DNA of 64,000 bases from NCBI GenBank assembly GCA_900637705.1, contig LR134390.1:3162001-3226000 (forward strand), given 5' to 3'. A program made the translations under genes and the position numbers. The notes below the pieces were generated by a model. That model made no database searches. It was given only the letters and a program-made list of their open reading frames with translations, and was not told where the DNA came from. Shown one piece after another: positions 1-64,000 of the stretch (position 1 is the first letter of the stretch; every line of letters starts with the position of its first letter). This stretch comes from Fusobacterium varium (GTDB taxonomy: Bacteria > Fusobacteriota > Fusobacteriia > Fusobacteriales > Fusobacteriaceae).

Positions 1-456
1 TCTCTTGATAAAATGGAGTGTATTATTAAAAAAGTAGTAGAAGAACTGAATTCACAAATTATACTATTTTATTCTCTATCAGAAAAAGAATTTGTTAAAA
101 ACTTTCATTCTAGATTAAATGATAATAAAAATATTTTCTCAAATATTGAAACAACTTCAATAAGAGAACTGGCAGCTCTTATTTCAAATTGTGATATGTT
201 TTTTGGAAATGAAGGAGGACCAAGACATATAGCTCAAAGTCTTGATATTCCAAGTTTTGCTATTTTCAGTCCTAAAAGCAGTAAAAAAGAGTGGCTGGCT
301 AATCCAAGTAAAAAACATCAGGGAGTAGAACCAAAAGATATCTATCCAGAATGTGGTTCTCTTAGCTATAAAGATTGTTATTCACTGATTCAACCTAATT
401 ATGTTGTTGATAAAATTAAAAAATTATATTTACAGTGTTATGGAAACATGAAATAA
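1..456 (+). CDS. Glycosyltransferase family 9 (heptosyltransferase-like), 3' part only
   Basis: The reading frame is open from base 1, so the gene begins outside the window and about 150 C-terminal residues are visible. The stretch GNEGGPRHIAQSLDIPSFAI followed by FSP is the nucleotide-sugar binding signature of family 9 glycosyltransferases (ADP-heptose:LPS heptosyltransferases), normally written as NDSGPxHIA-x-ALG-xP. The conserved acidic and Gly-Gly-Pro-x-His positions are present. Such enzymes add heptose to the inner LPS core on the cytoplasmic face. The tail has a CGSLSYKDC segment, comparable to the Cys-containing tails of the three GT9 proteins further along the window. The exact sugar and acceptor cannot be deduced. 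Confidence 0.8.
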   Translation, partial: SLDKMECIIKKVVEELNSQIILFYSLSEKEFVKNFHSRLNDNKNIFSNIETTSIRELAALISNCDMFFGNEGGPRHIAQSLDIPSFAIFSPKSSKKEWLANPSKKHQGVEPKDIYPECGSLSYKDCYSLIQPNYVVDKIKKLYLQCYGNMK

Positions 457-634
457 GAATATACTCAAATTTTCAACACTATACTTTTAAATTTGTGTAT
501 AAAATTTTTTCTTTATAAAGATTTTTTACAATTTAAATTTTTATATTTATAATTTAAGATATAAAATTTGAAATGAAATAATAAAAATGTTATTATTCAG
601 ATAAAGGATAGAAAAGTTTTATACAGGAGAAAAA

Positions 635-1419
635 ATGAGTGAGATATGGAATCCATGGCATGGTTGTCATAAAAAGAGTGAAGGGTGCTTAAATTGCTAT
701 ATGTACTATTTGGACGCCCAAAGAGGACAGAAAAGCGATACAGTATACAAGGTAAAAAATAACTTTAATCTTCCTTTAAAAAAGGATAGAAAAGGGAATT
801 ATAAAATAAAAAAAGGAACTCTTCTCTATACTTGTATGACTTCAGATTTTTTTTAGAAGAAGCTGATGAATGGAGAAAAGAGATATGGGATATGATTCGT
901 ATTAGAACTGATATTTTTTTCTGGATATTGACTAAAAGACCAGAAAGAATAGAAAAGATGCTTCCTTCTGATTGGAATAACGGGTGGGATAATGTGTGTA
1001 TAAATGTTACAATTGAAAATCAAAAGAGAGCAGATGAGAGAATACCAATTCTTTTAAAGCTGCCATTTAAGTACAAAGGAGTAGTAGCAGCTCCTATTTT
1101 AGAAAGTATAAATATAGAAGAATATTTGAAAACAGGAATAATAAATGATGTAAGTGCCAGTGGAGAAAATTATGCAGGAGCCAGAATTTGCGATTATGAT
1201 TGGATAAAAAGCCTCTACGAACAGTGTAGAAAATATGATACAACTTTTAATTTTTTTGAAACAGGAGAGCATTTTATAAAAGATGGGAAAAAATATCATA
1301 TTCCTAAAAAACTACAAAGGGAGCAGGCAGAAAAATCAGGATTGAATTATAAGGGCAAGAGTTCATCAATGATACTAAAAGAAATAGTTGAAGATGAACA
1401 GATGAAATTATTTGACTAA
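635..1419 (+). CDS. DUF5131 (Gp37/Gp68-type) family protein, frame broken by one base
   Basis: The start has a good Shine-Dalgarno (ACAGGAGAAAAAATG). The N-terminus contains WNPWHGCHKKSEGCLNCY, the three-cysteine (C-x6-C-x2-C) motif of the DUF5131/phage Gp37-Gp68 family, which is thought to be related to radical SAM enzymes. The first frame ends at a TAG at 854-856 directly after a run of eight T (847-854). The rest of the family (FLEEADEWRKE, then WILTKRPER, then IENQKRADERIP) continues in the -1 frame to 1419. One more T, or a -1 ribosomal slip on U UUU UUU, gives one protein of about 261 residues. The family's biochemical role is not established. Isolated gene, no operon partner. Confidence 0.75.
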
Positions 1420-1435
1420 GTGTTTCTTAATTAAA

Positions 1436-1476
1436 AAGCCTCCTTATCAGATATAGGCTGGTAGGAAGGCTTAATT
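1436..1476 (+). terminator. Probable terminator after the DUF5131 gene
   Basis: Imperfect hairpin with arms AAGCCTCCTTATCAG and CTGGTAGGAAGGCTT. It starts 16 bases after the stop and is followed by AATTTC. The weak T-tract lowers confidence. Confidence 0.5.
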
Positions 1477-1509
1477 TCAAAAAAGTTTTCAATATTTTAT
1501 TCTAAGAAA

Positions 1510-1704
1510 CTATCTGATTTTTTCTATAATTATATTATCTTTAATATTTAGTCTAGGTTCAGAATGACCTAGCTTTTTTACTATTCTCATTCGGTAGCGT
1601 CTTATAGCCTTTTCTATAGCCTGTTCTTTAGTATCAGCATTTACTATCATAAAAAACTTACTAAAGTAAATATCGTTTATTATGTTTATTTTGTAATTAG
1701 TCAT
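1510..1704 (-). CDS. Small hypothetical protein (64 aa)
   Basis: I do not recognise the family. The start is supported by an AAGAGGTGA Shine-Dalgarno eight bases upstream. The protein is basic, soluble-looking and has no signal peptide or membrane segment. The middle (NADTKEQAIEKAIRRYRMRI) looks like a short amphipathic helix, and the segment resembles small proteins with an N-terminal beta strand plus an A-x-x-E-A-I-x-K-A helix. It is encoded alone between two genes on the other strand. Confidence 0.5.
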   Translation of the reverse strand: MTNYKINIINDIYFSKFFMIVNADTKEQAIEKAIRRYRMRIVKKLGHSEPRLNIKDNIIIEKIR

Positions 1705-1832
1705 TACTTCACCTCTTGAGTTTTTTGTTGATTAAGGCTGTTGTGAATAGTATTATTTCCTATGTTATTATAGCATGTTAATAATAAAAAATAAAGTATT
1801 TATGGCTAGTCTTTCAATTAAATAAAAAAAGA

Positions 1833-1861
1833 TTGGATTATAAAAATATTTGTATTATAAT
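1833..1861 (+). promoter_or_regulatory. Sigma-70 type promoter of the HutX-like gene
   Basis: TTGGAT and TATAAT separated by 17 bases, ending 35 bases before the start codon at 1897. The coding start has an ACAGGAGGA Shine-Dalgarno. Confidence 0.6.
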
Positions 1862-1896
1862 ATATTTGCATAATCAAATAATAACAGGAGGATTTT

Positions 1897-2367
1897 ATGA
1901 AAGAAAAGATTGAAAAAATACTAAAAGGTGAAGAAGGAGTATCTTTATCAAAGGTATCTAAAGACTTGGGGATATCATTTATAGAGGTGTTAAGACATGC
2001 ACCAACAGTAAGAAAATATGATGTAGCAAAATTAGATGAACTTTTTGATATATTGAGAAGCTGGGAAAAAGTATTTTTATTGGTTGTAACACCTAGCTTT
2101 GTTTTAGAAATAAAAGATAAGTTTCCAAAAGGATTTTATTCTCATGGATTTTTAAATTTTCATGATGAAACATCTTCTATAGGTGGTCATTTATCAGCTT
2201 CTAAAATAAAAGAGATATTTATTGTAGAAGATGTAATGTATGGAAGAAAAAGTTGTTCTATAAAGTTTTTTGGAGAAGATGAAAAAGAAATATTTGCTGT
2301 TTATGTTCCAAGAAATGAAAAGAAAGAGTTAATAAAAGAGTGTTTAGAAAGTTTTAACAATTTATAA
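1897..2367 (+). CDS. hutX: Heme utilisation cytosolic carrier protein, HutX/ChuX family
   Basis: The 156-residue length is typical for HutX. Family hallmarks are visible: an N-terminal helical segment (LSKVSKDLGISFIEVLRHAP), FDILRSWEKVFLLV, the glycine-rich FPKGFYSHGFLNFHDE stretch and the late GRKSCSIKFFGEDEKEIFAVY strand pair followed by RNEKKEL. HutX proteins bind heme in the cytoplasm and hand it to downstream enzymes. It has its own promoter and terminator and no heme transporter beside it, so the uptake system must be elsewhere. A heme role is inferred from family membership only. Confidence 0.85.
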   Translation: MKEKIEKILKGEEGVSLSKVSKDLGISFIEVLRHAPTVRKYDVAKLDELFDILRSWEKVFLLVVTPSFVLEIKDKFPKGFYSHGFLNFHDETSSIGGHLSASKIKEIFIVEDVMYGRKSCSIKFFGEDEKEIFAVYVPRNEKKELIKECLESFNNL

Positions 2368-2411
2368 AAGTTATAGATTAGAGTATTTAATCTTGGTTTG
2401 TTTTTAGATAC

Positions 2412-2441
2412 AAAAAGGGTAAATTTATATTTACCCTTTTT
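2412..2441. terminator. Bidirectional terminator
   Basis: Perfect 13-bp stem (AAAAAGGGTAAAT with its complement) and a 4-base loop. It has A-tract and T-tract ends, so it can serve both the HutX-like gene and the convergent outer-membrane protein gene. Confidence 0.85.
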
Positions 2442-2459
2442 GTAATTAGAAGATTTTTA

Positions 2460-3143
2460 TTAGTATGAGAACTTATATCCAATTCCAAGAGTTATTTTAC
2501 CACTATTAAGGTAATCTTTTCCAGATTTTGCACCAGTTTCTTTTTCTTTAACAGAAGCCTTTGCACTGTTAACTTGATACATTAAATCTACGATAAAATT
2601 ATTGTACTCCATTCCAGCTCCGAATCCAAGATATAACCCATTATTAACATCTACTTTATATTTTATATTTTCTTTATCAATACTTCCCTTACCATCTTTT
2701 TCGTTAAAATTAAAAGAATACCCCAAATTTGCTTTTAAATAAGGTACTACACCATTATCAAAAGAATTAAACTTATATTTTCCAACAACATATAAAGGAA
2801 TTGAATCATATTTACCCATTTTTGAAGAATATTCTTTAGTTTTATATCTTTTTAAATTTGAATTATTTTGATAAGCCAATCCAAATCCAAGTTCAACATT
2901 ATCATTAATATCTTTTGTAAATTCTAAACCTAATTCATATTCTGGACTATCTGGTTTCCCATCTGTTAATTTTTGTTTTTCTCCATTTATTTTAGGTTCA
3001 AATTTACTATATCCTGAAAATAATCCAATTCCTGTTCTTAGATAAAGATTGTTTCCTTCTGCAGAATAAGTAGTGATATTATTTCCAATGAAAAGACTTC
3101 CTAACATAATTAATGAATAAAATTTAAAATTTTGAATGTTCAT
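2460..3143 (-). CDS. Outer-membrane beta-barrel protein (OmpW/opacity-like size)
   Basis: 227 residues with an N-terminal signal peptide (FYSLIMLGSLFIGNN, cleavage near TYSAEG). The rest is alternating strand-like segments, including LGLEFTKDINDNVELGFGLAY, SIPLYVVGKYKFNS, VPYLKANLGYSFNF and YLGFGAGMEYNNFIVDLMYQ. It ends in an aromatic residue (ITLGIGYKFSY), the BAM recognition signal. About eight strands would fit a small barrel of the outer-membrane porin/adhesin type. The Shine-Dalgarno is TGGGAGGAA. Ligand or function is unknown. Confidence 0.75.
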   Translation of the reverse strand: MNIQNFKFYSLIMLGSLFIGNNITTYSAEGNNLYLRTGIGLFSGYSKFEPKINGEKQKLTDGKPDSPEYELGLEFTKDINDNVELGFGLAYQNNSNLKRYKTKEYSSKMGKYDSIPLYVVGKYKFNSFDNGVVPYLKANLGYSFNFNEKDGKGSIDKENIKYKVDVNNGLYLGFGAGMEYNNFIVDLMYQVNSAKASVKEKETGAKSGKDYLNSGKITLGIGYKFSY

Positions 3144-3268
3144 AATTTCCTCCCAATATTAAAAATCGTTATAAGCAATTATAATATAAAAATTTAAAAT
3201 AAAAGTATATAGTACACAACTTTAGTGAATGACAACACAAACTAAGTACTTTGGTACACAAATTATAA

Positions 3269-3294
3269 AAAAATCTCTAAAAAGAGAGATTTTT
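3269..3294. terminator. Hairpin with T-tract in a divergent intergenic region
   Basis: Arms AAAAATCTCT and AGAGATTTTT. It lies between two divergently read genes, so no annotated gene ends here. It could end a short RNA or an unannotated transcript. Confidence 0.4.
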
Positions 3295-3445
3295 ATCTTT
3301 TGGTTAAGGATTCCTTTCTTAAATAGAGGATAATTAGTAAAGAATTTTTAAAAATATTTCCAATCAATTAGTTTTGAAATACAAATATATTGACTATATA
3401 AATAAAATGACTTATAATATTCTAAAACACCTAGGAGGTAGCAAA

Positions 3446-3838
3446 ATGAAAAAAAGTTTATTGATACTCACGTTAGTGAGTAGTATTGCTTCATATGGGG
3501 CAGAGTTTAGAAATGGTCTTTATAGAGGAGTATTTGTATCAGGACAAGAAACACAAGTAGAGGTACAGTTTAATCTGAAAGATGATATTGTCAGCAATCC
3601 TAAATATAGAACACTTACATATAAAGGAACTGACTATCTTAAAGAGAAGTCTGTAGCTGATCAAAAAGAAAGATATGAAACTATTTTAAAATTTACAGAT
3701 GGGAAAAAATTTAAGGAAGTTTTAGAAAAATTGTATAAACCAGAAGAGATAGAAGTAGCTGGAGCTTCTGTAAGAGGAACAAAAATAAGAGCTGCGATGC
3801 AGAATGCTGTAAACAGTGGAGTATATAAGCCTGAATAA
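3446..3838 (+). CDS. Exported protein, possibly FMN-binding-domain-like
   Basis: The start at 3446 is chosen because it follows CTAGGAGGTAG and opens a clean signal peptide (MKKSLLILTLVSSIASYGAE). An upstream in-frame ATG lacks a Shine-Dalgarno. The mature part of about 110 residues begins NGLYRGVFVSGQETQVEV and contains LTYKGTDYLKE, then a helical segment and GASVRGTKIRAAMQNAVNSG. The G-x-Y-x-G-x-(F/Y) opening and the closing G(A)-x-x-x(S/T)-x-x-x-x-x-A(V/M) helix resemble FMN-binding domains of the RnfG/NqrC type, but the usual SGAT motif is replaced by GASVRG. The assignment is weak. It stands alone with its own terminator. Confidence 0.6.
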   Translation: MKKSLLILTLVSSIASYGAEFRNGLYRGVFVSGQETQVEVQFNLKDDIVSNPKYRTLTYKGTDYLKEKSVADQKERYETILKFTDGKKFKEVLEKLYKPEEIEVAGASVRGTKIRAAMQNAVNSGVYKPE

Positions 3839-3852
3839 AATAGATTAATTAT

Positions 3853-3901
3853 AATGAATCTGAACTGTTGGTGGAACCCAATTGAGCAGATTCATTTTTT
3901 A
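3853..3901 (+). terminator. Rho-independent terminator
   Basis: 10-bp stem AATGAATCTG / CAGATTCATT enclosing a 24-base loop, followed by TTTTTT. Confidence 0.75.
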
Positions 3902-4415
3902 TTTTCCAGAGAAAAAACTATACAAAATAAATAATAAAAAAAAGCAAGAAAAATAAAGTTCAACTTGCTTAAAAACCTCTTAAATTCATAAAATTTAAAA
4001 AGTTCGTGTATATCTATAAACACGAACTTTTCTATTATCTCATTATATTGTTAAAATTTAAAAAAGTCAAGAACAATTTTTTCAAAATATCAAAAAATCC
4101 AAAAAAAGGAGATTAGAAAAATAAGCACCTAGAAGGCAATAATTGTTCGCTTTTATAGATAAACAAGAACACCATTAAAAAAGTATGGAAAATAAAGCTA
4201 TATTTTTTTAAATATAAAATAGACTAAACACATCAACGAATATTTAAAAGATATACTTTAATTTCATATAATTTTTAGTAAAAAAATAAAGGAGGTATAA
4301 GAGGGAAGTAGAGATTATTAAAGAACTTTAATTAAAAAATGGAAAAGACAGCATTGGGAGTAGTTCATATAAACTTTAAGTTAACAGAAACCATAAGAAT
4401 AGTAGGGGGGAAGAT
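3902..4415. other. Intergenic region with hairpins and a 26-codon leader reading frame
   Basis: No confident gene. Contents: a perfect 12-bp hairpin at 3998-4031 (AAAAGTTCGTGT arms); an orphan AAAGGAGG Shine-Dalgarno near 4290 with no following start; and a 26-codon frame from ATG 4339 (METs-like start MEKTALGVVHINFKL) whose TGA overlaps the ATG of the next gene as ATGA. The word CTATATTTTTTTAAAT occurs here near 4198 and again at about 4979 before the autotransporter, hinting at local duplication. Confidence 0.4.
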
Positions 4416-4709
4416 ATGACAGAAGCAGAATTCATAAGATACTATAAAAGAAGGAATAAAAGCAAGAACTATAAAGAGGCAAAAGAAAAGATAGACTTAT
4501 TTTGGAACAGCCTATTAAAAGCTCTGGGAGAAGCAGAAAAAGTATCTTTAAAAAATTGGGGAACATTTGAGAAAAAAGAGGTAAAACCAAGAAGAATAGT
4601 GATACCGAATATGGAGAAAGTAACAATAACTAAGGCAAAGAAAGTAATAAAGTTCAAAGCAGGAGCAGGATTGAGAAATGTAGTAAATGAGGTTGATACT
4701 GATGAATAA
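4416..4709 (+). CDS. HU/IHF-like DNA-binding protein, first of a tandem pair
   Basis: 97 residues with the HU layout: N-terminal helices (EAKEKIDLFWNSLLKALGEAEKV), the beta turn SLKNWGTFEKKEVKPRR in place of the usual GFGTFEVRERAAR, a beta-arm segment, and the closing VIKFKAGAGLRNVVN where HU has FKPGKALKDAV. Overall identity to classical HU is low, so it may be a specialised architectural protein. It follows a strong GGGGGG-containing Shine-Dalgarno. Its stop overlaps the next HU-like start by 8 bases, which implies translational coupling. The pair sits directly upstream of the autotransporter and may control it or simply travel with it. Confidence 0.8.
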   Translation: MTEAEFIRYYKRRNKSKNYKEAKEKIDLFWNSLLKALGEAEKVSLKNWGTFEKKEVKPRRIVIPNMEKVTITKAKKVIKFKAGAGLRNVVNEVDTDE

Positions 4710-4971
4710 AAAAGAATTGGCAAGGGTATACAGCAAGATGAGTAAAGAGGGAACAAATATAAAAGAAGCATTAAAAGAGATAGATATATTTACAAAAACA
4801 GTAGAGGAAGCCTTGTTAATAAAAGGATATATAAAATTTATAAAAAGAGGGACTTTTATGGTTTTGAAGAAAAAGCCAAGAACAGTATCAAACCCATCAA
4901 CAAAAGAATTGATGAGAATATATCCAAAGAATACAGTGAAGTTTAAAACATCTAAAAAGTTAGTAGAATAA
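4702..4971 (+). CDS. HU/IHF-like DNA-binding protein, second of a tandem pair
   Basis: About 89 residues from ATG 4702, chosen because GAGG lies nine bases upstream. An in-frame ATG at 4687 has no site. The family core is TKTVEEALLIKGYIKFIKRG, then TFMVLKKKPRTVSNPSTKEL and IYPKNTVKFKTSK. The R-T-V-S-N-P-S-T sequence corresponds to the R-x-G-x-N-P-x-T motif at the HU arm tip, including the intercalating Pro. The C-terminal helix is cut short compared with HU. A gapless copy about 92% identical by my count lies 3,560 bases downstream, on the far side of the autotransporter. Confidence 0.8.
   Translation: MNKKELARVYSKMSKEGTNIKEALKEIDIFTKTVEEALLIKGYIKFIKRGTFMVLKKKPRTVSNPSTKELMRIYPKNTVKFKTSKKLVE
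4720..4971 (+). repeat. Direct repeat copy 1 (HU-like 3' part), partner at 8280-8531
   Basis: 252 bases align without gaps to 8280-8531, with about 19 mismatches by eye, nearly all transitions. Upstream of the first base the two sequences diverge. The copies flank the 3.15-kb autotransporter gene in the same orientation, so recombination between them could delete it. Confidence 0.85.
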
Positions 4972-5070
4972 TAGGAACTATATTTTTTTAAATCTAAAGT
5001 TGAGTAAAAAACTCATAATAGATTAAAGAAGTGGAAATTAATTGAAAAAATTTAAAGGAGGAATTAGGCA

Positions 5071-8000
5071 ATGGGAAAGAAGACAAAAATAATTCTAGGA
5101 ATCTTGGCTATTTTTATGATTGTAGGGAATATTGGATATGGTGAAAGCTTAACTGAAGAAAAAGAAGAAATATATATAGATAAAATAGATAATAATGTAG
5201 AATCTGACGGAGATATAAATATGTCAGGAGAAATTGGAGTAAAGGTAGAAAATGGTAAGGAAGAAATAATAAAAGGAAATAATATAACAATAACAGGTGA
5301 TAACGGAAATGGAGTACATACAATTAGTCAACAAAAGGAATCCCCATCGACTATAATTATAGAAGGAAAGGGCAAAGTAACAATTACAGGGCAAGAAGTA
5401 GGAGTAAATATAGTAAAATCTGAAGGGAATATATCAGGAGAGAATATAGAATTAATAGGAAAAGAAATGAATGGAGTATCTTTAGGAGATGGAGCTGAAA
5501 TAACTATAAATGGAACTGAAAGTCTGGATATTAGTGCCGGTTGGAGTGGTTTATATTTTTCTAATTCTAAAGGAGATATATCAAGCAAAGTGATAAATAT
5601 TGTTGGAGGGAGTAATGGAGCATACTTTGAGAATTCTACAGAAAAAACAAGCATTCAAGGAGAAGATATAACAATAATAGGGAAGAAATATGATGGGATA
5701 TATCTTGATGGTAGTGGAAGTTTGGATTTAAAAGGGGTAAATACTCGTATAGAAGGGAAAATTAATGGTATACAATTATGGAATAATGGTAATTCAAGTA
5801 AAATTACAATAGAGTCAGATATGATTAGTTTGTCTGGAGAAACACAAGATGGAATTTTAGTAGAGGAAGAAGGAAGTATAGTAGAGATAGTAGGAAAAAA
5901 TACTTTTATTTCAGGATATCAAAATGGTATTATGGCATTAGCTAGAGGAGAAGTTATAATAAATTCAGATGAAGTTAGTATAAGAAGTAATAGTAATCAG
6001 AGTAATCAAGGGAATGCCATTTATACGGTGGATGAAGGATCAGTAGAAATAACTGCTAATAATACTAATATTTATTCAGAATACATAGGGATTCATGCTC
6101 AAACTGGAGAAATAATAATAAACTCTAGTGGAAAGAATGAAATTAAAGGGGAAGAGAATGGAGTTTATGCTAGTGCTATGACTTATACTGATTCTATGAA
6201 TACTGAAATAGGAGATATTAAAATTTCTGGAAAATTAAATCAAATTTCAGGAAAAGAAGGAGTTACAGTAGTAGGGGGAAAAATAGAAATAAATTCTACT
6301 GAGAAGACAGTAATTTTAGGAGAAGAATATGGAGTTAGATCAAATAGTCCAGGAGGAAAGATAGATATAACTTCATTAAATACACTAATTAAAGCCCAAG
6401 CTGAAAATGGAGTAGGGATTAAAGCAAGTACAGGAGCAGATTTAAATATAGATTCTACAAATACTATTATTTTTGGGAAAAAATATTCTATTTATGCTGA
6501 GAGTACACAAAAACCATCAGATGCTACTTTGTCAGAAATTACTTTATCAGAGAATGGAAGTCATGAAATTTATGGAAATATAAAAAGTCATGGAAATACT
6601 AGTATAAAAATAGGTGGAAAAGGAAATAAAATTTCTTCTTCAAGTGATAATGAACCATTGAAAGTTACAGCAACAAAAGGTGGAAAGATAGATATAAGTT
6701 TAGTAGATGGAATTTTAACAGGAATTGTAGATGATGGAAGAGCTGCAGATGCTAATGCTAATGGTGGAACTATAAACTTAAATCTAGACAATGGTACATG
6801 GAAGACTCAAGGTAAAAGTTTTGTAACATCAATTGATTTAAGAAATAATGGAAATATAATTTTTACTGAAGAAGGAACATCAGTTGATATTGAAAATTTA
6901 AGTGGAGATGGAAATGGAACATTTGGAATGACAGTAAATGCAATAAATAAATCAGAGGGAAATATGCTTTATGTCCAAGAGTCTAATGGTGGAATATATA
7001 ATGTTGCTCTACAAAATAGTAATCTTGAAGATATAAAAATTGGTGAAAGAATACGTTTTGCAACAATTGGAAATAACGCGAAGACTAATAATTTAGGATT
7101 TAAAGTTTTAGATATAAAAGAAAGAGGAATAAGAGATATAAATTTCAAAGTTGAAAAAGAAGAGTTTGATGAAAATGATAGTGAGAATGAAATCTACAAT
7201 GGGGGACAAACTTCAAGTGATAAGAAGCCGGGAAATGGCTATGTTGTAGACAATTATCAAGATGGAGAAAACTGGTATTTAACTAGAAATAGCAGTGGAA
7301 ATATCAATGATATAGGAACAGCTATTATGGAAGCAGCAAAATCAAATTATGCTAATGCAGTATATATGGATAATCTGAATAAACGTCTTGGAGATATGAG
7401 CTTTGCAGATGGGGAATCAGGACTATGGGTAAGAATGAGAAATGATAAAGTAGGAGAGGATAATCATTACAAACTTCATAATTACATGACTCAAATAGGT
7501 TATGACAAATCATATTCAATGGAAAATGGAATAGAGCATAGAGGTATTGCATTTGAGTATGGAAAAGGAGATATGAAGTATAAAGAACTTAAAGGAAATA
7601 CAGATACAGACAAATATATACTAACACTGTATAAAACAAAAGTAAGAGATAATAAAGTATATACAGACTACACTTTAAGGGGAGGAGCTATTTCAAATGA
7701 CTTTACTGTGTATGGAAGGGAAACAGGAGCGAAAGTAACAGGTAAGTACAAGAATATGGTATTAGGTGCAGGAACAGAAGTAGGAAAAAGATATGAACTT
7801 GATAAGAATTGGTATATAGAACCACAAGCGCAATTACAATATACATATATAAATTCAACAGACTATACGACAAACCAGATGACAAAAGTTGATCTTGATG
7901 AAATTCACAGTTTGATAGGAAGAGCAGGTATCAAATTAGGACATGATTCATATAAAGGGAATAAAAAAGATAATACAGTTTATGTAAAAGCAGATATAAA

Positions 8001-8220
8001 TCATGAGTTTCTAGGAGAACAGAATGTAAAAGCAAAAGATGAAACAGGAAGACTAGACAAGACATATAAGAATAATGAAACATGGGTAGAGATAGGAATT
8101 GGAGCATCAAAGAAAATAACTCCAGATTTAAATGTATATGCAGATGTAGAAAAACAACTAGGAAGTAATAAAGATAATAAAAACTGGCAGGTAAATGTAG
8201 GATTTAGATATAAATTTTAA
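5071..8220 (+). CDS. Autotransporter (type Va secretion) outer-membrane protein
   Basis: 1,049 residues. Residues 1-27 form a signal peptide (IILGILAIFMIVGNIGYGES). Residues about 30-700 are a passenger with many G-N/D-I-x-I/I-x-G-x-x-N-G-I/V repeats (for example ENGVYA, NGIQLW, YGVRSN), expected to form a parallel beta-helix on the cell surface. Residues about 780-1049 are the translocator barrel, beginning SGLWVRMRNDK and ending with NWQVNVGFRYKF, where the last Phe is the BAM signal. It fits Fusobacterium autotransporters that act as adhesins or surface coats, but the ligand is unknown. The Shine-Dalgarno is AAAGGAGGA. It follows the HU-like pair after 99 bases with no obvious terminator between, so it may be co-transcribed. 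Confidence 0.92.
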   Translation: MGKKTKIILGILAIFMIVGNIGYGESLTEEKEEIYIDKIDNNVESDGDINMSGEIGVKVENGKEEIIKGNNITITGDNGNGVHTISQQKESPSTIIIEGKGKVTITGQEVGVNIVKSEGNISGENIELIGKEMNGVSLGDGAEITINGTESLDISAGWSGLYFSNSKGDISSKVINIVGGSNGAYFENSTEKTSIQGEDITIIGKKYDGIYLDGSGSLDLKGVNTRIEGKINGIQLWNNGNSSKITIESDMISLSGETQDGILVEEEGSIVEIVGKNTFISGYQNGIMALARGEVIINSDEVSIRSNSNQSNQGNAIYTVDEGSVEITANNTNIYSEYIGIHAQTGEIIINSSGKNEIKGEENGVYASAMTYTDSMNTEIGDIKISGKLNQISGKEGVTVVGGKIEINSTEKTVILGEEYGVRSNSPGGKIDITSLNTLIKAQAENGVGIKASTGADLNIDSTNTIIFGKKYSIYAESTQKPSDATLSEITLSENGSHEIYGNIKSHGNTSIKIGGKGNKISSSSDNEPLKVTATKGGKIDISLVDGILTGIVDDGRAADANANGGTINLNLDNGTWKTQGKSFVTSIDLRNNGNIIFTEEGTSVDIENLSGDGNGTFGMTVNAINKSEGNMLYVQESNGGIYNVALQNSNLEDIKIGERIRFATIGNNAKTNNLGFKVLDIKERGIRDINFKVEKEEFDENDSENEIYNGGQTSSDKKPGNGYVVDNYQDGENWYLTRNSSGNINDIGTAIMEAAKSNYANAVYMDNLNKRLGDMSFADGESGLWVRMRNDKVGEDNHYKLHNYMTQIGYDKSYSMENGIEHRGIAFEYGKGDMKYKELKGNTDTDKYILTLYKTKVRDNKVYTDYTLRGGAISNDFTVYGRETGAKVTGKYKNMVLGAGTEVGKRYELDKNWYIEPQAQLQYTYINSTDYTTNQMTKVDLDEIHSLIGRAGIKLGHDSYKGNKKDNTVYVKADINHEFLGEQNVKAKDETGRLDKTYKNNETWVEIGIGASKKITPDLNVYADVEKQLGSNKDNKNWQVNVGFRYKF

Positions 8221-8279
8221 TCGATAGAAGAAATAAGAGAAATATACAATAAGGTTAACTATTGGATAAAATATCATAA

Positions 8280-8531
8280 GCAAAAGTATACATCAAAATG
8301 AGCAAAGAGAGAATAAATATAAAAGAGGCATTAAAAGAGATAGATATATTTACAAAAACAGTAGAGGAAGCTTTGTTAATAAAAGGATATATAAAATTCA
8401 TAAGAAGAGGGACTTTTATGGTTTTGAAGAAAAAGCCAAGAACAGTGTCAAATCCATCAACAAAAGAATTGATGAGAATATATCCAAGGAAAACAGTGAA
8501 GTTTAAAATATCTAAAAAGTTAGCAGGATAG
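8280..8531 (+). pseudogene. 5'-decayed copy of the HU-like gene at 4702-4971
   Basis: The homology starts at the codon for Ala8 of the complete copy. Just upstream, where the intact gene has TTG, this copy has the stop TAA, and the true start is gone. An internal ATG at 8298 would give a 77-residue protein lacking the first helix, but no Shine-Dalgarno precedes it. The remaining frame is intact and conserved (IKRG to IRRG, NTVKF to KTVKF), so the decay is recent or the short form is still made. It is followed by a strong terminator. Confidence 0.6.
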
Positions 8532-8533
8532 GT

Positions 8534-8572
8534 AAAAGGCAGAATATAGAAATTTTTCTAGTTCTGCCTTTT
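8534..8572. terminator. Bidirectional terminator
   Basis: 11-bp stem AAAAGGCAGAA / TTCTGCCTTTT with an AT-rich loop. It separates the HU-like copy from the convergent Cys-rich mini-gene. Confidence 0.8.
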
Positions 8573-8579
8573 ATAATTG

Positions 8580-8729
8580 CTATTCTTTTGGTCTAAGACA
8601 GAAAGGAAGATTTCCTATATCATTTTTATGATGCATTACACAATCACAACATTTTCCATGATTAGGACAGTCTTTAGGACAAGTACATTCAGCAACATGA
8701 GTGTTGCTACACTTAACATTACATTCCAT
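8580..8729 (-). CDS. Cysteine-rich mini-protein (49 aa), DUF6485-like
   Basis: A short gene with a clear GAGGAG Shine-Dalgarno eight bases before ATG. The product has nine cysteines among 49 residues, arranged as C-x3-C, C-x-C-x3-C, then HGKCCDCVMHHKNDIGNLPF and a final C. The K-C-C-x-C-x(3)-H-H and L-P-F-C pieces resemble the small DUF6485 family, which is presumed to bind zinc or an iron-sulfur cluster. It has no signal peptide, so it is probably cytosolic. Function unknown. Family assignment is from memory of the motif, not from a search. Confidence 0.7.
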   Translation of the reverse strand: MECNVKCSNTHVAECTCPKDCPNHGKCCDCVMHHKNDIGNLPFCLRPKE

Positions 8730-8870
8730 AAAATCACTCCTCAAAATTAATTTCTACACACATTTCCTTATTTGATTATAGTCCTAATTCATCTATTTGT
8801 AAATAACTCTATTGACAAACTTAAATAAAAAAGGTATCGTTTATTTAAAAATATGAGTGAAGGAGAAGAG

Positions 8871-9650
8871 ATGAAGTTAATAGCAATGGATTTAGATGGA
8901 ACTCTCTTAACTAAAGATAAAAGAGTATCAGATTTTAATAGAGATATATTAAATAAAAAAAGTAATGAGGGAATAGAACTGGTTATAGCTTCTGGAAGAG
9001 ATTTATATAGTATAATGGATTTGACAGGGTGTTTAAATGTAAAATATCACATTTGTTTCAATGGAGCAAAAATATATAAAAATAAAAAACTAATCTATTC
9101 TAAGTCAATGAATAAAGAGATTTGTCTGGATATTCTTGAAAAAGCTGTTGAAATAGGTTTGGATTACAGTGCTACAGCTGGAAGGGAAGTTCATTTTACT
9201 AAGATAGACCCTGAGTATGTAAAAGAATATAAAGCCAATAAGGAACTGAGATTTTTTCATATAACTGATAGAAGACCTCTTGGAAGAGAATTTGAGAAAA
9301 TGGTATTTGTAGGAGATGCAGATAAATTTAAAAAACTTAGAAAATATGTAACTGAAAAATATGGAAATGAACTCAATATTTTTGGCTCAGGAGATGGAGT
9401 TATGGATATAGTAAATATTCAATGTAGCAAGGGAGAAGCTTTAAAAAATGTAGCTGAAGATATAGGAATACCTATAGGGCAGACAATGGCATTTGGAGAT
9501 AATGAAAATGATTTATCTATGCTGGATATTGCTGGCTGTTCTGTAATTATGGCTAATGCAGCAGAAGAATTAAAGAAATCTAAATATGAAAGAACTGTTA
9601 CTAATGATGAGAATGGAGTAGGAACTTTTGTAGAAAATTTTTTTAAATAA
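8871..9650 (+). CDS. Cof-type HAD-superfamily phosphatase
   Basis: About 259 residues. The start at 8871 is preferred over 8853 because AAGGAG lies eight bases upstream and the protein then opens directly with MKLIAMDLDGTLL, HAD motif I with the nucleophile Asp and the acid Asp. Motif II (VIASGR) and motif IV (AFGDNENDLSML) are present, with a C2 cap between as in the Cof/YidA group. These cytosolic Mg2+-dependent enzymes dephosphorylate sugar phosphates or cofactors. The substrate cannot be assigned. Confidence 0.9.
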   Translation: MKLIAMDLDGTLLTKDKRVSDFNRDILNKKSNEGIELVIASGRDLYSIMDLTGCLNVKYHICFNGAKIYKNKKLIYSKSMNKEICLDILEKAVEIGLDYSATAGREVHFTKIDPEYVKEYKANKELRFFHITDRRPLGREFEKMVFVGDADKFKKLRKYVTEKYGNELNIFGSGDGVMDIVNIQCSKGEALKNVAEDIGIPIGQTMAFGDNENDLSMLDIAGCSVIMANAAEELKKSKYERTVTNDENGVGTFVENFFK

Positions 9651-9793
9651 TAAAGAACAGTGGAGTAAAAATAGAAATAGGCTAAAGAATACTTGATTTA
9701 GAACACTTGAAAGGCTTGAGTGTGATAATGAATTGCCATATATGGAAGGGACTTTAATGTTATTGGTATAATTACTAAGAAAGAAATGGGAGT

Positions 9794-9865
9794 AACAGGT
9801 GACTAAAAACTAAATTAAATTTTAGAAATTTCTAAAACTATGTTTAGAAGCCACCTGTTTTTTTA
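9794..9865 (+). terminator. Large stem-loop with T-tract
   Basis: Arms AACAGGTG / CACCTGTT followed by TTTTTTT. The 50-base loop itself contains the palindrome TTTTAGAAATTTCTAAAA. Downstream of the Cof phosphatase. Confidence 0.5.
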
Positions 9866-10747
9866 TTTATTTACTGGATTGACATGGACCATGCAGTGCT
9901 TTATTTTAGGAATATTATTTTCAATAGCATCATGAACATAATGAGCTATATCATGTGCCTGTTTAAGAGAAATATTTCCATCTGCCTGAATTTCTACATC
10001 TACATATATCCTATCTCCAAATAACCTAGTTTTGATTTGATCAATTCCCAAAACACCTTCCTGTTTTAAAATAAGAGTTCTAATTATTTCAATAGTTTCA
10101 TCATCACAAGCTTTATCAGTCATTTTATTAATAGAATCCATAAATATTTCAAATGCAGCTTTTAAGATAAATATACAAATAATTACACTTGCAATAGGAT
10201 CAAATATTGGATATCCTAGTCTTGCCCCAAGTATACCAGCAAAACTTCCTACAGATGAAAGAGCATCAGAACGATGGTGCCACGCATCAGCCATAAGAGC
10301 ACCAGAATTTATTTTTTTAGCAGCAGCTCTTGTGTACCAATACATTCCTTCTTTTACTCCTATTGATACTACAGCGGCAATCAGAGCAAGAACTCCAGGA
10401 ACAGTTAAATGACTATAATCATTTGAAGAAATAATTAGAACACCTTTGTATCCTATACCTAAGCCAGTTGCAAAAAGTATGGCAGCTAAAAGTATAGCAG
10501 CCACACATTCCATTCTTTCATGGCCATAAGGGTGAGTTTTATCTGATTCTTTATTAGCTATTTTTACTCCAATGATTACTATGAAAGTACTTAGAACATC
10601 AGAAGCTGAGTGAACAGCGTCTGAAATCATAGCTCCAGAATGAGCCACTATACCAGCAAAAAGCTTGAAAATAGATAGAATAATATTCCAGGTAATAGAA
10701 ATAAAAGAAACTTTCATAGCAGTTTGTTCATTTGTCAAAGTTTTCAT
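9863..10747 (-). CDS. Cation diffusion facilitator (CDF) metal exporter
   Basis: 294 residues with six predicted membrane helices and a cytoplasmic C-terminal domain. The metal sites are visible: H-x3-D in helix 2 (MISDAVHSASD, residues near 40-50) and HHRSD in helix 5 (ADAWHHRSDALSS). The histidine-containing C-terminal domain (QAHDIAHYVHDAIE, HCMVHVNP) fits the regulatory ferredoxin-like domain. CDF proteins export divalent cations by proton or potassium antiport. The NiCo riboswitch in its leader implies that Co2+ and/or Ni2+ are the physiological substrates, as with czcD genes in other bacteria. Confidence 0.93.
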   Translation of the reverse strand: MKTLTNEQTAMKVSFISITWNIILSIFKLFAGIVAHSGAMISDAVHSASDVLSTFIVIIGVKIANKESDKTHPYGHERMECVAAILLAAILFATGLGIGYKGVLIISSNDYSHLTVPGVLALIAAVVSIGVKEGMYWYTRAAAKKINSGALMADAWHHRSDALSSVGSFAGILGARLGYPIFDPIASVIICIFILKAAFEIFMDSINKMTDKACDDETIEIIRTLILKQEGVLGIDQIKTRLFGDRIYVDVEIQADGNISLKQAHDIAHYVHDAIENNIPKIKHCMVHVNPVNK

Positions 10748-10779
10748 GAAATTTTGTACCTCCCCAAATATATTGTATT

Positions 10780-10817
10780 AAAAAAGCATCTATGGAACAC
10801 ACTTGTCCCACAGATGC
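10780..10817 (-). terminator. Riboswitch-controlled terminator before the CDF gene
   Basis: Read on the minus strand, GCATCT-G-TGGGACA pairs with TGTTCCA-TAGATGC and is followed by TTTTTT. The left arm is the 3' part of the aptamer (helix 4 and the GGGACA junction), so metal binding would block terminator formation. This predicts an ON switch. Confidence 0.85.
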
Positions 10818-10880
10818 TGTTAATTTCATCTGCTGCTGTTTTTTTAACAGCCCGGTCTTATGACCTGATCAGTCTGTACT
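10797..10880 (-). ncRNA. NiCo riboswitch (czcD motif) aptamer
   Basis: On the minus strand the leader reads ACTGATCAGG, then a hairpin GGTC..GACC, then CCGGGCTG..CAGCAGCAGATG, a loop, CATCTGTGGGACAAGT. This matches my memory of the four-way-junction NiCo consensus (CAGG, CCGGGCUG, CAGAUG/CAUCUG, GGGACAGU), which senses Co2+ and Ni2+ cooperatively. It lies between a consensus promoter and the CDF exporter and overlaps a terminator. The gene context is exactly that of known members. A covariance-model search would settle it. Confidence 0.88.
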
Positions 10881-10924
10881 GTAAGTATTCCTATGAGAGA
10901 ATGCATCAGTGCAATATTATGATT

Positions 10925-10953
10925 ATTATACAAAGGGAAAAGAGATTTGTCAA
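10925..10953 (-). promoter_or_regulatory. Consensus promoter of the NiCo riboswitch / CDF transcript
   Basis: Minus strand TTGACA and TATAAT with a 17-base spacer, about 40 bases upstream of the aptamer. Confidence 0.8.
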
Positions 10954-10965
10954 GAGATAGAGAAT

Positions 10966-11000
10966 AAAAAAGACTGTGAAAGAATTCACAGTCTTTTTTT
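10966..11000. terminator. Strong hairpin terminator
   Basis: Long perfect stem built on AAAAGACTGTGAA / TTCACAGTCTTTT with a 4-base loop and T-tracts both ways. It ends the small minus-strand gene just to its right. Confidence 0.8.
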
Positions 11001-11038
11001 AGGGTATAAAATCAAAAATATTTCAAGATCCAGTTTAA

Positions 11039-11179
11039 TTATTTAGCATATCTTAAAAAATAATCATCAAGCATAGTAAGTTCATCTTTCATTTCTTTTA
11101 ATTTATCTTTATTTTCTTCTGATTTGCTATGATTATAAAATTTTTCAAGTATATCTAAGTTTGTTATTTCTTTTTTCAT
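11039..11179 (-). CDS. Small hypothetical protein (46 aa)
   Basis: ATG preceded by GGAGGT seven bases upstream and ended by a strong terminator, which together support a real gene. The sequence is highly charged and helical (LEKFYNHSKSEENKDKLKEM, then KDELTMLDDYFLRYAK), without membrane segment or cysteines. It has the look of a small helical hairpin of the Spo0E-like size, but no family signature is convincing. Function unknown. Confidence 0.55.
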   Translation of the reverse strand: MKKEITNLDILEKFYNHSKSEENKDKLKEMKDELTMLDDYFLRYAK

Positions 11180-11602
11180 AATATTACCTCCAGTATTATT
11201 AATATGTTATATCAATACAAATAAATAATCGTTCCGAAAAATAACTCAAATAATCTCAAGTGATTTATTATCACTCTTATTCTTTTTATGATTGTATTAT
11301 AACAGATGATTGTGAAAAAAGTAAAACAATATTTTGTACATATTGTCACAAGTTAAAACTTGTGGAATCAATTTTACAAATGAATGTTTTATAATTGAAA
11401 TATTGGATTTATATATATTGTATATAGATTAAAAATTGAAAAATGAGAAGTTTGGATATAAAAATATAATTAAATTATAAAAAGAAAAAAAGTTTGACAC
11501 ATAGTAAAAAAACATATAATCTATAAGATATATAGTAAATAATAAAAGTAATATTTATAAGAATATAAAATTTAATATTAAATAAATTCTAAAGGGGGAG
11601 GT
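11180..11602. other. Intergenic region with a palindrome and the bactofilin promoter
   Basis: No gene seen. A near-perfect inverted repeat CACAAGTTAAAACTTGTG lies at 11347-11364 and could be an operator. A candidate promoter for the bactofilin gene is at 11494-11520 (TTGACA, 15-base spacer, TATAAT), so the spacing is short. Confidence 0.45.
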
Positions 11603-11989
11603 ATGGGATTGTTCAGTAAAAATAATAAAGATATAGAGATAGATTTTTCATCAAAGGGAATGACAGCTATTTCAAAAGGAAGTACAGTAGTAGGAGATAT
11701 TACTAATGAATGTAATCTTCATATAGATGGAATAGTTACTGGAAATATTATTTCTAATGCTGTAGTTACAGTTGGAACAAGTGGAAGAGTAAAAGGAAAA
11801 ATCAAAGCATATAAAATAATTATAAGTGGTATATGTAAAGGAGAACTTGAAGCAGATATTGTTGAAATATTAACTAATAGTAAAGTAGTAGGAGATATAA
11901 CAAGTTCTAAATTAATTTTGGAAAAAGATTCATATTTTGAAGGTAAAAATCAGAAAAAGCAATCTAGTGAATATATAGAAATGAAATAA
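11603..11989 (+). CDS. Bactofilin (polymer-forming cytoskeletal protein)
   Basis: 128 residues with the bactofilin core: GSTVVGDITNECNLHIDGIV, TGNIISNAVVTVGTSGRVKG and the following K-I-x-A/G-x-x-I-x-G-x-x-x-G-E-L-E-A turn pattern (about residues 25-110) of a right-handed triangular beta-helix. Short polar tails flank it. Bactofilins assemble into nucleotide-free filaments at the inner membrane and often localise wall enzymes or shape determinants. No M23 peptidase partner is adjacent. The Shine-Dalgarno is GGGGGAGG. Confidence 0.93.
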   Translation: MGLFSKNNKDIEIDFSSKGMTAISKGSTVVGDITNECNLHIDGIVTGNIISNAVVTVGTSGRVKGKIKAYKIIISGICKGELEADIVEILTNSKVVGDITSSKLILEKDSYFEGKNQKKQSSEYIEMK

Positions 11990-12000
11990 AAAATAAAAAT

Positions 12001-12039
12001 GACAGCTGAATTGATTAAAATTTATAGCTGTCTTTTTTT
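12001..12039 (+). terminator. Terminator after the bactofilin gene
   Basis: GACAGCT / AGCTGTC stem with AAAA before and TTTTTTT after. Confidence 0.75.
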
Positions 12040-12060
12040 GTGCGTATAATAATAATTTTA

Positions 12061-12089
12061 TTGACATAAACATATTTAAACGTTAAAAT
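12061..12089 (+). promoter_or_regulatory. Promoter of the second HU-like pair
   Basis: TTGACA, 17-base spacer, TAAAAT. It lies about 110 bases before the first start codon, leaving a long leader. Confidence 0.7.
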
Positions 12090-12199
12090 GATAGTAAATA
12101 TATTAAATATATGCGTTTTTAAGAGTTTAATAAAATAGTACATAAGAAGTTTACTTTTTATATCACGGGGAAATAAAATTAGTTTTAAAAGGAGTTAAG

Positions 12200-12505
12200 A
12201 TGGGAGAAAAAGAGTTTTTAAAACTGTATATGAAGGAAAGAGAGTTAAAAAGTTTAGAAGAGGCTAAAGAAAAAGTAGATACTTTTTGGAAAACGTTGAA
12301 AACATCTCTTGAAAATGGGGAAAAAGTTAAGTTTAAGGACTGGGGAAATTTTGAAATGAAAGAGGTCAGACCTAGAAAAATAATTGAGCTTCAAACTAAA
12401 AAAGAGATAATTATACCCAAAAGTAGAAAGATAAAGTTCACTTCTGGAAAAGGCCTTGTAAAATCTGTGAATGTCAAATGCAAAGAGGGAAAGATAAATG
12501 AATAA
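12200..12505 (+). CDS. HU/IHF-like DNA-binding protein, first of a second tandem pair
   Basis: 101 residues, clearly paralogous to the protein at 4416: EAKEKVDTFWKTLKTSLENG aligns with its N-terminal helices, and VKFKDWGNFEMKEVRPRK with SLKNWGTFEKKEVKPRR. The C-terminal IKFTSGKGLVKSVN keeps the HU-type F-x-x-G-K-x-L. The arm lacks the usual N-P-x-T. Shine-Dalgarno AAAGGAG. It overlaps the next gene by 8 bases, the same overlap as in the first pair, so the two-gene arrangement is conserved. Confidence 0.8.
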   Translation: MGEKEFLKLYMKERELKSLEEAKEKVDTFWKTLKTSLENGEKVKFKDWGNFEMKEVRPRKIIELQTKKEIIIPKSRKIKFTSGKGLVKSVNVKCKEGKINE

Positions 12506-12773
12506 ATTAGAGTTTATAAAAGAATATAAAAAATGTTATAAAAAAAATATTACTTATACAGAAGCTAAAAAAGATGTAGAAGCATTTCTAGATTTAATAG
12601 AAAATAATATTATGAATGTTGGAAATATAAAATTCAAAGAAATAGGAGCTTTTTCCGTTTTAGAAAGAAAGGAAAGAGTAATAAGTAATCCTAAGACAAG
12701 AGAAAGAATGACAATTTACCCTTTAACAACAGTAAAATTTATTCCAACTAAAGTAAAAAAAGAAGAAAAATAA
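12498..12773 (+). CDS. HU/IHF-like DNA-binding protein, second of a second tandem pair
   Basis: 91 residues, paralogue of the protein at 4702: EIGAFSVLERKERVISNPKT matches RGTFMVLKKKPRTVSNPSTK, with the HU N-P-x-T arm tip retained, then IYPLTTVKFIPTK. The start overlaps the upstream gene and has AGAGGGA for ribosome binding. The two members of each pair are unlike each other but alike between pairs, which suggests obligate heterodimers as in IHF-alpha/beta. Confidence 0.8.
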   Translation: MNKLEFIKEYKKCYKKNITYTEAKKDVEAFLDLIENNIMNVGNIKFKEIGAFSVLERKERVISNPKTRERMTIYPLTTVKFIPTKVKKEEK

Positions 12774-12779
12774 TATAAT

Positions 12780-12815
12780 AAAAAAGGTCAGCAGTATGTC
12801 TACTGACCTTTTTTT
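12780..12815. terminator. Bidirectional terminator
   Basis: AAAAAAGGTCAG / CTGACCTTTTTT stem between the HU-like pair and the convergent tetrapyrrole operon. Confidence 0.85.
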
Positions 12816-12816
12816 A

Positions 12817-13194
12817 TTATTTCACAGCTATAACCTCTATTTCCACTTTTACATCTTTAGGAAGCCTTGCAACTTCTACACATGCTCTTGCAGGTTTAAT
12901 ATTTCCAAGATATTCATTGTATACCTCATTCATGAGGGCAAAGTCTTCCATATTTTTTATAAAAACAGTAGCTTTTATTACATTTTTGAAAGTATATCCA
13001 GCAGCTTCAAGAATAGCTCCTATATTTTCAAGAGATTGTTTAGTTTGATCTTGTATATCTTCAGATATAAGAGCCATAGTTTCTGGGACAAAAGGGATTT
13101 GACCAGATACAAAAAGAACTCCATTTACTTCAACAGCTTGTGAATATGGGCCTAAAGCAGCAGGGGCTTTTTTAGTGTGGATAATTTTTTTCAT
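12817..13194 (-). CDS. ridA: RidA family enamine/imine deaminase
   Basis: 125 residues, full length. Signatures are GPYSQAVEVNGVLFVSGQIP, then KATVFIKNMEDFALMNEVYN and the closing PARACVEVARLPKDVKVEIE with the substrate-carboxylate Arg and catalytic-site Glu. RidA trimers hydrolyse reactive 2-aminoacrylate and related imines made by PLP enzymes. It is the last gene of the siroheme operon, 9 bases after sirC. The operon's PLP enzyme HemL might be the reason for its presence, which is inference. Confidence 0.93.
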   Translation of the reverse strand: MKKIIHTKKAPAALGPYSQAVEVNGVLFVSGQIPFVPETMALISEDIQDQTKQSLENIGAILEAAGYTFKNVIKATVFIKNMEDFALMNEVYNEYLGNIKPARACVEVARLPKDVKVEIEVIAVK

Positions 13195-13203
13195 TATTAC
13201 CTC

Positions 13204-13659
13204 CTAATATTGTTGATTATTGAAAAAATTAATTATTTTTTCTTTAAGAGCTTTTGATTTTTTAGGATCTCCTTTTGCAGAGATAGCGATTTGATATTCA
13301 TCATTTTCAAAAGTACTTGAAAAACGACAATTCATTTCTGCTTTAGATGTAATATTATTAACAAGTATGTTTTTTTCATCACATAACTTAAAAATATATT
13401 TATTGAAATAAACATCATCAGTGGCAGCTATTACCATAAAGATGTCATTTAGCATATCTTCTTTAAAATCATCTAAAGATATTTCTATACCTTTTAGTTT
13501 CGTGAATTTTTCTTCTTTTATATCTTTGGTAATAACTTTAATTTTTGCTCCATAATTTAAAAGAGTTTCAGTTTTTCTAAAGGCTATCTTTCCAGCTCCA
13601 ACTACAAGTATATTTTTATTTTTTAAATTTAAAAATACAGGGAAAAAATTATTTTCCAT
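13204..13659 (-). CDS. Precorrin-2 dehydrogenase (SirC/Met8 N-terminal type)
   Basis: About 151 residues. The start at 13659 (MENNFFPVF) is chosen for the GGAG seven bases upstream. It overlaps the end of hemL by 11 bases. An NAD-binding Rossmann start (ILVVGAGKIAFRKTETLL), AATDD and the N-x-x-x-x-x-x-C-x-F (NNITSKAEMNCRF) segment are typical of precorrin-2 dehydrogenases, as is ISAKGDPKKSKALKEKI. It oxidises precorrin-2 to sirohydrochlorin. It is shorter than SirC (about 200 residues) and lacks most of the C-terminal region, so ferrochelatase activity is doubtful. Confidence 0.88.
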   Translation of the reverse strand: MENNFFPVFLNLKNKNILVVGAGKIAFRKTETLLNYGAKIKVITKDIKEEKFTKLKGIEISLDDFKEDMLNDIFMVIAATDDVYFNKYIFKLCDEKNILVNNITSKAEMNCRFSSTFENDEYQIAISAKGDPKKSKALKEKIINFFNNQQY

Positions 13660-14959
13660 TATTCTTTTCTCCAATAGCTTTAAAAGCTTTTTCTATTGAA
13701 ATAAGAGTTTTATCCAAATCCTCTTTAGTGTGTGCTGCTGATATAAAATGAGCTTCAAATTGAGATGGAGGACACACAATTCCATCTTCCAACATTGTAT
13801 TAAAATATATTGCAAAATTTTCAGTATTAGATGAAAGAGCATCTTCAAGGTTTTTTACTTCAGGTCTATCAGTAAAAAATATAGTGAAAAGAGATCCTAT
13901 TGTATTTACACATACAGGAACATTATATTTTGAAGCAAGTTCTTTTATATTATTTACAAGATATTGAGTTTTTTCCTCTAAATTTTTATAGAAAGTTTCT
14001 CTGTTATTAAACAGATAATTGATAGTTTCATATCCAGCTCTCACAGAAACGGGATTTCCAGAGAGGGTTCCAGCATGATAAACTCTTCCAACTGGAGCAA
14101 TAAGTTCCATTATTTCAGCTTTACCACCAAATGCTCCAACAGGATATCCACCACCAATTATTTTTCCAAGTGTAGTCATATCAGGAGTGATACCGAAGAA
14201 TTCTTGAGCTCCCCCTAGAGATAATCTAAATCCTGAAATAACTTCATCAAATATTAAAATAGTACCAGTAGCAGTACATATTTCTCTTATTTCTTTTAAA
14301 AATTTTATATCTGGATAAATCATTCCCATGTTTGCAGGAACAGGTTCCATGATAAGACAAGCTACATCTTTTTTTTCAAGAATAGCTTTAATTGCAGAAA
14401 TATCACCAAAGGGAACAGTAAGTGTATCTTTTAATACTCCATCTGTAATTCCGTTACTGTCTTGATAACCATCAGTCAAAAGTCCTGATCCTGATTTTAC
14501 TAGAAGTGAGTCAGAATGACCATGGTAACAACCTTCAAATTTTAGTATTTTATTTCTATTTGTATATGCTCTGGCTACTCTTACAGCAGACATAGTAGCT
14601 TCTGTCCCAGAAGTAGTAAGTCTTACTTTTTCAATAGAGGGACAGCATTTAGTAATAAGTTCAGCAAGTTCTACTTCCATTTTAGTAGGTAGTCCAAAAG
14701 AACTCCCCATCTCTATCGCTTCTCTAACACCTTTTATTACATTTTCAGGGTTATGTCCAAGAATTAATGGACCCCATGAACAGATGTAATCTATATATTC
14801 ATTTCCATCTTCATCCCATATTCTTGCACCTTTTCCTTTACATGCAAAAATAGGAGCTTTTCTATTTACAGATTTAAAAGCTCTCACAGGACTATTTACA
14901 CCACCAGGAATGTATTTTTCGGCTTTTTTAAAAATTTCAGTTGAAATCTTATGCTCCAT
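13649..14959 (-). CDS. hemL: Glutamate-1-semialdehyde 2,1-aminomutase
   Basis: 436 residues, the usual length. PLP-dependent class III aminotransferase fold: GGVNSPVRAFKSV at the N-terminus, SGTEATMSAVRVAR, the phosphate/ring contacts FDEVISGFR, and the Schiff-base lysine in TTLGKIIGGGYPVGAFGG. Converts glutamate-1-semialdehyde to 5-aminolevulinate in the C5 pathway. It lies 21 bases after hemB. Confidence 0.97.
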   Translation of the reverse strand: MEHKISTEIFKKAEKYIPGGVNSPVRAFKSVNRKAPIFACKGKGARIWDEDGNEYIDYICSWGPLILGHNPENVIKGVREAIEMGSSFGLPTKMEVELAELITKCCPSIEKVRLTTSGTEATMSAVRVARAYTNRNKILKFEGCYHGHSDSLLVKSGSGLLTDGYQDSNGITDGVLKDTLTVPFGDISAIKAILEKKDVACLIMEPVPANMGMIYPDIKFLKEIREICTATGTILIFDEVISGFRLSLGGAQEFFGITPDMTTLGKIIGGGYPVGAFGGKAEIMELIAPVGRVYHAGTLSGNPVSVRAGYETINYLFNNRETFYKNLEEKTQYLVNNIKELASKYNVPVCVNTIGSLFTIFFTDRPEVKNLEDALSSNTENFAIYFNTMLEDGIVCPPSQFEAHFISAAHTKEDLDKTLISIEKAFKAIGEKNNGK

Positions 14960-14980
14960 TTTTCCTCCTTAGTATAGTTT

Positions 14981-15958
14981 TTAAAAAATAACTTCCTTAT
15001 TTTTATACCATTTTGCTATATCTTTGGCATGGTAAGTGATTATTATATTTACTCCAGCTCTCTTCATAGCGAACATATTTTCCATAACAATACCTTTTTC
15101 ATCTATCCAACCATTTTGAGATGCGGCTTTTACCATAGAATATTCTCCACTTACATTATATGCAACAATAGGAAGGGAGATGTTAGATACAGCATTGATG
15201 ACATCAAGATAAGCAAGAGCAGGTTTAACCATTATAAAGTCTGCTCCTTCCTCTATATCAGCTTCAACTTCTCTAAAATATTCTTTGGAGTTTCTGAAAT
15301 CCATCTGATAACTTTTTCTATCTCCAAAGCTAGGGGCAGAGTCAGCAGCCTCTCTAAAAGGACCATAATAATTTGATGAATATTTTGCACTATATGCCAT
15401 GATAGGAGTGTTTACATATCCATTTTCATCTAAAATTTCTCTAATAGCCATTATTCTACCATCCATCATATCTGATGGAGCAACAATATCTGCTCCAGCT
15501 TTTACATGAGAAAGAGCTATTTTAGCTATGAATTTAAGAGTTTCATCATTTAAAACCTCACAGTCATCAAGTATTCCACAATGTCCATGAGAAGTATATT
15601 CACACATACACACATCAGTAATTATAAGAAACTCAGGGAAATTTTTCTTTATATATCTTATAGCTTCTTGAACAATCCCTTTATCATTATATGCTTCTGA
15701 ACCTTGGGGGTCTTTGTGCTTAGGAATACCAAAAAGCAAAATAGAAGTTATACCAAGTTCTTTCAGCTCAGCAAGTTCTTCACCTACTCTGTCAATTGAC
15801 CATCTATATTGTCCAGGCATAGATGATATTTCTTCCTTTATATTTTCTCCCTCTTCTATGAAAAGAGGATAGATAAAATCACTAAGATTAATTGTTACAT
15901 TTCTTACCATATCTCTCAAGGCTTTAGAACTTCTAAGTCTTCTAGTTCTAGTAAACAT
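14981..15958 (-). CDS. hemB: Porphobilinogen synthase (delta-aminolevulinate dehydratase)
   Basis: 325 residues. Visible signatures: TRTRRLRSSKALRDMVR near the start, the cysteine-rich metal site DVCMCEYTSHGHCGILDD, the first active-site lysine region APSDMMDGR, and the second Schiff-base lysine in FIMVKPALAYLDVI. The Cys set indicates a zinc-type enzyme. It condenses two 5-aminolevulinate molecules to porphobilinogen. Start with a Shine-Dalgarno (AGGAGGAAA) 13 bases after the end of cobA/hemD. Confidence 0.97.
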   Translation of the reverse strand: MFTRTRRLRSSKALRDMVRNVTINLSDFIYPLFIEEGENIKEEISSMPGQYRWSIDRVGEELAELKELGITSILLFGIPKHKDPQGSEAYNDKGIVQEAIRYIKKNFPEFLIITDVCMCEYTSHGHCGILDDCEVLNDETLKFIAKIALSHVKAGADIVAPSDMMDGRIMAIREILDENGYVNTPIMAYSAKYSSNYYGPFREAADSAPSFGDRKSYQMDFRNSKEYFREVEADIEEGADFIMVKPALAYLDVINAVSNISLPIVAYNVSGEYSMVKAASQNGWIDEKGIVMENMFAMKRAGVNIIITYHAKDIAKWYKNKEVIF

Positions 15959-15971
15959 AAATATTTTCCTC

Positions 15972-17438
15972 CTATTTAACAGCTTCTAAAATACCATTTA
16001 CATCATAAACAGTAGCTTCATAATCTACAGAAAAACCATATTTTCTCATTGTATCACTTGTTACAGGACCAATGGAAGCAAATTTCTTATTTTTAACACT
16101 TTCAATATCTTTACCTATACTTTCATAAAAAGCATCAACAGTAGATGAACTTAAAAAAGTTACTATCTCTATTTTTGACAGAGTTTTTAAAACTTCATCT
16201 TTTTCTCTGATAATTTTCTTTGTGTTATAAGCTATCATTTTATGGAACTCTCTGTCATATATAGAGTTAAGTTTTTCGGTATCACAAGGTGATATATCAG
16301 AAGTTATAATTAAAATTTTATCTCCAGGTTTTGTATAATCGAGAGAAAGTTCAGCCAGTTTAGAAACGAGATACTCATCTGGCATAAAATCAGCTTTTAG
16401 TTTATAGCTTTCAAGGATTTCCTTAGTTTTGCTTCCTACTGCTCCTATTTTCAGATGAGAAAAAATTCTTATATCATCTATTTTATTCATGAATTCTCTG
16501 ACACCATTTGGGGAATTAAAAAGTATGGCTGAATAATCTTGAAGCATATCTTTTGAAATAGTTCCTAATGTAGATTCAATCTCTATAAAAGGAAGTTCAA
16601 CAGCTATTCCTCCCATTTTTTCTATTTTATCTGAAAACTCACCAGCTTGTCTTTTATCTCTAGTAACCAGAATTTTTTTACCAAAAAGATTTTTTTCTTC
16701 AAACCATTTAAAAGTTTCTCTTAAATTTACAACTTCTCCAATTATTGTAATAGCAGGAGGAACTATTTTTCTTTCTTTTGCTATATCTACAATGGTGTTT
16801 AAAGTTCCAATAGTAACTCTTTGGTCTGATGTGGCTCCTTTTTCTATTATAGCTACAGGAGTATCAGGGCATTTTCCATTAGATATAAGGTCAGTTACTA
16901 TGGTAGGGAGAGTTTTTATTCCCATAAGAAAAACTAAAGTACCTTCTAATTTGGCTATTGCTTCAAAGTTATGCCAAGTTCCATCTTCCATAGTATGTCC
17001 AGTAAATACATGAAATGATCTTGCAATACCTCTGTGAGTTACAGGGATACCAGCATAAGCAGGAACTGATATAGAAGAAGTTATTCCAGGAATTATTTCA
17101 AAAGGAATATTATTATCATAAAGAGATTGAATTTCTTCTCCACCTCTTCCAAAAACAAAAGGATCTCCTCCTTTTACCCTTGCAACAATTTTACCTTCCA
17201 AAGCCTTTTTAACAATAGTTTTATTTATTTCATCTTGAATGATTCCACCTTCTGTATTTCCTTTTCCTAAATAAATCATTTCAGCATCTTTTTTTGCAAA
17301 GTTGAGGATTCTTGGGTTTATAAGTCTGTCATAAACTATACAATCAGCTTCTTCAACAGCTCTTTTTCCTTTTAAAGTAAGGAGTTCAAGGTCACCAGGA
17401 CCAGCTCCCATTATGTAAACTTTACCTTTATCAGTCAT
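15972..17438 (-). CDS. cobA: Fused uroporphyrinogen-III C-methyltransferase / uroporphyrinogen-III synthase
   Basis: 488 residues in two domains. Residues 1-245 are the SAM-dependent methyltransferase (VYIMGAGPGDLELLTLKG, then VARVKGGDPFVFGRGGEE and GITSSISVPAYAGIPVTHR), which makes precorrin-2. Residues about 250-488 are HemD-like (ILVTRDKRQAGEFSDKIEKM, ILFNSPNGVREFM, VTFLSSSTVDAF), which closes the tetrapyrrole ring. The fusion is common in clostridia and fusobacteria. It overlaps hemC by 8 bases. The two activities channel flux to siroheme or cobalamin rather than protoheme. Confidence 0.96.
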   Translation of the reverse strand: MTDKGKVYIMGAGPGDLELLTLKGKRAVEEADCIVYDRLINPRILNFAKKDAEMIYLGKGNTEGGIIQDEINKTIVKKALEGKIVARVKGGDPFVFGRGGEEIQSLYDNNIPFEIIPGITSSISVPAYAGIPVTHRGIARSFHVFTGHTMEDGTWHNFEAIAKLEGTLVFLMGIKTLPTIVTDLISNGKCPDTPVAIIEKGATSDQRVTIGTLNTIVDIAKERKIVPPAITIIGEVVNLRETFKWFEEKNLFGKKILVTRDKRQAGEFSDKIEKMGGIAVELPFIEIESTLGTISKDMLQDYSAILFNSPNGVREFMNKIDDIRIFSHLKIGAVGSKTKEILESYKLKADFMPDEYLVSKLAELSLDYTKPGDKILIITSDISPCDTEKLNSIYDREFHKMIAYNTKKIIREKDEVLKTLSKIEIVTFLSSSTVDAFYESIGKDIESVKNKKFASIGPVTSDTMRKYGFSVDYEATVYDVNGILEAVK

Positions 17439-18330
17439 TTATTTTCTCCTTTATGATATCTGCAAGTTTTTGAGCAATTTTTATTCCTAAAGCTGCATCT
17501 TCTGTAATAGAAGCAGAATAACCAGTTTCTCCTTTAAAATAGACACCTGTCAGAGTAATTTTATCTCCATTTAAAATACAGTGACAACCCATAGGAGTAT
17601 GGCAGCCACCATCAAATATCTTAGAAAATTCCCTTTCAATAACAACTATTTTTTCCATATCTTTATTATGAATAGATTTTAAAATTTCTTTAATTTCCTC
17701 ATCATTTTCTCTGCATTGAATGTGAAGAACACCTTGTGCAGGAGCAGGAAGAAATTTTTCAGGATCTAAATATTCTGTTATTTCATTTTCTAAGCCAACT
17801 CTTTTTAAACCAGCAGCAGCTAGAAGAATAGCATCATAATTTTCAGTTTTTAATTTATTAAGTCTGGTGTGGATATTTCCTCTTAATTGCTTTATTTTAA
17901 GATCGCTTCTAAGATTTTTTAGATTCATTGTTCTTCTAAGAGAACTTGTACCAATAACTGCACCTTTCGGAAGCTCCATAAGTGTTTTTCCAGATTTTGA
18001 AATCAAGACATCTCTTGAGTCTTCTCTGTCAGGAACAGCTCCACAAATTAGTCCTTCTGGTGAAACCACTGGCATATCTTTCATGGAGTGCACTGCTAAA
18101 TCTATTGTTCCATTTAAAAGTTCAACTTCAATTTCTTTTGTAAAGAAGCTTTTTAGAGATTTATCACTGTTGTTCCAGTTACTCACAAGATCAGTATCAC
18201 CACTTGTAACTATTTTTTTTATTTCAAATTCCAATTCAGGAAAATTATTTTCTAGCATTTTTTTTATCATTTCACTTTGAGCCATTGCCAGAATACTTCC
18301 TCTAGTACCGATTACAATCTTTCTTTTCAT
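17431..18330 (-). CDS. hemC: Hydroxymethylbilane synthase (porphobilinogen deaminase)
   Basis: About 299 residues from ATG 18330, chosen because the protein then opens MKRKIVIGTRGSILAMAQ with AAAGGA nine bases upstream. An ATG at 18351 would add seven non-conserved residues. KIVTSGDTD, FTKEIEVELLNGTIDLAVHS, GTSSLRR and the dipyrromethane-anchoring cysteine in FDGGCHTPMGCH are present. It polymerises four porphobilinogens. Its start sits next to the end of hemA. Confidence 0.97.
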   Translation of the reverse strand: MKRKIVIGTRGSILAMAQSEMIKKMLENNFPELEFEIKKIVTSGDTDLVSNWNNSDKSLKSFFTKEIEVELLNGTIDLAVHSMKDMPVVSPEGLICGAVPDREDSRDVLISKSGKTLMELPKGAVIGTSSLRRTMNLKNLRSDLKIKQLRGNIHTRLNKLKTENYDAILLAAAGLKRVGLENEITEYLDPEKFLPAPAQGVLHIQCRENDEEIKEILKSIHNKDMEKIVVIEREFSKIFDGGCHTPMGCHCILNGDKITLTGVYFKGETGYSASITEDAALGIKIAQKLADIIKEKIND

Positions 18331-18331
18331 T

Positions 18332-19332
18332 TTATACAGTCCTTTCATCATAATATTGAAACCATTTTTTTAGATTTATTATTTGTTTATCAACAAGATA
18401 ACTGTAACTATTCATTAGAGAATCTCTTGTTTCTAAATTTTTATTATACACATTCCAGATGTCATCAAGATTAAAAAGAGAAACATTTTCAAGAGAACCT
18501 ATCGTTTCTTCTATATCTCGAGGAACGGCGAGATCAAGAAATGTATATTTTTTATCATTATGGAGATAAGGAACTATCTCTTCAGATTTTAGTACCAGAT
18601 GAGGTGCAGAAGTAGCACTTATTATTACATCACTTTCTACAGCAGCAGTATTTTTACACTCGAAACTAATAACATCTACATCAAATAAACTTTGTACTTC
18701 TAAAGCCTTATGATGACTTCTGTTAGTTATTGTTATATTTTTTACATTTTCTTTTACTAAAAGATAAAGTATAGCTTGTGCTAAATCTCCAACTCCAAGA
18801 ATAAGAACTTTTTTATCAGAGAGAAAACCAATAGATTCTTTTATAAACTTTAAAGAAATAGCTTCGAGAGAAAGGGCGTTATGACACACTTTGCTTTCAG
18901 TCCTGAATTTTTTTCCAAGCTCTATAGCTTTATTGAATACAATATTAAGTATTTTAGAAGAAGTATTGTTTTCCATAGAAAGTGTATGAGCTTTTTTATT
19001 TGAGCCAGTATCTGATCTTCTCCTTTTATGACAGAATAGAAACCACAACTTACTTTAAAAAGATATTTGGCAGCAGCCTCACCTGATTTTGTAAATATTC
19101 CTTTTCTAAAAGAAAAACATTCTAAAAGTTCTTCTAGTGAAAAGTTTTCTGCAACTTGAAGATAGAATTCTACCCTCAGACAAGTTGAAAGGTTAACATA
19201 ACCTTCTATCTTCTTTGAAGACAGGAGAGAATTGATAATCTGTTCAGGATTCTGATGAATAAATTCTTCACGTTCAGACATACTTAATTCTTTATGAGAT
19301 ATACCAAAGACAACAAGTTTATCTAAATTCAT
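18332..19332 (-). CDS. hemA: Glutamyl-tRNA reductase, frame broken by one base at a slippery run
   Basis: Start with AAGGAG upstream. The first frame holds the catalytic-cysteine segment NLSTCLRVEFYLQV and GEDQILAQIKK, then runs out at 18922. The rest of GluTR (AHTLSMENNTSSKILNIVFN, VLILGVGDLAQAILYLL, LAVPRDIEE) is in the -1 frame to 18332. The switch falls exactly at ATA AAA AAG (six A, plus-strand 18992-18997). One more A, or a -1 slip on A AAA AAG, gives a protein of about 332 residues, short for the family (about 400). It reduces Glu-tRNA to glutamate-1-semialdehyde and is the first gene of the operon. Confidence 0.9.
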
Positions 19333-19661
19333 TTTTTACTCCTTGTGTAGCACTGTATATAATTTAACTTTTTCATTCCTTATATTATATAATATTATAG
19401 AAGAAAAATTAACTTATATTATATCCTTTTTACATTATTATTATTCAAATTTTTAATTTAATATATATATTATTTCTATATATAAATTAGATAAAACTAT
19501 GTTTTTTAACTTAAAATCATATTTTATATAAATTTATAAAATATATAAAATAAATTATTGTTTTGAGGCTAGGATTTATAAATATATTGATTAACTTTTT
19601 TTGATAATTATAGTAAAATATAAATATAAGTATAAAAATTCTTGAGAATTGAGAGGAACTG
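19333..19661. other. Divergent intergenic region between hemA and the RluA-type gene
   Basis: Extremely AT-rich with several TATAAT-like words on both strands, as expected for two divergent promoters. I see no riboswitch, tRNA or gene and cannot choose the -35 boxes. Confidence 0.4.
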
Positions 19662-20528
19662 ATGAAAAAATTTATAATAGAACCAGAATATGATGGTTAT
19701 GAAATAGGTACGTATCTTAAAGAAACAAAAGGATATTCTGGAAGAGGATTGAGAAATTTAGAAATATATCTTAATGGAAAAAGAGTAAAGAACAACAGTA
19801 AAAAAGTTAGAAAGTTAAATAGGCTTTTAATAAAGGAAAAGGATAAGGAAACTGGAATAATACCTATGGAGATACCAATAAAGGTAGCTTATGAGGATAA
19901 GAATATACTTCTTATAGACAAAGAACCATATATAATAGTACACCCTACTCAGAAAAAGGTAGATAAAACACTGGCAAATGGTGTGGTAAACTACTTTTTA
20001 AAAACAACAAGGAAAATAATGGTCCCAAGATTTTACAACAGATTGGATATGAATACATCAGGTCTTATTATAGTAGCTAAAAATTCTTATGCACAATCTT
20101 TTCTCCAAGAAAAAGGGATAGTAAATAAATTCTATAAAGCTATAGTAAAAGGAATAATAGAAAAAGATGAATTTCTTATAGATAAGCCCATTGGAAAAGT
20201 GGGAGATGATTTAAGAAGAAGAGAGATATCTGTGGAAAATGGTGGACAGGAAGCTCAAACTAAAATAAAAGTTATAAAAAGATTAAAAGACTTAACTTTA
20301 ATAGAAGCTGAACTTCTTACAGGAAGAACACATCAGATTAGAGCACATATGGCTTTGGAAGGATATCCTCTTTTAGGAGATGAACTTTATGGTGGAGAAG
20401 ATAAAAGAGCAAAAAGGCAGATGCTTCATTCATATAAAACACAATTTTCGGATATAGAAACAGGAGAGCTTAAAACAGTGGAAATAGATATTCCTGATGA
20501 TATGAAAAGCATATTATCAGAAGAATAA
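19662..20528 (+). CDS. RluA-family RNA pseudouridine synthase
   Basis: 288 residues. An N-terminal S4-like RNA-binding segment (TYLKETKGYSGRGLRNLEIY, then LNGKRVKNNSK) precedes the catalytic domain with ILLIDKEPYIIVHPT, the catalytic Asp in RFYNRLDMNTSGLIIVAKN and the late GRTHQIRAHMALEGYPLLGD. It modifies uridines in rRNA or tRNA. RluA, RluC and RluD specificity cannot be separated by eye, though the S4 domain favours the RluC/D group. Confidence 0.93.
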   Translation: MKKFIIEPEYDGYEIGTYLKETKGYSGRGLRNLEIYLNGKRVKNNSKKVRKLNRLLIKEKDKETGIIPMEIPIKVAYEDKNILLIDKEPYIIVHPTQKKVDKTLANGVVNYFLKTTRKIMVPRFYNRLDMNTSGLIIVAKNSYAQSFLQEKGIVNKFYKAIVKGIIEKDEFLIDKPIGKVGDDLRRREISVENGGQEAQTKIKVIKRLKDLTLIEAELLTGRTHQIRAHMALEGYPLLGDELYGGEDKRAKRQMLHSYKTQFSDIETGELKTVEIDIPDDMKSILSEE

Positions 20529-20836
20529 GGGAGGGAGCCCAATGAATTATTTACCACCATTAATAATGTAACAATATATAAAGAGTTATATTTAATGAAC
20601 AAAAAAAATACAGAAATAGAAAGAGAAATGCAGAAAAGGTTAAAAACTATAAAATAAGAGTAATGATAGCTAAAATAAAACAAATTGCATGATAAAAAAC
20701 TAATCGTAAAAAGATTAAAATTAGTTCTGTCATATTAATTGACAAAGAGGCAAACATATTATATAGTTAATATAGAAAATAAGTAAGAAAATATATTACT
20801 ATAAAAATAAAATAATAAATTTTAGGAGGAATACAA
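20529..20836. other. Intergenic region with a possible broken mini-gene and the gap promoter
   Basis: A good Shine-Dalgarno (GGGAGGGA) precedes ATG 20541, opening MNYLPPLI, but the frame stops after nine codons. The neighbouring frame continues VTIYKELYLMNKKNTEIERE and ends at 20658, so a single indel may have broken a small membrane-plus-coil protein of about 38 residues. A weak hairpin (AACTAAT/ATTAGTT) follows at about 20698-20727. Confidence 0.35.
20739..20767 (+). promoter_or_regulatory. Promoter of gap
   Basis: TTGACA, 17-base spacer, TATAGT, 70 bases before the gap start. Confidence 0.8.
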
Positions 20837-21844
20837 ATGGCAGTTAAAGTAGCAATTAACGGATTTGGAAGAATTGGAAGATTAGCATTAAGATTAATGG
20901 TTGAGAACCCAGAATTTGATGTTGTAGCAATTAATGACTTAACAGATGCACATATGTTGGCACACTTATTTAAATATGATTCAGCTCAAGGAAGATTCAA
21001 TGGAACTATTGAAGTTAAAGAAGATGCTTTTGTAGTTAATGGACATACAATCAAAACTTTTGCACAAGCTGATCCTAAAAACTTACCATGGGGAGATTTA
21101 GGAGTAGATGTAGTTCTTGAATGTACTGGATTCTTTACTAAAAAAGAAAAAGCAGAAGATCATATTAAAGCAGGAGCTAAAAAAGTTGTTATTTCTGCAC
21201 CAGCAACTGGAGATCTTAAAACTGTAGTTTATAATGTAAATGATGATATTCTTGATGGAACAGAAACAGTTATCTCTGGAGCTTCTTGTACTACTAACTG
21301 TTTAGCACCTATGGCTAAAGTATTAGAAGACAATTATGGAATTGTAGAAGGATTAATGACTACTATCCATGCTTACACTAATGACCAAAATACACTTGAT
21401 GGACCACATAAAAAAGGAGATCTTAGAAGAGCAAGAGCTGCTGCTGCTAACATTGTTCCTAATACAACTGGAGCTGCAAAAGCTATTGGATTAGTAATTC
21501 CAGCTTTAAAAGGAAAATTAGATGGAGCTGCACAAAGAGTTCCTGTAATTACTGGATCATTAACTGAACTTGTAACAGTTCTTAATAAACCAGTAACTGT
21601 AGAAGAAATAAATGCTGCAATGAAAGCTGCTACTAATGAATCTTTTGGATATACTGAAGAAGAATTAGTATCTAGTGATATCATTGGAATCCACTATGGA
21701 TCTCTATTTGATGCAACTCAAACAAGAGTAATGACAGTAGGAGATAGACAATTAGTTAAAACTGTTGCTTGGTATGACAATGAAATGTCTTACACTTCTC
21801 AATTAATTAGAACTCTTAAAAAATTCGTAGAATTATCTAAATAA
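20837..21844 (+). CDS. gap: Glyceraldehyde-3-phosphate dehydrogenase, type I
   Basis: 335 residues, typical. NAD-binding [19 protein letters not shown] at the start, the catalytic cysteine in [38 protein letters not shown] and the closing [16 protein letters not shown]. Glycolytic oxidation of glyceraldehyde-3-phosphate. Strong Shine-Dalgarno TAGGAGGAA. A terminator separates it from pgk, so gap is probably made in excess with partial read-through into pgk. Codon usage looks optimised relative to neighbours (many GCT, GGA, AAA). Confidence 0.98.
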
Positions 21845-21875
21845 TTACTGAATTTGGAATAACTAAATAGAAATG

Positions 21876-21906
21876 AATAGCGGAACTTAAAGGTTCCGCT
21901 ATTTTT
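21876..21906 (+). terminator. Terminator between gap and pgk
   Basis: Perfect 11-bp GC-containing stem AATAGCGGAAC / GTTCCGCTATT followed by TTTTT. It is only 28 bases before the pgk start and overlaps its leader, suggesting attenuation or read-through. Confidence 0.85.
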
Positions 21907-21933
21907 AAAAACAAATTTGGAGGAATGAAAATA

Positions 21934-23133
21934 ATGGCTAAGAAGATAGTAACAGATTTAGATGTTAAAGGTAAAAAAGTATTAATGAGAGTAGATTTTA
22001 ATGTACCTATGAAAGATGGAAAAATAACTGATGACAACAGAATAGTTGCAGCTCTTCCAACTATCAAATATGTACTTGAAAATGGAGGAAAGGTAATAGC
22101 TTTTTCTCACTTAGGAAAAGTAAAAACTGAAGAGGATCTAGCTAAAAAATCTCTGAAAGTAGTTTCTGAAAGATTAGCTGAACTTTTAGGGCAGCCAGTT
22201 AAATTTGTCCCTGCAACAAGAGGTGCTGAATTAGAAGCAGCAGTTGCTGACCTAAAAGATGGAGAAATTATGATGTTTGAAAATACAAGATTTGAAGACC
22301 TTGATGGTAAAAAAGAATCTAAAAATGATCCAGAATTAGGAAAATATTGGGCATCTTTAGGAGATGTTTTTGTAAATGATGCATTTGGAACTGCTCACAG
22401 AGCGCATGCTTCAAATGTAGGAATAGCAGCAAATATTGGTGAAGGAAAAACAGCAGCAGGATTCTTAATGGAAAAAGAAATAAAATTCATAGGAGGAGCT
22501 GTTGACGCACCAGAAAGACCTCTAGTAGCAATATTAGGAGGGGCTAAAGTTTCTGATAAAATAGGAGTTATAGAAAATCTACTAGTTAAAGCTGATAAAG
22601 TTTTAGTTGGTGGAGCTATGATGTTTACTTTCTTAAAAGCTTTAGGAAAAAATACGGGAACTTCATTAGTTGAGGAAGATAAAGTTGAATTGGCAAAAGA
22701 ATTACTAGCTAAAGCAAATGGAAAACTTATACTTCCAATAGATGCTGTAGTAGCAAAAGAATTTAATAATGATGCACCTCATAGAACTGTATCAGTAGAT
22801 GCAATACCTGCTGATGAAATGGGACTTGATGTTGGAGCTGGAACTGTTGAATTATTTACAAAAGAAATCAATGGAGCTAAAACAGTAGTATGGAATGGAC
22901 CAATGGGTGTATTTGAAATGCCTAGTTATGCAAAAGGAACTATAGGAGTATGTGAAGCTATAGCTAATCTTAAAGGAGCAACTACTATTATAGGAGGAGG
23001 AGATTCAGCAGCAGCAGCAATAAGCTTAGGATATGCTGATAAATTTACTCATATTTCTACTGGTGGAGGAGCTTCTCTAGAATATTTAGAAGGTAAAAAG
23101 TTACCAGGTGTAGAATCTATTTCTAATAAATAA
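21934..23133 (+). CDS. pgk: Phosphoglycerate kinase
   Basis: About 399 residues. The start at 21934 is chosen because GGAGG lies ten bases upstream. An earlier in-frame ATG (21925) would sit on top of that site. [19 protein letters not shown], the hinge-region [29 protein letters not shown], the nucleotide site [11 protein letters not shown] and [13 protein letters not shown] are all in place. It makes ATP from 1,3-bisphosphoglycerate and follows gap as in many glycolytic operons. Confidence 0.98.
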
Positions 23134-23167
23134 TAAATATTTTTATACTGGCAGGGAGTGTGATGTT

Positions 23168-23602
23168 ATGATAAAAGAGTTTGATGGTTCTTTGAAAATG
23201 GCAGAAGAATTATTACTGATAGATAGTGAATCTTTTAGAGATATACCCTATACTCCTGATATGTTGTGTGAAAAAATAAGAAAGAATAATTGTTATAAAG
23301 TATTTATATATTATGAGGAAAATATTCCTGTTGCATATTTAGGTCTGCTTTATGTAAGTAATCTTCATTATGATGGAATGTGGGTAGATCTTATAGCTGT
23401 AAGAAAGAAATTTCAAAATAGAGGTATAGGAAAAATTCTTTTGAAATATGCAGAAGAAAAAGCTAAAGAAAGCTCTCTTGAGGTGCTGACTGGATTAGTT
23501 AAATCTGATAATATATCTTCATTGTCAATGTTTAAAAATTCAGATTTTAAATATGATGATGTTGGATTTAAACTTTTTATAAAGGATATAAAGAAAAAAT
23601 AA
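23168..23602 (+). CDS. GNAT family N-acetyltransferase
   Basis: 144 residues with the acetyl-CoA-binding core WVDLIAVRKKFQNRGIGKILLKYAEEKAK (R-x-x-G-x-G/A as Q-N-R-G-I-G) and the later NISSLSMFKNSDFKYDDVGF, the position-specific N-x-x-A/S-x-x-L/M-Y/F-x-x-x-G/D-F pattern. RimI-like in size. It follows pgk after 34 bases and may share its transcript. It forms the left host boundary of the phage-tail locus. Substrate unknown. Confidence 0.88.
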   Translation: MIKEFDGSLKMAEELLLIDSESFRDIPYTPDMLCEKIRKNNCYKVFIYYEENIPVAYLGLLYVSNLHYDGMWVDLIAVRKKFQNRGIGKILLKYAEEKAKESSLEVLTGLVKSDNISSLSMFKNSDFKYDDVGFKLFIKDIKKK

Positions 23603-23628
23603 TTATGTAATCAATTATACTTTTAATG

Positions 23629-23660
23629 TAAAGAGTCTTGATATATCAGGGCTCTTTATT
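23629..23660 (+). terminator. Terminator after the GNAT gene
   Basis: AAAGAG / CTCTTT outer stem with an inner CTTGA/TCAGG stem, then TATTTTTAT. Moderate strength. Confidence 0.6.
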
Positions 23661-23785
23661 TTTATTAAGAATCTATAATTGGAATATTCTAATGATGTAT
23701 GGGATCTTTCATCATTTAAAATTATTTTGTAATTTTAAAAATAAGTGACTTCTTATTCATTTAGTTAAATGATAAAAATCATAGA

Positions 23786-23803
23786 TTATACAAATTTTGA
23801 TAA
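23786..23803. promoter_or_regulatory. Repressor operator site O1 (imperfect)
   Basis: TTATACAAATTTTGATAA differs from the palindrome TTATACAAATTTGTATAA at two central-right positions. It lies just upstream of O2. Confidence 0.55.
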
Positions 23804-23807
23804 AACA

Positions 23808-23825
23808 TTTTACAAATTTGTATAA
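23808..23825. promoter_or_regulatory. Repressor operator site O2
   Basis: TTTTACAAATTTGTATAA, one mismatch to the palindrome. It overlaps the -35 element of the repressor's own promoter, which predicts autorepression. Confidence 0.7.
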
Positions 23826-23837
23826 AAAATATATAAT
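23809..23837 (+). promoter_or_regulatory. Promoter of the S24 repressor gene
   Basis: TTTACA, 17-base spacer, TATAAT, 32 bases before the start codon. The -35 lies inside operator O2. Confidence 0.7.
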
Positions 23838-23869
23838 ATAATAAAATAATATAGAAAGGTAGGAATAAC

Positions 23870-24649
23870 ATGGAGAAAAAGAAGGAGTTTTCAAAATATC
23901 TTGAGAATTTTATGAAAAAAAATGGATATAACTTAGAACAGATTTCAAGAGAAACAGGGGTTCCAGTAGCTACAATAGGACACTATAAGACAGGAAGAAG
24001 AACTCCTAAAAATGATTTTATTGATAAATTTGTTTCTGGATTCAATTTAAATTCACAAGAAAAAAAAGAAATTACAATGGCAATAGCTATTGATAGAACA
24101 CCTGAAGTTATTAAAGATAATATCTTTGATTTAAAAAATGTGAAGCCTATAAAGTTGATGGAAGTTCCACTATTTTCAAGTGTTTCAGCTGGTCTTGGGA
24201 GAGAAACTATTGCTGAGCCTATTGATTTTATTTCAATACCAAAAATATCAGGAAATAATATAGTGGCTATTTTGGTGCAGGGAGATTCTATGGAAGATAC
24301 CATTTTAGATGGGTCTATTGTAGTTGTAAATACAGAGTTAATGCCAGAAATAGGAGAGATTGGAGTATTTTTAACTAAGGGAAGCGATCATGCTGATGGA
24401 TTGGTAAAAAGATTAAAATATAAAAATGGTGAATATGTATTGGAAAGTGACAATAAAGAATATGATGATTTGAGAATAGAAAATAGTGATATTACAGCTT
24501 ATGGAAAAGTAATCCAAATAATAAATAATACAACTAAAAGAAGAAAAGATCCTTTAATGTCATATATAGATAAATTGGATATTCATGAAAGAGAAATGAT
24601 AGAAAGTATGCTAAAAGGGTTGATTGAAAAGAAAAAAGAAACTAAATAA
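23870..24649 (+). CDS. Autocleavable XRE/S24 (CI/LexA-like) repressor of the tail locus
   Basis: 259 residues. Residues 8-62 form a helix-turn-helix (LEQISRETGVPVATIGHYKT). Residues about 98-220 form an S24 peptidase with the expected Ala-Gly cleavage site at A107-G108 (SSVSAGLG), nucleophile S140 in VQGDSMEDTILDG and general base K180 in GLVKRLKY. Such repressors self-cleave when RecA filaments form. Four copies of one palindrome flank the gene and overlap its own promoter and the promoter facing the tail genes. This makes it the probable SOS switch of the locus. Shine-Dalgarno AAAGGTAGG. Confidence 0.93.
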   Translation: MEKKKEFSKYLENFMKKNGYNLEQISRETGVPVATIGHYKTGRRTPKNDFIDKFVSGFNLNSQEKKEITMAIAIDRTPEVIKDNIFDLKNVKPIKLMEVPLFSSVSAGLGRETIAEPIDFISIPKISGNNIVAILVQGDSMEDTILDGSIVVVNTELMPEIGEIGVFLTKGSDHADGLVKRLKYKNGEYVLESDNKEYDDLRIENSDITAYGKVIQIINNTTKRRKDPLMSYIDKLDIHEREMIESMLKGLIEKKKETK

Positions 24650-24701
24650 ATAGTAAAAAGAAAATCTTTAAAACTATATAAAAATAATAATAAAATTTTT
24701 C

Positions 24702-24730
24702 TTGACTTTATTTATACAAAAATGTATAAT
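24702..24730 (+). promoter_or_regulatory. Main promoter of the tail module
   Basis: TTGACT, 17-base spacer, TATAAT. Operator O3 fills most of the spacer and -10 box, so bound repressor would exclude RNA polymerase. Confidence 0.8.
24712..24729. promoter_or_regulatory. Repressor operator site O3
   Basis: TTATACAAAAATGTATAA, a palindrome-like site differing only in the two central-right bases from the O4 sequence. It lies within the tail-module promoter. Confidence 0.75.
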
Positions 24731-25063
24731 AATTTTAAGATAATTTCATGAAATATCTAAAAGTTTTATAGAACCAGTTTTAAAATTTAAGGGAGACAAT
24801 GTTTTCCTAGATTTCTATGTCTGTTTTCAAGGACTAAGGTTGCTTATTTTTAATATTTTTTTTAAAAAAAACTTATACAAATTTGTATAAAAAGTTAAAT
24901 CAATTCAACAGAACATCAATATTTTAATATTAGGATGAATGAAATCTTTCATTAAGAAATAAAAATATTGATTTAACATTAGAGATATGAAAATAAGTAA
25001 TTGAAAATTCTGGAGGATTTGGCATAGGAACCTGAAACAAACAAAATATAGGAGGGATACAAA
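24731..25063 (+). other. Long structured leader of the tail module
   Basis: No gene of convincing length. From the start point there is a hairpin AGATAATTTCATGAAATATCT, then a non-repetitive stretch with AGGGAGACA and TGTCT arms, an A/T-tract, operator O4 and a long stem around 24914-24975 (ATCAATATTTT / AAAATATTGAT). The spacing suggests RNA-level control or a second promoter under O4. Confidence 0.45.
24873..24890. promoter_or_regulatory. Repressor operator site O4 (perfect palindrome)
   Basis: TTATACAAATTTGTATAA, fully self-complementary, about 175 bases before the first tail gene. Confidence 0.8.
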
Positions 25064-25860
25064 GTGGTAAATATAAAAGAAGTAGTACATAACAGTAAAG
25101 AGAGATTTTTAGAGGTACAGCCTAATGGAGCAGGACTTTACATTGGAATGCAGGCATATGAAGCTATAAAGAATGAAAGCGAATATACAGACTCAATGAA
25201 AACTATAATTCCTAAAATGGAACTTTTAACAGGAACATTAGCTGGTACAGAATTTACAGTTACATCAGGAACTGTAGAAGTAATGGCTGCACCTAAAAAT
25301 GTTGTAGTAGTTCTATTTGATAAATCTGAATTAGACGGATTAGCAACTGCTGAAAATTTTAAAGGAATGGCAAACCCTAATCTTGTTGAAATTGTAAAAG
25401 TAACTGCAACAACTGCAAGTTCAATTACTTTAGCAAATGCACCTATAAATTCAGCTTTTACAAACGCTGTTTTACTTGAAAATGATGGATATATAGATGT
25501 AGCTCAAATAACAGATTTTTCATCTACTGAGCAACAAGCAGAAATAAGTACAAATAATAAACATTCAAATGGATATGAAAGTGCAATAGGGGGATTAAAA
25601 CATCTTCTATAGATGGAATTCAAGGATACTATCATCCAGATTTTCCTTCGGTAGCTACAATAAATTTTGCATTTGATGGAGAATTTACTATTAAAGCAAG
25701 ACATGGAGCATTAAAACAAAAAAATACCCCATACATTGAAGGTGTTTATAAAGTTGCAGAATTTACACATTCAGGAACTCTTGATGGTGGAAGTGCCCTA
25801 TCTTATACAGCAAGCTTGAAACTTCAATCAGGAATGATAGAAAAGAAAGTATTTCAATAA
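25064..25860 (+). CDS. Putative tail tube (major tail) protein, frame broken by one base
   Basis: GTG start with ATAGGAGGGATAC upstream. The first frame runs 182 codons to a TAG at 25610, and the downstream frame continues to TAA at 25860 with IDGIQGYYHPDFPSVATINF, then EFTIKARHG and SGTLDGGSALSYTASLKLQS. The switch is at a run of five G (25589-25593), where one more G or a -1 slip yields a single protein of about 265 residues. The position, first structural gene and directly before a chaperone and tape measure, is that of tail tube genes. The C-terminal strand pattern fits a tube fold. I do not recognise close homologues. Confidence 0.7.
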
Positions 25861-25949
25861 GGAGAATAGGGGAGAAATCCCCTTTCCCTTATTCTTTTAA
25901 ATGAAAATATTGAAATATTTTGATTTAAAAAAATAAGATGGGAGGCTAT

Positions 25950-26567
25950 ATGAAAGTAGAAATAAATGGTAAAGAATACAAATTAAAACTTAATTTAAGA
26001 GCGAGAATAAAACTTGCAAAATATTATTCAAATGAAATAGAAATGTATAAAAAAGCAGGGATAGGAAATTTGGAAGTCATTACTAAGATAATTTATTGTT
26101 CACTTCAAGAATGCCAATTTTCTTATGAAGTATTTTTAGAAAGTTATCCTGATATAAAAGAAAGTTATGAGATGTTTTATAAAGTTTTCCATAAGTTAAT
26201 AGAAGATGCTGGAAATCCTTTAAGTATAGAGATTAAAGAAAAATCAGAAGGAAAAATTGAAGAGAGAAAATCAGATAAAACTGATTTTAGAGAACTTATT
26301 ATTACATTGATGAGTAAGGGATACAAGCAGGAAGAAGTATTGGATATGACTTATTGGGATATAAATCTCATATTTGAAGCTGACTATAAACATTTGGAAA
26401 GAGAAGTATTTCATACAAATGCATTGATTAATACAATAGCTGGAATAGTTGGAAGCAAAAAAACAATAGATATTCTTGGGAGAAAGAAAAAAGATGAATA
26501 TAGAGATTATTCAACATTTCATGAGATAGGAACATTGCTGGATAAAAAAAGAATAAATATAGATTAA
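25950..26567 (+). CDS. Putative tail assembly chaperone
   Basis: About 205 residues. The start at 25950 is chosen because GGGAGG precedes it, whereas the ATG at 25938 lies upstream of that site. The N-terminal half (VEINGKEYKLKLNLRARIKL, then AKYYSNEIEMYK) resembles gpG-like chaperones that begin with a short beta unit and helices. The second half (DFRELIITLMSKGYKQEEVL, DMTYWDINLIFEADY) resembles the T part, where a small residue cluster binds the tape measure. Chaperones of this kind usually lie between the tube and tape-measure genes and are often expressed by frameshift. Here G and T parts appear fused without one. Confidence 0.65.
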   Translation: MKVEINGKEYKLKLNLRARIKLAKYYSNEIEMYKKAGIGNLEVITKIIYCSLQECQFSYEVFLESYPDIKESYEMFYKVFHKLIEDAGNPLSIEIKEKSEGKIEERKSDKTDFRELIITLMSKGYKQEEVLDMTYWDINLIFEADYKHLEREVFHTNALINTIAGIVGSKKTIDILGRKKKDEYRDYSTFHEIGTLLDKKRINID

Positions 26568-26592
26568 AATTTTTAAGAAAGGAGTGAAAAAA

Positions 26593-29120
26593 ATGAGTGT
26601 AGAAGCAGCAGCTGTATCAGTATTGAGTTACATAGGAAAAGATCTTTTGATAACTTTTTATAAAAAGAAAAGAGATCGTTTAATAGAAGAACTTTTGTCA
26701 GAAAAAGAGAGTTATGAAGATATTTACAAAAAACTTAGAGAAGAAGAAAAAAGAATGTTGAAATATTAGAAGAATTAGGAAAAAAAGAAGTTTTAAATCC
26801 TCAAGAAGAGAAGGAAATAAAAAAGGTATTAACAGATTTGTATCTTTCTGATCAAAAACTTTTTAATGCATATATAGAATTTAAAAATAATAAAATTACT
26901 TTGGAAGACTATGAGAAAATATTAAAAGCAACAAAGAGTAATAAAAATAAAAATAAAATAATAGATAATAACACAAAAATAAAAGAATTGGAAAAAAAAG
27001 CAGAGGAAAATAAAAAGAAGTTAAACTATAGCTTTTATAAATATGATGATCATGGAATGCAAATCACAATTCCTTTTGAAGAAGCAATAGCACAAGGATT
27101 TCCTGAAGAAATGTTAAATAAGCAATTTCCAGGTTTTGCGGCTCAATATGAAGAAATACAGAAATTATATAGAGAATATATAAATGATTTATCAGAAATA
27201 GAAAAATTAAAGAAAGAAAACTATAATCTTTTAAAGAATCCAATCCTTAATTCAGAAAAAAAAGAAGAACTTCAAGCATTATCTCAAGCAATAATAGAGC
27301 AAAAAAATAATAAAACTGAAAAAATGTCAAATAATAAAAAAACCAATCAGTTAGTAATTGAACCTGTTATAGATTTAACAGCTGAAGAAAAATATAAACA
27401 AGAAGAATTAAAAATAAATGCTGAATATAATAGAGAAGTTTTAGATGAAACAGAAGCCTTTAATGAAAAAATGAAAGAGCTTTTAAAAAGTAGAAATATA
27501 AATGAGATTCAAGAAGCCAAAAAAAATCATGAAGAAAAATTAAAAACGTTTGAAGAAAAAAATAAAATAGAACTTCTTAAACATCAAAAAAATAAACCTG
27601 GGGCAACAAGAATTGATATTGAAAATATAGATTCTAAATTGGAAATAATTAAAACAAATAGTGAAAAAGAAGAAAATGATAAAAAATATAATGATATACA
27701 GATAGTTGTTCAAAATTCTATTAATAATACAGGAACAGGACTAAAAAATCTTACAAGCATGTTTCAAATGTTAGGAGAGGTTACAGGTAAACAATCTATA
27801 AAAGATATCTCTAATGTATTGGGAACAGGAAGTTCCTTATTTGAAGCATTTAAAAATACAAGTATTGGAGCAGAGAAATTAGCTGGATTTTTTGGAGATA
27901 AGGCAATACCTGGATTTGAAAACTTTAATCAAGGAATGGGAATAGGAAATATAATAAGTGGTGCTTTAGGTGGAGGAACTGAAGGAAATCTTGGAAGCAT
28001 GATAGGGAGTGGAATAGGAACAGCAGTAGGTGGACCAGTAGGAAGTATTGTAGGTGGAGCTATTGGAAGTATTGGTGGAAGCATATTTGGAAGCAAGAGT
28101 AAAAAGAAGAAAAAAAGAGAAGAAAGAAAAAGAAAGGCTGCTCAAGAAAGATTGCAAAGAGGATTAATATCTGGACAGTACAAATGGCAGGATGTTGTTG
28201 AAGCATACAATGAAGATCTTTTAAAATTAGGAACAGGAAGCTATATTGATCTTTATGACAAGGTTTCTGCAAATACAGATTATGATAATATTTTATCAAG
28301 CCTTAATGGTGCAAAATCTGGTTCTGATGGAGTGAGTATGACAACTCTTAAGCAACTGATGCCACAGTACAATGAACAACAGATAATAGATTGGTTTAAA
28401 TCTCTGACTGGTGGAGCAGTTTTGAAAGGAGATATTTTAAGTACAGGAGAAGGAAAATATGGAGCTATTGATATTGGAGAACTTGCAAAACAAGTAACAA
28501 ATACAAATAGAGATCTTGAAAAAACACTTAAAACAACAATTAAGGGAATTATAAATTTTTCAGCAGATAGTTTAGCAGAAGTAGTTAAAAAAGGCTTCTT
28601 TGGAGGAATGGAAGATCTTGGAAATAATATTGAGAGTATGCTTGCTGAAAGTTTGAAAAATGCTTTTGTTAATACTGAAATATCAAAATCTCTATTCAAT
28701 GGGCTGTCAGATAAAGTATCAGATGTAGTAAAAGATATGTTTGTAAAAGATGGAAATCTTGGAATCAACCTTGAAATAGGAGAGTTAGAAAACTTATCAC
28801 TTACACAATATATAGAACTTATTAAAAAGTATACAGAAACTTCTAATGAAAAACTTGAAGAATTATTTCGAGAATTAGGATTGAATATGGATAACTTAAC
28901 AGGTAGTATGAATACTTTGAATAAAAATATGAGTAAAAATACAGTTCAGGGAATGGCTACAAATTTATGGAGATATAATTTAGGACAAAATGTGACAAGT
29001 GAATTTAATGGTGTGTTTGAAGTTGAGATACCAATAATTCTTGGAGATCAGTTATTGGATAAGAGAATAATAAAAATAACAAGCGACAGTATAAGAAAGG
29101 CAAGGAGGAATAAGTTTTAA
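26593..29120 (+). CDS. Tail tape-measure protein, frame broken by one base near the 5' end
   Basis: ATG 26593 follows AAAGGAG. Frame 1 ends after 59 codons at 26767-26769, while the second frame is open from about 26750 to 29120. The junction is a run of six A (26747-26752), where a seventh A joins MSVEAAAVSVLSYIGKDLLI and EELGKKEVLNPQEEKEIKKV. About 842 residues: long charged coiled coils (residues about 20-430), a glycine-zipper membrane-active segment (NIISGALGGG, GSGIGTAVGGPVGSIVGGAI), a KSKKKKKREERKRK patch and a helical C-terminus. Tape measures fix tail length at roughly 0.15 nm per residue, so about 125 nm is expected. Confidence 0.8.
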
Positions 29121-29836
29121 TGAGGACAGAAATTATAAAAGCAGATAACAGTAATCATGTGATAACAATAACAAAGAAAGAAGAAGAAATAACAATAGAA
29201 TTTGATTTTGAACTTGTTCCTGAAATGGCTCCTCGTTTCACTCTTCCTTTATGGGCTATGGGAAAAGAAGAGGAGTATGAATTTGAAGGAGGCTTTGTAC
29301 TTAAAACTGATGATACAGGAGCAAGGGATGTTCTATATAATCTTTTAGTAAGAATAAAAGGATACAAAGAATTGATATTTGTTTGTAAAACATCAGACAA
29401 ATATAAAGGAGAATTCAAATATATTTCACAAGCATTGAAAGATAATGGAATAATTATGAATGGAATAAGATTGAATTGTATAGCAAACATTGATAATACA
29501 AATTTTACTACTATGTTGAATAGTGTAAGAAATCATCAGGGAAATTTAATTGTTTCCACTACATTTGATGCTAAGAGAAAGAAAATATTTAATATCACAA
29601 CAGTTCCATTGATAGATATAGAATATCTTCTTTATCCTGATGTTTATTGTAACACTATAGAGGAATTTGAAAAAATTATATACAGTGATATAGGAGGTTA
29701 TAAAACATTCACAATATCAGGAAAAAATTACACAGTTGTATTGAAAGATGAAGTAAATGAAAGTTCTCAAACAGCAATAATTAATGGAGCAGTAAAAGAT
29801 TGTAAAATATATTCTTTCAGTTTAGAGGAGGTATAG
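29120..29836 (+). CDS. Putative distal tail / baseplate protein
   Basis: 238 residues, stop/start overlap (TAATG) with the tape measure. Mostly beta, with an N-terminal VITITKKEEEITIEFDFELV, a second beta half ending TFTISGKNYTVVLKD and a closing KIYSFSLEEV. I do not recognise the family. Size and place between tape measure and hub correspond to the distal tail protein (Dit) of siphoviruses, which forms the ring at the tail tip. No galectin-like extension is seen. Confidence 0.6.
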   Translation: MRTEIIKADNSNHVITITKKEEEITIEFDFELVPEMAPRFTLPLWAMGKEEEYEFEGGFVLKTDDTGARDVLYNLLVRIKGYKELIFVCKTSDKYKGEFKYISQALKDNGIIMNGIRLNCIANIDNTNFTTMLNSVRNHQGNLIVSTTFDAKRKKIFNITTVPLIDIEYLLYPDVYCNTIEEFEKIIYSDIGGYKTFTISGKNYTVVLKDEVNESSQTAIINGAVKDCKIYSFSLEEV

Positions 29837-29839
29837 ATA

Positions 29840-31576
29840 ATGAGAAAATTTTTACTTAAGTATGAACTCCTTGATAATGAAGGATTGTGGAAAGATTTTA
29901 CAGAACAGGTTGTTGGGACTACAACTATAAATCTTGGAAATATAGCTGAAGTTGGAAGTGAAGATTTTGGAATAGATAGTTTAAAGAAATTTGCTAATCT
30001 TACTATTCATAATGATAAAAATAAAAAACTTACAACGGGACCTATTCTATCAACTAATCAATTTCAATTAGGGAGAAGAGTAAGAATAAAAGTAAGAACG
30101 GCGAAATCTACAAATCACTATAACCTAAATTTAGTTGGAGAAGATAAAACATATATTCTTTTGAAAAATATAAAAGGGGTAGAAGAGATAGATTTGATAA
30201 GTGTTTATGATGGAGAACATTCATTATCACCAGCAGAAGCTGATTTAAAAATAGAAAATACTTCTCAAATGGCAAATGGTTTGTATGTGTATTTTAATAG
30301 AGTAGTTAAAGAATATGAGAAAATAGGTTTTTTAATAATAACAACAGCAAGTGATCTTGATGTTGATAGAGCAGAATTTGAAGGAACAGGAGCAAAAGAA
30401 TACTTTATTCCAAATGTAGATCCAGATATTGTGGAAATTTTGGGTTACTACAAGTATTCGTATCTGCCTTGGGGTATTGGATATTTTTCAAAAAAATATT
30501 TTTCTGATACTTATGGAGTAGAATATCTCTATTTTGCTAAAGAAGATGATCCAGATAATTTTCCATATTATATAGAGAGTGTTGTGAGAGAACAAAATGG
30601 AATAAAGGTAAAATTAAATACTGAATTACCAGTAAATGCAAGAATGGTAATTGGACTATTTTTTAATACAGCTGAAGATATCATAATATTTGATGGAAAA
30701 GTAAGACGATATGAGGGAAGAGGTTATCATAATGTTTCTCTTGAATGTCAGGATTTTTCATATGACCTTGATGTTATGGCAATAAATAAGACATATCCTA
30801 AAGGAGTTACATTTGAAGATACAATAAAACAGATATTAATTGATAATAAAAGAGAAGACATAGAATTTCTATATGATCCTCATAATACTGCTATTTTAAC
30901 AGAAGATTATAATATTGAAGATACAACTATATGGGACTCTATACAAAAACTTGCATTGTCAAAGGGATGGAGTTTGTATTTTAGGTATGATAGAACTAAA
31001 AATAAGCAGGTATTGATTTTTGAAGATACAGTTTCAGCAAGCTATATAACTTATCAGCTTCTCAGAGGAGATGTGGTTGGAGAGTTTAGTTATGTGGGAG
31101 ATTTAACAAGAGTAAGGAATATCGTATCAGTTGTATATAAAGATCAGAATGATAGTAATAAAGTAAAAACAATAGAACTTAAAGATGAAGACTCAATACT
31201 TAGATATAGAGAAAATAGATTAACACTGGGACTTGATTTAACAGAAAATTTAATAACTACAAATGACATGGCTATGAAGTTAGCAACACAGGCATTAAAG
31301 GATTTAAAAGATCCAGTAGTAAATTATACAATTGAAACAACATTAATGCCAAAATTAAAGCTCAATGATGAGCTATGGTATATACATGAAAATTTAACAG
31401 AAAGACCATTGTTTTTAAGAGCTTATTCCATTGAACATTCAATTTCTGTTGGAGATACAGGAGAACTTCAATGTAATACTGTTATTGCAGGTGGTGGAAA
31501 AATTCAGTATAAGCTTAATGAGTGGCTTTATAATGATAGTAAAATAAAAGATGATAAAGAGATAATTATAGTATAA
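29840..31576 (+). CDS. Putative tail hub / tail-associated protein (gp27-like)
   Basis: 578 residues. FDGKVRRYEGRGYHNVSLEC and FSYDLDVM early in the second half, then FEDTIKQILIDN, WDSIQKLALSKGWSLYFRYD and LLRGDVVGEFSYVGDLTRVR, followed by VSVVYKD. This is the usual pattern of phage tail hub or prophage endopeptidase-type proteins, in which a hinge domain repeats the gp27-like fold. No peptidase motif is obvious. It starts 3 bases after the previous gene, with GAGGAGG (29825-29831) as ribosome-binding site. Confidence 0.65.
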   Translation: MRKFLLKYELLDNEGLWKDFTEQVVGTTTINLGNIAEVGSEDFGIDSLKKFANLTIHNDKNKKLTTGPILSTNQFQLGRRVRIKVRTAKSTNHYNLNLVGEDKTYILLKNIKGVEEIDLISVYDGEHSLSPAEADLKIENTSQMANGLYVYFNRVVKEYEKIGFLIITTASDLDVDRAEFEGTGAKEYFIPNVDPDIVEILGYYKYSYLPWGIGYFSKKYFSDTYGVEYLYFAKEDDPDNFPYYIESVVREQNGIKVKLNTELPVNARMVIGLFFNTAEDIIIFDGKVRRYEGRGYHNVSLECQDFSYDLDVMAINKTYPKGVTFEDTIKQILIDNKREDIEFLYDPHNTAILTEDYNIEDTTIWDSIQKLALSKGWSLYFRYDRTKNKQVLIFEDTVSASYITYQLLRGDVVGEFSYVGDLTRVRNIVSVVYKDQNDSNKVKTIELKDEDSILRYRENRLTLGLDLTENLITTNDMAMKLATQALKDLKDPVVNYTIETTLMPKLKLNDELWYIHENLTERPLFLRAYSIEHSISVGDTGELQCNTVIAGGGKIQYKLNEWLYNDSKIKDDKEIIIV

Positions 31577-31585
31577 GGAGGAAAA

Positions 31586-32284
31586 ATGGCACTTGATAAA
31601 GGAAGATTAGAAGAAATAGCAACAGCAATAGCTTTAATGTATGATCCTGAGGTCTACTCAAAATTAAAAACAGAAATAAATAAACCTATGGCAGATATTC
31701 CAGCAGGTCATGCCTTGAATATAAATTGGGATAATATTGTGAATTCATATAAAGTAATAAAGGACTTTCTAAAAGAAACTCTATACAAAGAAGATATGTC
31801 AATGGAGAACATTGGAAGTAAACTTGTGCAAAGAGGGACAAATGGGGGGATAAAGGTAGGGGATGTATATTGTGGAAATATAATAACATCAACAGTAGCT
31901 ACAAATAATTTTGTGCCTCAAGTAGCGTATAGAGATAATAATGGATATTTACAATTTTGTAATGATAAAGAAAAATTTCAAAATTGGGTTGAAGTAGAAA
32001 AATTAATAAGTTGGAAAAAAATATGGAGTGGATATCAACAGGGTGATATAATACACCCTGATATATCAGGGTATAATGAGATTTTATTTATATATTCAAA
32101 TTTAAAAACAGGAAGAATTATCTCATTAAGTACTCCAATAAATGCTTGGTTAACGTATAATCAAGTATCTATGATGAATGGAGATCCTAACCATGATGGC
32201 TATGTATCAAGGATATCCAATACAGTAACTAGGATTAGTAGTGGAAGAACTAATTATGCTTTAATGGCTATATATGCAAGATAG
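31586..32284 (+). CDS. Putative tail fibre / tip protein
   Basis: 232 residues starting after TAAGGAGGA. An N-terminal helical part (LDKGRLEEIATAIALMYDPE) is followed by beta-rich sequence (KVGDVYCGNIITSTVATNNF, VPQVAYRDNNGYLQF) and a C-terminal domain NYALMAIYAR of the type that ends phage fibre and host-recognition proteins. No catalytic motif. It probably attaches to the hub and may be a receptor-binding component. Confidence 0.55.
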   Translation: MALDKGRLEEIATAIALMYDPEVYSKLKTEINKPMADIPAGHALNINWDNIVNSYKVIKDFLKETLYKEDMSMENIGSKLVQRGTNGGIKVGDVYCGNIITSTVATNNFVPQVAYRDNNGYLQFCNDKEKFQNWVEVEKLISWKKIWSGYQQGDIIHPDISGYNEILFIYSNLKTGRIISLSTPINAWLTYNQVSMMNGDPNHDGYVSRISNTVTRISSGRTNYALMAIYAR

Positions 32285-32293
32285 GAGGATTTA

Positions 32294-34024
32294 ATGAAAA
32301 AAGGTAATATATCTCTAAGTGTAAATGCAGAAGTTGTAGAAGGACCAAGAGGCCTTTCTATAAAAGAATTGAAATATAAAGAAACTCTTTCAAATGGGGA
32401 TAATGTTTATTCCGTTATAAGAGAAGATAATAATATTATAGGAGAAGTAACAGCAAAAAAAGGAGATAAAGGAAACACAGGAGAAAAGGGAGATACTGGA
32501 AGAGGAATAACAAGTATTATTAAAAAGAGTGAGATAAATGGTATTAGTTACTATGAAATACTTTATACTGATGGAAGAAAAGGAGAATTTATAGTAGAAG
32601 ATGGGTATAGTGCTTATCAGATAGCAATAAAAAATGGCTATGATGGAACAGAAGAGGAATGGTTATTATCTCTAATAGGAAAAGGCTTAGAATTTCAATG
32701 GGATGGAACGAAATTAGGAGTAAGAGTAGAAGGAGAGACAGAATATCAATATAGTAATGATTTGAAAGGTGAAAAAGGAGATAGAGGAGATATTGGACCT
32801 GGAAATATTCTCTCTATTGGAAAAGTTGACAAAGGAGAACAACCTCAAGTAACAATAGAAGGAGAAAGTCCAGAACAAATATTAAATTTTGTGTTACCAA
32901 AAGGAGATAAAGGAGAAACTGGAGAAAAAGGAGATAAGGGAGAACAAGGAATAAAAGGAAATGGAATCATAAGAACTCAATTTGTAAGGGAAGATAATGA
33001 GAAAGTATATTATAAGTTTATATATGATGATGGTTCTGAATTTCAATGGTCAACTTGGAAAGGAGAAGCAGGAGTTTCAGGAACAGGAGCAACTGCTGGA
33101 GATATTGTGGATACATTAGATAGAACAGTAGAAACTCCGGAAGACTGGCTATCACTTGAAAATTATAGACCCATAAATATTTTGGATTATCCTGAGATGA
33201 TAGATAAAGTAAAAACTACAAATACATATTGGGAGAATATTGTTCCAAAAGATTTAACAGGAACAGATGATACTAGATTTACAATGGAATGGGCTTATTT
33301 TGATATGAATCAAAATAAATATCCACTTCCATCTCAAAAATTAATAGCAGGAGTCAAAGGAGGAGCTCATAAACCAGAAAAAATAATTCTTCCATATGGT
33401 TCTAATGAACCAATAATTCAAGGAGCTGGAAATTATAAAATAGCAATAGCTTTTGGTGGAAGCATTGTAAGAGAATTAATAGCTAATAATGAAAATATAC
33501 TATGTATTGTTGATTTAAGATTTAAATCTCATGTTAGGGATCAATATGGAAATACTATATGGAGTTGGAATCAAATAGTCAATAGTTCAGGATTTCATAC
33601 TCATAATTATCAAGTAGGAAAGGCTCAGAAATCAGTTCATAATCTTTTAAGCAAATCAAAAGGGACAACAGATATAAGAATTGCTGCTGGAATGCAGTAT
33701 AACAAAATGGCAATGGAAACAGGAATGTTAACATTGTATCAAAATATTGATGATGCAAGGGATCCTAATTATATTGGATTTATAGTTGATTCAAATGAAA
33801 ATGATTTAGAAATTGAAATTTATAAAATGGAAATGTGGGTTCTTAAAAATGGAAGTGAAGAATATTTAGATTTATTTCCAAATAAATTAATGCCTAATTT
33901 TATACCATATTGGGAGGATTCAGCAGATAGTGGAGGAGATTTTGCTGATATTGATAAGTATTTTTATCTAGAACAAAATTTGAAAAGACAAATCTATTTA
34001 GGGAAAAAGGCAACAAGATTATAA
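32294..34024 (+). CDS. Tail fibre with collagen-like segments
   Basis: 576 residues. Three Gly-x-y runs are visible: KGDKGNTGEKGDTGRG (near residue 57), KGEKGDRGDIGPG (near 158) and KGDKGETGEKGDKGEQGIKG (near 203). They link globular parts such as SAYQIAIKNGYDGTEEEWL, a repeat known from phage fibres. The last 300 residues form a different beta-rich domain. The overall design is that of a trimeric receptor-binding fibre. Spacing of 9 bases to the previous gene. Confidence 0.75.
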   Translation: MKKGNISLSVNAEVVEGPRGLSIKELKYKETLSNGDNVYSVIREDNNIIGEVTAKKGDKGNTGEKGDTGRGITSIIKKSEINGISYYEILYTDGRKGEFIVEDGYSAYQIAIKNGYDGTEEEWLLSLIGKGLEFQWDGTKLGVRVEGETEYQYSNDLKGEKGDRGDIGPGNILSIGKVDKGEQPQVTIEGESPEQILNFVLPKGDKGETGEKGDKGEQGIKGNGIIRTQFVREDNEKVYYKFIYDDGSEFQWSTWKGEAGVSGTGATAGDIVDTLDRTVETPEDWLSLENYRPINILDYPEMIDKVKTTNTYWENIVPKDLTGTDDTRFTMEWAYFDMNQNKYPLPSQKLIAGVKGGAHKPEKIILPYGSNEPIIQGAGNYKIAIAFGGSIVRELIANNENILCIVDLRFKSHVRDQYGNTIWSWNQIVNSSGFHTHNYQVGKAQKSVHNLLSKSKGTTDIRIAAGMQYNKMAMETGMLTLYQNIDDARDPNYIGFIVDSNENDLEIEIYKMEMWVLKNGSEEYLDLFPNKLMPNFIPYWEDSADSGGDFADIDKYFYLEQNLKRQIYLGKKATRL

Positions 34025-34042
34025 AAAATTGAAAAAGTAATA

Positions 34043-34633
34043 TTGTATAATGAGGTGATATTTATAAAAATACAGGAAATAATAAAAGATATTGATGTAA
34101 ATAAAATCATGTATGTAATAGCTATAAATGAAATATCAGGAAATGAAAATACTATATGCAAATTTAGTTATGCAGGAGGAATATCAGGATATAGTTTTGG
34201 CAGAAGTCAGTTTGATATAAAACATAATTCAAAAGCAAGAGAATTTTTAAAAGAGAAATGTAGTTTTACAGCAGGAGATATTGATAGGTTATTAAAATTA
34301 GATAAAAATATTAATGATCTCAATGAAAAACTAAAGAAACATAGAAAAGAAATAGATGAATTAGATAAAGAACACATAAAAGAAATGGTAAATTATGTAG
34401 CCTCTCTGGGTGATTTATCAGAATTTGAAAATGAAAAAACTTTTGTTCATTTAGTGGATTATCACAATCAATTTAACCTTAGTAGAAACGGGCTTATGCA
34501 TAATTTTATAAAAAGTAAAAAAATATTAAAATCTGAAGATATATATAATTTTAAATTAGGCTTGAAATGGGGGAAAAAAGAACCTCAAGATGTAGAAAGA
34601 AGATATTTAAATATAGAAAATAATTGGAAATAA
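34043..34633 (+). CDS. Putative peptidoglycan hydrolase (endolysin), start uncertain
   Basis: Up to 196 residues. The 5' end is unclear: the only good Shine-Dalgarno, GAGGTGAT (34052-34059), points to an ATA codon at 34064, while TTG 34043 and GTG 34055 have none. The N-terminal part contains NEISG, then AGGISGYSFGRSQFDIKHNS, which resembles lysozyme-like wall hydrolases of phages (a Glu followed by Y-S-F-G-x-x-Q-x-D). A coil (INDLNEKLKKHRKEIDELDK) follows. Its position next to a holin supports a lysis role. Substrate bond unknown. Confidence 0.55.
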   Translation: MYNEVIFIKIQEIIKDIDVNKIMYVIAINEISGNENTICKFSYAGGISGYSFGRSQFDIKHNSKAREFLKEKCSFTAGDIDRLLKLDKNINDLNEKLKKHRKEIDELDKEHIKEMVNYVASLGDLSEFENEKTFVHLVDYHNQFNLSRNGLMHNFIKSKKILKSEDIYNFKLGLKWGKKEPQDVERRYLNIENNWK

Positions 34634-34647
34634 GAGAGGTGATATTA

Positions 34648-34986
34648 ATGTTTCAAAAAACTGTATTGAATGCAGTGAGCAGTTTTTTACCAGATATATT
34701 AAAAAGGTATTTACAGCCAGAAGAAATTGACCAGATAATGGCAGAGGTAGAAAAAGAAAGATTACAGGTATTCTCAAAAATCCTTGAAAGAGGAGGAATA
34801 CTCCATCTGTTTTATGTATATAGCATATTGGTAATATTTCATCATATAATAACCCCATATTTATCTGCATTTATGGGAGTAGAAATATATAGCCTTCCTA
34901 TTCCAGGAGAATTGACAGCATTAATTGGAAGCCTTGGAGCAGTTATACTAGGAAAGAAACATCTGGATAAAAAATTAAAAAACTAA
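34648..34986 (+). CDS. Holin-like membrane protein
   Basis: About 112 residues from ATG 34648, preceded by AGAGGTGAT. An ATG at 34624 would overlap the hydrolase. An amphipathic N-terminal half (LKRYLQPEEIDQIMAEVEKE) precedes two membrane segments (LFYVYSILVIFHHIITPYLS and LTALIGSLGAVILGK) and a short lysine tail (KKHLDKKLKN). This is the layout of small phage holins. Last gene before a terminator, so the lysis pair ends the module. Confidence 0.75.
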   Translation: MFQKTVLNAVSSFLPDILKRYLQPEEIDQIMAEVEKERLQVFSKILERGGILHLFYVYSILVIFHHIITPYLSAFMGVEIYSLPIPGELTALIGSLGAVILGKKHLDKKLKN

Positions 34987-35014
34987 ATTTAATTGAGATG
35001 GTAAATATTTTGTT

Positions 35015-35046
35015 AAAAAGGGAGTTTTCACTGAACTCCTTTTTTG
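35015..35046 (+). terminator. Terminator ending the tail/lysis module
   Basis: AAAGGGAGTT / AACTCCTTTT stem followed by a T-tract. Marks the right end of the tail operon. Confidence 0.8.
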
Positions 35047-35285
35047 TTATCTTAAAAAAGAAAGAATATTATATAATCATATATTTAAGCCTGTTTATAA
35101 GAATATCTTTAAATTGTAATCTTTCAAAAAAAGTGATAGAATAAAGAATGATTTCATAAAATATTATATGTAATGTAAAAAAGTGTGGTAGTGATAAGAT
35201 TAAATAGTTATTTCAAATGATAAAAATAACATTTGATAAAAATAACATTAAAATGGGTTAGGAAAAATGATACTTGGAGTGAAAG
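35047..35285. other. Intergenic region right of the tail module
   Basis: No gene seen. A short direct repeat of GATAAAAATAACATT occurs twice near 35220-35255, just upstream of the DMT transporter gene. It may be a regulatory element, or a relic of the locus boundary. No clear duplicated att core is visible. Confidence 0.35.
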
Positions 35286-36173
35286 ATGAAAGATAATAAA
35301 AATGAAAAAATAAAGATAATATCTTCTGTAACATTAGCAATTGTAGCTTTAGTATGGGGGACTACTTTTGCTGTGATAAAAGATACCTTAAGTATTGTTC
35401 AGCCATTTTCACTTATGATGCTGAGGTTTGGATTTTCAGCCCTGCTTCTTTCTATTCTTTACATAGGAAAAATAAGAAAGGCAAGAATAAAGGATATAAA
35501 AAACGGAGGTATAATAGGAATATTTATGTTTCTGGCATTTTATTTTATGATAATAAGTATAAAGAATACAACGGCCTCTAAAGTATCTTTTATAATAGGA
35601 GCCTATGTACTTATAGTTCCATTTCTTGCATGGGTAATAAATAAAAAAAAGCCAGATAAATATGCTGTTACAGGAGCTGTCTTAGCGACTGTTGGATTAG
35701 GGTTTTTAACAATTGAAAAAGGAATTGATTTTAATGTCTGGGACATAGCAGCAGTCTGCTGTTCATTTTTCTTTGCTGCACACATGATAGCAATTGAGAA
35801 GTATGGAAAGGACTCTGATCCAATACTTGCTACTGTAATCCAATTTATAGTAACAGCGGGAATATTTGTCCTTCTTACAGGATGTTTTGAAGGATATGAT
35901 TTTTCTATTCTCCCTAGAATAAAATGGACTTTAGGTTATCTTGTAGTTATAAGTACAGTTATACCTTTTGCTATACAGACTGCTGTGCAAAAATATATTT
36001 CTTCTACCAGCACTGCATTAATATTAACTCTTCAATCAGTTTTTGGAGCTGTTTTTGCAGTTTGGTATCTTGATGAAAGAATGACTTTTCAAATGGGAAT
36101 AGGGTGTGTATTGGTGTTTGTAGCAATAGTTACACAAGAAACAAAATGGAAGTTTTTAACTAAAAAAGATTAG
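35286..36173 (+). CDS. DMT superfamily (EamA) transporter
   Basis: 295 residues, ten predicted membrane helices in two EamA repeats: ALVWGTTFAVIKDTLSIVQP with SLMMLRFGFSALLL, and the second copy VISTVIPFAIQTAVQKYISS with TSTALILTLQSVFGAVFAVW. Exports or takes up metabolites such as amino acids. The substrate cannot be read. GGAG precedes the start. It forms the right host boundary of the phage-tail locus. Confidence 0.9.
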   Translation: MKDNKNEKIKIISSVTLAIVALVWGTTFAVIKDTLSIVQPFSLMMLRFGFSALLLSILYIGKIRKARIKDIKNGGIIGIFMFLAFYFMIISIKNTTASKVSFIIGAYVLIVPFLAWVINKKKPDKYAVTGAVLATVGLGFLTIEKGIDFNVWDIAAVCCSFFFAAHMIAIEKYGKDSDPILATVIQFIVTAGIFVLLTGCFEGYDFSILPRIKWTLGYLVVISTVIPFAIQTAVQKYISSTSTALILTLQSVFGAVFAVWYLDERMTFQMGIGCVLVFVAIVTQETKWKFLTKKD

Positions 36174-36211
36174 TAAAAAAATGTACTGGAAAGTTCACAA
36201 TAATTTCACAA

Positions 36212-36310
36212 AATCTTGGTATATTAAGAATATAAAATCTTTCCCCAAGATGTTTTAATATATAGATAAAAGAAAATCCCTCCAAAGAAGAAGGGATTTT
36301 TCTTTTTTTG
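36212..36310 (+). repeat. Duplicated intergenic element, copy A
   Basis: The first 65 bases (36212-36276) are identical to 37214-37278. They hold an ATCTTGG/CCAAGAT hairpin and are followed in both copies by a divergent but matching terminator hairpin (AAAATCCCT.. AGGGATTTTT). Strand not proven: the T-tract is after the hairpin on the plus strand, so a short plus-strand RNA is the simplest reading. It also serves as terminator for the DMT gene. Confidence 0.7.
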
Positions 36311-36318
36311 TATTATTT

Positions 36319-36723
36319 TTATAGAGAATATTTTTTAGGAGGATTTCCAGAAAAATCATAGAATACAGCCTCTGCTTCCTCCAAGTAGAATATTTCAAAA
36401 GCAGGGTTATCAGGTGTTTGATAAATTGACTTTACAAGAGAGCTACTTTCTATTATTTCTGATTTTATATTTATATCATTATCAAAAACAACTTTTCCAT
36501 GAATTCTCACCCATACTGCCTTTGGAGTAGAAGAACATAGTTCTACATATGGATTATTTTTAATTTCTTTATAGACTTCTTTTTGATTTGAAGTACAGAA
36601 AAATAGTTTCCCATTTTTTTCTAACATAAATTGAAATGGGCGAACTTTTGGTTTGTTATCTAGACCAACAGTAGCAAAAAACTGTACAGGATTATTTTTT
36701 AAAAAATTTAATACTTCATTCAT
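36319..36723 (-). CDS. Pyridoxamine 5'-phosphate oxidase-like FMN split-barrel protein
   Basis: 134 residues. FFATVGLDNKPKVRPFQFML, KLFFCTSNQKEVYKEIKNNP and VWVRIHGKVVF match the FMN-binding split barrel family. Most such short members bind flavin or a related cofactor and reduce quinones or other compounds, and the true role is usually unknown. Divergent from the HxlR regulator gene 145 bases away, a layout that often couples such a regulator with an oxidoreductase. Confidence 0.85.
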   Translation of the reverse strand: MNEVLNFLKNNPVQFFATVGLDNKPKVRPFQFMLEKNGKLFFCTSNQKEVYKEIKNNPYVELCSSTPKAVWVRIHGKVVFDNDINIKSEIIESSSLVKSIYQTPDNPAFEIFYLEEAEAVFYDFSGNPPKKYSL

Positions 36724-36867
36724 ATTTTCCCTCCTAAAACTTGTAATTTTTATTTCCTTGTGTATATAATAAAACTATAAGAACATTATGTAAAGTAAGC
36801 ACTTTAAAGTTATATAAGAACTAAAAAGATACTATTGTGTAAAAATAATAGTTTGAAAGGAGAAAAA

Positions 36868-37191
36868 ATGAAAAAAAGAGAATTGCCACTATGTCCTGTA
36901 GAAATAACTATGGAGCTTATTGGAAATAAGTGGAAGGTATTAATATTGAGAGATCTTATGGAAGGAACAAAAAGATTTGGAGAATTGAGAAAATCAATTG
37001 GAAAAATTACTCAAAAAGTCCTCACACAAAATTTAAGAGCTATGGAAGATGATGGATTGCTTGAGAGAAAAGTTTTTGCTGAAGTCCCTCCAAGAGTGGA
37101 ATATACTCTTACAGATACAGGATATAGTCTAAAAAAAATATTAGATTCAATGTTTATATGGGGAGATGAATATAAGAAAAATAATTACTAG
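36868..37191 (+). CDS. HxlR family transcriptional regulator
   Basis: About 107 residues. ATG 36868 is preferred (AAAGGAG upstream) over a GTG at 36835. CPVEITMELIGNKWKVLILR, then RFGELRKSIGKITQKVLTQN and LRAMEDDGLLERKVF with PPRVEYTLTDTG are the winged-helix signature of HxlR, with the N-terminal Cys that can sense aldehydes or redox changes. Likely regulates the divergent FMN split-barrel gene. Confidence 0.92.
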   Translation: MKKRELPLCPVEITMELIGNKWKVLILRDLMEGTKRFGELRKSIGKITQKVLTQNLRAMEDDGLLERKVFAEVPPRVEYTLTDTGYSLKKILDSMFIWGDEYKKNNY

Positions 37192-37213
37192 AAATTTCAC
37201 AAAATTTTCACAT

Positions 37214-37316
37214 AATCTTGGTATATTAAGAATATAAAATCTTTCCCCAAGATGTTTTAATATATAGATAAAAGAAAAATCCCTCTCTAAGAAAAAGGGA
37301 TTTTTTCTTTTTTTGA
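37214..37316 (+). repeat. Duplicated intergenic element, copy B
   Basis: Partner of 36212-36310. 65 identical bases, then an AAAAATCCCT / AGGGATTTTTT hairpin and T-tract. The copies flank the split-barrel and HxlR genes in the same orientation, 1,002 bases apart. The rest of the interval to 37521 is AT-rich with no gene. Confidence 0.7.
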
Positions 37317-37521
37317 AAGAAAATTTTAACTTATTTTAAGAAATTAATAAGAAAATAAAACAAATATCTTAAGTATGTTATGTCTGTGATTTAATTATTA
37401 ACATAAAAAAAATAAAAAAATATTGAAAAAAAATGATAATTAATTTAAAATATATAGGACATTAAAAAATAAAATAATGTATAAAATTAAAAAATAAAAA
37501 ATTTTTGATAAGGGGGATAAG

Positions 37522-37887
37522 ATGGAGAGTAAGGTAGAAAAAATAAGAAAGTATTGTGTAATAGGATTTATAATAGTAGGATTAGCTTGTATATTTGTAG
37601 AAAAATCACAAGGACCTAAAAAATATATAGGAACTGCTGAGGGGTTTGACAGTGAAGTGAGAGTTGAAATATTGGCTAAAAAAAATGGAAAAGGAGAACT
37701 TAGAATAACAGATATAATATGTACTCATGGGGATACTGAAGCCATTGCAGGACCTGCTGTTGAAAGCCTGATAGCTACAATTAAATCTACACAGGATATA
37801 GAATCTCTTGATACAGTTGCAGGGGCAACTTATACTTCTGAAGGATTTATAGATGCAATGAAAGATGCTTGTTCAAAAGTAGAATAA
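37522..37887 (+). CDS. Membrane-anchored FMN-binding domain protein
   Basis: 121 residues. One N-terminal membrane helix (YCVIGFIIVGLACIFVEKS) and then an FMN-binding domain: YIGTAEGFDSEVRVEILAKK, LRITDIICTHGDTE and the flavinylation-like motif DTVAGATYTSEG, whose Thr could carry covalent FMN added by ApbE. Fits extracytoplasmic electron-transfer proteins. Not in an operon. Strong GGGGGAT-type Shine-Dalgarno, terminator follows. Confidence 0.85.
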   Translation: MESKVEKIRKYCVIGFIIVGLACIFVEKSQGPKKYIGTAEGFDSEVRVEILAKKNGKGELRITDIICTHGDTEAIAGPAVESLIATIKSTQDIESLDTVAGATYTSEGFIDAMKDACSKVE

Positions 37888-37901
37888 AAATATTAGTATA
37901 T

Positions 37902-37935
37902 AAAAGGCTCGAATTAAAAGTTTGAGTCTTTTTTA
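37902..37935 (+). terminator. Terminator after the FMN-binding protein gene
   Basis: AAAAGGCTC / GAGTCTTTT stem followed by TTATT. Confidence 0.7.
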
Positions 37936-38168
37936 TTATACAAATAATAAATAATTTTTATAAAAATATTATTTTAAGATATTAAAGCATTTTATTGGAT
38001 ATATAATATTTTTATAGTAAATAACTATTTCTACTTTTTATATATAATATAAATTTTTCATAATGATATATAGGAATGGTATTGAGGATATAGAAAAGAA
38101 ATATTTGTTTTTTATAAAAGAGTAAGGTATATAAAGAAGTGTAAATATTATAAAAAAGAGGTGTTTTT

Positions 38169-39596
38169 ATGAAAAAAAGAGTTTGTTTGTGGGTTGTACT
38201 TTTAGGAATCATTTTAAGTAGTTGTACAAAATTACCAGTATCTTCTGGGGAATTATCCAGTCAGCCAAAAATTGTAAAGGAATTTGTTGGGGCTGAAATT
38301 GTTGAACATGGGGATTTAAGTTTTCATGTTGTTGATTTAAAAACAGGGAAAGTAGTAGCAGACCATAGAGGAGAAAAGGCTCTAGTTCCTGCATCAGTTA
38401 TGAAAGTAGTAACTTCAGGTGCAGCTCTTGAAGTTATGGGAGGAAATAAAACTTTAGAAACAAAACTTATGTATGAAGGAAAAATTGATAAAAATGGAAT
38501 TTTAAAAGGAGACTTGTATATTCAAGGTGGAGGAGATCCTACACTTGGTTCTGATGGAATTGCAGCAGACCCAGAAGCTTTTCTGGCAGATTGGGTAAAA
38601 GAAATGAAAAAAGCTGGAGTAAATTCTATAAAAGGGGATATTATAGTTTTAGATGATCTTTTTGGGTATGAAGGAATACCTGGAAAATGGCTTTGGGAAG
38701 ATATGGGTACTGATTATGCACCTGGAACTTATGGAATCAGTATTTTTGATAATCTATACACTCTATATTTAAGTTCAGGAAAACCAGGAACTACTCCTAA
38801 AATCGTTGGAACTAAACCTCAGATGAAAGATTTGACTTTTGATAATCATGTTGTTGTATCACCAGATGGTAAAAGAGATATTTATGTAAGAGGAGTTCCA
38901 TTTGAAAATAAAAGAGGATTTTATGGTATAGTACCAGAAAACAAAGCAGAAATCACTATTAAAAGCGATATACCTGATCCTGGGCTTTTCCTTGGGCAAT
39001 ATTTTTCAAATTATATAAAGAAAAATGGTATAAAATTTGATGGAAAAGTAACTACTGCTAGATTGACATCAAAAAGACCTAAGAATGCAGTGACAATTGC
39101 TGTGACAGAATCAGCTCCAGTTTCAGAAATTGTAAAAGTATTACTTACTAGAAGTGATAATCACTATGCAGAACATTTATTTCAACTTTTAGAAAAAGTA
39201 GAAGGGGTAAATGTTATGGAATTTTGGAAAGAAAAAGGGTTAGACGTAGACTCTCTGACTATGAAAGATGGAAGTGGACTTTCTCGTGGAGATACACTTT
39301 CAGCTAAGTTATTAACTGATATTCTAGCTTATATGGCTGAGAGAAAAGAACTTAAGTTTGAAGAGTTACTTCCAATAGCAGGGCAAGATGGAACAGTAGC
39401 AAAATTTTTGAAAGAAACACCTCTAAGTGGGAATGCAAGAATAAAGAGTGGAAGTATGAGTGGAATTCAATCATATGCAGGATATTTAGAAAAAGATGGG
39501 AAAAGATATGCTTTTGCTATAATAGTAAATCATTGGAATGGAGATCGTACAGATTTAAGAAATGAAATGGAGAAATTATTGAATGGTTTATTTTAA
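38169..39596 (+). CDS. dacB: D-alanyl-D-alanine carboxypeptidase/endopeptidase, PBP4 (S13) type, lipoprotein
   Basis: 475 residues. Lipoprotein signal peptide MKKRVCLWVVLLGIILSSC with a lipobox ending at Cys19. The S13 motifs are S-x-x-K (PASVMKVV), S-x-N (TRSDNHYAEHLF) and the KTG equivalent KSGSMSG (as ARIKSGSMSG), with a large insertion domain between the first two, as in PBP4. It trims stem peptides and cuts cross-links in the envelope. GAGGTG ribosome-binding site. Confidence 0.93.
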   Translation: MKKRVCLWVVLLGIILSSCTKLPVSSGELSSQPKIVKEFVGAEIVEHGDLSFHVVDLKTGKVVADHRGEKALVPASVMKVVTSGAALEVMGGNKTLETKLMYEGKIDKNGILKGDLYIQGGGDPTLGSDGIAADPEAFLADWVKEMKKAGVNSIKGDIIVLDDLFGYEGIPGKWLWEDMGTDYAPGTYGISIFDNLYTLYLSSGKPGTTPKIVGTKPQMKDLTFDNHVVVSPDGKRDIYVRGVPFENKRGFYGIVPENKAEITIKSDIPDPGLFLGQYFSNYIKKNGIKFDGKVTTARLTSKRPKNAVTIAVTESAPVSEIVKVLLTRSDNHYAEHLFQLLEKVEGVNVMEFWKEKGLDVDSLTMKDGSGLSRGDTLSAKLLTDILAYMAERKELKFEELLPIAGQDGTVAKFLKETPLSGNARIKSGSMSGIQSYAGYLEKDGKRYAFAIIVNHWNGDRTDLRNEMEKLLNGLF

Positions 39597-39620
39597 ATAA
39601 AAAAGATAATATAAGAATGG

Positions 39621-39657
39621 AAAGATCAGATTTTCTGTATGGAAGCTGATCTTTTTT
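39621..39657 (+). terminator. Terminator after dacB
   Basis: AAAGATCAG / CTGATCTTT stem and TTTTT. Confidence 0.8.
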
Positions 39658-39771
39658 ATTTAGAAAAAGTATAGTATTTTAATCAAAATAGAATTCTAAA
39701 TATTTTCTTATAGGAAATTTAAGAAAAATAAAGTAAAATAGATTATGAATACTTATATGAGGTGGGATATT

Positions 39772-40587
39772 ATGAAAATAGGCTTAGTATTAGAAGGTGG
39801 TGGAATGAGAGGGGTATATACAGTTGGAGTGCTAGATGCTTTTACTAAACATAATTTTATGCCAGATTATCTGATCGGTGTATCAGCTGGAGCTTCAAAT
39901 GGAGTATCATACATATCAGGACAAAAAGGAAGAGCTCTTCGTACAAATACTGAATATATAAATGATAAAAGATATTTGAGTTTTTATAATCTATTGACAA
40001 AAGGCTCACTTTTTGGAATGGATTTTTTATATGATGAACTTCCTAAAACTATAGATCCTTTTGATTATGATGCTTTTTTTGCTAATCCTTGTGATTTTAA
40101 AGTTGGAGTAACAAATGCAGAAACAGGGAAGGCAGAATTTTATGGAAAAGATTCTTTAAAAGATGGCAGTACAGTACTTAAAGCATCAGCTTCTATCCCT
40201 CTTGTAGCTCCTGTTGTAGAGTATAAAGGGAAGAAATATCTTGATGGAGGAACATCAAGCCCCATACCAGTAAATGAAGCTTTGAAAGATGGCTGTGATA
40301 AACTTATTGTTGTACTTACAAGATATAGAAAATTCGTAAAACCTGCTATAAAATTTCAAACTTTTTGTTCTTTGATAATGAGAAAATATCCAGCAATGAA
40401 GGAACTATTGAAAAGACATCATATAGTATATAAAGAAAATCAAAAAGAGGTAGCAAGATTGGAAAAAGAGGGAAAAGCTTGGGTAATAGCTCCAGAAAAA
40501 CCTCTTGTAATAGATAGATTTGAAAAAAATAAAGATAAACTTCTTGTGGCATATCGTCAGGGATTTATAGATGGAGAAAAATTTTAG
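39772..40587 (+). CDS. Patatin-like phospholipase (YjjU/RssA group)
   Basis: About 271 residues from ATG 39772, preceded by GAGGTGG. An earlier ATG at 39745 lacks a site. The oxyanion motif EGGGMRGVYTVGVLD, the nucleophile elbow GVSAGASNGV and the DGG dyad partner (YLDGGTSSPIP) are complete, so a Ser-Asp dyad lipid acyl hydrolase is expected. No signal peptide, so cytosolic or membrane-associated. Monocistronic. Confidence 0.93.
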   Translation: MKIGLVLEGGGMRGVYTVGVLDAFTKHNFMPDYLIGVSAGASNGVSYISGQKGRALRTNTEYINDKRYLSFYNLLTKGSLFGMDFLYDELPKTIDPFDYDAFFANPCDFKVGVTNAETGKAEFYGKDSLKDGSTVLKASASIPLVAPVVEYKGKKYLDGGTSSPIPVNEALKDGCDKLIVVLTRYRKFVKPAIKFQTFCSLIMRKYPAMKELLKRHHIVYKENQKEVARLEKEGKAWVIAPEKPLVIDRFEKNKDKLLVAYRQGFIDGEKF

Positions 40588-40901
40588 AAAAATACAGAAT
40601 AGAATTTGGGAAATAAATACATTAGAGAAATTATGAGTTAGATAAAAATGTAAAAATAAAATGACAATGAAAAATTGAAGATAATATATTTAAAAAACTA
40701 AAAAGAAAAGTAAGAATAGAATAATTTTGTAATTGTATGATTTTTTCTATGCCAAAATGGTAGAATTAAGAGTATTAAAAATATAATAAAATAGTTAAAA
40801 ATGCTGATAAGGAAAAGTTAATTTCTTTATCAGCATTCTTTATATTCGGACTATTCCAAATTTAGAAATATACTAGTTTTTTTATAATATAAGAATATTT
40901 G
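40588..40901. other. Intergenic region between patatin and L-lactate dehydrogenase genes
   Basis: AT-rich and without a gene in 40588-40790. The bidirectional terminator at 40800-40842 is listed separately. Confidence 0.5.
40800..40842. terminator. Bidirectional terminator
   Basis: Perfect 11-bp stem AATGCTGATAA / TTATCAGCATT between two convergent genes. Confidence 0.85.
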
Positions 40902-41861
40902 CTAATCTTCTATTGATTTTTTTCCTATTTCTACATGATGTCTAATGATATCAAAAGTATTAGAAAGTTTTTTCTTTTCTGATTCGTTTAATGAAAGTTC
41001 AATGATGCATTCTATACCATCTTTTCCAATCATAGCTGGAACTCCTGCATATATATCAGAAAATCCATATTCTCCTTGAAGAAAAGCACTACAAGGTATG
41101 ATTTTTTTCTCATCATGGTATATAGCTCTCACTATTTCAGTGCATACACATGAAATTCCAAATTCTGTACTATTTTTCCCGGAAAAAATGTCCCAACCAG
41201 TTTCTGCTGTTTTCTTTTCAATTGCTTCAAAATCTATATCAGAAAATTTTTCTGGGTTTTCTGTAATAAGTTCAGAAAGGGATTTTCCATTTATAGTAGT
41301 ACATGAAAATGCGGCTACTTGAGAATCTCCATGTTCTCCAAGCATATATGCCTGAATGGATTTTGCATCTATTTCAGTTTCAACACTTAATATTCTACGA
41401 AGTCTTGCAGAATCAAGACCAGTTCCAGTTCCAATAACTTTATTGTGTGGAAGCCCTGAAAGCTGTTGAACATAGTATGTAATTATATCAACAGGATTTG
41501 TTATTACAACAAAGTAACCATTAAATCCAGTTTTCATTATTTCAGGAACAAATGATTTTATTATTTTTAAAGAGTGATCAAGTTCAAAAAGACGGTCTTT
41601 TGATATATTACTAATGCTACCTACACATATTATTATAATATCTTTATCACCTAAATCCTTTATTTCGCCACTTTTTATAACTGCTCTATGTGGAAGAAAA
41701 GCAAGAGTATCCATACAGTCTAAAGCTTGAGATACAGCTTTTTCTTCATTGACATCAACAAAAGTTATATCATCACACACTCCTTGTAATATCATAGAGA
41801 ATGCGCAGTGACTTCCTACATGACCAGCTCCTATAATTCCTATTTTTCTAGTATTAATCAT
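40902..41861 (-). CDS. ldh: L-lactate dehydrogenase / L-2-hydroxyacid dehydrogenase
   Basis: 319 residues. NAD-binding KIGIIGAGHVGSHCAFSMIL, then DLGDKDIIIICVGSI, VVITNPVDIITYYVQ, GTGTGLDSARLRRILS and the catalytic proton shuttle GEHGDSQVAAFS. These place it in the LDH/MDH superfamily on the LDH/hydroxyisocaproate dehydrogenase branch. Reduces pyruvate (or another 2-oxoacid) with NADH in fermentation. A branched-chain 2-hydroxyacid specificity is possible. Shine-Dalgarno AGGGAGG. Confidence 0.9.
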   Translation of the reverse strand: MINTRKIGIIGAGHVGSHCAFSMILQGVCDDITFVDVNEEKAVSQALDCMDTLAFLPHRAVIKSGEIKDLGDKDIIIICVGSISNISKDRLFELDHSLKIIKSFVPEIMKTGFNGYFVVITNPVDIITYYVQQLSGLPHNKVIGTGTGLDSARLRRILSVETEIDAKSIQAYMLGEHGDSQVAAFSCTTINGKSLSELITENPEKFSDIDFEAIEKKTAETGWDIFSGKNSTEFGISCVCTEIVRAIYHDEKKIIPCSAFLQGEYGFSDIYAGVPAMIGKDGIECIIELSLNESEKKKLSNTFDIIRHHVEIGKKSIED

Positions 41862-42015
41862 AAAAAATATCCTCCCTGAACCTTGATTTTTACATCATAT
41901 CATTATCATAATATAGATGTCAAGAAAAACGAAAAAATATTTTTAAAAAAAATATAAATGAAAAATAAATATTTTAAAAATGAAGGAGAAGTTTTGGAAT
42001 AGAAAAAATCATAAT

Positions 42016-42054
42016 AAAAACAGCTACTAAAAATTATTTTTTAATAGCTGTTTT
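42016..42054. terminator. Hairpin terminator downstream of the OmpA lipoprotein gene
   Basis: AAAAACAGCTA / TAGCTGTTTT stem with T-tracts. Serves the minus-strand gene at 42091. Confidence 0.75.
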
Positions 42055-42090
42055 ATGATTGGATTATATTTTTTAGAAATTTTTAACTAA

Positions 42091-42741
42091 TTAATTCATA
42101 GGTAAAATTTCTAGTTCCACTCTTCTGTTTTCAGCTCTTCCAGCAGCAGTACTGTTAGTAGCTCTAGGATTTTCCATTCCATATCCTACATAAGATATTC
42201 TTCTAGCAGAAACACCTTGTTGAATAAGATAATTTCTTACACTAGCAGCTCTTTTTTCTGATAGAGTAATATTATAGCTTGCACTTCCTACATTATCAGT
42301 ATAACCATTAACTATAATTCTAGTTTCTGGATATTGAACAAGTACAGTAGCTATAGAATTTAATGGACCATAGAAACTTGGAACTATATTAGAACTATCA
42401 GTAGCAAAAGTAACTCCTCCAGGAAGATTTAGATTTAAATTATCTCCTTTTTGGCTGACTTGTACTTCAGTGTTTTTTAAACGTTCCCTAAGCTCCTGTT
42501 CTTGACGATCTCTATAAGCCCCCCAACCTAATCCAGCTAGGGCACCTACTCCAGCACCTATAAGAGTTCCTTTAGTATCTTTACCTATAAGTTGCCCTAT
42601 TAAAGCACCTGCTGCTGCACCACCAGCAGTTCCTTTAGTTTTACTATTTACAGAACCAGTTTCATCTAGGAAAGGTGAAGAAGTACAACCTGTAATCATC
42701 AAAGCTAGTAAAAAACTAGACATGGCTTTTTTTGTATTCAT
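42091..42741 (-). CDS. OmpA-family peptidoglycan-associated lipoprotein
   Basis: 216 residues. Lipoprotein signal peptide (SSFLLALMITGCTSS, Cys19). Glycine-zipper segments (AGGAAAGALIGQLIG and TLIGAGVGALAGLGWG) fill residues 38-78, followed by a coil. An OmpA peptidoglycan-binding domain covers about 115-216: IIVNGYTDNVGSASYNITLS, EKRAASVRNYLIQQG, GYGMENP and AGRAENRRVEL, with the D/R residues that hold diaminopimelate. It resembles YiaD and anchors the outer membrane to the wall. Confidence 0.92.
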   Translation of the reverse strand: MNTKKAMSSFLLALMITGCTSSPFLDETGSVNSKTKGTAGGAAAGALIGQLIGKDTKGTLIGAGVGALAGLGWGAYRDRQEQELRERLKNTEVQVSQKGDNLNLNLPGGVTFATDSSNIVPSFYGPLNSIATVLVQYPETRIIVNGYTDNVGSASYNITLSEKRAASVRNYLIQQGVSARRISYVGYGMENPRATNSTAAGRAENRRVELEILPMN

Positions 42742-42975
42742 ATTAAATCCTCCTTTATAGTGAAAACAATTTTTTGATTTAAAATATTTTAAATCAAAAA
42801 AATTTTTTCTTTATTATTATTGTAATTTTCGGTAAATGAGAATAAATTCCTTTATATATTAATATTATATTATTAATTTTTATAAAATACAATCTCAAAT
42901 TTCCTAGGTTTTATAAAGGTTCTACAATTCTTTGAAATGATTTAAAAAAATTTTGAAGTATTTTGAAAAAAAGTG

Positions 42976-43004
42976 TTGACATGTTTTTGTATAAATGATA
43001 TAAT
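42976..43004 (+). promoter_or_regulatory. Strong promoter of the tRNA array
   Basis: TTGACA, 17-base spacer, TATAAT, 25 bases before the first tRNA. Both hexamers match the consensus perfectly. Confidence 0.9.
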
Positions 43005-43029
43005 CATTCTTGTCTTGAAAGAAAGGTCA

Positions 43030-43106
43030 CGGAATATAGCGCAGTCCGGTAGCGCATCTGCCTTGGGAGCAGAGGGCCGCAAGTTCGAATCTTGCTATTC
43101 CGACCA
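43030..43106 (+). tRNA. tRNA-Pro (UGG)
   Basis: 77 bases, acceptor CGGAATA / TATTCCG, encoded CCA. Anticodon loop CTTGGGA between CTGC / GCAG gives TGG. Standard TTCGAAT T-loop. Confidence 0.95.
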
Positions 43107-43111
43107 TCTAT

Positions 43112-43187
<76 letters not shown>

Positions 43188-43203
43188 TTTGAGACTACTG
43201 AGT

Positions 43204-43280
<77 letters not shown>

Positions 43281-43313
43281 CTATCCAAAATTACAGATTC
43301 ATAGTTTAGATAT

Positions 43314-43390
43314 GGTGATCGTAGTTCAGTTGGTAGAGCGCCAGTTTGTGGCACTGGTTGTCGCGAGTTCAAGCCTCGTCGATCACCCCA
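43314..43390 (+). tRNA. tRNA-His (GUG)
   Basis: 77 bases with the histidine-specific G-1 paired to C73, acceptor GTGATCG / CGATCAC, anticodon loop TTGTGGC gives GTG, CCA encoded. Confidence 0.95.
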
Positions 43391-43404
43391 TTAAAATTTA
43401 ATAT

Positions 43405-43480
43405 GCGTCATTAGCTCAGCTGGTAGAGCACACGACTTTTAATCGTGTTGCCACAAGTTCAAATCTTGTATGACGCACCA
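43405..43480 (+). tRNA. tRNA-Lys (UUU)
   Basis: 76 bases, acceptor GCGTCAT / ATGACGC, anticodon loop CTTTTAA gives TTT, CCA encoded. Confidence 0.95.
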
Positions 43481-43484
43481 TCGT

Positions 43485-43568
43485 GCGAGGATGGCGGAAT
43501 TGGCAGACGCGCTAGACTTAGGATCTAGTGTCCCAGACGTGAGAGTTCAAGTCTCTCTCTTCGCACCA
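43485..43568 (+). tRNA. tRNA-Leu (UAG)
   Basis: 84 bases with the long class II variable arm, acceptor GCGAGGA-type, anticodon loop CTTAGGA gives TAG, CCA encoded. Confidence 0.93.
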
Positions 43569-43578
43569 CTTTGCTGAT

Positions 43579-43608
43579 AAGAGATTCTAAAAGAGTCTCT
43601 TTTTTTTA
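43579..43608 (+). terminator. Terminator of the tRNA array
   Basis: AAGAGATTCT / AGAGTCTCTT hairpin followed by T8, 10 bases after the last tRNA. Confidence 0.85.
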
Positions 43609-43639
43609 CATTTTTTGAAAATAAATTATGGAGAAAAAA

Positions 43640-44368
43640 ATGAAGAATATAAAAATCAGATACAGATTTGATGGAAGTATGTTTTATGGATTTCAAAGGC
43701 AGCCTGGAAAAAGGACTGTGCAGGGAGAAATAGAAAAACTTCTAGAAGTAGTTTTAAGAGAGAAAGTGAATATGATATCTGCAGGAAGAACAGACAGAGG
43801 AGTTCATGCTTTAGAACAAGTATCTAATTTTTTTACAACTTCTCCTATACCAGTAGAAAAACTTAAATATGCTCTCAATAAAGGATTGCCTTTAGATATA
43901 GAGATATTTGAAGTAGAAGAGGTGGATATGAACTTCAACTCTAGATTTTTTGCGAAAAATAGAGGGTATAAATATATAATAAGCTGGGTTAAGAATCCTT
44001 TTGAAAGCAGATATGTAACATTAGTTCGTGAGAAAATAGATAAAGAGATATTTTTTAAAATATTAGAACCTTTAATAGGAGTGCATGATTTTAATAATTT
44101 CAGACTTAGTGACTGTGGGAGTAAAACATCAATACGGGAAATTTATAGTATAGTAGTAGAAGAAAAAGAAAATAAGTTGATTGTTGAGATAAAAGGAAAT
44201 TCCTTTTTAAAATCTCAAATAAGAATAATAATTGGAACAGCACTAGATATATACTTTGGAAATTATGATGAAAATCATTTAAGAGATATGTTAGAAAATC
44301 CCAAAAAAGATTTTTTGAAAAAAGTTGCAGACCCTTATGGGCTTTATCTTTCAGAAATTAATTATTGA
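43640..44368 (+). CDS. truA: tRNA pseudouridine(38-40) synthase
   Basis: About 242 residues from ATG 43640, with GGAG six bases upstream. An ATG at 43628 lies before that site. [20 protein letters not shown] and the catalytic-Asp motif [14 protein letters not shown], plus the later [16 protein letters not shown] segment, fix the family. Modifies the anticodon arm of many tRNAs. It directly follows the tRNA array and may be co-transcribed by read-through. Confidence 0.96.
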
Positions 44369-44388
44369 TTGTTGGATAGGAGAAGAAA

Positions 44389-44841
44389 ATGATTTTAAAA
44401 GAATTGAATAGGGCAGATTTACCTCTTATAAGTGAAATTGTAGAGTTGGAAGAAGAAGCTTTTGGAGGAAAAGGTGGAGTAGATCTTTGGATACTGAAAG
44501 CTCTTCTTAGATATGGAAAAGTTTTTGTTTTGGAAAAAGATGGGAAAATAATATCAATAGTTGAATATATGCAGTGTTTTGATAAAAAAGAAGTATTTCT
44601 CTATGGAATATGTACTTTAAAAGAATTTAGACATATGGGAAATGCAAAAAAAATAATGAATGAAAGTGAAAAGTATCTTAGAGCAAAAGGATATGAAGCT
44701 ATTTCTCTTACAGTAGATCCAGAAAATAAGATAGCTATAGAAATGTATAAGCATTTAGGGTATGTTATAGTTGAATATCAAGAAAATGAATATGGAAATG
44801 GGATTCATAGATATCTTATGAAAAAAACATTAATGATTTGA
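44389..44841 (+). CDS. GNAT family N-acetyltransferase
   Basis: 150 residues, starting after GATAGGAG, 20 bases after truA, so probably in the same operon. FLYGICTLKEFRHMGNAKKI, then the P-loop-like MNESEKYLRAKGYEAI and PENKIAIEMYKHLGYV give the GNAT fold. Substrate unknown. Confidence 0.88.
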   Translation: MILKELNRADLPLISEIVELEEEAFGGKGGVDLWILKALLRYGKVFVLEKDGKIISIVEYMQCFDKKEVFLYGICTLKEFRHMGNAKKIMNESEKYLRAKGYEAISLTVDPENKIAIEMYKHLGYVIVEYQENEYGNGIHRYLMKKTLMI

Positions 44842-44849
44842 AAACTAAC

Positions 44850-44878
44850 TTGACATAATTAAAAAATCGTTATATCAT
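44850..44878 (+). promoter_or_regulatory. Promoter with dyad upstream of the Fur/PerR-like gene
   Basis: TTGACA, 17-base spacer, TATCAT. An inverted repeat TCATTA..TAATGA covers 44875-44892 and overlaps the -10 box, as expected for an autoregulated Fur-family gene. Confidence 0.55.
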
Positions 44879-44931
44879 TAAATATATAATGATTACAATT
44901 TTGACTTAGATTGGTTAAGGAGGGGAGAATA

Positions 44932-45348
44932 ATGGGAATAGAAATAGAGAACATTGGTGAATATCTGAAATGCCATTCGATAAAACCATCATACCAAAGA
45001 ATGAAAGTATTTCAATATTTGTATGAAGAAAGAAATCACCCAACAGTAGATATGATATATAAAGCCCTGTGTACTGAAATACCAACATTATCAAAAACAA
45101 CTGTTTACAATACATTAAATCTTTTTATTGAGAAAGAGATAGCTAATGTTATAGTAATTGAGGAAAATGAAACTAGATATGATATAGATATGACTGTACA
45201 TGGACATTTTAAATGTGAAAAATGTGGAAAAATATATGATTTAGACGTAAATAAAGAATTGTTAAATTCCAAAGAATTAGATGAATATAAAATTAAAGAA
45301 CATCATCTTTATTTTAAAGGAATTTGTAAAAATTGCTTGAATAACTAA
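44932..45348 (+). CDS. Fur-family regulator, PerR-like
   Basis: 138 residues. Start 44932 chosen because AAGGAGGGGAG lies upstream. Winged-helix KPSYQRMKVFQYLYEERNHP, LSKTTVYNTLNLFIEK, then the dimer domain with HGHFKCEKCGKIYDL and a second C-x-x-C (CKNC), the structural zinc site. His and Asp metal-sensor residues (HP, RYDID, H-G-H, D of IYDLD) are those of PerR rather than Fur. It precedes superoxide reductase and rubredoxin genes, so peroxide sensing fits. Confidence 0.9.
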   Translation: MGIEIENIGEYLKCHSIKPSYQRMKVFQYLYEERNHPTVDMIYKALCTEIPTLSKTTVYNTLNLFIEKEIANVIVIEENETRYDIDMTVHGHFKCEKCGKIYDLDVNKELLNSKELDEYKIKEHHLYFKGICKNCLNN

Positions 45349-45380
45349 AGTAACATGAAATTATTATGGAGGTGTTATAT

Positions 45381-45764
45381 ATGATAAAAAATGAATTTTT
45401 TAAATGTAAAGATTGTGATATGGTATTTGAGGTAGTTTCTGAAGGGAAAGGATGTTCAGTAGCTGGTAATGATATGGTAGAAAAATTAGAAGCTAAGACT
45501 CAAGATGCTTCAACTGAAAAACATGTTCCTTATGTAGAAGAAAAAGAAAATGGATATCTTGTAAAAGTTGGAAAAGATGCAAAACACCCTATGCTTGAGG
45601 CACATTATATAGAATTTATTGAAATTATAGTAGATGGAGATAAACTTTATAGAAAATATTTAAAACCAGGAGAAGAGCCAGAAGCTTTCTTTGAAGTACC
45701 AAAAGGGAATAAAGTTGTAGCATATGAATATTGTAATATTCATGGATTATGGAAAGATAAATAA
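45381..45764 (+). CDS. Superoxide reductase (desulfoferrodoxin-like), centre I reduced
   Basis: About 127 residues. Start 45381 chosen from GGAGGTG upstream. Centre II ligands are all present: EKHVPYVEEK (with the Lys preceding His), KHPMLEAHYIEFIE and CNIHGLW, giving four His and one Cys. The N-terminal desulforedoxin part is eroded: CKDC is there but only one Cys follows (KGCSVAGN) where class I enzymes have adjacent Cys-Cys, so centre I is probably absent. Converts superoxide to peroxide. The rubredoxin next door is the likely electron donor. Same strand and 32 bases after perR-like gene. Confidence 0.9.
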   Translation: MIKNEFFKCKDCDMVFEVVSEGKGCSVAGNDMVEKLEAKTQDASTEKHVPYVEEKENGYLVKVGKDAKHPMLEAHYIEFIEIIVDGDKLYRKYLKPGEEPEAFFEVPKGNKVVAYEYCNIHGLWKDK

Positions 45765-45810
45765 GAAATTAAATTTAAAATAAAATTAGCAAAAGCCAGG
45801 AGGAAGCACA

Positions 45811-45969
45811 ATGAAAAAATATGAGTGTAAGATATGTGGATATATATATGACCCAGTAGATGGAGATCCAGATAATGGAGTAGCACCTGGAACTGCTTTC
45901 GAAGATATTTCAGAAGATTGGGTATGTCCTTTATGTTCAGCAGAAAAAGACGAATTTGAAGCAATCTAA
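45811..45969 (+). CDS. Rubredoxin
   Basis: 52 residues, too short to be picked up easily. ATG preceded by CAGGAGGAA. The two C-x-x-C-G/S-x pairs are [13 protein letters not shown] and [14 protein letters not shown], forming the Fe(Cys)4 site, with the usual [11 protein letters not shown] between. Electron carrier for superoxide reductase in this operon. Confidence 0.97.
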
Positions 45970-45988
45970 GCAAGAAAAGTTTTAAAAG

Positions 45989-46019
45989 AGAACACGTCTA
46001 TTTTGACGTGTCTTTTTTT
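45989..46019 (+). terminator. Terminator of the perR-like/SOR/rubredoxin operon
   Basis: ACACGTC / GACGTGT stem with flanking A and T7. Confidence 0.85.
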
Positions 46020-46039
46020 AAACGAAAAATAAAAAAATA

Positions 46040-46068
46040 TTGACAAAGGATAAAAAATGGTGTACTAT
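46040..46068 (+). promoter_or_regulatory. Promoter of tRNA-Met
   Basis: TTGACA, 17-base spacer, TACTAT, 12 bases before the tRNA. Confidence 0.75.
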
Positions 46069-46080
46069 TAGTAATCATAT

Positions 46081-46157
46081 GCCTAGATAGCTCAGTTGGC
46101 TAGAGCATACGGTTCATACCCGTACGGTCGATGGTTCGAATCCATTTCTAGGCACCA
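46081..46157 (+). tRNA. tRNA-Met (CAU), elongator type
   Basis: 77 bases, acceptor GCCTAGA / TCTAGGC, anticodon loop TTCATAC, CCA encoded. The anticodon stem TACGG / CCGTA lacks the three G-C pairs of an initiator, so elongator Met is likely. A lysidine-modified Ile tRNA cannot be excluded by sequence alone. Confidence 0.9.
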
Positions 46158-46230
46158 TATTCCAAATAATTTTTTTAAACCCCACTTTTTAGATTCATAT
46201 GTTGTAGTCTAACCCTAAATATTTTTATGG

Positions 46231-46263
46231 AAAAAGATGAACTTGGCCGGTTCGTCTTTTTTC
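46231..46263 (+). terminator. Terminator after tRNA-Met
   Basis: AAAAAGATGAAC / GTTCGTCTTTTT stem with GGCCGG-containing loop and T-tract. Confidence 0.8.
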
Positions 46264-46287
46264 TTTTTTTGAACAAAGATATTTGCT

Positions 46288-46315
46288 TTGAAAAAGATAT
46301 GATATTTGATATAAT
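46288..46315 (+). promoter_or_regulatory. Promoter of the LPS core cluster
   Basis: TTGAAA, 16-base spacer, TATAAT, 37 bases before the first gene. Confidence 0.6.
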
Positions 46316-46351
46316 TAATATATTGATATAAAAGTTTTTGGGAGGAATTTT

Positions 46352-47122
46352 ATGAAATTATCAGCAGCAATAATGACTTTCAATGAAGAAAGAAATTTAG
46401 AAAGAACTTTGAAGGCTTTAGCTGATATTTGTGATGAAATAGTTATAGTGGACAGTGGGTCTACTGATAAAACTAAAGAGATTGCAGAAAAATATGAAGC
46501 TAGATTTATTTATCAGCCATGGCTTGGATATGGAAAACAAAGAAATGCTGCTATAGATAACTGTAGTGGAAAGTGGATACTTGCAGTAGATGCAGATGAA
46601 GAACTTTCTCCTGAATTGAAACAAAAAATAACAGAAATAATAAATGGAAATGAGGATAAAAAAGTATATGAGATAAATAGATTATCTGTATGTTTTGGTA
46701 AAAAGATAAAACATGGAGGTTGGGGAACATCTTATGCTGTAAGGCTTTTTTTAAAAACAGCAGGAAGATTTAATGATAATACAGTACATGAAAGTTTTGT
46801 AACACAGGAAGAAATATTCAAAATAAAAGAGAATATATACCATCATAGTTATCTGACTTTGGAAGATTATTTTTCAAAATTTAATCGTTATACTACTGAA
46901 GGAGCCTTAGAATATTATAAAAAAGGGAAAAAAGCCAGTATTGGTCAAGTAGTTTTTAATCCAATGTATAAATTCATAAGAATGTATATTATAAGACTGG
47001 GATTTTTAGATGGAATAGAAGGATTTCTTCTGGCAAGTACAAGTTCTATGTACTCAATGGTAAAATATTTTAAACTTAGAGAAATATATAAGAATGGAAG
47101 TTATAGAAGCAAGAAAAACTGA
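46352..47122 (+). CDS. Glycosyltransferase family 2 (WaaE/KdtX-like, LPS core)
   Basis: 256 residues. GT-A fold: SAAIMTFNEERNLERTLKAL, CDEIVIVDSGSTDKT, WLGYGKQRNAAID and the DxD-type AVDADEELSPEL, then the H-x-S-x-x-x-x-x-D-Y pattern YHHSYLTLEDYFSKFNRYT of the WaaE/KdtX group, which adds glucose to inner-core heptose. First gene of the cluster, GGGAGGA upstream. The sugar is inferred only. Confidence 0.88.
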   Translation: MKLSAAIMTFNEERNLERTLKALADICDEIVIVDSGSTDKTKEIAEKYEARFIYQPWLGYGKQRNAAIDNCSGKWILAVDADEELSPELKQKITEIINGNEDKKVYEINRLSVCFGKKIKHGGWGTSYAVRLFLKTAGRFNDNTVHESFVTQEEIFKIKENIYHHSYLTLEDYFSKFNRYTTEGALEYYKKGKKASIGQVVFNPMYKFIRMYIIRLGFLDGIEGFLLASTSSMYSMVKYFKLREIYKNGSYRSKKN

Positions 47123-47137
47123 TAGAGGGAGCTGACA

Positions 47138-48178
47138 ATGGATATAAAAAGAATAATTGTTTCCAGAACTGACAAAATAGGGGATTTAATATTGTCTATT
47201 CCTAGTTTCTTTATGATAAAAAAAATGTATCCTAATGCAGAACTGGTAGTTTTGGTAAGAAAATATAATTATGAGATTGTAAAGAATCTTCCTTATATAG
47301 ATAGAATTATGAAAATAGATGAATATTCTCAAAGTGATCTTATAGAAAAAATAGCATATTTTAAAGCAGATGTATTTATTGCTTTATATAATGATTCTTT
47401 TGTAGCAAAACTGGCAAGGGCAAGTAAAGCTAAAATAAAGATAGGACCTATATCTAAACTTTCTTCTATTTTCACTTATAACAAAGGAGTATGGCAGAAG
47501 AGGTCAAAATCTATAAAAAATGAGGGGAAATATAATCTAGATCTTGTAAGAAAATTAAATAAAGAGCTTTATCAAAAAGTGTATGAGTTGAATACAAAGT
47601 TGTATTATGAAGAGAAACACAGAAATGCAGCAGAGCTGTTCTTTAAAATGAATGATATAAAAGGACAGGCTTTGGTAATAAATCCATTTATTGGAGGATC
47701 TGCTAAAAATATAAAAGATGAAGAATATGCAAATCTTATTATGAATTTTAAAAGGAGAAATCCTGAAGTAGCTGTAATAATCACATGTCATATTTCTGAA
47801 GAGGAGAGAGGAGAAAATCTTGTAAAAAATTCTTTAGAAAAAGGAGTATATTTATATGCTAATGGAGGAGAACTTTTAAATATAGCAGCAATAATAGATA
47901 GAGCAGATGTATATCTTGGTGCTTCAACAGGTCCTACTCATATAGCTGGAGCATTGAAGAAAAGAATAGTTGCTATTTATCCAGCTAAGAAAACACAGAG
48001 TCCAATAAGGTGGGGAATTTTAGGAAATGATAAAGTATTTTATCTAATACCAGATAAAAATAATCCTACTGAAAACTATAATAATCCATACTTTGATAAA
48101 TATGATAAAAATATGGAACTTGAGCTTATACTTGCTTTGGAAAGAGCTTTAAAGCTTGAGGAAGGTGGTAAAAATTAG
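47138..48178 (+). CDS. Glycosyltransferase family 9, heptosyltransferase-like (1st)
   Basis: 346 residues, 16 bases after the GT2. IVSRTDKIGDLILSIPSFFM is the GT9 N-terminal motif, and VYLGASTGPTHIAGALKK the C-terminal donor-binding motif (G-P-x-H-I-A-G-A). SPIRWGIL with late charged segments is typical of WaaC/WaaQ. Adds heptose to the inner core. Overlaps the next gene. No C-terminal Cys cluster, unlike the other two. Confidence 0.9.
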   Translation: MDIKRIIVSRTDKIGDLILSIPSFFMIKKMYPNAELVVLVRKYNYEIVKNLPYIDRIMKIDEYSQSDLIEKIAYFKADVFIALYNDSFVAKLARASKAKIKIGPISKLSSIFTYNKGVWQKRSKSIKNEGKYNLDLVRKLNKELYQKVYELNTKLYYEEKHRNAAELFFKMNDIKGQALVINPFIGGSAKNIKDEEYANLIMNFKRRNPEVAVIITCHISEEERGENLVKNSLEKGVYLYANGGELLNIAAIIDRADVYLGASTGPTHIAGALKKRIVAIYPAKKTQSPIRWGILGNDKVFYLIPDKNNPTENYNNPYFDKYDKNMELELILALERALKLEEGGKN

Positions 48179-49175
48179 AATATTAATAATACATACAGCT
48201 TTTATAGGAGATATAGTCCTCTCTACACCATTGATAAAAAAGCTGAAGGAAGTATATCCTAACAGTGATATAACTTATGTTACAACACCAGCAGGAGCTT
48301 CTATATTGAGAAATAATCCTAATATAAGTGAGATAATTGAATATGATAAAAGAGGAAAGCATAAAGGACTGAAGGGTATATATCAGCTGGGAAAAAGGTT
48401 GAAGTATGAAAATTTTAATTTAGTAATAACCCCTCATAGGTATATAAGAAGTTCTATTTTGTCATGGTTAACAGGTTCACCTGTGAGAAAAGGATATAGA
48501 AATGCAACAGCTTCTTTTCTTTATACTGAAAGAATATCTTATGACAGAAATAAACATGAAGTAGAAAAATTATTATCTTTTGTTTCTGGAAAAGAGGAAA
48601 AAAGATATGAAATAGAATTATACCCAAATGAACAAGATGTAAAAAAAGTTGATGAAATGTTAAAGGAGTATAAAGGTAAAAAACTTATTCTTCTGGCTCC
48701 TGGAAGTAAATGGTTTACAAAAAAGTGGCCTCTTGAATATTTTAATGAAGTAATAGGACAACTAATGAATAGAGAAGACATTATAACAGGAATAATAGGA
48801 GGAACTGATGAACTGGCTTTAAATATTGTTTCTGGGGGTAATGTAGTTGATTTTAGAGGAAAAACTACTCTTTTAGAGCTTGCAGAACTTATAAAAAGAT
48901 CAGAATTGATTGTAACAAATGATTCATCTCCAATACATATAGCTTCAGCATGGAAAAACGTAAGAATACTTGCAATATTTGGACCTACAGTGAAAGAATT
49001 AGGTTTTTTTCCATGGTCTGAAAATAGTAAAGTATTTCAGATAGAAGGTCTAGCTTGTAGACCGTGTTCACTTCATGGAGGAGATAAATGTCCTCAAAAA
49101 CATTTTAAATGTATGTTGGATATCAAACCTAAAATTATATTAGATGAAATAATAAAAACTATAGAGAGAGCTTGA
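48165..49175 (+). CDS. Glycosyltransferase family 9, heptosyltransferase-like (2nd)
   Basis: About 336 residues. Start uncertain: GTG 48165 (or TTG 48156) beside GAGGAAGG, overlapping the previous gene. RILIIHTAFIGDIVLSTPLI and VTNDSSPIHIASAWKNVRIL with FGPT define GT9 (WaaF-like). The C-terminal Cys pattern (LACRPCSLHGGDKCPQKHFK) may form a metal site or disulfides and is also seen in the third GT9 here. Confidence 0.9.
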   Translation: MVKIRILIIHTAFIGDIVLSTPLIKKLKEVYPNSDITYVTTPAGASILRNNPNISEIIEYDKRGKHKGLKGIYQLGKRLKYENFNLVITPHRYIRSSILSWLTGSPVRKGYRNATASFLYTERISYDRNKHEVEKLLSFVSGKEEKRYEIELYPNEQDVKKVDEMLKEYKGKKLILLAPGSKWFTKKWPLEYFNEVIGQLMNREDIITGIIGGTDELALNIVSGGNVVDFRGKTTLLELAELIKRSELIVTNDSSPIHIASAWKNVRILAIFGPTVKELGFFPWSENSKVFQIEGLACRPCSLHGGDKCPQKHFKCMLDIKPKIILDEIIKTIERA

Positions 49176-49179
49176 TTTT

Positions 49180-49878
49180 ATGAATAAAGAAAAATTGAAA
49201 AATATTTTTTTATATTATAAAGAAAAAAAAGACAGGAAACTGTATGAAAAAATTGAAAGTAAAGAATATAAAATTATAAAAATATTAAAAAATGACCAAC
49301 GAAGTTATGTAGCTTTAATAAATATCGAAGGAGAAAATCTTATATATAAACAGCCTATTGAAAAAAATAGCAGAAAGTGGCAGAGATTTCTTTCTATATT
49401 TAGAGGAAGTGAGAGTAGAAGGGAATTTCAAAATATAGAAAAAATAAATGAAGTGGGATTAAATGGAGCCACTCCTCATCTGGCTGTAGAAAAAAAGAAA
49501 GGTTTGTTTGTTGTAGACTCATATCTTATTTATTCATATATTGATGGAGGAGAAAGCAGTTTTAAAGATATAGAGATAATAAGTCAGGAATTGAAAAAAA
49601 TTCATGATTTAGGGTTTCTTCATGGAGATTCTCATTTAAATAATTTTTTAATAAAAGATAATAAAGTCTATCTTATAGATACAAAATTAGAAAAGAATAA
49701 ATATGGAAATTTTGGGAAGAGTTTTGAATTTATGTATCTTGAAGAAAGTTGTCCAGAAGAAATAGATTTTGATAAGGATAGTATCTATTTTAAGGGAGCA
49801 AGAATGTTGAGAGGATATCTAACATTACTTTCAAAGATCAAGATAAAATTAAAGAATATTAGGAGAAGGAAAAAGTGA
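49180..49878 (+). CDS. LPS core heptose kinase-like protein (WaaY/RfaY family)
   Basis: 232 residues, ATG 4 bases after the previous gene. Protein-kinase-like core reduced to the N-lobe lysine region (LIYKQPIEKN) and the catalytic loop FLHGDSHLNNFLI followed by VYLIDTKLE (H-G-D-x-H-x-x-N and D-T/F-x equivalents). These cytosolic enzymes phosphorylate LPS core sugars. Sits between GT9 genes, supporting that role. Which heptose is unknown. Confidence 0.85.
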   Translation: MNKEKLKNIFLYYKEKKDRKLYEKIESKEYKIIKILKNDQRSYVALINIEGENLIYKQPIEKNSRKWQRFLSIFRGSESRREFQNIEKINEVGLNGATPHLAVEKKKGLFVVDSYLIYSYIDGGESSFKDIEIISQELKKIHDLGFLHGDSHLNNFLIKDNKVYLIDTKLEKNKYGNFGKSFEFMYLEESCPEEIDFDKDSIYFKGARMLRGYLTLLSKIKIKLKNIRRRKK

Positions 49879-50861
49879 AGATATTGGTTATCAGGCTTAG
49901 CTCAATAGGAGATATTATATTGACTACCCCTGTATTGAAAGCATTCAAAGAAAAATATCCAGAAGCAGTAATAGATTTTTTAGTTCTGGACAAATTTAAG
50001 GATTCTATAGAAGGAGTTCCATTTATTGATAACATAATTCTGTTTAATAAGGAAAAAAATGATGGACTTCATAATATGGAGAAATTTGCAAAAGAGTTGA
50101 AAAAAAATGGGTATGATTATATATTTGATCTTCACTCTAAAATAAGATCAAAAGTTATTTCAAAAAATATTGGAGTAAAGACTTTCACTTATAGAAAGAG
50201 AAGCTGGTGGAAAACTCTTCTTGTAAAAATGAAATTGATAAAATATAAGGTTGATGATACAATAGTTAAAAATTATTTTGGTGCATTTAAAGATTTTGGA
50301 TTGGAATATAAAGGTGAAGATATATATTTTGCTTTTTCTGAAAAGGATAAGGTATCCAAGGAATATGAAGGACTTCCTGTAATGGCACCAGGAGCTTCAA
50401 AAAATACTAAAAAATGGACAAAAGAGGGATTTGGAGAATTAGCAAATCTGATTTATAAAAAATATGGGAAAAATACTATTCTGATTGGTGGAAAAGAAGA
50501 TATTGAACTTTGTAATGAAATAGATAAAATAAGTGGAGGTCATATAGTAAATATGGCTGGAAAACTTTCTCTTAAACAGAGTGGAGCACTTTTATCAAAA
50601 GCTTTATTCCTTGTTACGAATGATTCAGGCCCTTTTCATATAGCAAGAGGGGTGAAATGTAAAACATTTGTAATATTTGGACCTACAAGTTCAGAAATGT
50701 TTGATCTTGATAGAAATACTGTATTGATAGATAAAAATGTAAAATGTTCTCCTTGTAGCCTGCATGGAGATAAGGAATGCCCTAAAGGGCATTTTGACTG
50801 TATGAAGCTAATAACAGGAAAAGAAGTTTTTAATATAATAGAGAGCAGTGTAAAAATATAA
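49875..50861 (+). CDS. Glycosyltransferase family 9, heptosyltransferase-like (3rd)
   Basis: 328 residues from GTG 49875, overlapping the kinase stop (GTGA), AGGAGAAGG upstream. [35 protein letters not shown] and FGPTSSEM identify GT9. [20 protein letters not shown] is a Cys-rich C-terminal tail almost the same as in the second GT9. Last gene of the LPS cluster, 19 bases before recA. Confidence 0.9.
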
Positions 50862-50880
50862 AGGAAGTGGTGAATCAGAG

Positions 50881-51972
50881 ATGGCAAAAGCAAAGAACAC
50901 AGAAAAGAATCGTGAAGTCAGCGAAAAAGAAAAAGCATTAGAATTGGCAATGAAACAGATAAAGAAAGATTTTGGTGAAGGATCTATAATGAAACTTGGA
51001 GATAATCAGGAAATGAATGTAGAGGTCATCTCAACTGGAAGTATAAATCTTGATGCTGCATTAGGTCTAGGTGGAGTGCCAAGAGGAAGAATTGTTGAAA
51101 TATATGGAGCTGAAAGTTCAGGGAAAACAACAATAGCTCTTCATATAGCTGCAGAAGCACAAAAAACAGGGGGAATAGTAGCATTTATAGATGCTGAACA
51201 TGCTTTAGATCCTGTATATGCAAAAGCTTTAGGAGTAGATGTAGATGAACTGTTGATATCTCAGCCAGACTATGGAGAACAAGCCTTAGAAATAGCAGAT
51301 ATGCTTGTGAGATCGGGAGCTGTTGACCTTATAGTAGTGGATTCTGTAGCTGCCCTTGTACCAAAAGTAGAAATAGATGGAGAAATGGGAGATCAACAGA
51401 TGGGACTTCAAGCAAGACTGATGTCAAAAGCTTTAAGAAAACTCACTGCAACATTGAATAAATCAAAAACTACAATGGTATTTATCAATCAAATAAGGGA
51501 TAAAATTGGTGGATTTGGATTTGGACCTCAAACTACAACTACTGGAGGAAAAGCTTTAAAGTTTTATTCGTCAGTAAGAATGGAAGTAAAAAGAATTGGT
51601 TCGGTAAAGCAGGGTGATGAAGTAATAGGGAATGAAACTGTTGTAAAAGTCACTAAAAATAAAATAGCACCACCTTTTAAAGAAGCTGCATTCCAAATAA
51701 TGTATGGAAAAGGAATTTCAAGAGTAGGGGAAATACTTGATATGGCTATAGAAAAAGATATAGTTGCAAAATCAGGAGCTTGGTTTAGTTTTGGAGATAT
51801 TAGATTGGGACAGGGTAAAGAGAATGTAAAAGTAAGACTTGAAACAGAAATAGAACTTTTGGCTAAAATAGAGGAAGAAGTAAAAAAAGCTGTGAAACCA
51901 ACTAAAAAAGAAGAAAAAGAAACTGAGAAATCAGAGAGCAAAGAGGGAGTATTAAGCTTTGAAGAAGTTTAA
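50881..51972 (+). CDS. recA: RecA recombinase
   Basis: 363 residues. [20 protein letters not shown], Walker [28 protein letters not shown]-type segment ([18 protein letters not shown]), [19 protein letters not shown] and [20 protein letters not shown] are intact. C-terminal tail is Lys/Glu-rich. Homologous recombination and SOS co-protease, the probable trigger of the S24 repressor earlier in the window. ATG after AAAGGAAGTGG. Confidence 0.98.
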
Positions 51973-52504
51973 TTTGAAAGGAAATAAAGTATATTTTAGT
52001 GAAATATTCTATATTGATTTAAATAAGGCAACTATTATAGAATTTGGTTTAAAAGATAAAGAATATCTAACAGATGAGGAATATGAACATCTTATTAAGC
52101 TGAGAGCTTTAAGTATGGGATATTTCCTTTTATCAAAGCAAGACTATTCAATTAAAGAATTAAAAACTAAACTATTGCTAAAATACAAAGAAAAGCATAT
52201 AATAGATGAAATTATAGAAGAATTTAGGGAAAAAAATTATTTAGATGATTATGAATATGGAAGAGGTTATGTGAGAAATCATAATTATGGAAAGAAAAAG
52301 ATGGAATTTATGCTTTTTCAAAAAGGAATTTCTCAAGATATAATAAAGAAGGTCATAGGGGAAAACTCTGAAAATGAAATGGAAGAGATAAAAAAATTAT
52401 GGATCAAACTTGGGGATAAAGAAAAAGAAAAAAAGATACTTTCTTTAATGAGAAAGGGCTTTGAATATCAAGACATAAAAAAAGCAGTGTCAGAGCTGAA
52501 GTAA
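51959..52504 (+). CDS. recX: RecX regulatory protein
   Basis: 181 residues, starting at TTG 51959 inside the end of recA, with GAGGGAG upstream. [20 protein letters not shown] and [20 protein letters not shown] and [20 protein letters not shown] are the three repeated helical units of RecX. Binds RecA filaments and dampens their activity. Overlap with recA indicates co-expression. Confidence 0.92.
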
Positions 52505-52517
52505 TGTGGAGGATAAA

Positions 52518-53249
52518 ATGTTAGGTTTGATTTTAGCTTCATCAACAGGATTCTTTTTGTTTATATTTATAAGTATATTTTACCTTCCAAAGATTCATTT
52601 TTTAAGTGAAAGAAAAGGTGTAGAATACTCAAGAAGAAAATTAAAATGGCTTTCAAGAATGGTATTAAGAAGCTTGAATGTAAAATTAAGAGTGAAATAT
52701 AAAAATAGAAAAGCAATAAATTCTTTAGATAAAACTAAGGGAATAATTTTTGTATGTAACCATCAAAGTAATTTAGATATACCAGCAATAGTAACAGCTT
52801 TACATATGGATGTAGGATTTGTAGCAAAGCATGAGATGAAGTCTTGGCCTTTTTTTGGAACATGGATGAAAAAGAGTAATTGTATTTTTCTTAATAGAGA
52901 AAATCCAAGAGAAGGAATAAAAGATATGAAAAAAGCTGTAGAACTTATAAAAAAGGGCTATCCTACAGTTATTTTTCCTGAAGGAGAAAGAACTATTGAT
53001 GGGAATATATTAAGCTTTAAAAAAGGAAGTTTTAAACTTGCAACAGAAACTAATGGAATAATAGTTCCACTTACATTGAAAGGAACTTATAATATTCAAA
53101 AAAGAGGGACGCTTAAAATGAATAGAGGACAACTTGTAACTTTAGTAGTGGATGAGCCAATTTTTATAGAAGATATTCCTAAAGAAGAATTAAAAAACTT
53201 AAACACTAAAGTGAGAGATATTATCGTTAGAAATTTTGAAGCTGTATAG
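52518..53249 (+). CDS. plsC: 1-acyl-sn-glycerol-3-phosphate acyltransferase
   Basis: About 243 residues. Start 52518 chosen from GGAGG eight bases upstream, rather than GTG 52506. An N-terminal membrane helix (LASSTGFFLFIFISIFYLP), the catalytic NHQSNLD (H-x4-D), GTWMKKSNCIFLNRENPREG and FPEGERT are the four PlsC blocks. Makes phosphatidic acid. Follows recX after 13 bases. Confidence 0.94.
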   Translation: MLGLILASSTGFFLFIFISIFYLPKIHFLSERKGVEYSRRKLKWLSRMVLRSLNVKLRVKYKNRKAINSLDKTKGIIFVCNHQSNLDIPAIVTALHMDVGFVAKHEMKSWPFFGTWMKKSNCIFLNRENPREGIKDMKKAVELIKKGYPTVIFPEGERTIDGNILSFKKGSFKLATETNGIIVPLTLKGTYNIQKRGTLKMNRGQLVTLVVDEPIFIEDIPKEELKNLNTKVRDIIVRNFEAV

Positions 53250-53291
53250 ATAATTTTATAATAAAATTTACATAAAAAACCTATATTTTTA

Positions 53292-53320
53292 TTGACAAGA
53301 GGATTCTAAAATGTTAATAT
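53292..53320 (+). promoter_or_regulatory. Promoter P1 of pflB
   Basis: TTGACA, 17-base spacer, TAATAT, directly before the ZTP aptamer. Confidence 0.8.
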
Positions 53321-53322
53321 GA

Positions 53323-53397
53323 TATCAGTTATATGACTGACGGAACGTGGAATTAACCACATGAAGTATAACGATGATAATGCCGACCGTCTGGGCA
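53323..53397 (+). ncRNA. ZTP (pfl) riboswitch aptamer
   Basis: The sequence runs TATCAG..GACTGACGGAACGTGG..CCAC..GCCGACCGTCTGGGC. The GACGGAAC..CCGACCGTCTGGGC core matches the pfl/ZTP consensus, and from memory it is nearly the aptamer from F. ulcerans used in crystal structures. It senses the purine intermediates ZMP/ZTP, which accumulate when 10-formyl-tetrahydrofolate is low. Downstream gene is pflB, as in the motif's name. Confidence 0.93.
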
Positions 53398-53423
53398 AAT
53401 AAGCCTAGATTGTCGGTTTTTTT
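53382..53423 (+). terminator. Riboswitch-controlled terminator
   Basis: CCGACCGTCTGGGC pairs with GCCTAGATTGTCGG, then T7. The left arm is the aptamer's conserved 3' part, so ligand binding disrupts the terminator and turns pflB on. Confidence 0.9.
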
Positions 53424-53467
53424 ATACATTTTTTTTGAAAGATCAAAAAAGATATCCAATATAATTG

Positions 53468-53496
53468 TTGACTTAATTTATAAGGAATGTTAAAAT
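53468..53496 (+). promoter_or_regulatory. Second promoter P2 of pflB, downstream of the riboswitch
   Basis: TTGACT, 17-base spacer, TAAAAT. Starts after the riboswitch terminator, so it would give ligand-independent expression. Confidence 0.6.
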
Positions 53497-53607
53497 AAAA
53501 TCATATTAAGATAATCAATGGGAAGTATAAATATTTTAAACAGTTAGTAAAACTGATATCATTCAGTTTTTAAATATTAAGTTTTTATTTTATGAGGAGG
53601 TATCATA

Positions 53608-55836
53608 ATGAAATATTGGAATGGTTTTAAAGGAGACCTTTGGCAGAGAGAGATTAATGTAAGAGATTTTATCCAATGTAACTATACACCCTATGAAGGA
53701 GATGAATCTTTCTTAGTTAAATCCACTGAAAATACCAAGAAAGTATGGGATAAACTTACTGAAATGTTTAAAGAGGAAAGAGCAAAAGGTATTTACGACG
53801 CTGAAACTAAAAAACCTCAAGCTATTGATGCTTATGGACCTGGATATATAGAAAAAGATTCTGAAGTTATTGTTGGACTTCAAACTGATGCTCCTCTAAA
53901 AAGAGGTATTTATCCAAAGGGTGGACTTAGAATGGTAAAGAATTCTTTGGAAGCTTTTGGATATAAAATTGATCCAATGACAGAAGAAATATTTACTAAA
54001 TATAGAAAAACTCACAATGAAGGAGTTTTCTCAGCATATACTGATGAAATGAAAGCAGCAAGAAAATCTGGAATAATAACTGGACTTCCTGATGCTTATG
54101 GAAGAGGAAGAATAATAGGAGATTACAGAAGAGTAGCTCTTTATGGAATAGATAGATTAATAGAAGATAAAAAAAATCAAATGAAATTGTTAGAAATTCC
54201 TGAGATGGATGATGAAACAATTAGAAGAAGAGAAGAAATTCATGAGCAGATACAAGCTTTAAAAAGCTTTGTAAAAATGTGTGCTTCTTATGGTTTTGAT
54301 GTTTCAAGACCAGCAGAAAATGCCAAAGAAGCTGTACAATTTGTATATTTTGGATATCTTGCAGCAACTAAAGATCAAGATGGAGCAGCTATGTCATTAG
54401 GAAGAACTTCAACTTTTCTTGATGTTTATATTCAAAGAGATTTAGAAGCTGGACTTATAACAGAGGAAGAAGCTCAGGAACTTATAGATCAATTTATAAT
54501 TAAATTGAGAATAATCAGATTCTTAAGAACTCCTGAATATGATGCACTATTTTCAGGGGATCCTACATGGACAACTGAGTCACTAGGAGGGCAGGGAGTA
54601 GATGGAAGAACTCTTGTAACTAAAACATCTTTCAGATATCTTCATACTCTATATAATTTAGGACCAGCTCCAGAACCAAATTTAACTGTTCTTTGGTCAG
54701 TAAATTCTCCAGAAAATTGGAAAAAATATTGTGCAAAAGTTTCGATAGATACATCTTCTATTCAATATGAAAATGATGATTTGATGAGACCTGAGTTTGG
54801 AGATGATTATGGAATAGCATGTTGTGTATCACCTATGAAAATAGGAAAAGGAATGCAGTTCTTTGGAGCTAGAGCAAATCTTGCAAAAACTCTTCTATAT
54901 GCATTAAATGGAGGAAGAGATGAGAAAAGTGGAGCCCAAGTAGCACCTAAGTTTGCACCTGTAACTGGTGATTATTTAGAGTTCAATGAAGTAATGGAAA
55001 AATTTGAACAAATGATGAAATGGCTTGCAGGAGTGTATGTAAATGCTTTAAAAATAATTCATTATATGCATGACAAATATGCTTACGAAGCTTTTGAAAT
55101 GGGACTTCATGATCTTGATATTGAAAGAACTCAGGCTACTGGAATAGCAGGACTTTCAATAGTAGCTGATTCACTTGCAGCTATCAGAGATACAAAAGTA
55201 AAGGTGATAAGAAATGAAGAAGGATTAATTGTAGATTTTGAAAGAGAAGGAAATTATGTTCCTTATGGAAATAATGAAGATTCTACAGATGAACTTGCTG
55301 TAAAAGTTACTGAAAAATTCATGGATTATCTGAGAACTCATGAAACTTACAGACATTCAAGAGCAACTCAATCTATCCTTACTATAACTTCAAATGTTGT
55401 ATATGGTAAAAAAACAGGAAATACTCCTGATGGTAGAAGAGCAGGAACTCCATTTGCACCAGGAGCAAATCCAATGAATGGAAGAGATACTAGAGGAGCA
55501 ATAGCTTCACTTGCATCAGTTGCAAAACTTCCATTCCATCATTCAAATGATGGAATATCATATACATTTGCAATAGCTCCAGGAGCATTAGGAAAGACTA
55601 GAGAAGACAGAGTTGATAATCTTGTTTCTATGATGGACGGTTATTTTACTCCAGAGGGAGGACAACATCTTAATGTCAATGTTTTTGACAGAGAATTGCT
55701 AGAAGATGCAATGGAAAACCCTGAAAAATATCCACAACTTACAATAAGAGTATCTGGTTATGCAGTAAACTTTGTAAGATTGACAAGGGAGCAGCAGTTG
55801 GATGTACTTTCAAGAACAATTAATGGAAGAATGTAA
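53608..55836 (+). CDS. pflB: Formate C-acetyltransferase (pyruvate formate-lyase)
   Basis: 742 residues, typical. Active-site cysteine pair in GIACCVSPM (residues near 410) and glycyl radical at Gly717 in [12 protein letters not shown], the stem of the C-terminal glycine-radical motif. [14 protein letters not shown] and [20 protein letters not shown] are also present. Splits pyruvate to acetyl-CoA and formate under anaerobiosis, and formate feeds C1 folate metabolism, which explains the ZTP riboswitch. AGGAGG upstream. Confidence 0.98.
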
Positions 55837-55859
55837 TTTGAAATAATATAAAATAAATT

Positions 55860-55915
55860 AAAGAGACTGATTCAAACTTGGGAAAAGACTTTCAATTTTG
55901 AATCGGTCTTTTCTT
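55860..55915 (+). terminator. Terminator between pflB and pflA
   Basis: Long stem AAGAGACTGATTCAAA / TTTTGAATCGGTCTTTTC with a T-rich end, so pflA is probably partly independent. Confidence 0.7.
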
Positions 55916-56046
55916 TAAATATATGATATACTAGAATAAAGGTTCAAAGTAAGTAAAGAGTGTATAACAAAAAGATTTAATGAAAAATAGAATCGAAGTT
56001 AAAATAAAAAAGGGATAATCAAATATCTCTCAAAGGAGATGGAAAT

Positions 56047-56778
56047 ATGAATAGAATTGGAAATATACATTCATATGAGAGTTTTGGAACAGTAGATGGA
56101 CCTGGAATAAGATTTGTACTTTTTCTTCAAGGCTGTCCATTAAGATGTAAATTTTGTCATAATCCTGATACATGGAATATATCAGATGAAAAAATAAGAG
56201 AGAGGGCAGTGGAAACTTTTGAGAAAGTAAAAAAATATAAAGGATATTTTGGAAAAAAAGGAGGACTTACTGTAACAGGGGGAGAACCTTTCCTTCAAGC
56301 TGATTTTATTCTTGAACTTTTTAAACTTTGTAAGGAAGATGGAATAAATACAGTGGTAGATACTTCTGGATATATTTTTAATGAAAAAGTAAAAGAGGTA
56401 TTAGAATATACAGATCTTGTACTTTTAGATATAAAAGCTATTGATGAAAAAGTATATAAAGAACTTACAGGAGTAGAACTTGAAAATACCCTGAAATTTG
56501 CTCAATATTTGAAAGAAAAAGGGAAAAGAGTTTGGATAAGACATGTAATAGTTCCTGGAATTACAGATAATGATGAACTTTTGAATAGATTAGCAGAGTA
56601 TGTATCTAATTTAGATAATGTAGAAAAAGTTGAACTGCTTCCATATCATAAACTTGGAGAATTTAAATATAAAGAACTGGGAATGAAATATGTTCTGGAA
56701 GGAGTAGAAGAACTTTCTAAAGAAAGACTTGAGAATGCTGTTACTATATTTCAAAAATATAATTTGAAAGTTAATTAG
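56047..56778 (+). CDS. pflA: Pyruvate formate-lyase activating enzyme
   Basis: 243 residues. Radical SAM cluster site GCPLRCKFCHNPDTW (C-x3-C-x2-C), YESFGTVDGPGIRFVLFLQG, VTGGEPFLQADF and LDIKAIDEKVYKELTG are family hallmarks. It installs the glycyl radical on PflB. 200 bases after pflB with its own AAAGGAGATGG start site. Confidence 0.97.
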   Translation: MNRIGNIHSYESFGTVDGPGIRFVLFLQGCPLRCKFCHNPDTWNISDEKIRERAVETFEKVKKYKGYFGKKGGLTVTGGEPFLQADFILELFKLCKEDGINTVVDTSGYIFNEKVKEVLEYTDLVLLDIKAIDEKVYKELTGVELENTLKFAQYLKEKGKRVWIRHVIVPGITDNDELLNRLAEYVSNLDNVEKVELLPYHKLGEFKYKELGMKYVLEGVEELSKERLENAVTIFQKYNLKVN

Positions 56779-56850
56779 GAAAAAACTGCTTTTTTCTTGT
56801 AAAAGTGATATAATAATCAATAGAAGAAAGAAGAAAAAAGGAGGAACTGA

Positions 56851-57873
56851 ATGGTAATTTTAGGAATAGAGAGTTCTTGTGATGAAACTTCAATAGCTAT
56901 ATTAAAAGATGGAAAAGAGATATTATCTAATAAAATATCTTCCCAAATAGAGATACACAAGGAATATGGAGGGGTAGTGCCTGAAATAGCATCAAGACAG
57001 CATATAAAAAATATTGCTGCTATATTGGATGAAGCATTAGAAGAAGCAAAAATAACTCTTGATGATATTGATTACATAGCAGTAACTTATGCACCAGGGT
57101 TAATTGGAGCTCTTTTAGTAGGAGTATCTTTTGCAAAGGGACTTTCATATGCTCATGATATACCAATAATACCAGTACACCATATAAAAGGGCATATGTA
57201 TGCCAATTTTTTAGAGCATAATATAGAGCTTCCATGTATAGCTCTTGTTGTATCTGGAGGACATACTAATATTGTATATATGGATGAAAATCATAAGTTT
57301 ACAAATATGGGAGGAACTCTTGATGATGCAGTGGGAGAGAGCTGTGATAAAGTGGCAAGGGTGCTTGGATTAGGATATCCTGGTGGACCTATTGTAGATA
57401 AAATGTATTATTTAGGAGATAGAAATTTTCTGCAAATAACAGAACCAAAAGTTGGGGAATATGATTTCAGTTTTTCAGGAATAAAAACTGCTGTAATTAA
57501 TTTTGTAAATAAAATGAATATGAAAAATGAAGAGTTTAGGAAGGAAGATTTAGCAGCTTCATTTTTAGGAAAAGTTGTAGATATTCTTTGCAAGAAAACT
57601 TTAAAAGCAGCTAAAGATAAAAATGTAAAAACGATAATACTTGCAGGAGGAGTTGCAGCAAATTCTTTATTAAGAAGTCAGCTTACTGAGCAGGGAGCAA
57701 AACTAGGAATAAAAGTTTATTATCCATCAATGAAGCTTTGCACAGATAATGCGGCTATGATAGCAGAAGCAGCATATTATAAATTAAAATGTACAGATAA
57801 TAAAGCTGATTGTTTTGCAGGGCTGGAATTAAATGGAGTAGCAACATTAGATGTAACTAAAGATTTATATTAA
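56851..57873 (+). CDS. tsaD: tRNA N6-adenosine threonylcarbamoyltransferase
   Basis: 340 residues. ILGIESSCDETSIAILKDG, GVVPEIASRQHIKNI, the metal-binding HHIKGHMYANF, LVVSGGHTNIVYM and GVAANSLLRSQL with DNAAMIAEAAYY are the TsaD/Gcp pattern. Forms t6A37 in ANN-decoding tRNAs together with TsaB/C/E. 72 bases after pflA, with AAAGGAGGAA. Confidence 0.97.
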   Translation: MVILGIESSCDETSIAILKDGKEILSNKISSQIEIHKEYGGVVPEIASRQHIKNIAAILDEALEEAKITLDDIDYIAVTYAPGLIGALLVGVSFAKGLSYAHDIPIIPVHHIKGHMYANFLEHNIELPCIALVVSGGHTNIVYMDENHKFTNMGGTLDDAVGESCDKVARVLGLGYPGGPIVDKMYYLGDRNFLQITEPKVGEYDFSFSGIKTAVINFVNKMNMKNEEFRKEDLAASFLGKVVDILCKKTLKAAKDKNVKTIILAGGVAANSLLRSQLTEQGAKLGIKVYYPSMKLCTDNAAMIAEAAYYKLKCTDNKADCFAGLELNGVATLDVTKDLY

Positions 57874-57881
57874 AAAATAAG

Positions 57882-57926
57882 AAAAAAGTCAAAAGTTCCA
57901 GAAGGGATAACTTTTGGCTTTTTTTA
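57882..57926 (+). terminator. Terminator after tsaD
   Basis: AAAAAAGTCAAAAGTT / AACTTTTGGCTTTTTT, 16-bp stem with T-tract. Confidence 0.85.
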
Positions 57927-57968
57927 TGAAAAAATTAAAAATTTTTATTTGTTTTAAAGTAATAAATA

Positions 57969-57992
57969 TTACATTTTAAATAAAAAATGTAA
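57969..57992. promoter_or_regulatory. Inverted repeat upstream of the RpiR-type gene
   Basis: 9-bp arms TTACATTTT / AAAATGTAA spaced by 6 bases, about 20 bases upstream of the promoter at 58011-58039. Candidate operator for the RpiR-type regulator. Confidence 0.5.
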
Positions 57993-58010
57993 AAAATATT
58001 ACAAAAACTA

Positions 58011-58039
58011 TTGCAATTTTTTTATGAATAAGGTATAAT
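58011..58039 (+). promoter_or_regulatory. Promoter of the RpiR-led cluster
   Basis: TTGCAA, 17-base spacer, TATAAT. Confidence 0.7.
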
Positions 58040-58063
58040 CAATTAAAATTAAGAGGTGATTGT

Positions 58064-58909
58064 ATGGAAATTTATATTATTAATATAATAAAAGAACAAT
58101 ATGGTGAATTAACGAAAAGTTTTAAAGTGATGGCAGATTTTATTTTTGAGAATATTACTCAAATTCCATTTTTATCAATAAAGGAAATATCAGAAATTAC
58201 GGGATTAAGTTCAGCTACTATTATAAGATTTACACAGTATTTTAAATTTAAAGGATATCCAGAATTTCAAAAAAATATTCAGGAAATATTGAAAAAAGAA
58301 ATAACGCCAATGAAAGAATTTAAAGAATCTATTTTACAAACTGGAGAAGAAGAAACATTGTTAGATGATGTAATCTTACAAAATATAGAGATTTTAAAAA
58401 AACTTCCAAATGAAAATTTAAAAGAAAATTTTAAAAAAGCATTAGAAATTATAGAAAATTCCGGCAAAATTTATATAGTTTCAAGTAGATCTTCATATTC
58501 TTTAGGATATTATTTTTACTTTATGTTAAAAGAATTTAAAGAGAATGTTGAAATAATAATTTCTGGAACTGAAGATTATACACATAAGTTACTTTACTTA
58601 AAAGAAAATGATGTATTATTTACAATTTCGTTTCATGCTTATACTGATTTTACTTATAAAATAGCTCAATTTTTTAAGAAAAGAAATAATAAAATAATTT
58701 GTCTAACAGACACTTTAACTTCACCATTTGCGTTGATTTCTGATTGTGCCCTTTTGAGTAAAAATGGAGAAAAAACATATTCCTTTGTAGGAGCAATGAC
58801 AATTTTAAATGCTCTTTGTATAAAATTAGCTAAATTAAATAAAGAAAATACTTTAGAAAGTTTAGAAAAATTAAAGGAAATTGCTATGGAAATGAAAGTT
58901 TATCTATAG
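58064..58909 (+). CDS. MurR/RpiR family transcriptional regulator
   Basis: 281 residues. An N-terminal HTH (FLSIKEISEITGLSSATIIR, then FTQYFKFKGYPEFQKNIQEI) and a SIS domain from about 120 (KIYIVSSRSSYSLGYYFYFM, FTISFHAYTDFTYKIAQFFK, NKIICLTDTLTSPFALISD). SIS domains bind sugar phosphates, so it may sense a phosphorylated amino sugar. It heads a cluster with a transporter and three hydrolases and has its own operator-like dyad. Confidence 0.88.
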   Translation: MEIYIINIIKEQYGELTKSFKVMADFIFENITQIPFLSIKEISEITGLSSATIIRFTQYFKFKGYPEFQKNIQEILKKEITPMKEFKESILQTGEEETLLDDVILQNIEILKKLPNENLKENFKKALEIIENSGKIYIVSSRSSYSLGYYFYFMLKEFKENVEIIISGTEDYTHKLLYLKENDVLFTISFHAYTDFTYKIAQFFKKRNNKIICLTDTLTSPFALISDCALLSKNGEKTYSFVGAMTILNALCIKLAKLNKENTLESLEKLKEIAMEMKVYL

Positions 58910-58942
58910 AAAATAACATATAAATTAAAGGGAGGAGTTTTT

Positions 58943-60250
58943 ATGATTTTTGATTTACCACCAATTTTGGGATTTTTGCCACTTATACTTTATATTTATT
59001 TAATGTTAAAAGGTAAAGATATGAATCTATCTGTTCTTCTTTGTGTTTTACTTGGAGCTATTATGACTGGAGAAAGTGTTATAGGCTTTGGGGAAACCTT
59101 GAAAAACTCTCTCAGCTCATTTTTATCTTTAATAGGATTTATAATTGTTCTTGGATCAGGACTTGGAGAAGTGCTAACTCATACAAAAGTCGCTCAAAAC
59201 ATTGTGTATTTTGTTGTAGAAAAAACAAATATAAAAACTGAAAAACAAGCAATTTTAATATCTATGGTCACTTGTACTTTATTAGTTTCTATGTTGGGAA
59301 CTTTATCTGGTTCTGTTGCAATTGTAGCACCAATATTAATACCAATTGTAGCTTGTTTAGGATTGACTCCCAGTACATTGGGAGTTATATTTCATGGAGC
59401 TGCAGCCACAGGTCTTCAAATTGGACCATTTGTTCCACCAGTTGCAACAATAATGGGACTTACAGGATTAACTTATTCCAAATTTATGATAAATGCAGGT
59501 ATTCCAATGGGAACTATAATATGGGTTTCAACATATTTTATGGCTTGTCATACTCAAAAATTAACTAGAGGTAAGGAAAACTTTAGTGAAAGTGAAACTA
59601 AGGCAAGTGATTTTAAAGCTACACCAATAGTGAATAGAGCAACATTTGCATTTATAGGAACTATGGTTGTAATGCTTGTTTATGGTATTATGGCAAAAGC
59701 AGGAGCTTCTTATGCAATAGTTGTTATGCTTACAGCAGCTCTAGTTACAGGTCTTTCGGCTGGAATGAGTTTAACAGATGCTATAAAAAAATTAGTAGAA
59801 GGATCTTCTAAAATGTATTGGATGTTTTTTATGTTTATTTTGTTTGATCCATTTTTAAATTATGTAGCTAAATCAGGGGCTTTTGAATCAATTTCTAATT
59901 ATATGAAACCGTTAATTGATGCTGGAGGAGTAGGAGCATTTTTAGTTATTGCAGCAGCAATAGGTGTTTTTGGAATTTCAGGAGCAGGGGTTGCTCAAGC
60001 TCAGATAACACATGAATTATTTTTGCCATTAGTCATATCTATGTCAGTAAATATGGGAATATGGTCATTTATAGTGTTAGTTGCTTGTCAAGTAACATTT
60101 TTTGTTAGCCCTACTGTTGATATGGTTGGAACTATGGGATTAGCACATTCTAAAAATATAAAAGCAATGTTAAAAAATGGTTGGTGCATAACTATTGTGA
60201 CCTTTATAGTAGTTATTATCAGAGCTATTCTCTATGCTAAAGGAATATAA
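58943..60250 (+). CDS. Ion-transporter-superfamily permease (NhaC/GntP-like)
   Basis: 435 residues, about twelve membrane helices with no signal peptide. SLIGFIIVLGSGLGEVLTHT, MLGTLSGSVAIVAPILIPIV and GLQIGPFVPPVATIMGLTGL form the paired hairpin-loop pattern of the IT superfamily. Organic anion or amino-acid-like substrates are expected, driven by Na+ or H+. Genomic neighbours (hydrolases) suggest uptake of an amide or acyl-amino acid. Subfamily is uncertain. Confidence 0.75.
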   Translation: MIFDLPPILGFLPLILYIYLMLKGKDMNLSVLLCVLLGAIMTGESVIGFGETLKNSLSSFLSLIGFIIVLGSGLGEVLTHTKVAQNIVYFVVEKTNIKTEKQAILISMVTCTLLVSMLGTLSGSVAIVAPILIPIVACLGLTPSTLGVIFHGAAATGLQIGPFVPPVATIMGLTGLTYSKFMINAGIPMGTIIWVSTYFMACHTQKLTRGKENFSESETKASDFKATPIVNRATFAFIGTMVVMLVYGIMAKAGASYAIVVMLTAALVTGLSAGMSLTDAIKKLVEGSSKMYWMFFMFILFDPFLNYVAKSGAFESISNYMKPLIDAGGVGAFLVIAAAIGVFGISGAGVAQAQITHELFLPLVISMSVNMGIWSFIVLVACQVTFFVSPTVDMVGTMGLAHSKNIKAMLKNGWCITIVTFIVVIIRAILYAKGI

Positions 60251-60316
60251 AAATAATAGTTTTATGTATTAAATTTTATTTTAATTTCTTATCAAAAGAT
60301 AGAAGGAGGAATTTAA

Positions 60317-61141
60317 ATGTTAAATTTTGCACTTTTACAAACAAATATAAAATTTTGTGATGCTGAGTATAATTTTAAGAATGTTAAAAACTTATTTAAA
60401 GAAGCAATGAAATATAAACCTACTCCAGATGTTGTAGTTTTACCTGAAGATTGGAGTTATGGTTTTTCTGATAAAATGTTTCATGATATGGAAAATTATT
60501 GTGAAGCTGAAAATGGACCATCAGTGAGTATTTTAAAAGAATTAGCAAAAGAATACAAAGTGTTTGTAGTTGCAGGATCAATTGCTACTAAGAGCTCTAA
60601 AGATGGAAAGATAAGAAATACCACTTTTCTTATTAATAGAAATGGAGAAATAATAGCTGATTATAGCAAAATGCATCTATATAGTGATATGGATGAAAAT
60701 TTTATGATTGAATCAGGAAATAAAGCAGAAGTTGTAGAAACAGAGATAGGAAAATTTGGATTTATGATATGCTATGATATTAGATTTTGTGAGCTTTCAA
60801 GGATATATGCACTTAAAGGTGCTGAAGCTATAATAGTTACCTCAGATTTCCCAAATCCTAGAGTAAATCATTGGAGAACTTTGTTACAAGCGAGAGCTAT
60901 AGAAAATCAAATGTTTGTTATTGCATGCAATCGTGTAGGAGAAAGTCCTATGGGAAGTTATTGTGGACATTCATTAATTATAGATCCTTGGGGAGAAATA
61001 ATAGCTGAAGGAGGAGAAAAAGAAGAGATAATTCATGGAAGTGTTGATCTTTCTGTAATACATAATATAAGGGAGACTATACATGTTTTTAGAGATAGAC
61101 ATCCTGAATTTTATGAAAAAGAGGGATTGGTAAAAAAATAA
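60317..61141 (+). CDS. Carbon-nitrogen hydrolase (nitrilase superfamily) amidase
   Basis: 274 residues. Catalytic triad residues visible: Glu in VVVLPEDWSYGF, Lys in DYSKMHLYSD and the nucleophile Cys in FGFMICYDIRFCELSR. This is the Nit2/omega-amidase-like layout. It hydrolyses an amide in the cytoplasm. Preceded by AAGGAGGAA, 66 bases after the transporter. Confidence 0.9.
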   Translation: MLNFALLQTNIKFCDAEYNFKNVKNLFKEAMKYKPTPDVVVLPEDWSYGFSDKMFHDMENYCEAENGPSVSILKELAKEYKVFVVAGSIATKSSKDGKIRNTTFLINRNGEIIADYSKMHLYSDMDENFMIESGNKAEVVETEIGKFGFMICYDIRFCELSRIYALKGAEAIIVTSDFPNPRVNHWRTLLQARAIENQMFVIACNRVGESPMGSYCGHSLIIDPWGEIIAEGGEKEEIIHGSVDLSVIHNIRETIHVFRDRHPEFYEKEGLVKK

Positions 61142-61153
61142 TAGAAAATATTT

Positions 61154-61195
61154 AATTATAAACCGCCACTATATGTGGTGGTTTATAATTTGTTT
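61154..61195 (+). terminator. Strong hairpin inside the RpiR-led cluster
   Basis: 16-bp stem AATTATAAACCGCCAC / GTGGTGGTTTATAATT, loop of 5, but a weak T-tract. Separates the amidase from the serine-hydrolase and M20 genes, so these may be a second unit. Confidence 0.6.
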
Positions 61196-61265
61196 AGTAA
61201 CTAAAAAAAAGAGAATTTTAATTTTTTATCTAAATATAAATGATTTATAAATTTAGGAGAAAAAT

Positions 61266-62037
61266 ATGAATAATAAATTTAAAGAAAAATTTGAAAAAAA
61301 TTACTAGAAATATTAAAAAATATGACAATAAGAAATATGGAATAATTATAAAAAGTTTAGAAAGTGAATTTTTTTTAAAAGTTGGAAATATGGAAGCATA
61401 TCCAGCAGCAAGTCTAATTAAATTGCCAATTCTTTATGAATTATTTAATAACTCAAAATATAATTTAGATGAAAAGATAGAAATTACTTTAAAGGATAAG
61501 GTAGGAGGTTTTGGAATTATTCAATATTTACATAATAATGTAAAACTTAGCTTAAGGGATTTAGCTATATTAATGATAATTTTAAGTGATAATACAGCCA
61601 CAAATATATTGATAGATATTTGTGGAATGGACAATATAAATTTTACACTTAAAAAATTAGGATTAAAAGATACAAAACTTCGAAGAAAAATGATGGACTT
61701 AAAAAGTAAAAACATGGGATTAGATAATTATACTTCTCCTTATGATATGATAAAATTATTAGAAGTTTTAAATAAAAATGAAGAAATTATTTCTATAATG
61801 AAAAAACAGTTATGCAATAATAAAATTTCACATTTTATTGAAAAGAAAATAGATTTTGCACATAAAACAGGTGACTTGCCACAAATAGAGCATGATGTTG
61901 GAATATTTGATATAGAGGATAAAAAAATAATTGTAGTAGTTATGACAAAAAATTTTGAAAATAGAGATGAAATAGAATTAAATAATAAAGTGGGAGAATT
62001 TATTTATAACTTTATTAAAGAATGGAATGAATGGTAG
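61266..62037 (+). CDS. Class A beta-lactamase-fold serine hydrolase, cytosolic, start region frameshifted
   Basis: The only start with a Shine-Dalgarno (TTTAGGAGAAAAATATG) is ATG 61266, but that frame stops after 13 codons. The main frame opens at TTG 61291 without a site. A run of seven A (61294-61300) is the likely one-base insertion, and six A would join MNNKFKEKFE to KITRNIKKYD. Motifs are those of active-site serine enzymes: S-x-x-K (AASLIKLPIL), S-D-N (ILSDNTATNIL) and K-T-G (AHKTGDLP). No signal peptide, so a cytosolic amide or ester hydrolase rather than a drug-resistance enzyme. Confidence 0.8.
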
Positions 62038-62066
62038 TAAAGATTATTTTATAAATGAGGTAGATT

Positions 62067-63253
62067 ATGATTGAAAATGAATATATAGAAAAGTTGATAA
62101 ATGAAACTTTTGATGAAATGCTGCTTTTTAGGAGAGAAATCCATAAATATCCTGAACTTAGTAATGATGAAAAAGAAACATCTAAAAAAATAATAAAAAT
62201 ATTAAAAAAAATAATATTAATAATTTAAAATTAAATTCTTTAAATTATGGGATTATGGGACAAATAAATTTATATAAAAATAAAAAAACTTTACTTTTAA
62301 GAGCTGATATGGATGCCTTGCCTTTGGCAGAAGAAACAAATTTGGTATATTCTTCTCAAAATAATCATGTTATGCATGCTTGTGGACATGACTTTCATGC
62401 AGCCATTTTATTGGGTTCTCTTGTTATTTTAAATAAATTAAAAGAAAAATTAAATGGAAATGTTAGATTTATGTTTCAACATGCTGAAGAAAATTCACCT
62501 ATTGGTGGAGCAAAAGAAATGATTAGTTTAGGAATTTTAGAAGAGGTAGATGAGGCATATGCTATGCATGTGTTAGGAATTCCATTAGGAAAAATAGAGA
62601 TTTGTCCTGGAGTTGCAACAGCAAAATCAGATAGATTTAAAATAAAAATATCAGGAAAAAGTTGTCATGGATCTTTACCAAATGAAGGAAAAGATCCAAT
62701 GATTGTAGCAGGGAATATTATAACTTCTATTCAGACTATTATTAGTAGAAATTTATCTTATTCTGAAAAAGCTGTAATATCTATTGGAAAAATTTATGGT
62801 GGAGATAGATACAATATTATTGCAGATGAGGTTATAATGGAGGGAACAGTAAGAACATTTGGGGATGAAATAAATAATACTGTAAAGATAAAATTGAAAG
62901 AAATTGTTAAATATATATCAAAAGCTTATGGATGTATTGGGGGCTTAGAATATACAGATGGATATGTTTCAGTATATAATGATATTAATTTATCTGCTGA
63001 TGTAAAAAGTATATTAGAAGATACACTTGGAAAAGAGAATATTGTTATAAATACAGTTCCGACTTCAATAGGAGAAGATTTTTCTTATATTAGTAGGAAA
63101 GTTCCATCAGTATTTATGTGGCTAGGGGGAGAAAGTGAAAAAAATAGGGGATTATGCAAATTACATAGTTCTAAATTTATTGCAGATGAGAGGGTAATAA
63201 AAATAGGGATGAAAAGTTTAGTTAATATTGTGATTAATAGATTGGAGCAATAG
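62067..63253 (+). CDS. M20D amidohydrolase (N-acyl-amino-acid / IAA-amino-acid hydrolase-like), frame broken
   Basis: ATG 62067 follows TGAGG. The first 53 codons contain LLFRREIHKYPELSNDEKET, the M20D R-R-x-x-H-x-x-P-E-L-S signature, and stop at 62226. The next frame goes on to 63253 with MDALPLAEETNLV, the dizinc site HACGHDFHAAILLG and FQHAEENSPIGGAKEMI, then VPTSIGEDFSYISRKVPSVF. The switch is in a run of eight A (62204-62211), where one more A or a -1 slip joins them. About 395 residues. Hydrolyses amides of amino acids in the cytosol. Confidence 0.88.
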
Positions 63254-63572
63254 AAAAGGGGTTATTAGAAAATGATTATACTGCACCCAAAACCTTATAG
63301 ATATCTAAAATTGAGGGTGCCTAAATTAATTAGTGAACAAAGAATTAAAATTTATATACAAAAATTAAAGGAGAAAACTCTTAAAGTACTAAATGTAAAT
63401 TTTGATATGGTTGAAAGTAAAATTAAAAGGATTAAGTCCTGTATTATACAGGACTTAATCCTTATCAATTAATATTTAAAATATACTGTCTAAGAAAATG
63501 GGGTTACTATGAATCACCAATTTGTAATAGGTACATTTGTCATATTTGTTCGCACTCTTCTCTCTTTTTAAC
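63254..63572. other. Region downstream of the M20D gene, no confident gene
   Basis: A 66-codon frame from 63272 (opening MIILHPKPYRYLKLRVPKLI) lacks a convincing Shine-Dalgarno and has no known motif. A perfect 17-bp hairpin lies at 63427-63463 (AAGGATTAAGTCCTGTA arms) without a T-tract. Confidence 0.4.
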
Positions 63573-63929
63573 TTAAAAGGTTTTGTTATAGATTATTTCA
63601 TCAGCTCCTATAATTTTTTCAAGCTCTACTATGATATTAATTTCAGGATTGGATTTCATTTCTTTTTTGATTCCTTCCATGACTGGGATAAAAGCTTCAT
63701 CGAAATTAAAGTTTTTAGATACAGAATTTATCTCTGTTTTTAAATTTACATAATTTTCAGAAATATCAATATCATATTCTTTAACTTTTAATTTAGTTTT
63801 TCCATCGTTTAAAGTTTTGAAACTATATTTAAGATTATTTTCAATTCTATCTTCAAGAATATCATATTTATCACTTGCAAAGATTAGGCTATACATACTT
63901 ATTATTAGTAGAAATATAATTTTTTTCAT
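63573..63929 (-). CDS. Small exported hypothetical protein
   Basis: 118 residues with signal peptide MKKIIFLLIISMYSLIFASD and a strong AAGGAGGAAG start site. The mature part is small, acidic and alternates helix and strand (YDILEDRIENNLKYSFKTLN, KLKVKEYDIDISENYVNLKT). No recognised domain, so it is probably a periplasmic protein of unknown function. Confidence 0.6.
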   Translation of the reverse strand: MKKIIFLLIISMYSLIFASDKYDILEDRIENNLKYSFKTLNDGKTKLKVKEYDIDISENYVNLKTEINSVSKNFNFDEAFIPVMEGIKKEMKSNPEINIIVELEKIIGADEIIYNKTF

Positions 63930-64000
63930 TTTTTTCTTCCTCCTTATTTTTTATAAAATTATTGTATATATCTTTTATTTTGTTTACTATATAATCAGGT

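Follow-up and report, generated by a model that had tools for sequence, protein, structure and literature searches.

A predicted CI/LexA-type switch for an F-type tailocin in Fusobacterium varium, with one operator inside a conserved leader hairpin

A phage-type tail gene cluster of Fusobacterium varium is likely to be controlled by a master switch of the CI/LexA type, in which one repressor acts through four palindromic operators (O1 to O4), the last of them serves as an elongation block, and the leader of the tail transcript folds into a long hairpin around that same site. By its gene content the cluster is an F-type (sheathless, headless) tailocin, which occupies a single, fixed chromosomal position downstream of pgk in several species of one genus. 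Repressor binding, self-cleavage, blocking or looping at O4, and a function for the leader are what we infer from the arrangement and conservation of these elements. The switch is of a known kind in an altered form, and the leader RNA is its undescribed part. Our literature search found no paper on a Fusobacterium tailocin; for this genus, the locus provides a compact and fully laid-out tailocin control circuit that predicts which sites matter. It also shows a prophage switch rebuilt after loss of its lytic genes, with the repressor now placed in line with the operon it silences, and its operator-in-hairpin layout lets the coupling between a DNA roadblock and RNA folding be tested directly.

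The proposed mechanism is as follows. In uninduced cells, a repressor dimer on O3 would cover the -10 box of the tail-operon promoter (P_tail), while a second dimer on O4, about 137-154 bp into the leader, would halt polymerases leaking from P_tail or reading on from the repressor gene; O4-bound repressor may also loop to O3. O2, with help from the weaker O1, would cover the -35 box of the repressor promoter, resulting in negative autoregulation. Upon DNA damage, active RecA would cause the repressor to cut itself at Ala107-Gly108, so that all sites would be vacated together, and the tail mRNA produced after induction would carry the leader folded as a long hairpin around O4.

Results

Layout of the switch

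The features identified in the window (the whole 64,000-nucleotide stretch of DNA that was analysed) are collected in Table 1. The original prediction described four copies of one 18-bp palindrome, and our search recovers all four: O4 is an exact palindrome, from which O1, O2 and O3 differ by two, one and two mismatches. It placed O2 over the repressor's own -35 box, and the hexamer TTTACA (23809-23814) does lie inside O2; likewise O3 overlaps the tail promoter at its spacer and -10 box (TATAAT, 24725-24730), the -35 box of this promoter being TTGACT (24702-24707). These are the two best plus-strand promoters in the 14 kb scanned. O4 is located downstream of O3 as described, with 143 bases rather than 145 separating the two sites (161 bp start to start), and lies outside every predicted promoter, in agreement with the initial impression that it has no obvious promoter of its own.

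Table 1. Coordinates of the elements of the predicted tailocin switch in the window
Feature	Position	Strand	Remarks
Intrinsic terminator	23628..23659	+	After the upstream GNAT gene, shields the switch from upstream transcription; hairpin -16.3 kcal/mol
Operator O1 (predicted)	23786-23803	.	2 mismatches to O4; right half NGATAA, half-defective in 4/4 species; 22 bp from O2
Operator O2 (predicted)	23808-23825	.	1 mismatch to O4; includes -35 box of repressor promoter
Repressor promoter	23809..23837	+	TTTACA-17-TATAAT; both hexamers invariant in four species
CI/LexA-type repressor gene	23870..24649	+	259 aa; HTH_3 and Peptidase_S24; predicted cleavage site Ala107-Gly108; Ser140/Lys180
P_tail, tail-operon promoter	24702..24730	+	TTGACT-17-TATAAT
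Operator O3 (predicted)	24712-24729	.	2 mismatches to O4; over spacer and -10 box of P_tail
Untranslated leader	24737..25063	+	About 327 nt; transcription start inferred from the -10 box
Small conserved hairpin	24790..24808	+	Weak terminator-like score, in the window copy alone
Long conserved leader hairpin	24810..25032	+	About 225 nt; outer arm 24810-24833/25008-25032
Long hairpin, inner arm	24838-24861 with 24981-25002	+	
Operator O4 (predicted)	24873-24890	.	0 mismatches, exact palindrome; about +137 to +154 within the leader; half-sites also a 6-bp RNA stem
Long hairpin, apical hairpin	24894-24903 with 24968-24977	+	
Shine-Dalgarno AGGAGG of first tail gene	25050..25055	+	Just beyond the long hairpin (about 17 nt after its end); conserved
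First tail gene	25064..25612	+	Major tail protein-like, judged by its position and by prophage homologues; frame truncated by loss of one base, unlike in the other three species
Rest of tail operon	25938..34986	+	Tail assembly chaperone, short tape measure, tail proteins, fibre, two small 3'-end genes
Intrinsic terminator, tail operon end	35014..35046	+	-14.2 kcal/mol

The palindrome is rare. At three mismatches or fewer, the 64 kb contain five matches for 0.63 expected, the fifth being an unrelated one at 19524, and no exact operator match was produced in 20 simulated 64-kb sequences. A search for further genomic copies, proposed at the outset as a check, was run over the whole 3.3-Mb genome: at two mismatches or fewer it returns O1-O4 and two others, while a reversed control pattern returns five. 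The half-site pattern TTATAC-N6-GTATAA is found exactly in O3, in O4 and at one spot within an unrelated ORF only. Copies away from the switch are at chance level, and the palindrome is not widespread at unrelated genes.

Repressor and tail genes are codirectional, and no strong intrinsic terminator was found between them in any of the four species compared (see below), the sole candidate in the window copy being the weak terminator-like hairpin at 24790, within the leader. This absence had gone unnoticed in the initial reading. Because no strong terminator intervenes and the repressor must be transcribed in uninduced cells, repressor transcription would continue into the tail genes; Rho-dependent termination 3' of the repressor gene is possible on the sequence. 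Neither a cro-type gene nor a divergent lytic promoter was found: upstream lies the codirectional GNAT gene ending in its terminator, with no divergent gene between. The lysogeny-type layout first proposed is therefore retained for the repressor and operators, in a simplified form that lacks these two elements.

The arrangement is conserved. Sequence places the present genome in Fusobacterium, its gap-pgk DNA being 78.6% identical to that of F. vincentii over the full length. Repressor orthologues with 95-96% identity occur in three other Fusobacterium genomes, and the gene neighbourhood is shared: pgk and GNAT lie upstream in those loci whose upstream region was retrieved, and the tail operon is followed by a common set of genes. 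All four operators and both promoters are kept in place in the four species, with start-to-start spacings of 22 bp for O1-O2, 902-905 bp for O2-O3 and 158-161 bp for O3-O4. In both O3 and O4, all 12 half-site bases are identical across the four species and the central bases vary. The defective right half of O1 is also kept in all four, which suggests a weak site by design.

The repressor and its recognition helix

Pfam places an HTH_3 domain, above cut-off, at residues 13-61 of the repressor and gives a Peptidase_S24 match of 69 bits, and repressor families are matched in PHROG. Residues A107, G108, S140 and K180 are invariant among nine homologues. The solved folds closest to the predicted model (mean pLDDT 78, pTM 0.49, hence a comparison at domain level only) are lambda CI bound to RecA, lambda CI fragments and LexA. 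RecA-driven self-cleavage is established for LexA and lambda CI, and from its conserved residues the present repressor is expected to be RecA-cleavable. Past the S24 domain is a C-terminal helical segment (24545-24646; DPL..YIDKL...R..IE.ML.GL..KK) common to the Fusobacteriaceae prophage repressors L071-L077 and L083, which possibly serves oligomerisation. Searches with the repressor gave no match in viral contigs and one weak S24 relative in genome contigs.

The strongest evidence that the palindromes are operators of this repressor is comparative, and relates the type of recognition helix to the type of operator. We scanned 33 S24-repressor loci in Fusobacteriaceae, with about 0.2 TTnTAC-N6-GTAnAA sites expected per region. 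Such sites surround the gene in the four orthologues and in eight distant relatives (GHYKTG or GHYRKG helix). These eight have two to three or more upstream sites, usually three, and one of them, L079, has exactly TTATACAAATTTGTATAA; the site nearest the start codon begins with TTTTAC in all eight, like O2, at the place where O2 overlaps the -35 box. Twelve relatives with a QSYYN helix have none upstream, their single one-mismatch match falling inside the coding region of one locus. For the remaining helix types the operator pattern is at chance level; one locus with an SHYTTG helix (L021) has one exact site, and L078, whose GHYIKG helix is similar, has no such sites upstream and counts against the match. 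Overall, O1-O4 are well supported as predicted operators of the adjoining repressor. The autoregulated, lysogeny-type repressor originally envisaged thus gains support from family and fold, from the conservation of its sites in four species and from the match of helix and operator across Fusobacteriaceae.

This same comparison points to an origin that the initial reading had missed: O1/O2 and the repressor derive from a prophage CI immunity module, and the tailocin switch is such a module rebuilt, with autoregulation kept and the divergent lytic side lost.

The genome encodes one other S24 protein (G000:C1:2703501-2704211; L018, L095). Relatives sharing its QSYYN helix are present in nearly every genome of the genus, and it may be a core SOS-type regulator.

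A conserved structured leader

The long hairpin around O4 in the tail operon leader was also overlooked at first. The leader is 84-88% identical to the window copy in the three other species, and RNAalifold yields a consensus of -53.9 kcal/mol, against -22.8 +/- 4.3 for column shuffles (z = -7.2) and -25.5 for the reverse strand. In this fold, O4 is a small stem in the upper part of a long interrupted hairpin, with further stems alongside. Folded as a single sequence, the window copy has a z of -3.9 in sense and -0.9 in antisense, and each of the four species folds in this way alone (sense z -1.8 to -3.7, antisense -0.8 to +0.5). Standard pairs occupy 99.1% of 351 pair cells, compared with 37-51% when one side is slid, and over the six species comparisons 74 of the 83 pairs that differ are still paired. 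The paired-cell count and covariation score are reached by 6-7 of 500 shuffles (6/500 for the covariation score), and the four doubly changed pairs are equalled in 97/500. Taken over four fairly close sequences, fold conservation is strong and covariation proper is modest.

No Rfam family matches the leader, even at E 10, so that a known riboswitch or other catalogued RNA family is set aside. For the distribution beyond the genus, phages, plasmids and viral contigs were searched by DNA and by pattern: phages, plasmids and related prophages gave only short A+T-rich DNA matches, and the exact leader pattern had no match in viral contigs. A covariance model of the leader found no credible match in two sister prophages or in viral-contig relatives; the sister prophages lack the leader, and their copy of the first tail gene comes straight after another phage gene. 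One weak genus-wide covariance match (G007, E 0.004) is attributed to chance, the 332-position model being squeezed into 166 nt. Two other explanations were also rejected: a leader peptide or translational attenuation, as the short leader ORFs stay open in only two of the four species; and a mobile inverted repeat, given a signal on one strand only and 8-12 G-U pairs among the 44 of the long arms. Judging from these comparisons, the leader is an undescribed structured RNA, conserved and absent from the catalogues searched.

Function of O4 and of the leader

Two roles were initially suggested for O4, an elongation block or the cover of a second promoter. The block fits better, and no -35/-10 pair overlaps O4. 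Since no strong terminator follows the repressor gene, O4 is most likely an elongation block ("stoperator") and/or a looping partner of O3. Precedents exist: in cluster A mycobacteriophages, repressor sites block elongation (PMC6550527), and in HK022 an operator for CI situated 300 bp downstream of OR takes part in immunity (PMC8053113). It is possible, if somewhat doubtful, that O4 is a looping partner and not a block, CI-type oligomers bridging O3 and O4 (perhaps also O1/O2, some 900 bp away) and raising the occupancy of O3. The O3-O4 spacing is constant and near 15 helical turns, the CI proteins of lambda and HK022 loop DNA (PMC8053113), and the repressor shares its extra C-terminal helical segment with several prophage relatives; however, the absence of a terminator after the repressor gene gives a block at O4 a use without any loop, and both can hold. 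We consider it quite unlikely that O4 survives purely as an RNA hairpin, with the palindrome retained as a leader stem and its use by the repressor lost. Its half-sites do form a 6-bp stem in all four species, with differing central bases, but those half-sites are exact at 12/12 bases, like those of O3, whose centre also varies; a chance coincidence of stem and operator is improbable in view of the simulations above, and a stem would be free to change by compensation, of which no instance is seen. With O4 read as an elongation block and/or looping partner, part of its conservation could still be due to the leader stem formed by its half-sites.

As for the leader, the hairpin probably has a cis effect on the approximately 10-kb transcript, at the level of its elongation, processing or stability. 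It is quite possible that its only role is in the processing or stability of the tail mRNA (for instance through RNase III cleavage) or in the accessibility of the start codon (GTG at 25064), with no link to O4: in all four species the hairpin is a long double-stranded element, and it stops ahead of the Shine-Dalgarno sequence, but the latter is mostly unpaired in the predicted fold and direct translational control is not evident. A processive antiterminator acting in cis, through which polymerase would cross the terminators of the 10-kb tail operon, seems improbable. The leader resembles HK022 put and other leader antitermination elements in being a structured RNA that opens a long operon of phage type, and it has the same position at the operon head as put (PMC9378689) and conAn systems (PMC8955417); downstream of the first tail gene is a weak terminator-like hairpin, and no antiterminator gene was recognised in the cluster. 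Against this, put consists of about 70 nt in two stem-loops (PMC9378689) where the leader is one interrupted hairpin of about 225 nt, so that it departs from the put type in size and fold, and that weak site is the only internal terminator-like one on the coding strand before the operon end. A more ambitious proposal, which we put forward as speculative and rather unlikely, is that the leader represents a cis-acting regulatory RNA of a new class, organised around an operator that it contains, a single site being first a DNA lock and then an RNA element: with repressor on O4, only the 5' arm would be made and transcription would abort; with the repressor gone, the full hairpin would help polymerase or mRNA through the long operon.

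Comparison with known systems

The repressor and its sites resemble prophage CI modules (lambda, HK022, Staphylococcus and Fusobacterium phages) in the combination of HTH and S24 domains, cleavage site and Ser/Lys dyad, and in repeated palindromic operators, one of them over the repressor's own promoter, with an extra downstream operator as in HK022. Unlike in these modules, the repressor and structural genes are codirectional and the operon under repression consists of tail genes alone, with no cro-type or divergent lytic side found. Pyocins use PrtR/PrtN, whereas direct repression by one CI-type repressor beside the operon is predicted here. In other respects the cluster is akin to F-type tailocins such as the Listeria monocin ftb cluster and F-type pyocins: siphovirus-like tail genes without head genes are located at a fixed chromosomal site, and SOS induction, as reported for monocins (PMC7076858), is expected. 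With the stoperators of cluster A mycobacteriophages, the proposed block at O4 has in common that repressor sites lie outside promoters; those phages, however, have 20-30 oriented, non-cooperative sites of about 13 bp (PMC6550527), versus four palindromes here with one off-promoter.

The tail operon and its origin

Tail families including the tape measure are present in the cluster, head, terminase and integrase genes are absent, and no sheath was recognised. The flanking genes are chromosomal and common to the four species, and the two small 3' genes have no significant match to lysis families. Related tail genes were found in two prophages of the same genus (L060, L061), at one locus of a neighbouring genus and in two viral contigs. 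Since the tape measure (26838-29120) has 760 aa, about half the length of the open frames in L060 and L061 (approximately 1460-1510 aa), the tailocin appears to be a tail module that was shortened, came under the control of a CI switch and became fixed before the four species diverged; with a half-length tape measure, the tail is predicted to be much shorter.

In the first tail gene, a short A run (25595-25612) has one A fewer than in the three congeneric species and the frame closes early. Either a sequencing error or a recent loss, the latter leaving this strain with a broken tailocin, may explain this frameshift. After this gene comes the terminator-like hairpin at 25868-25889, which has a counterpart in the other tailocins and in prophages and could determine how much major tail protein is made relative to the other tail products.

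Elsewhere in the window, a NiCo riboswitch (10800-10882, minus strand) and a ZMP/ZTP riboswitch (53323-53403, plus strand) both score above the gathering score, and tRNA genes form a cluster at 43030-43565, with a further tRNA at 46081.
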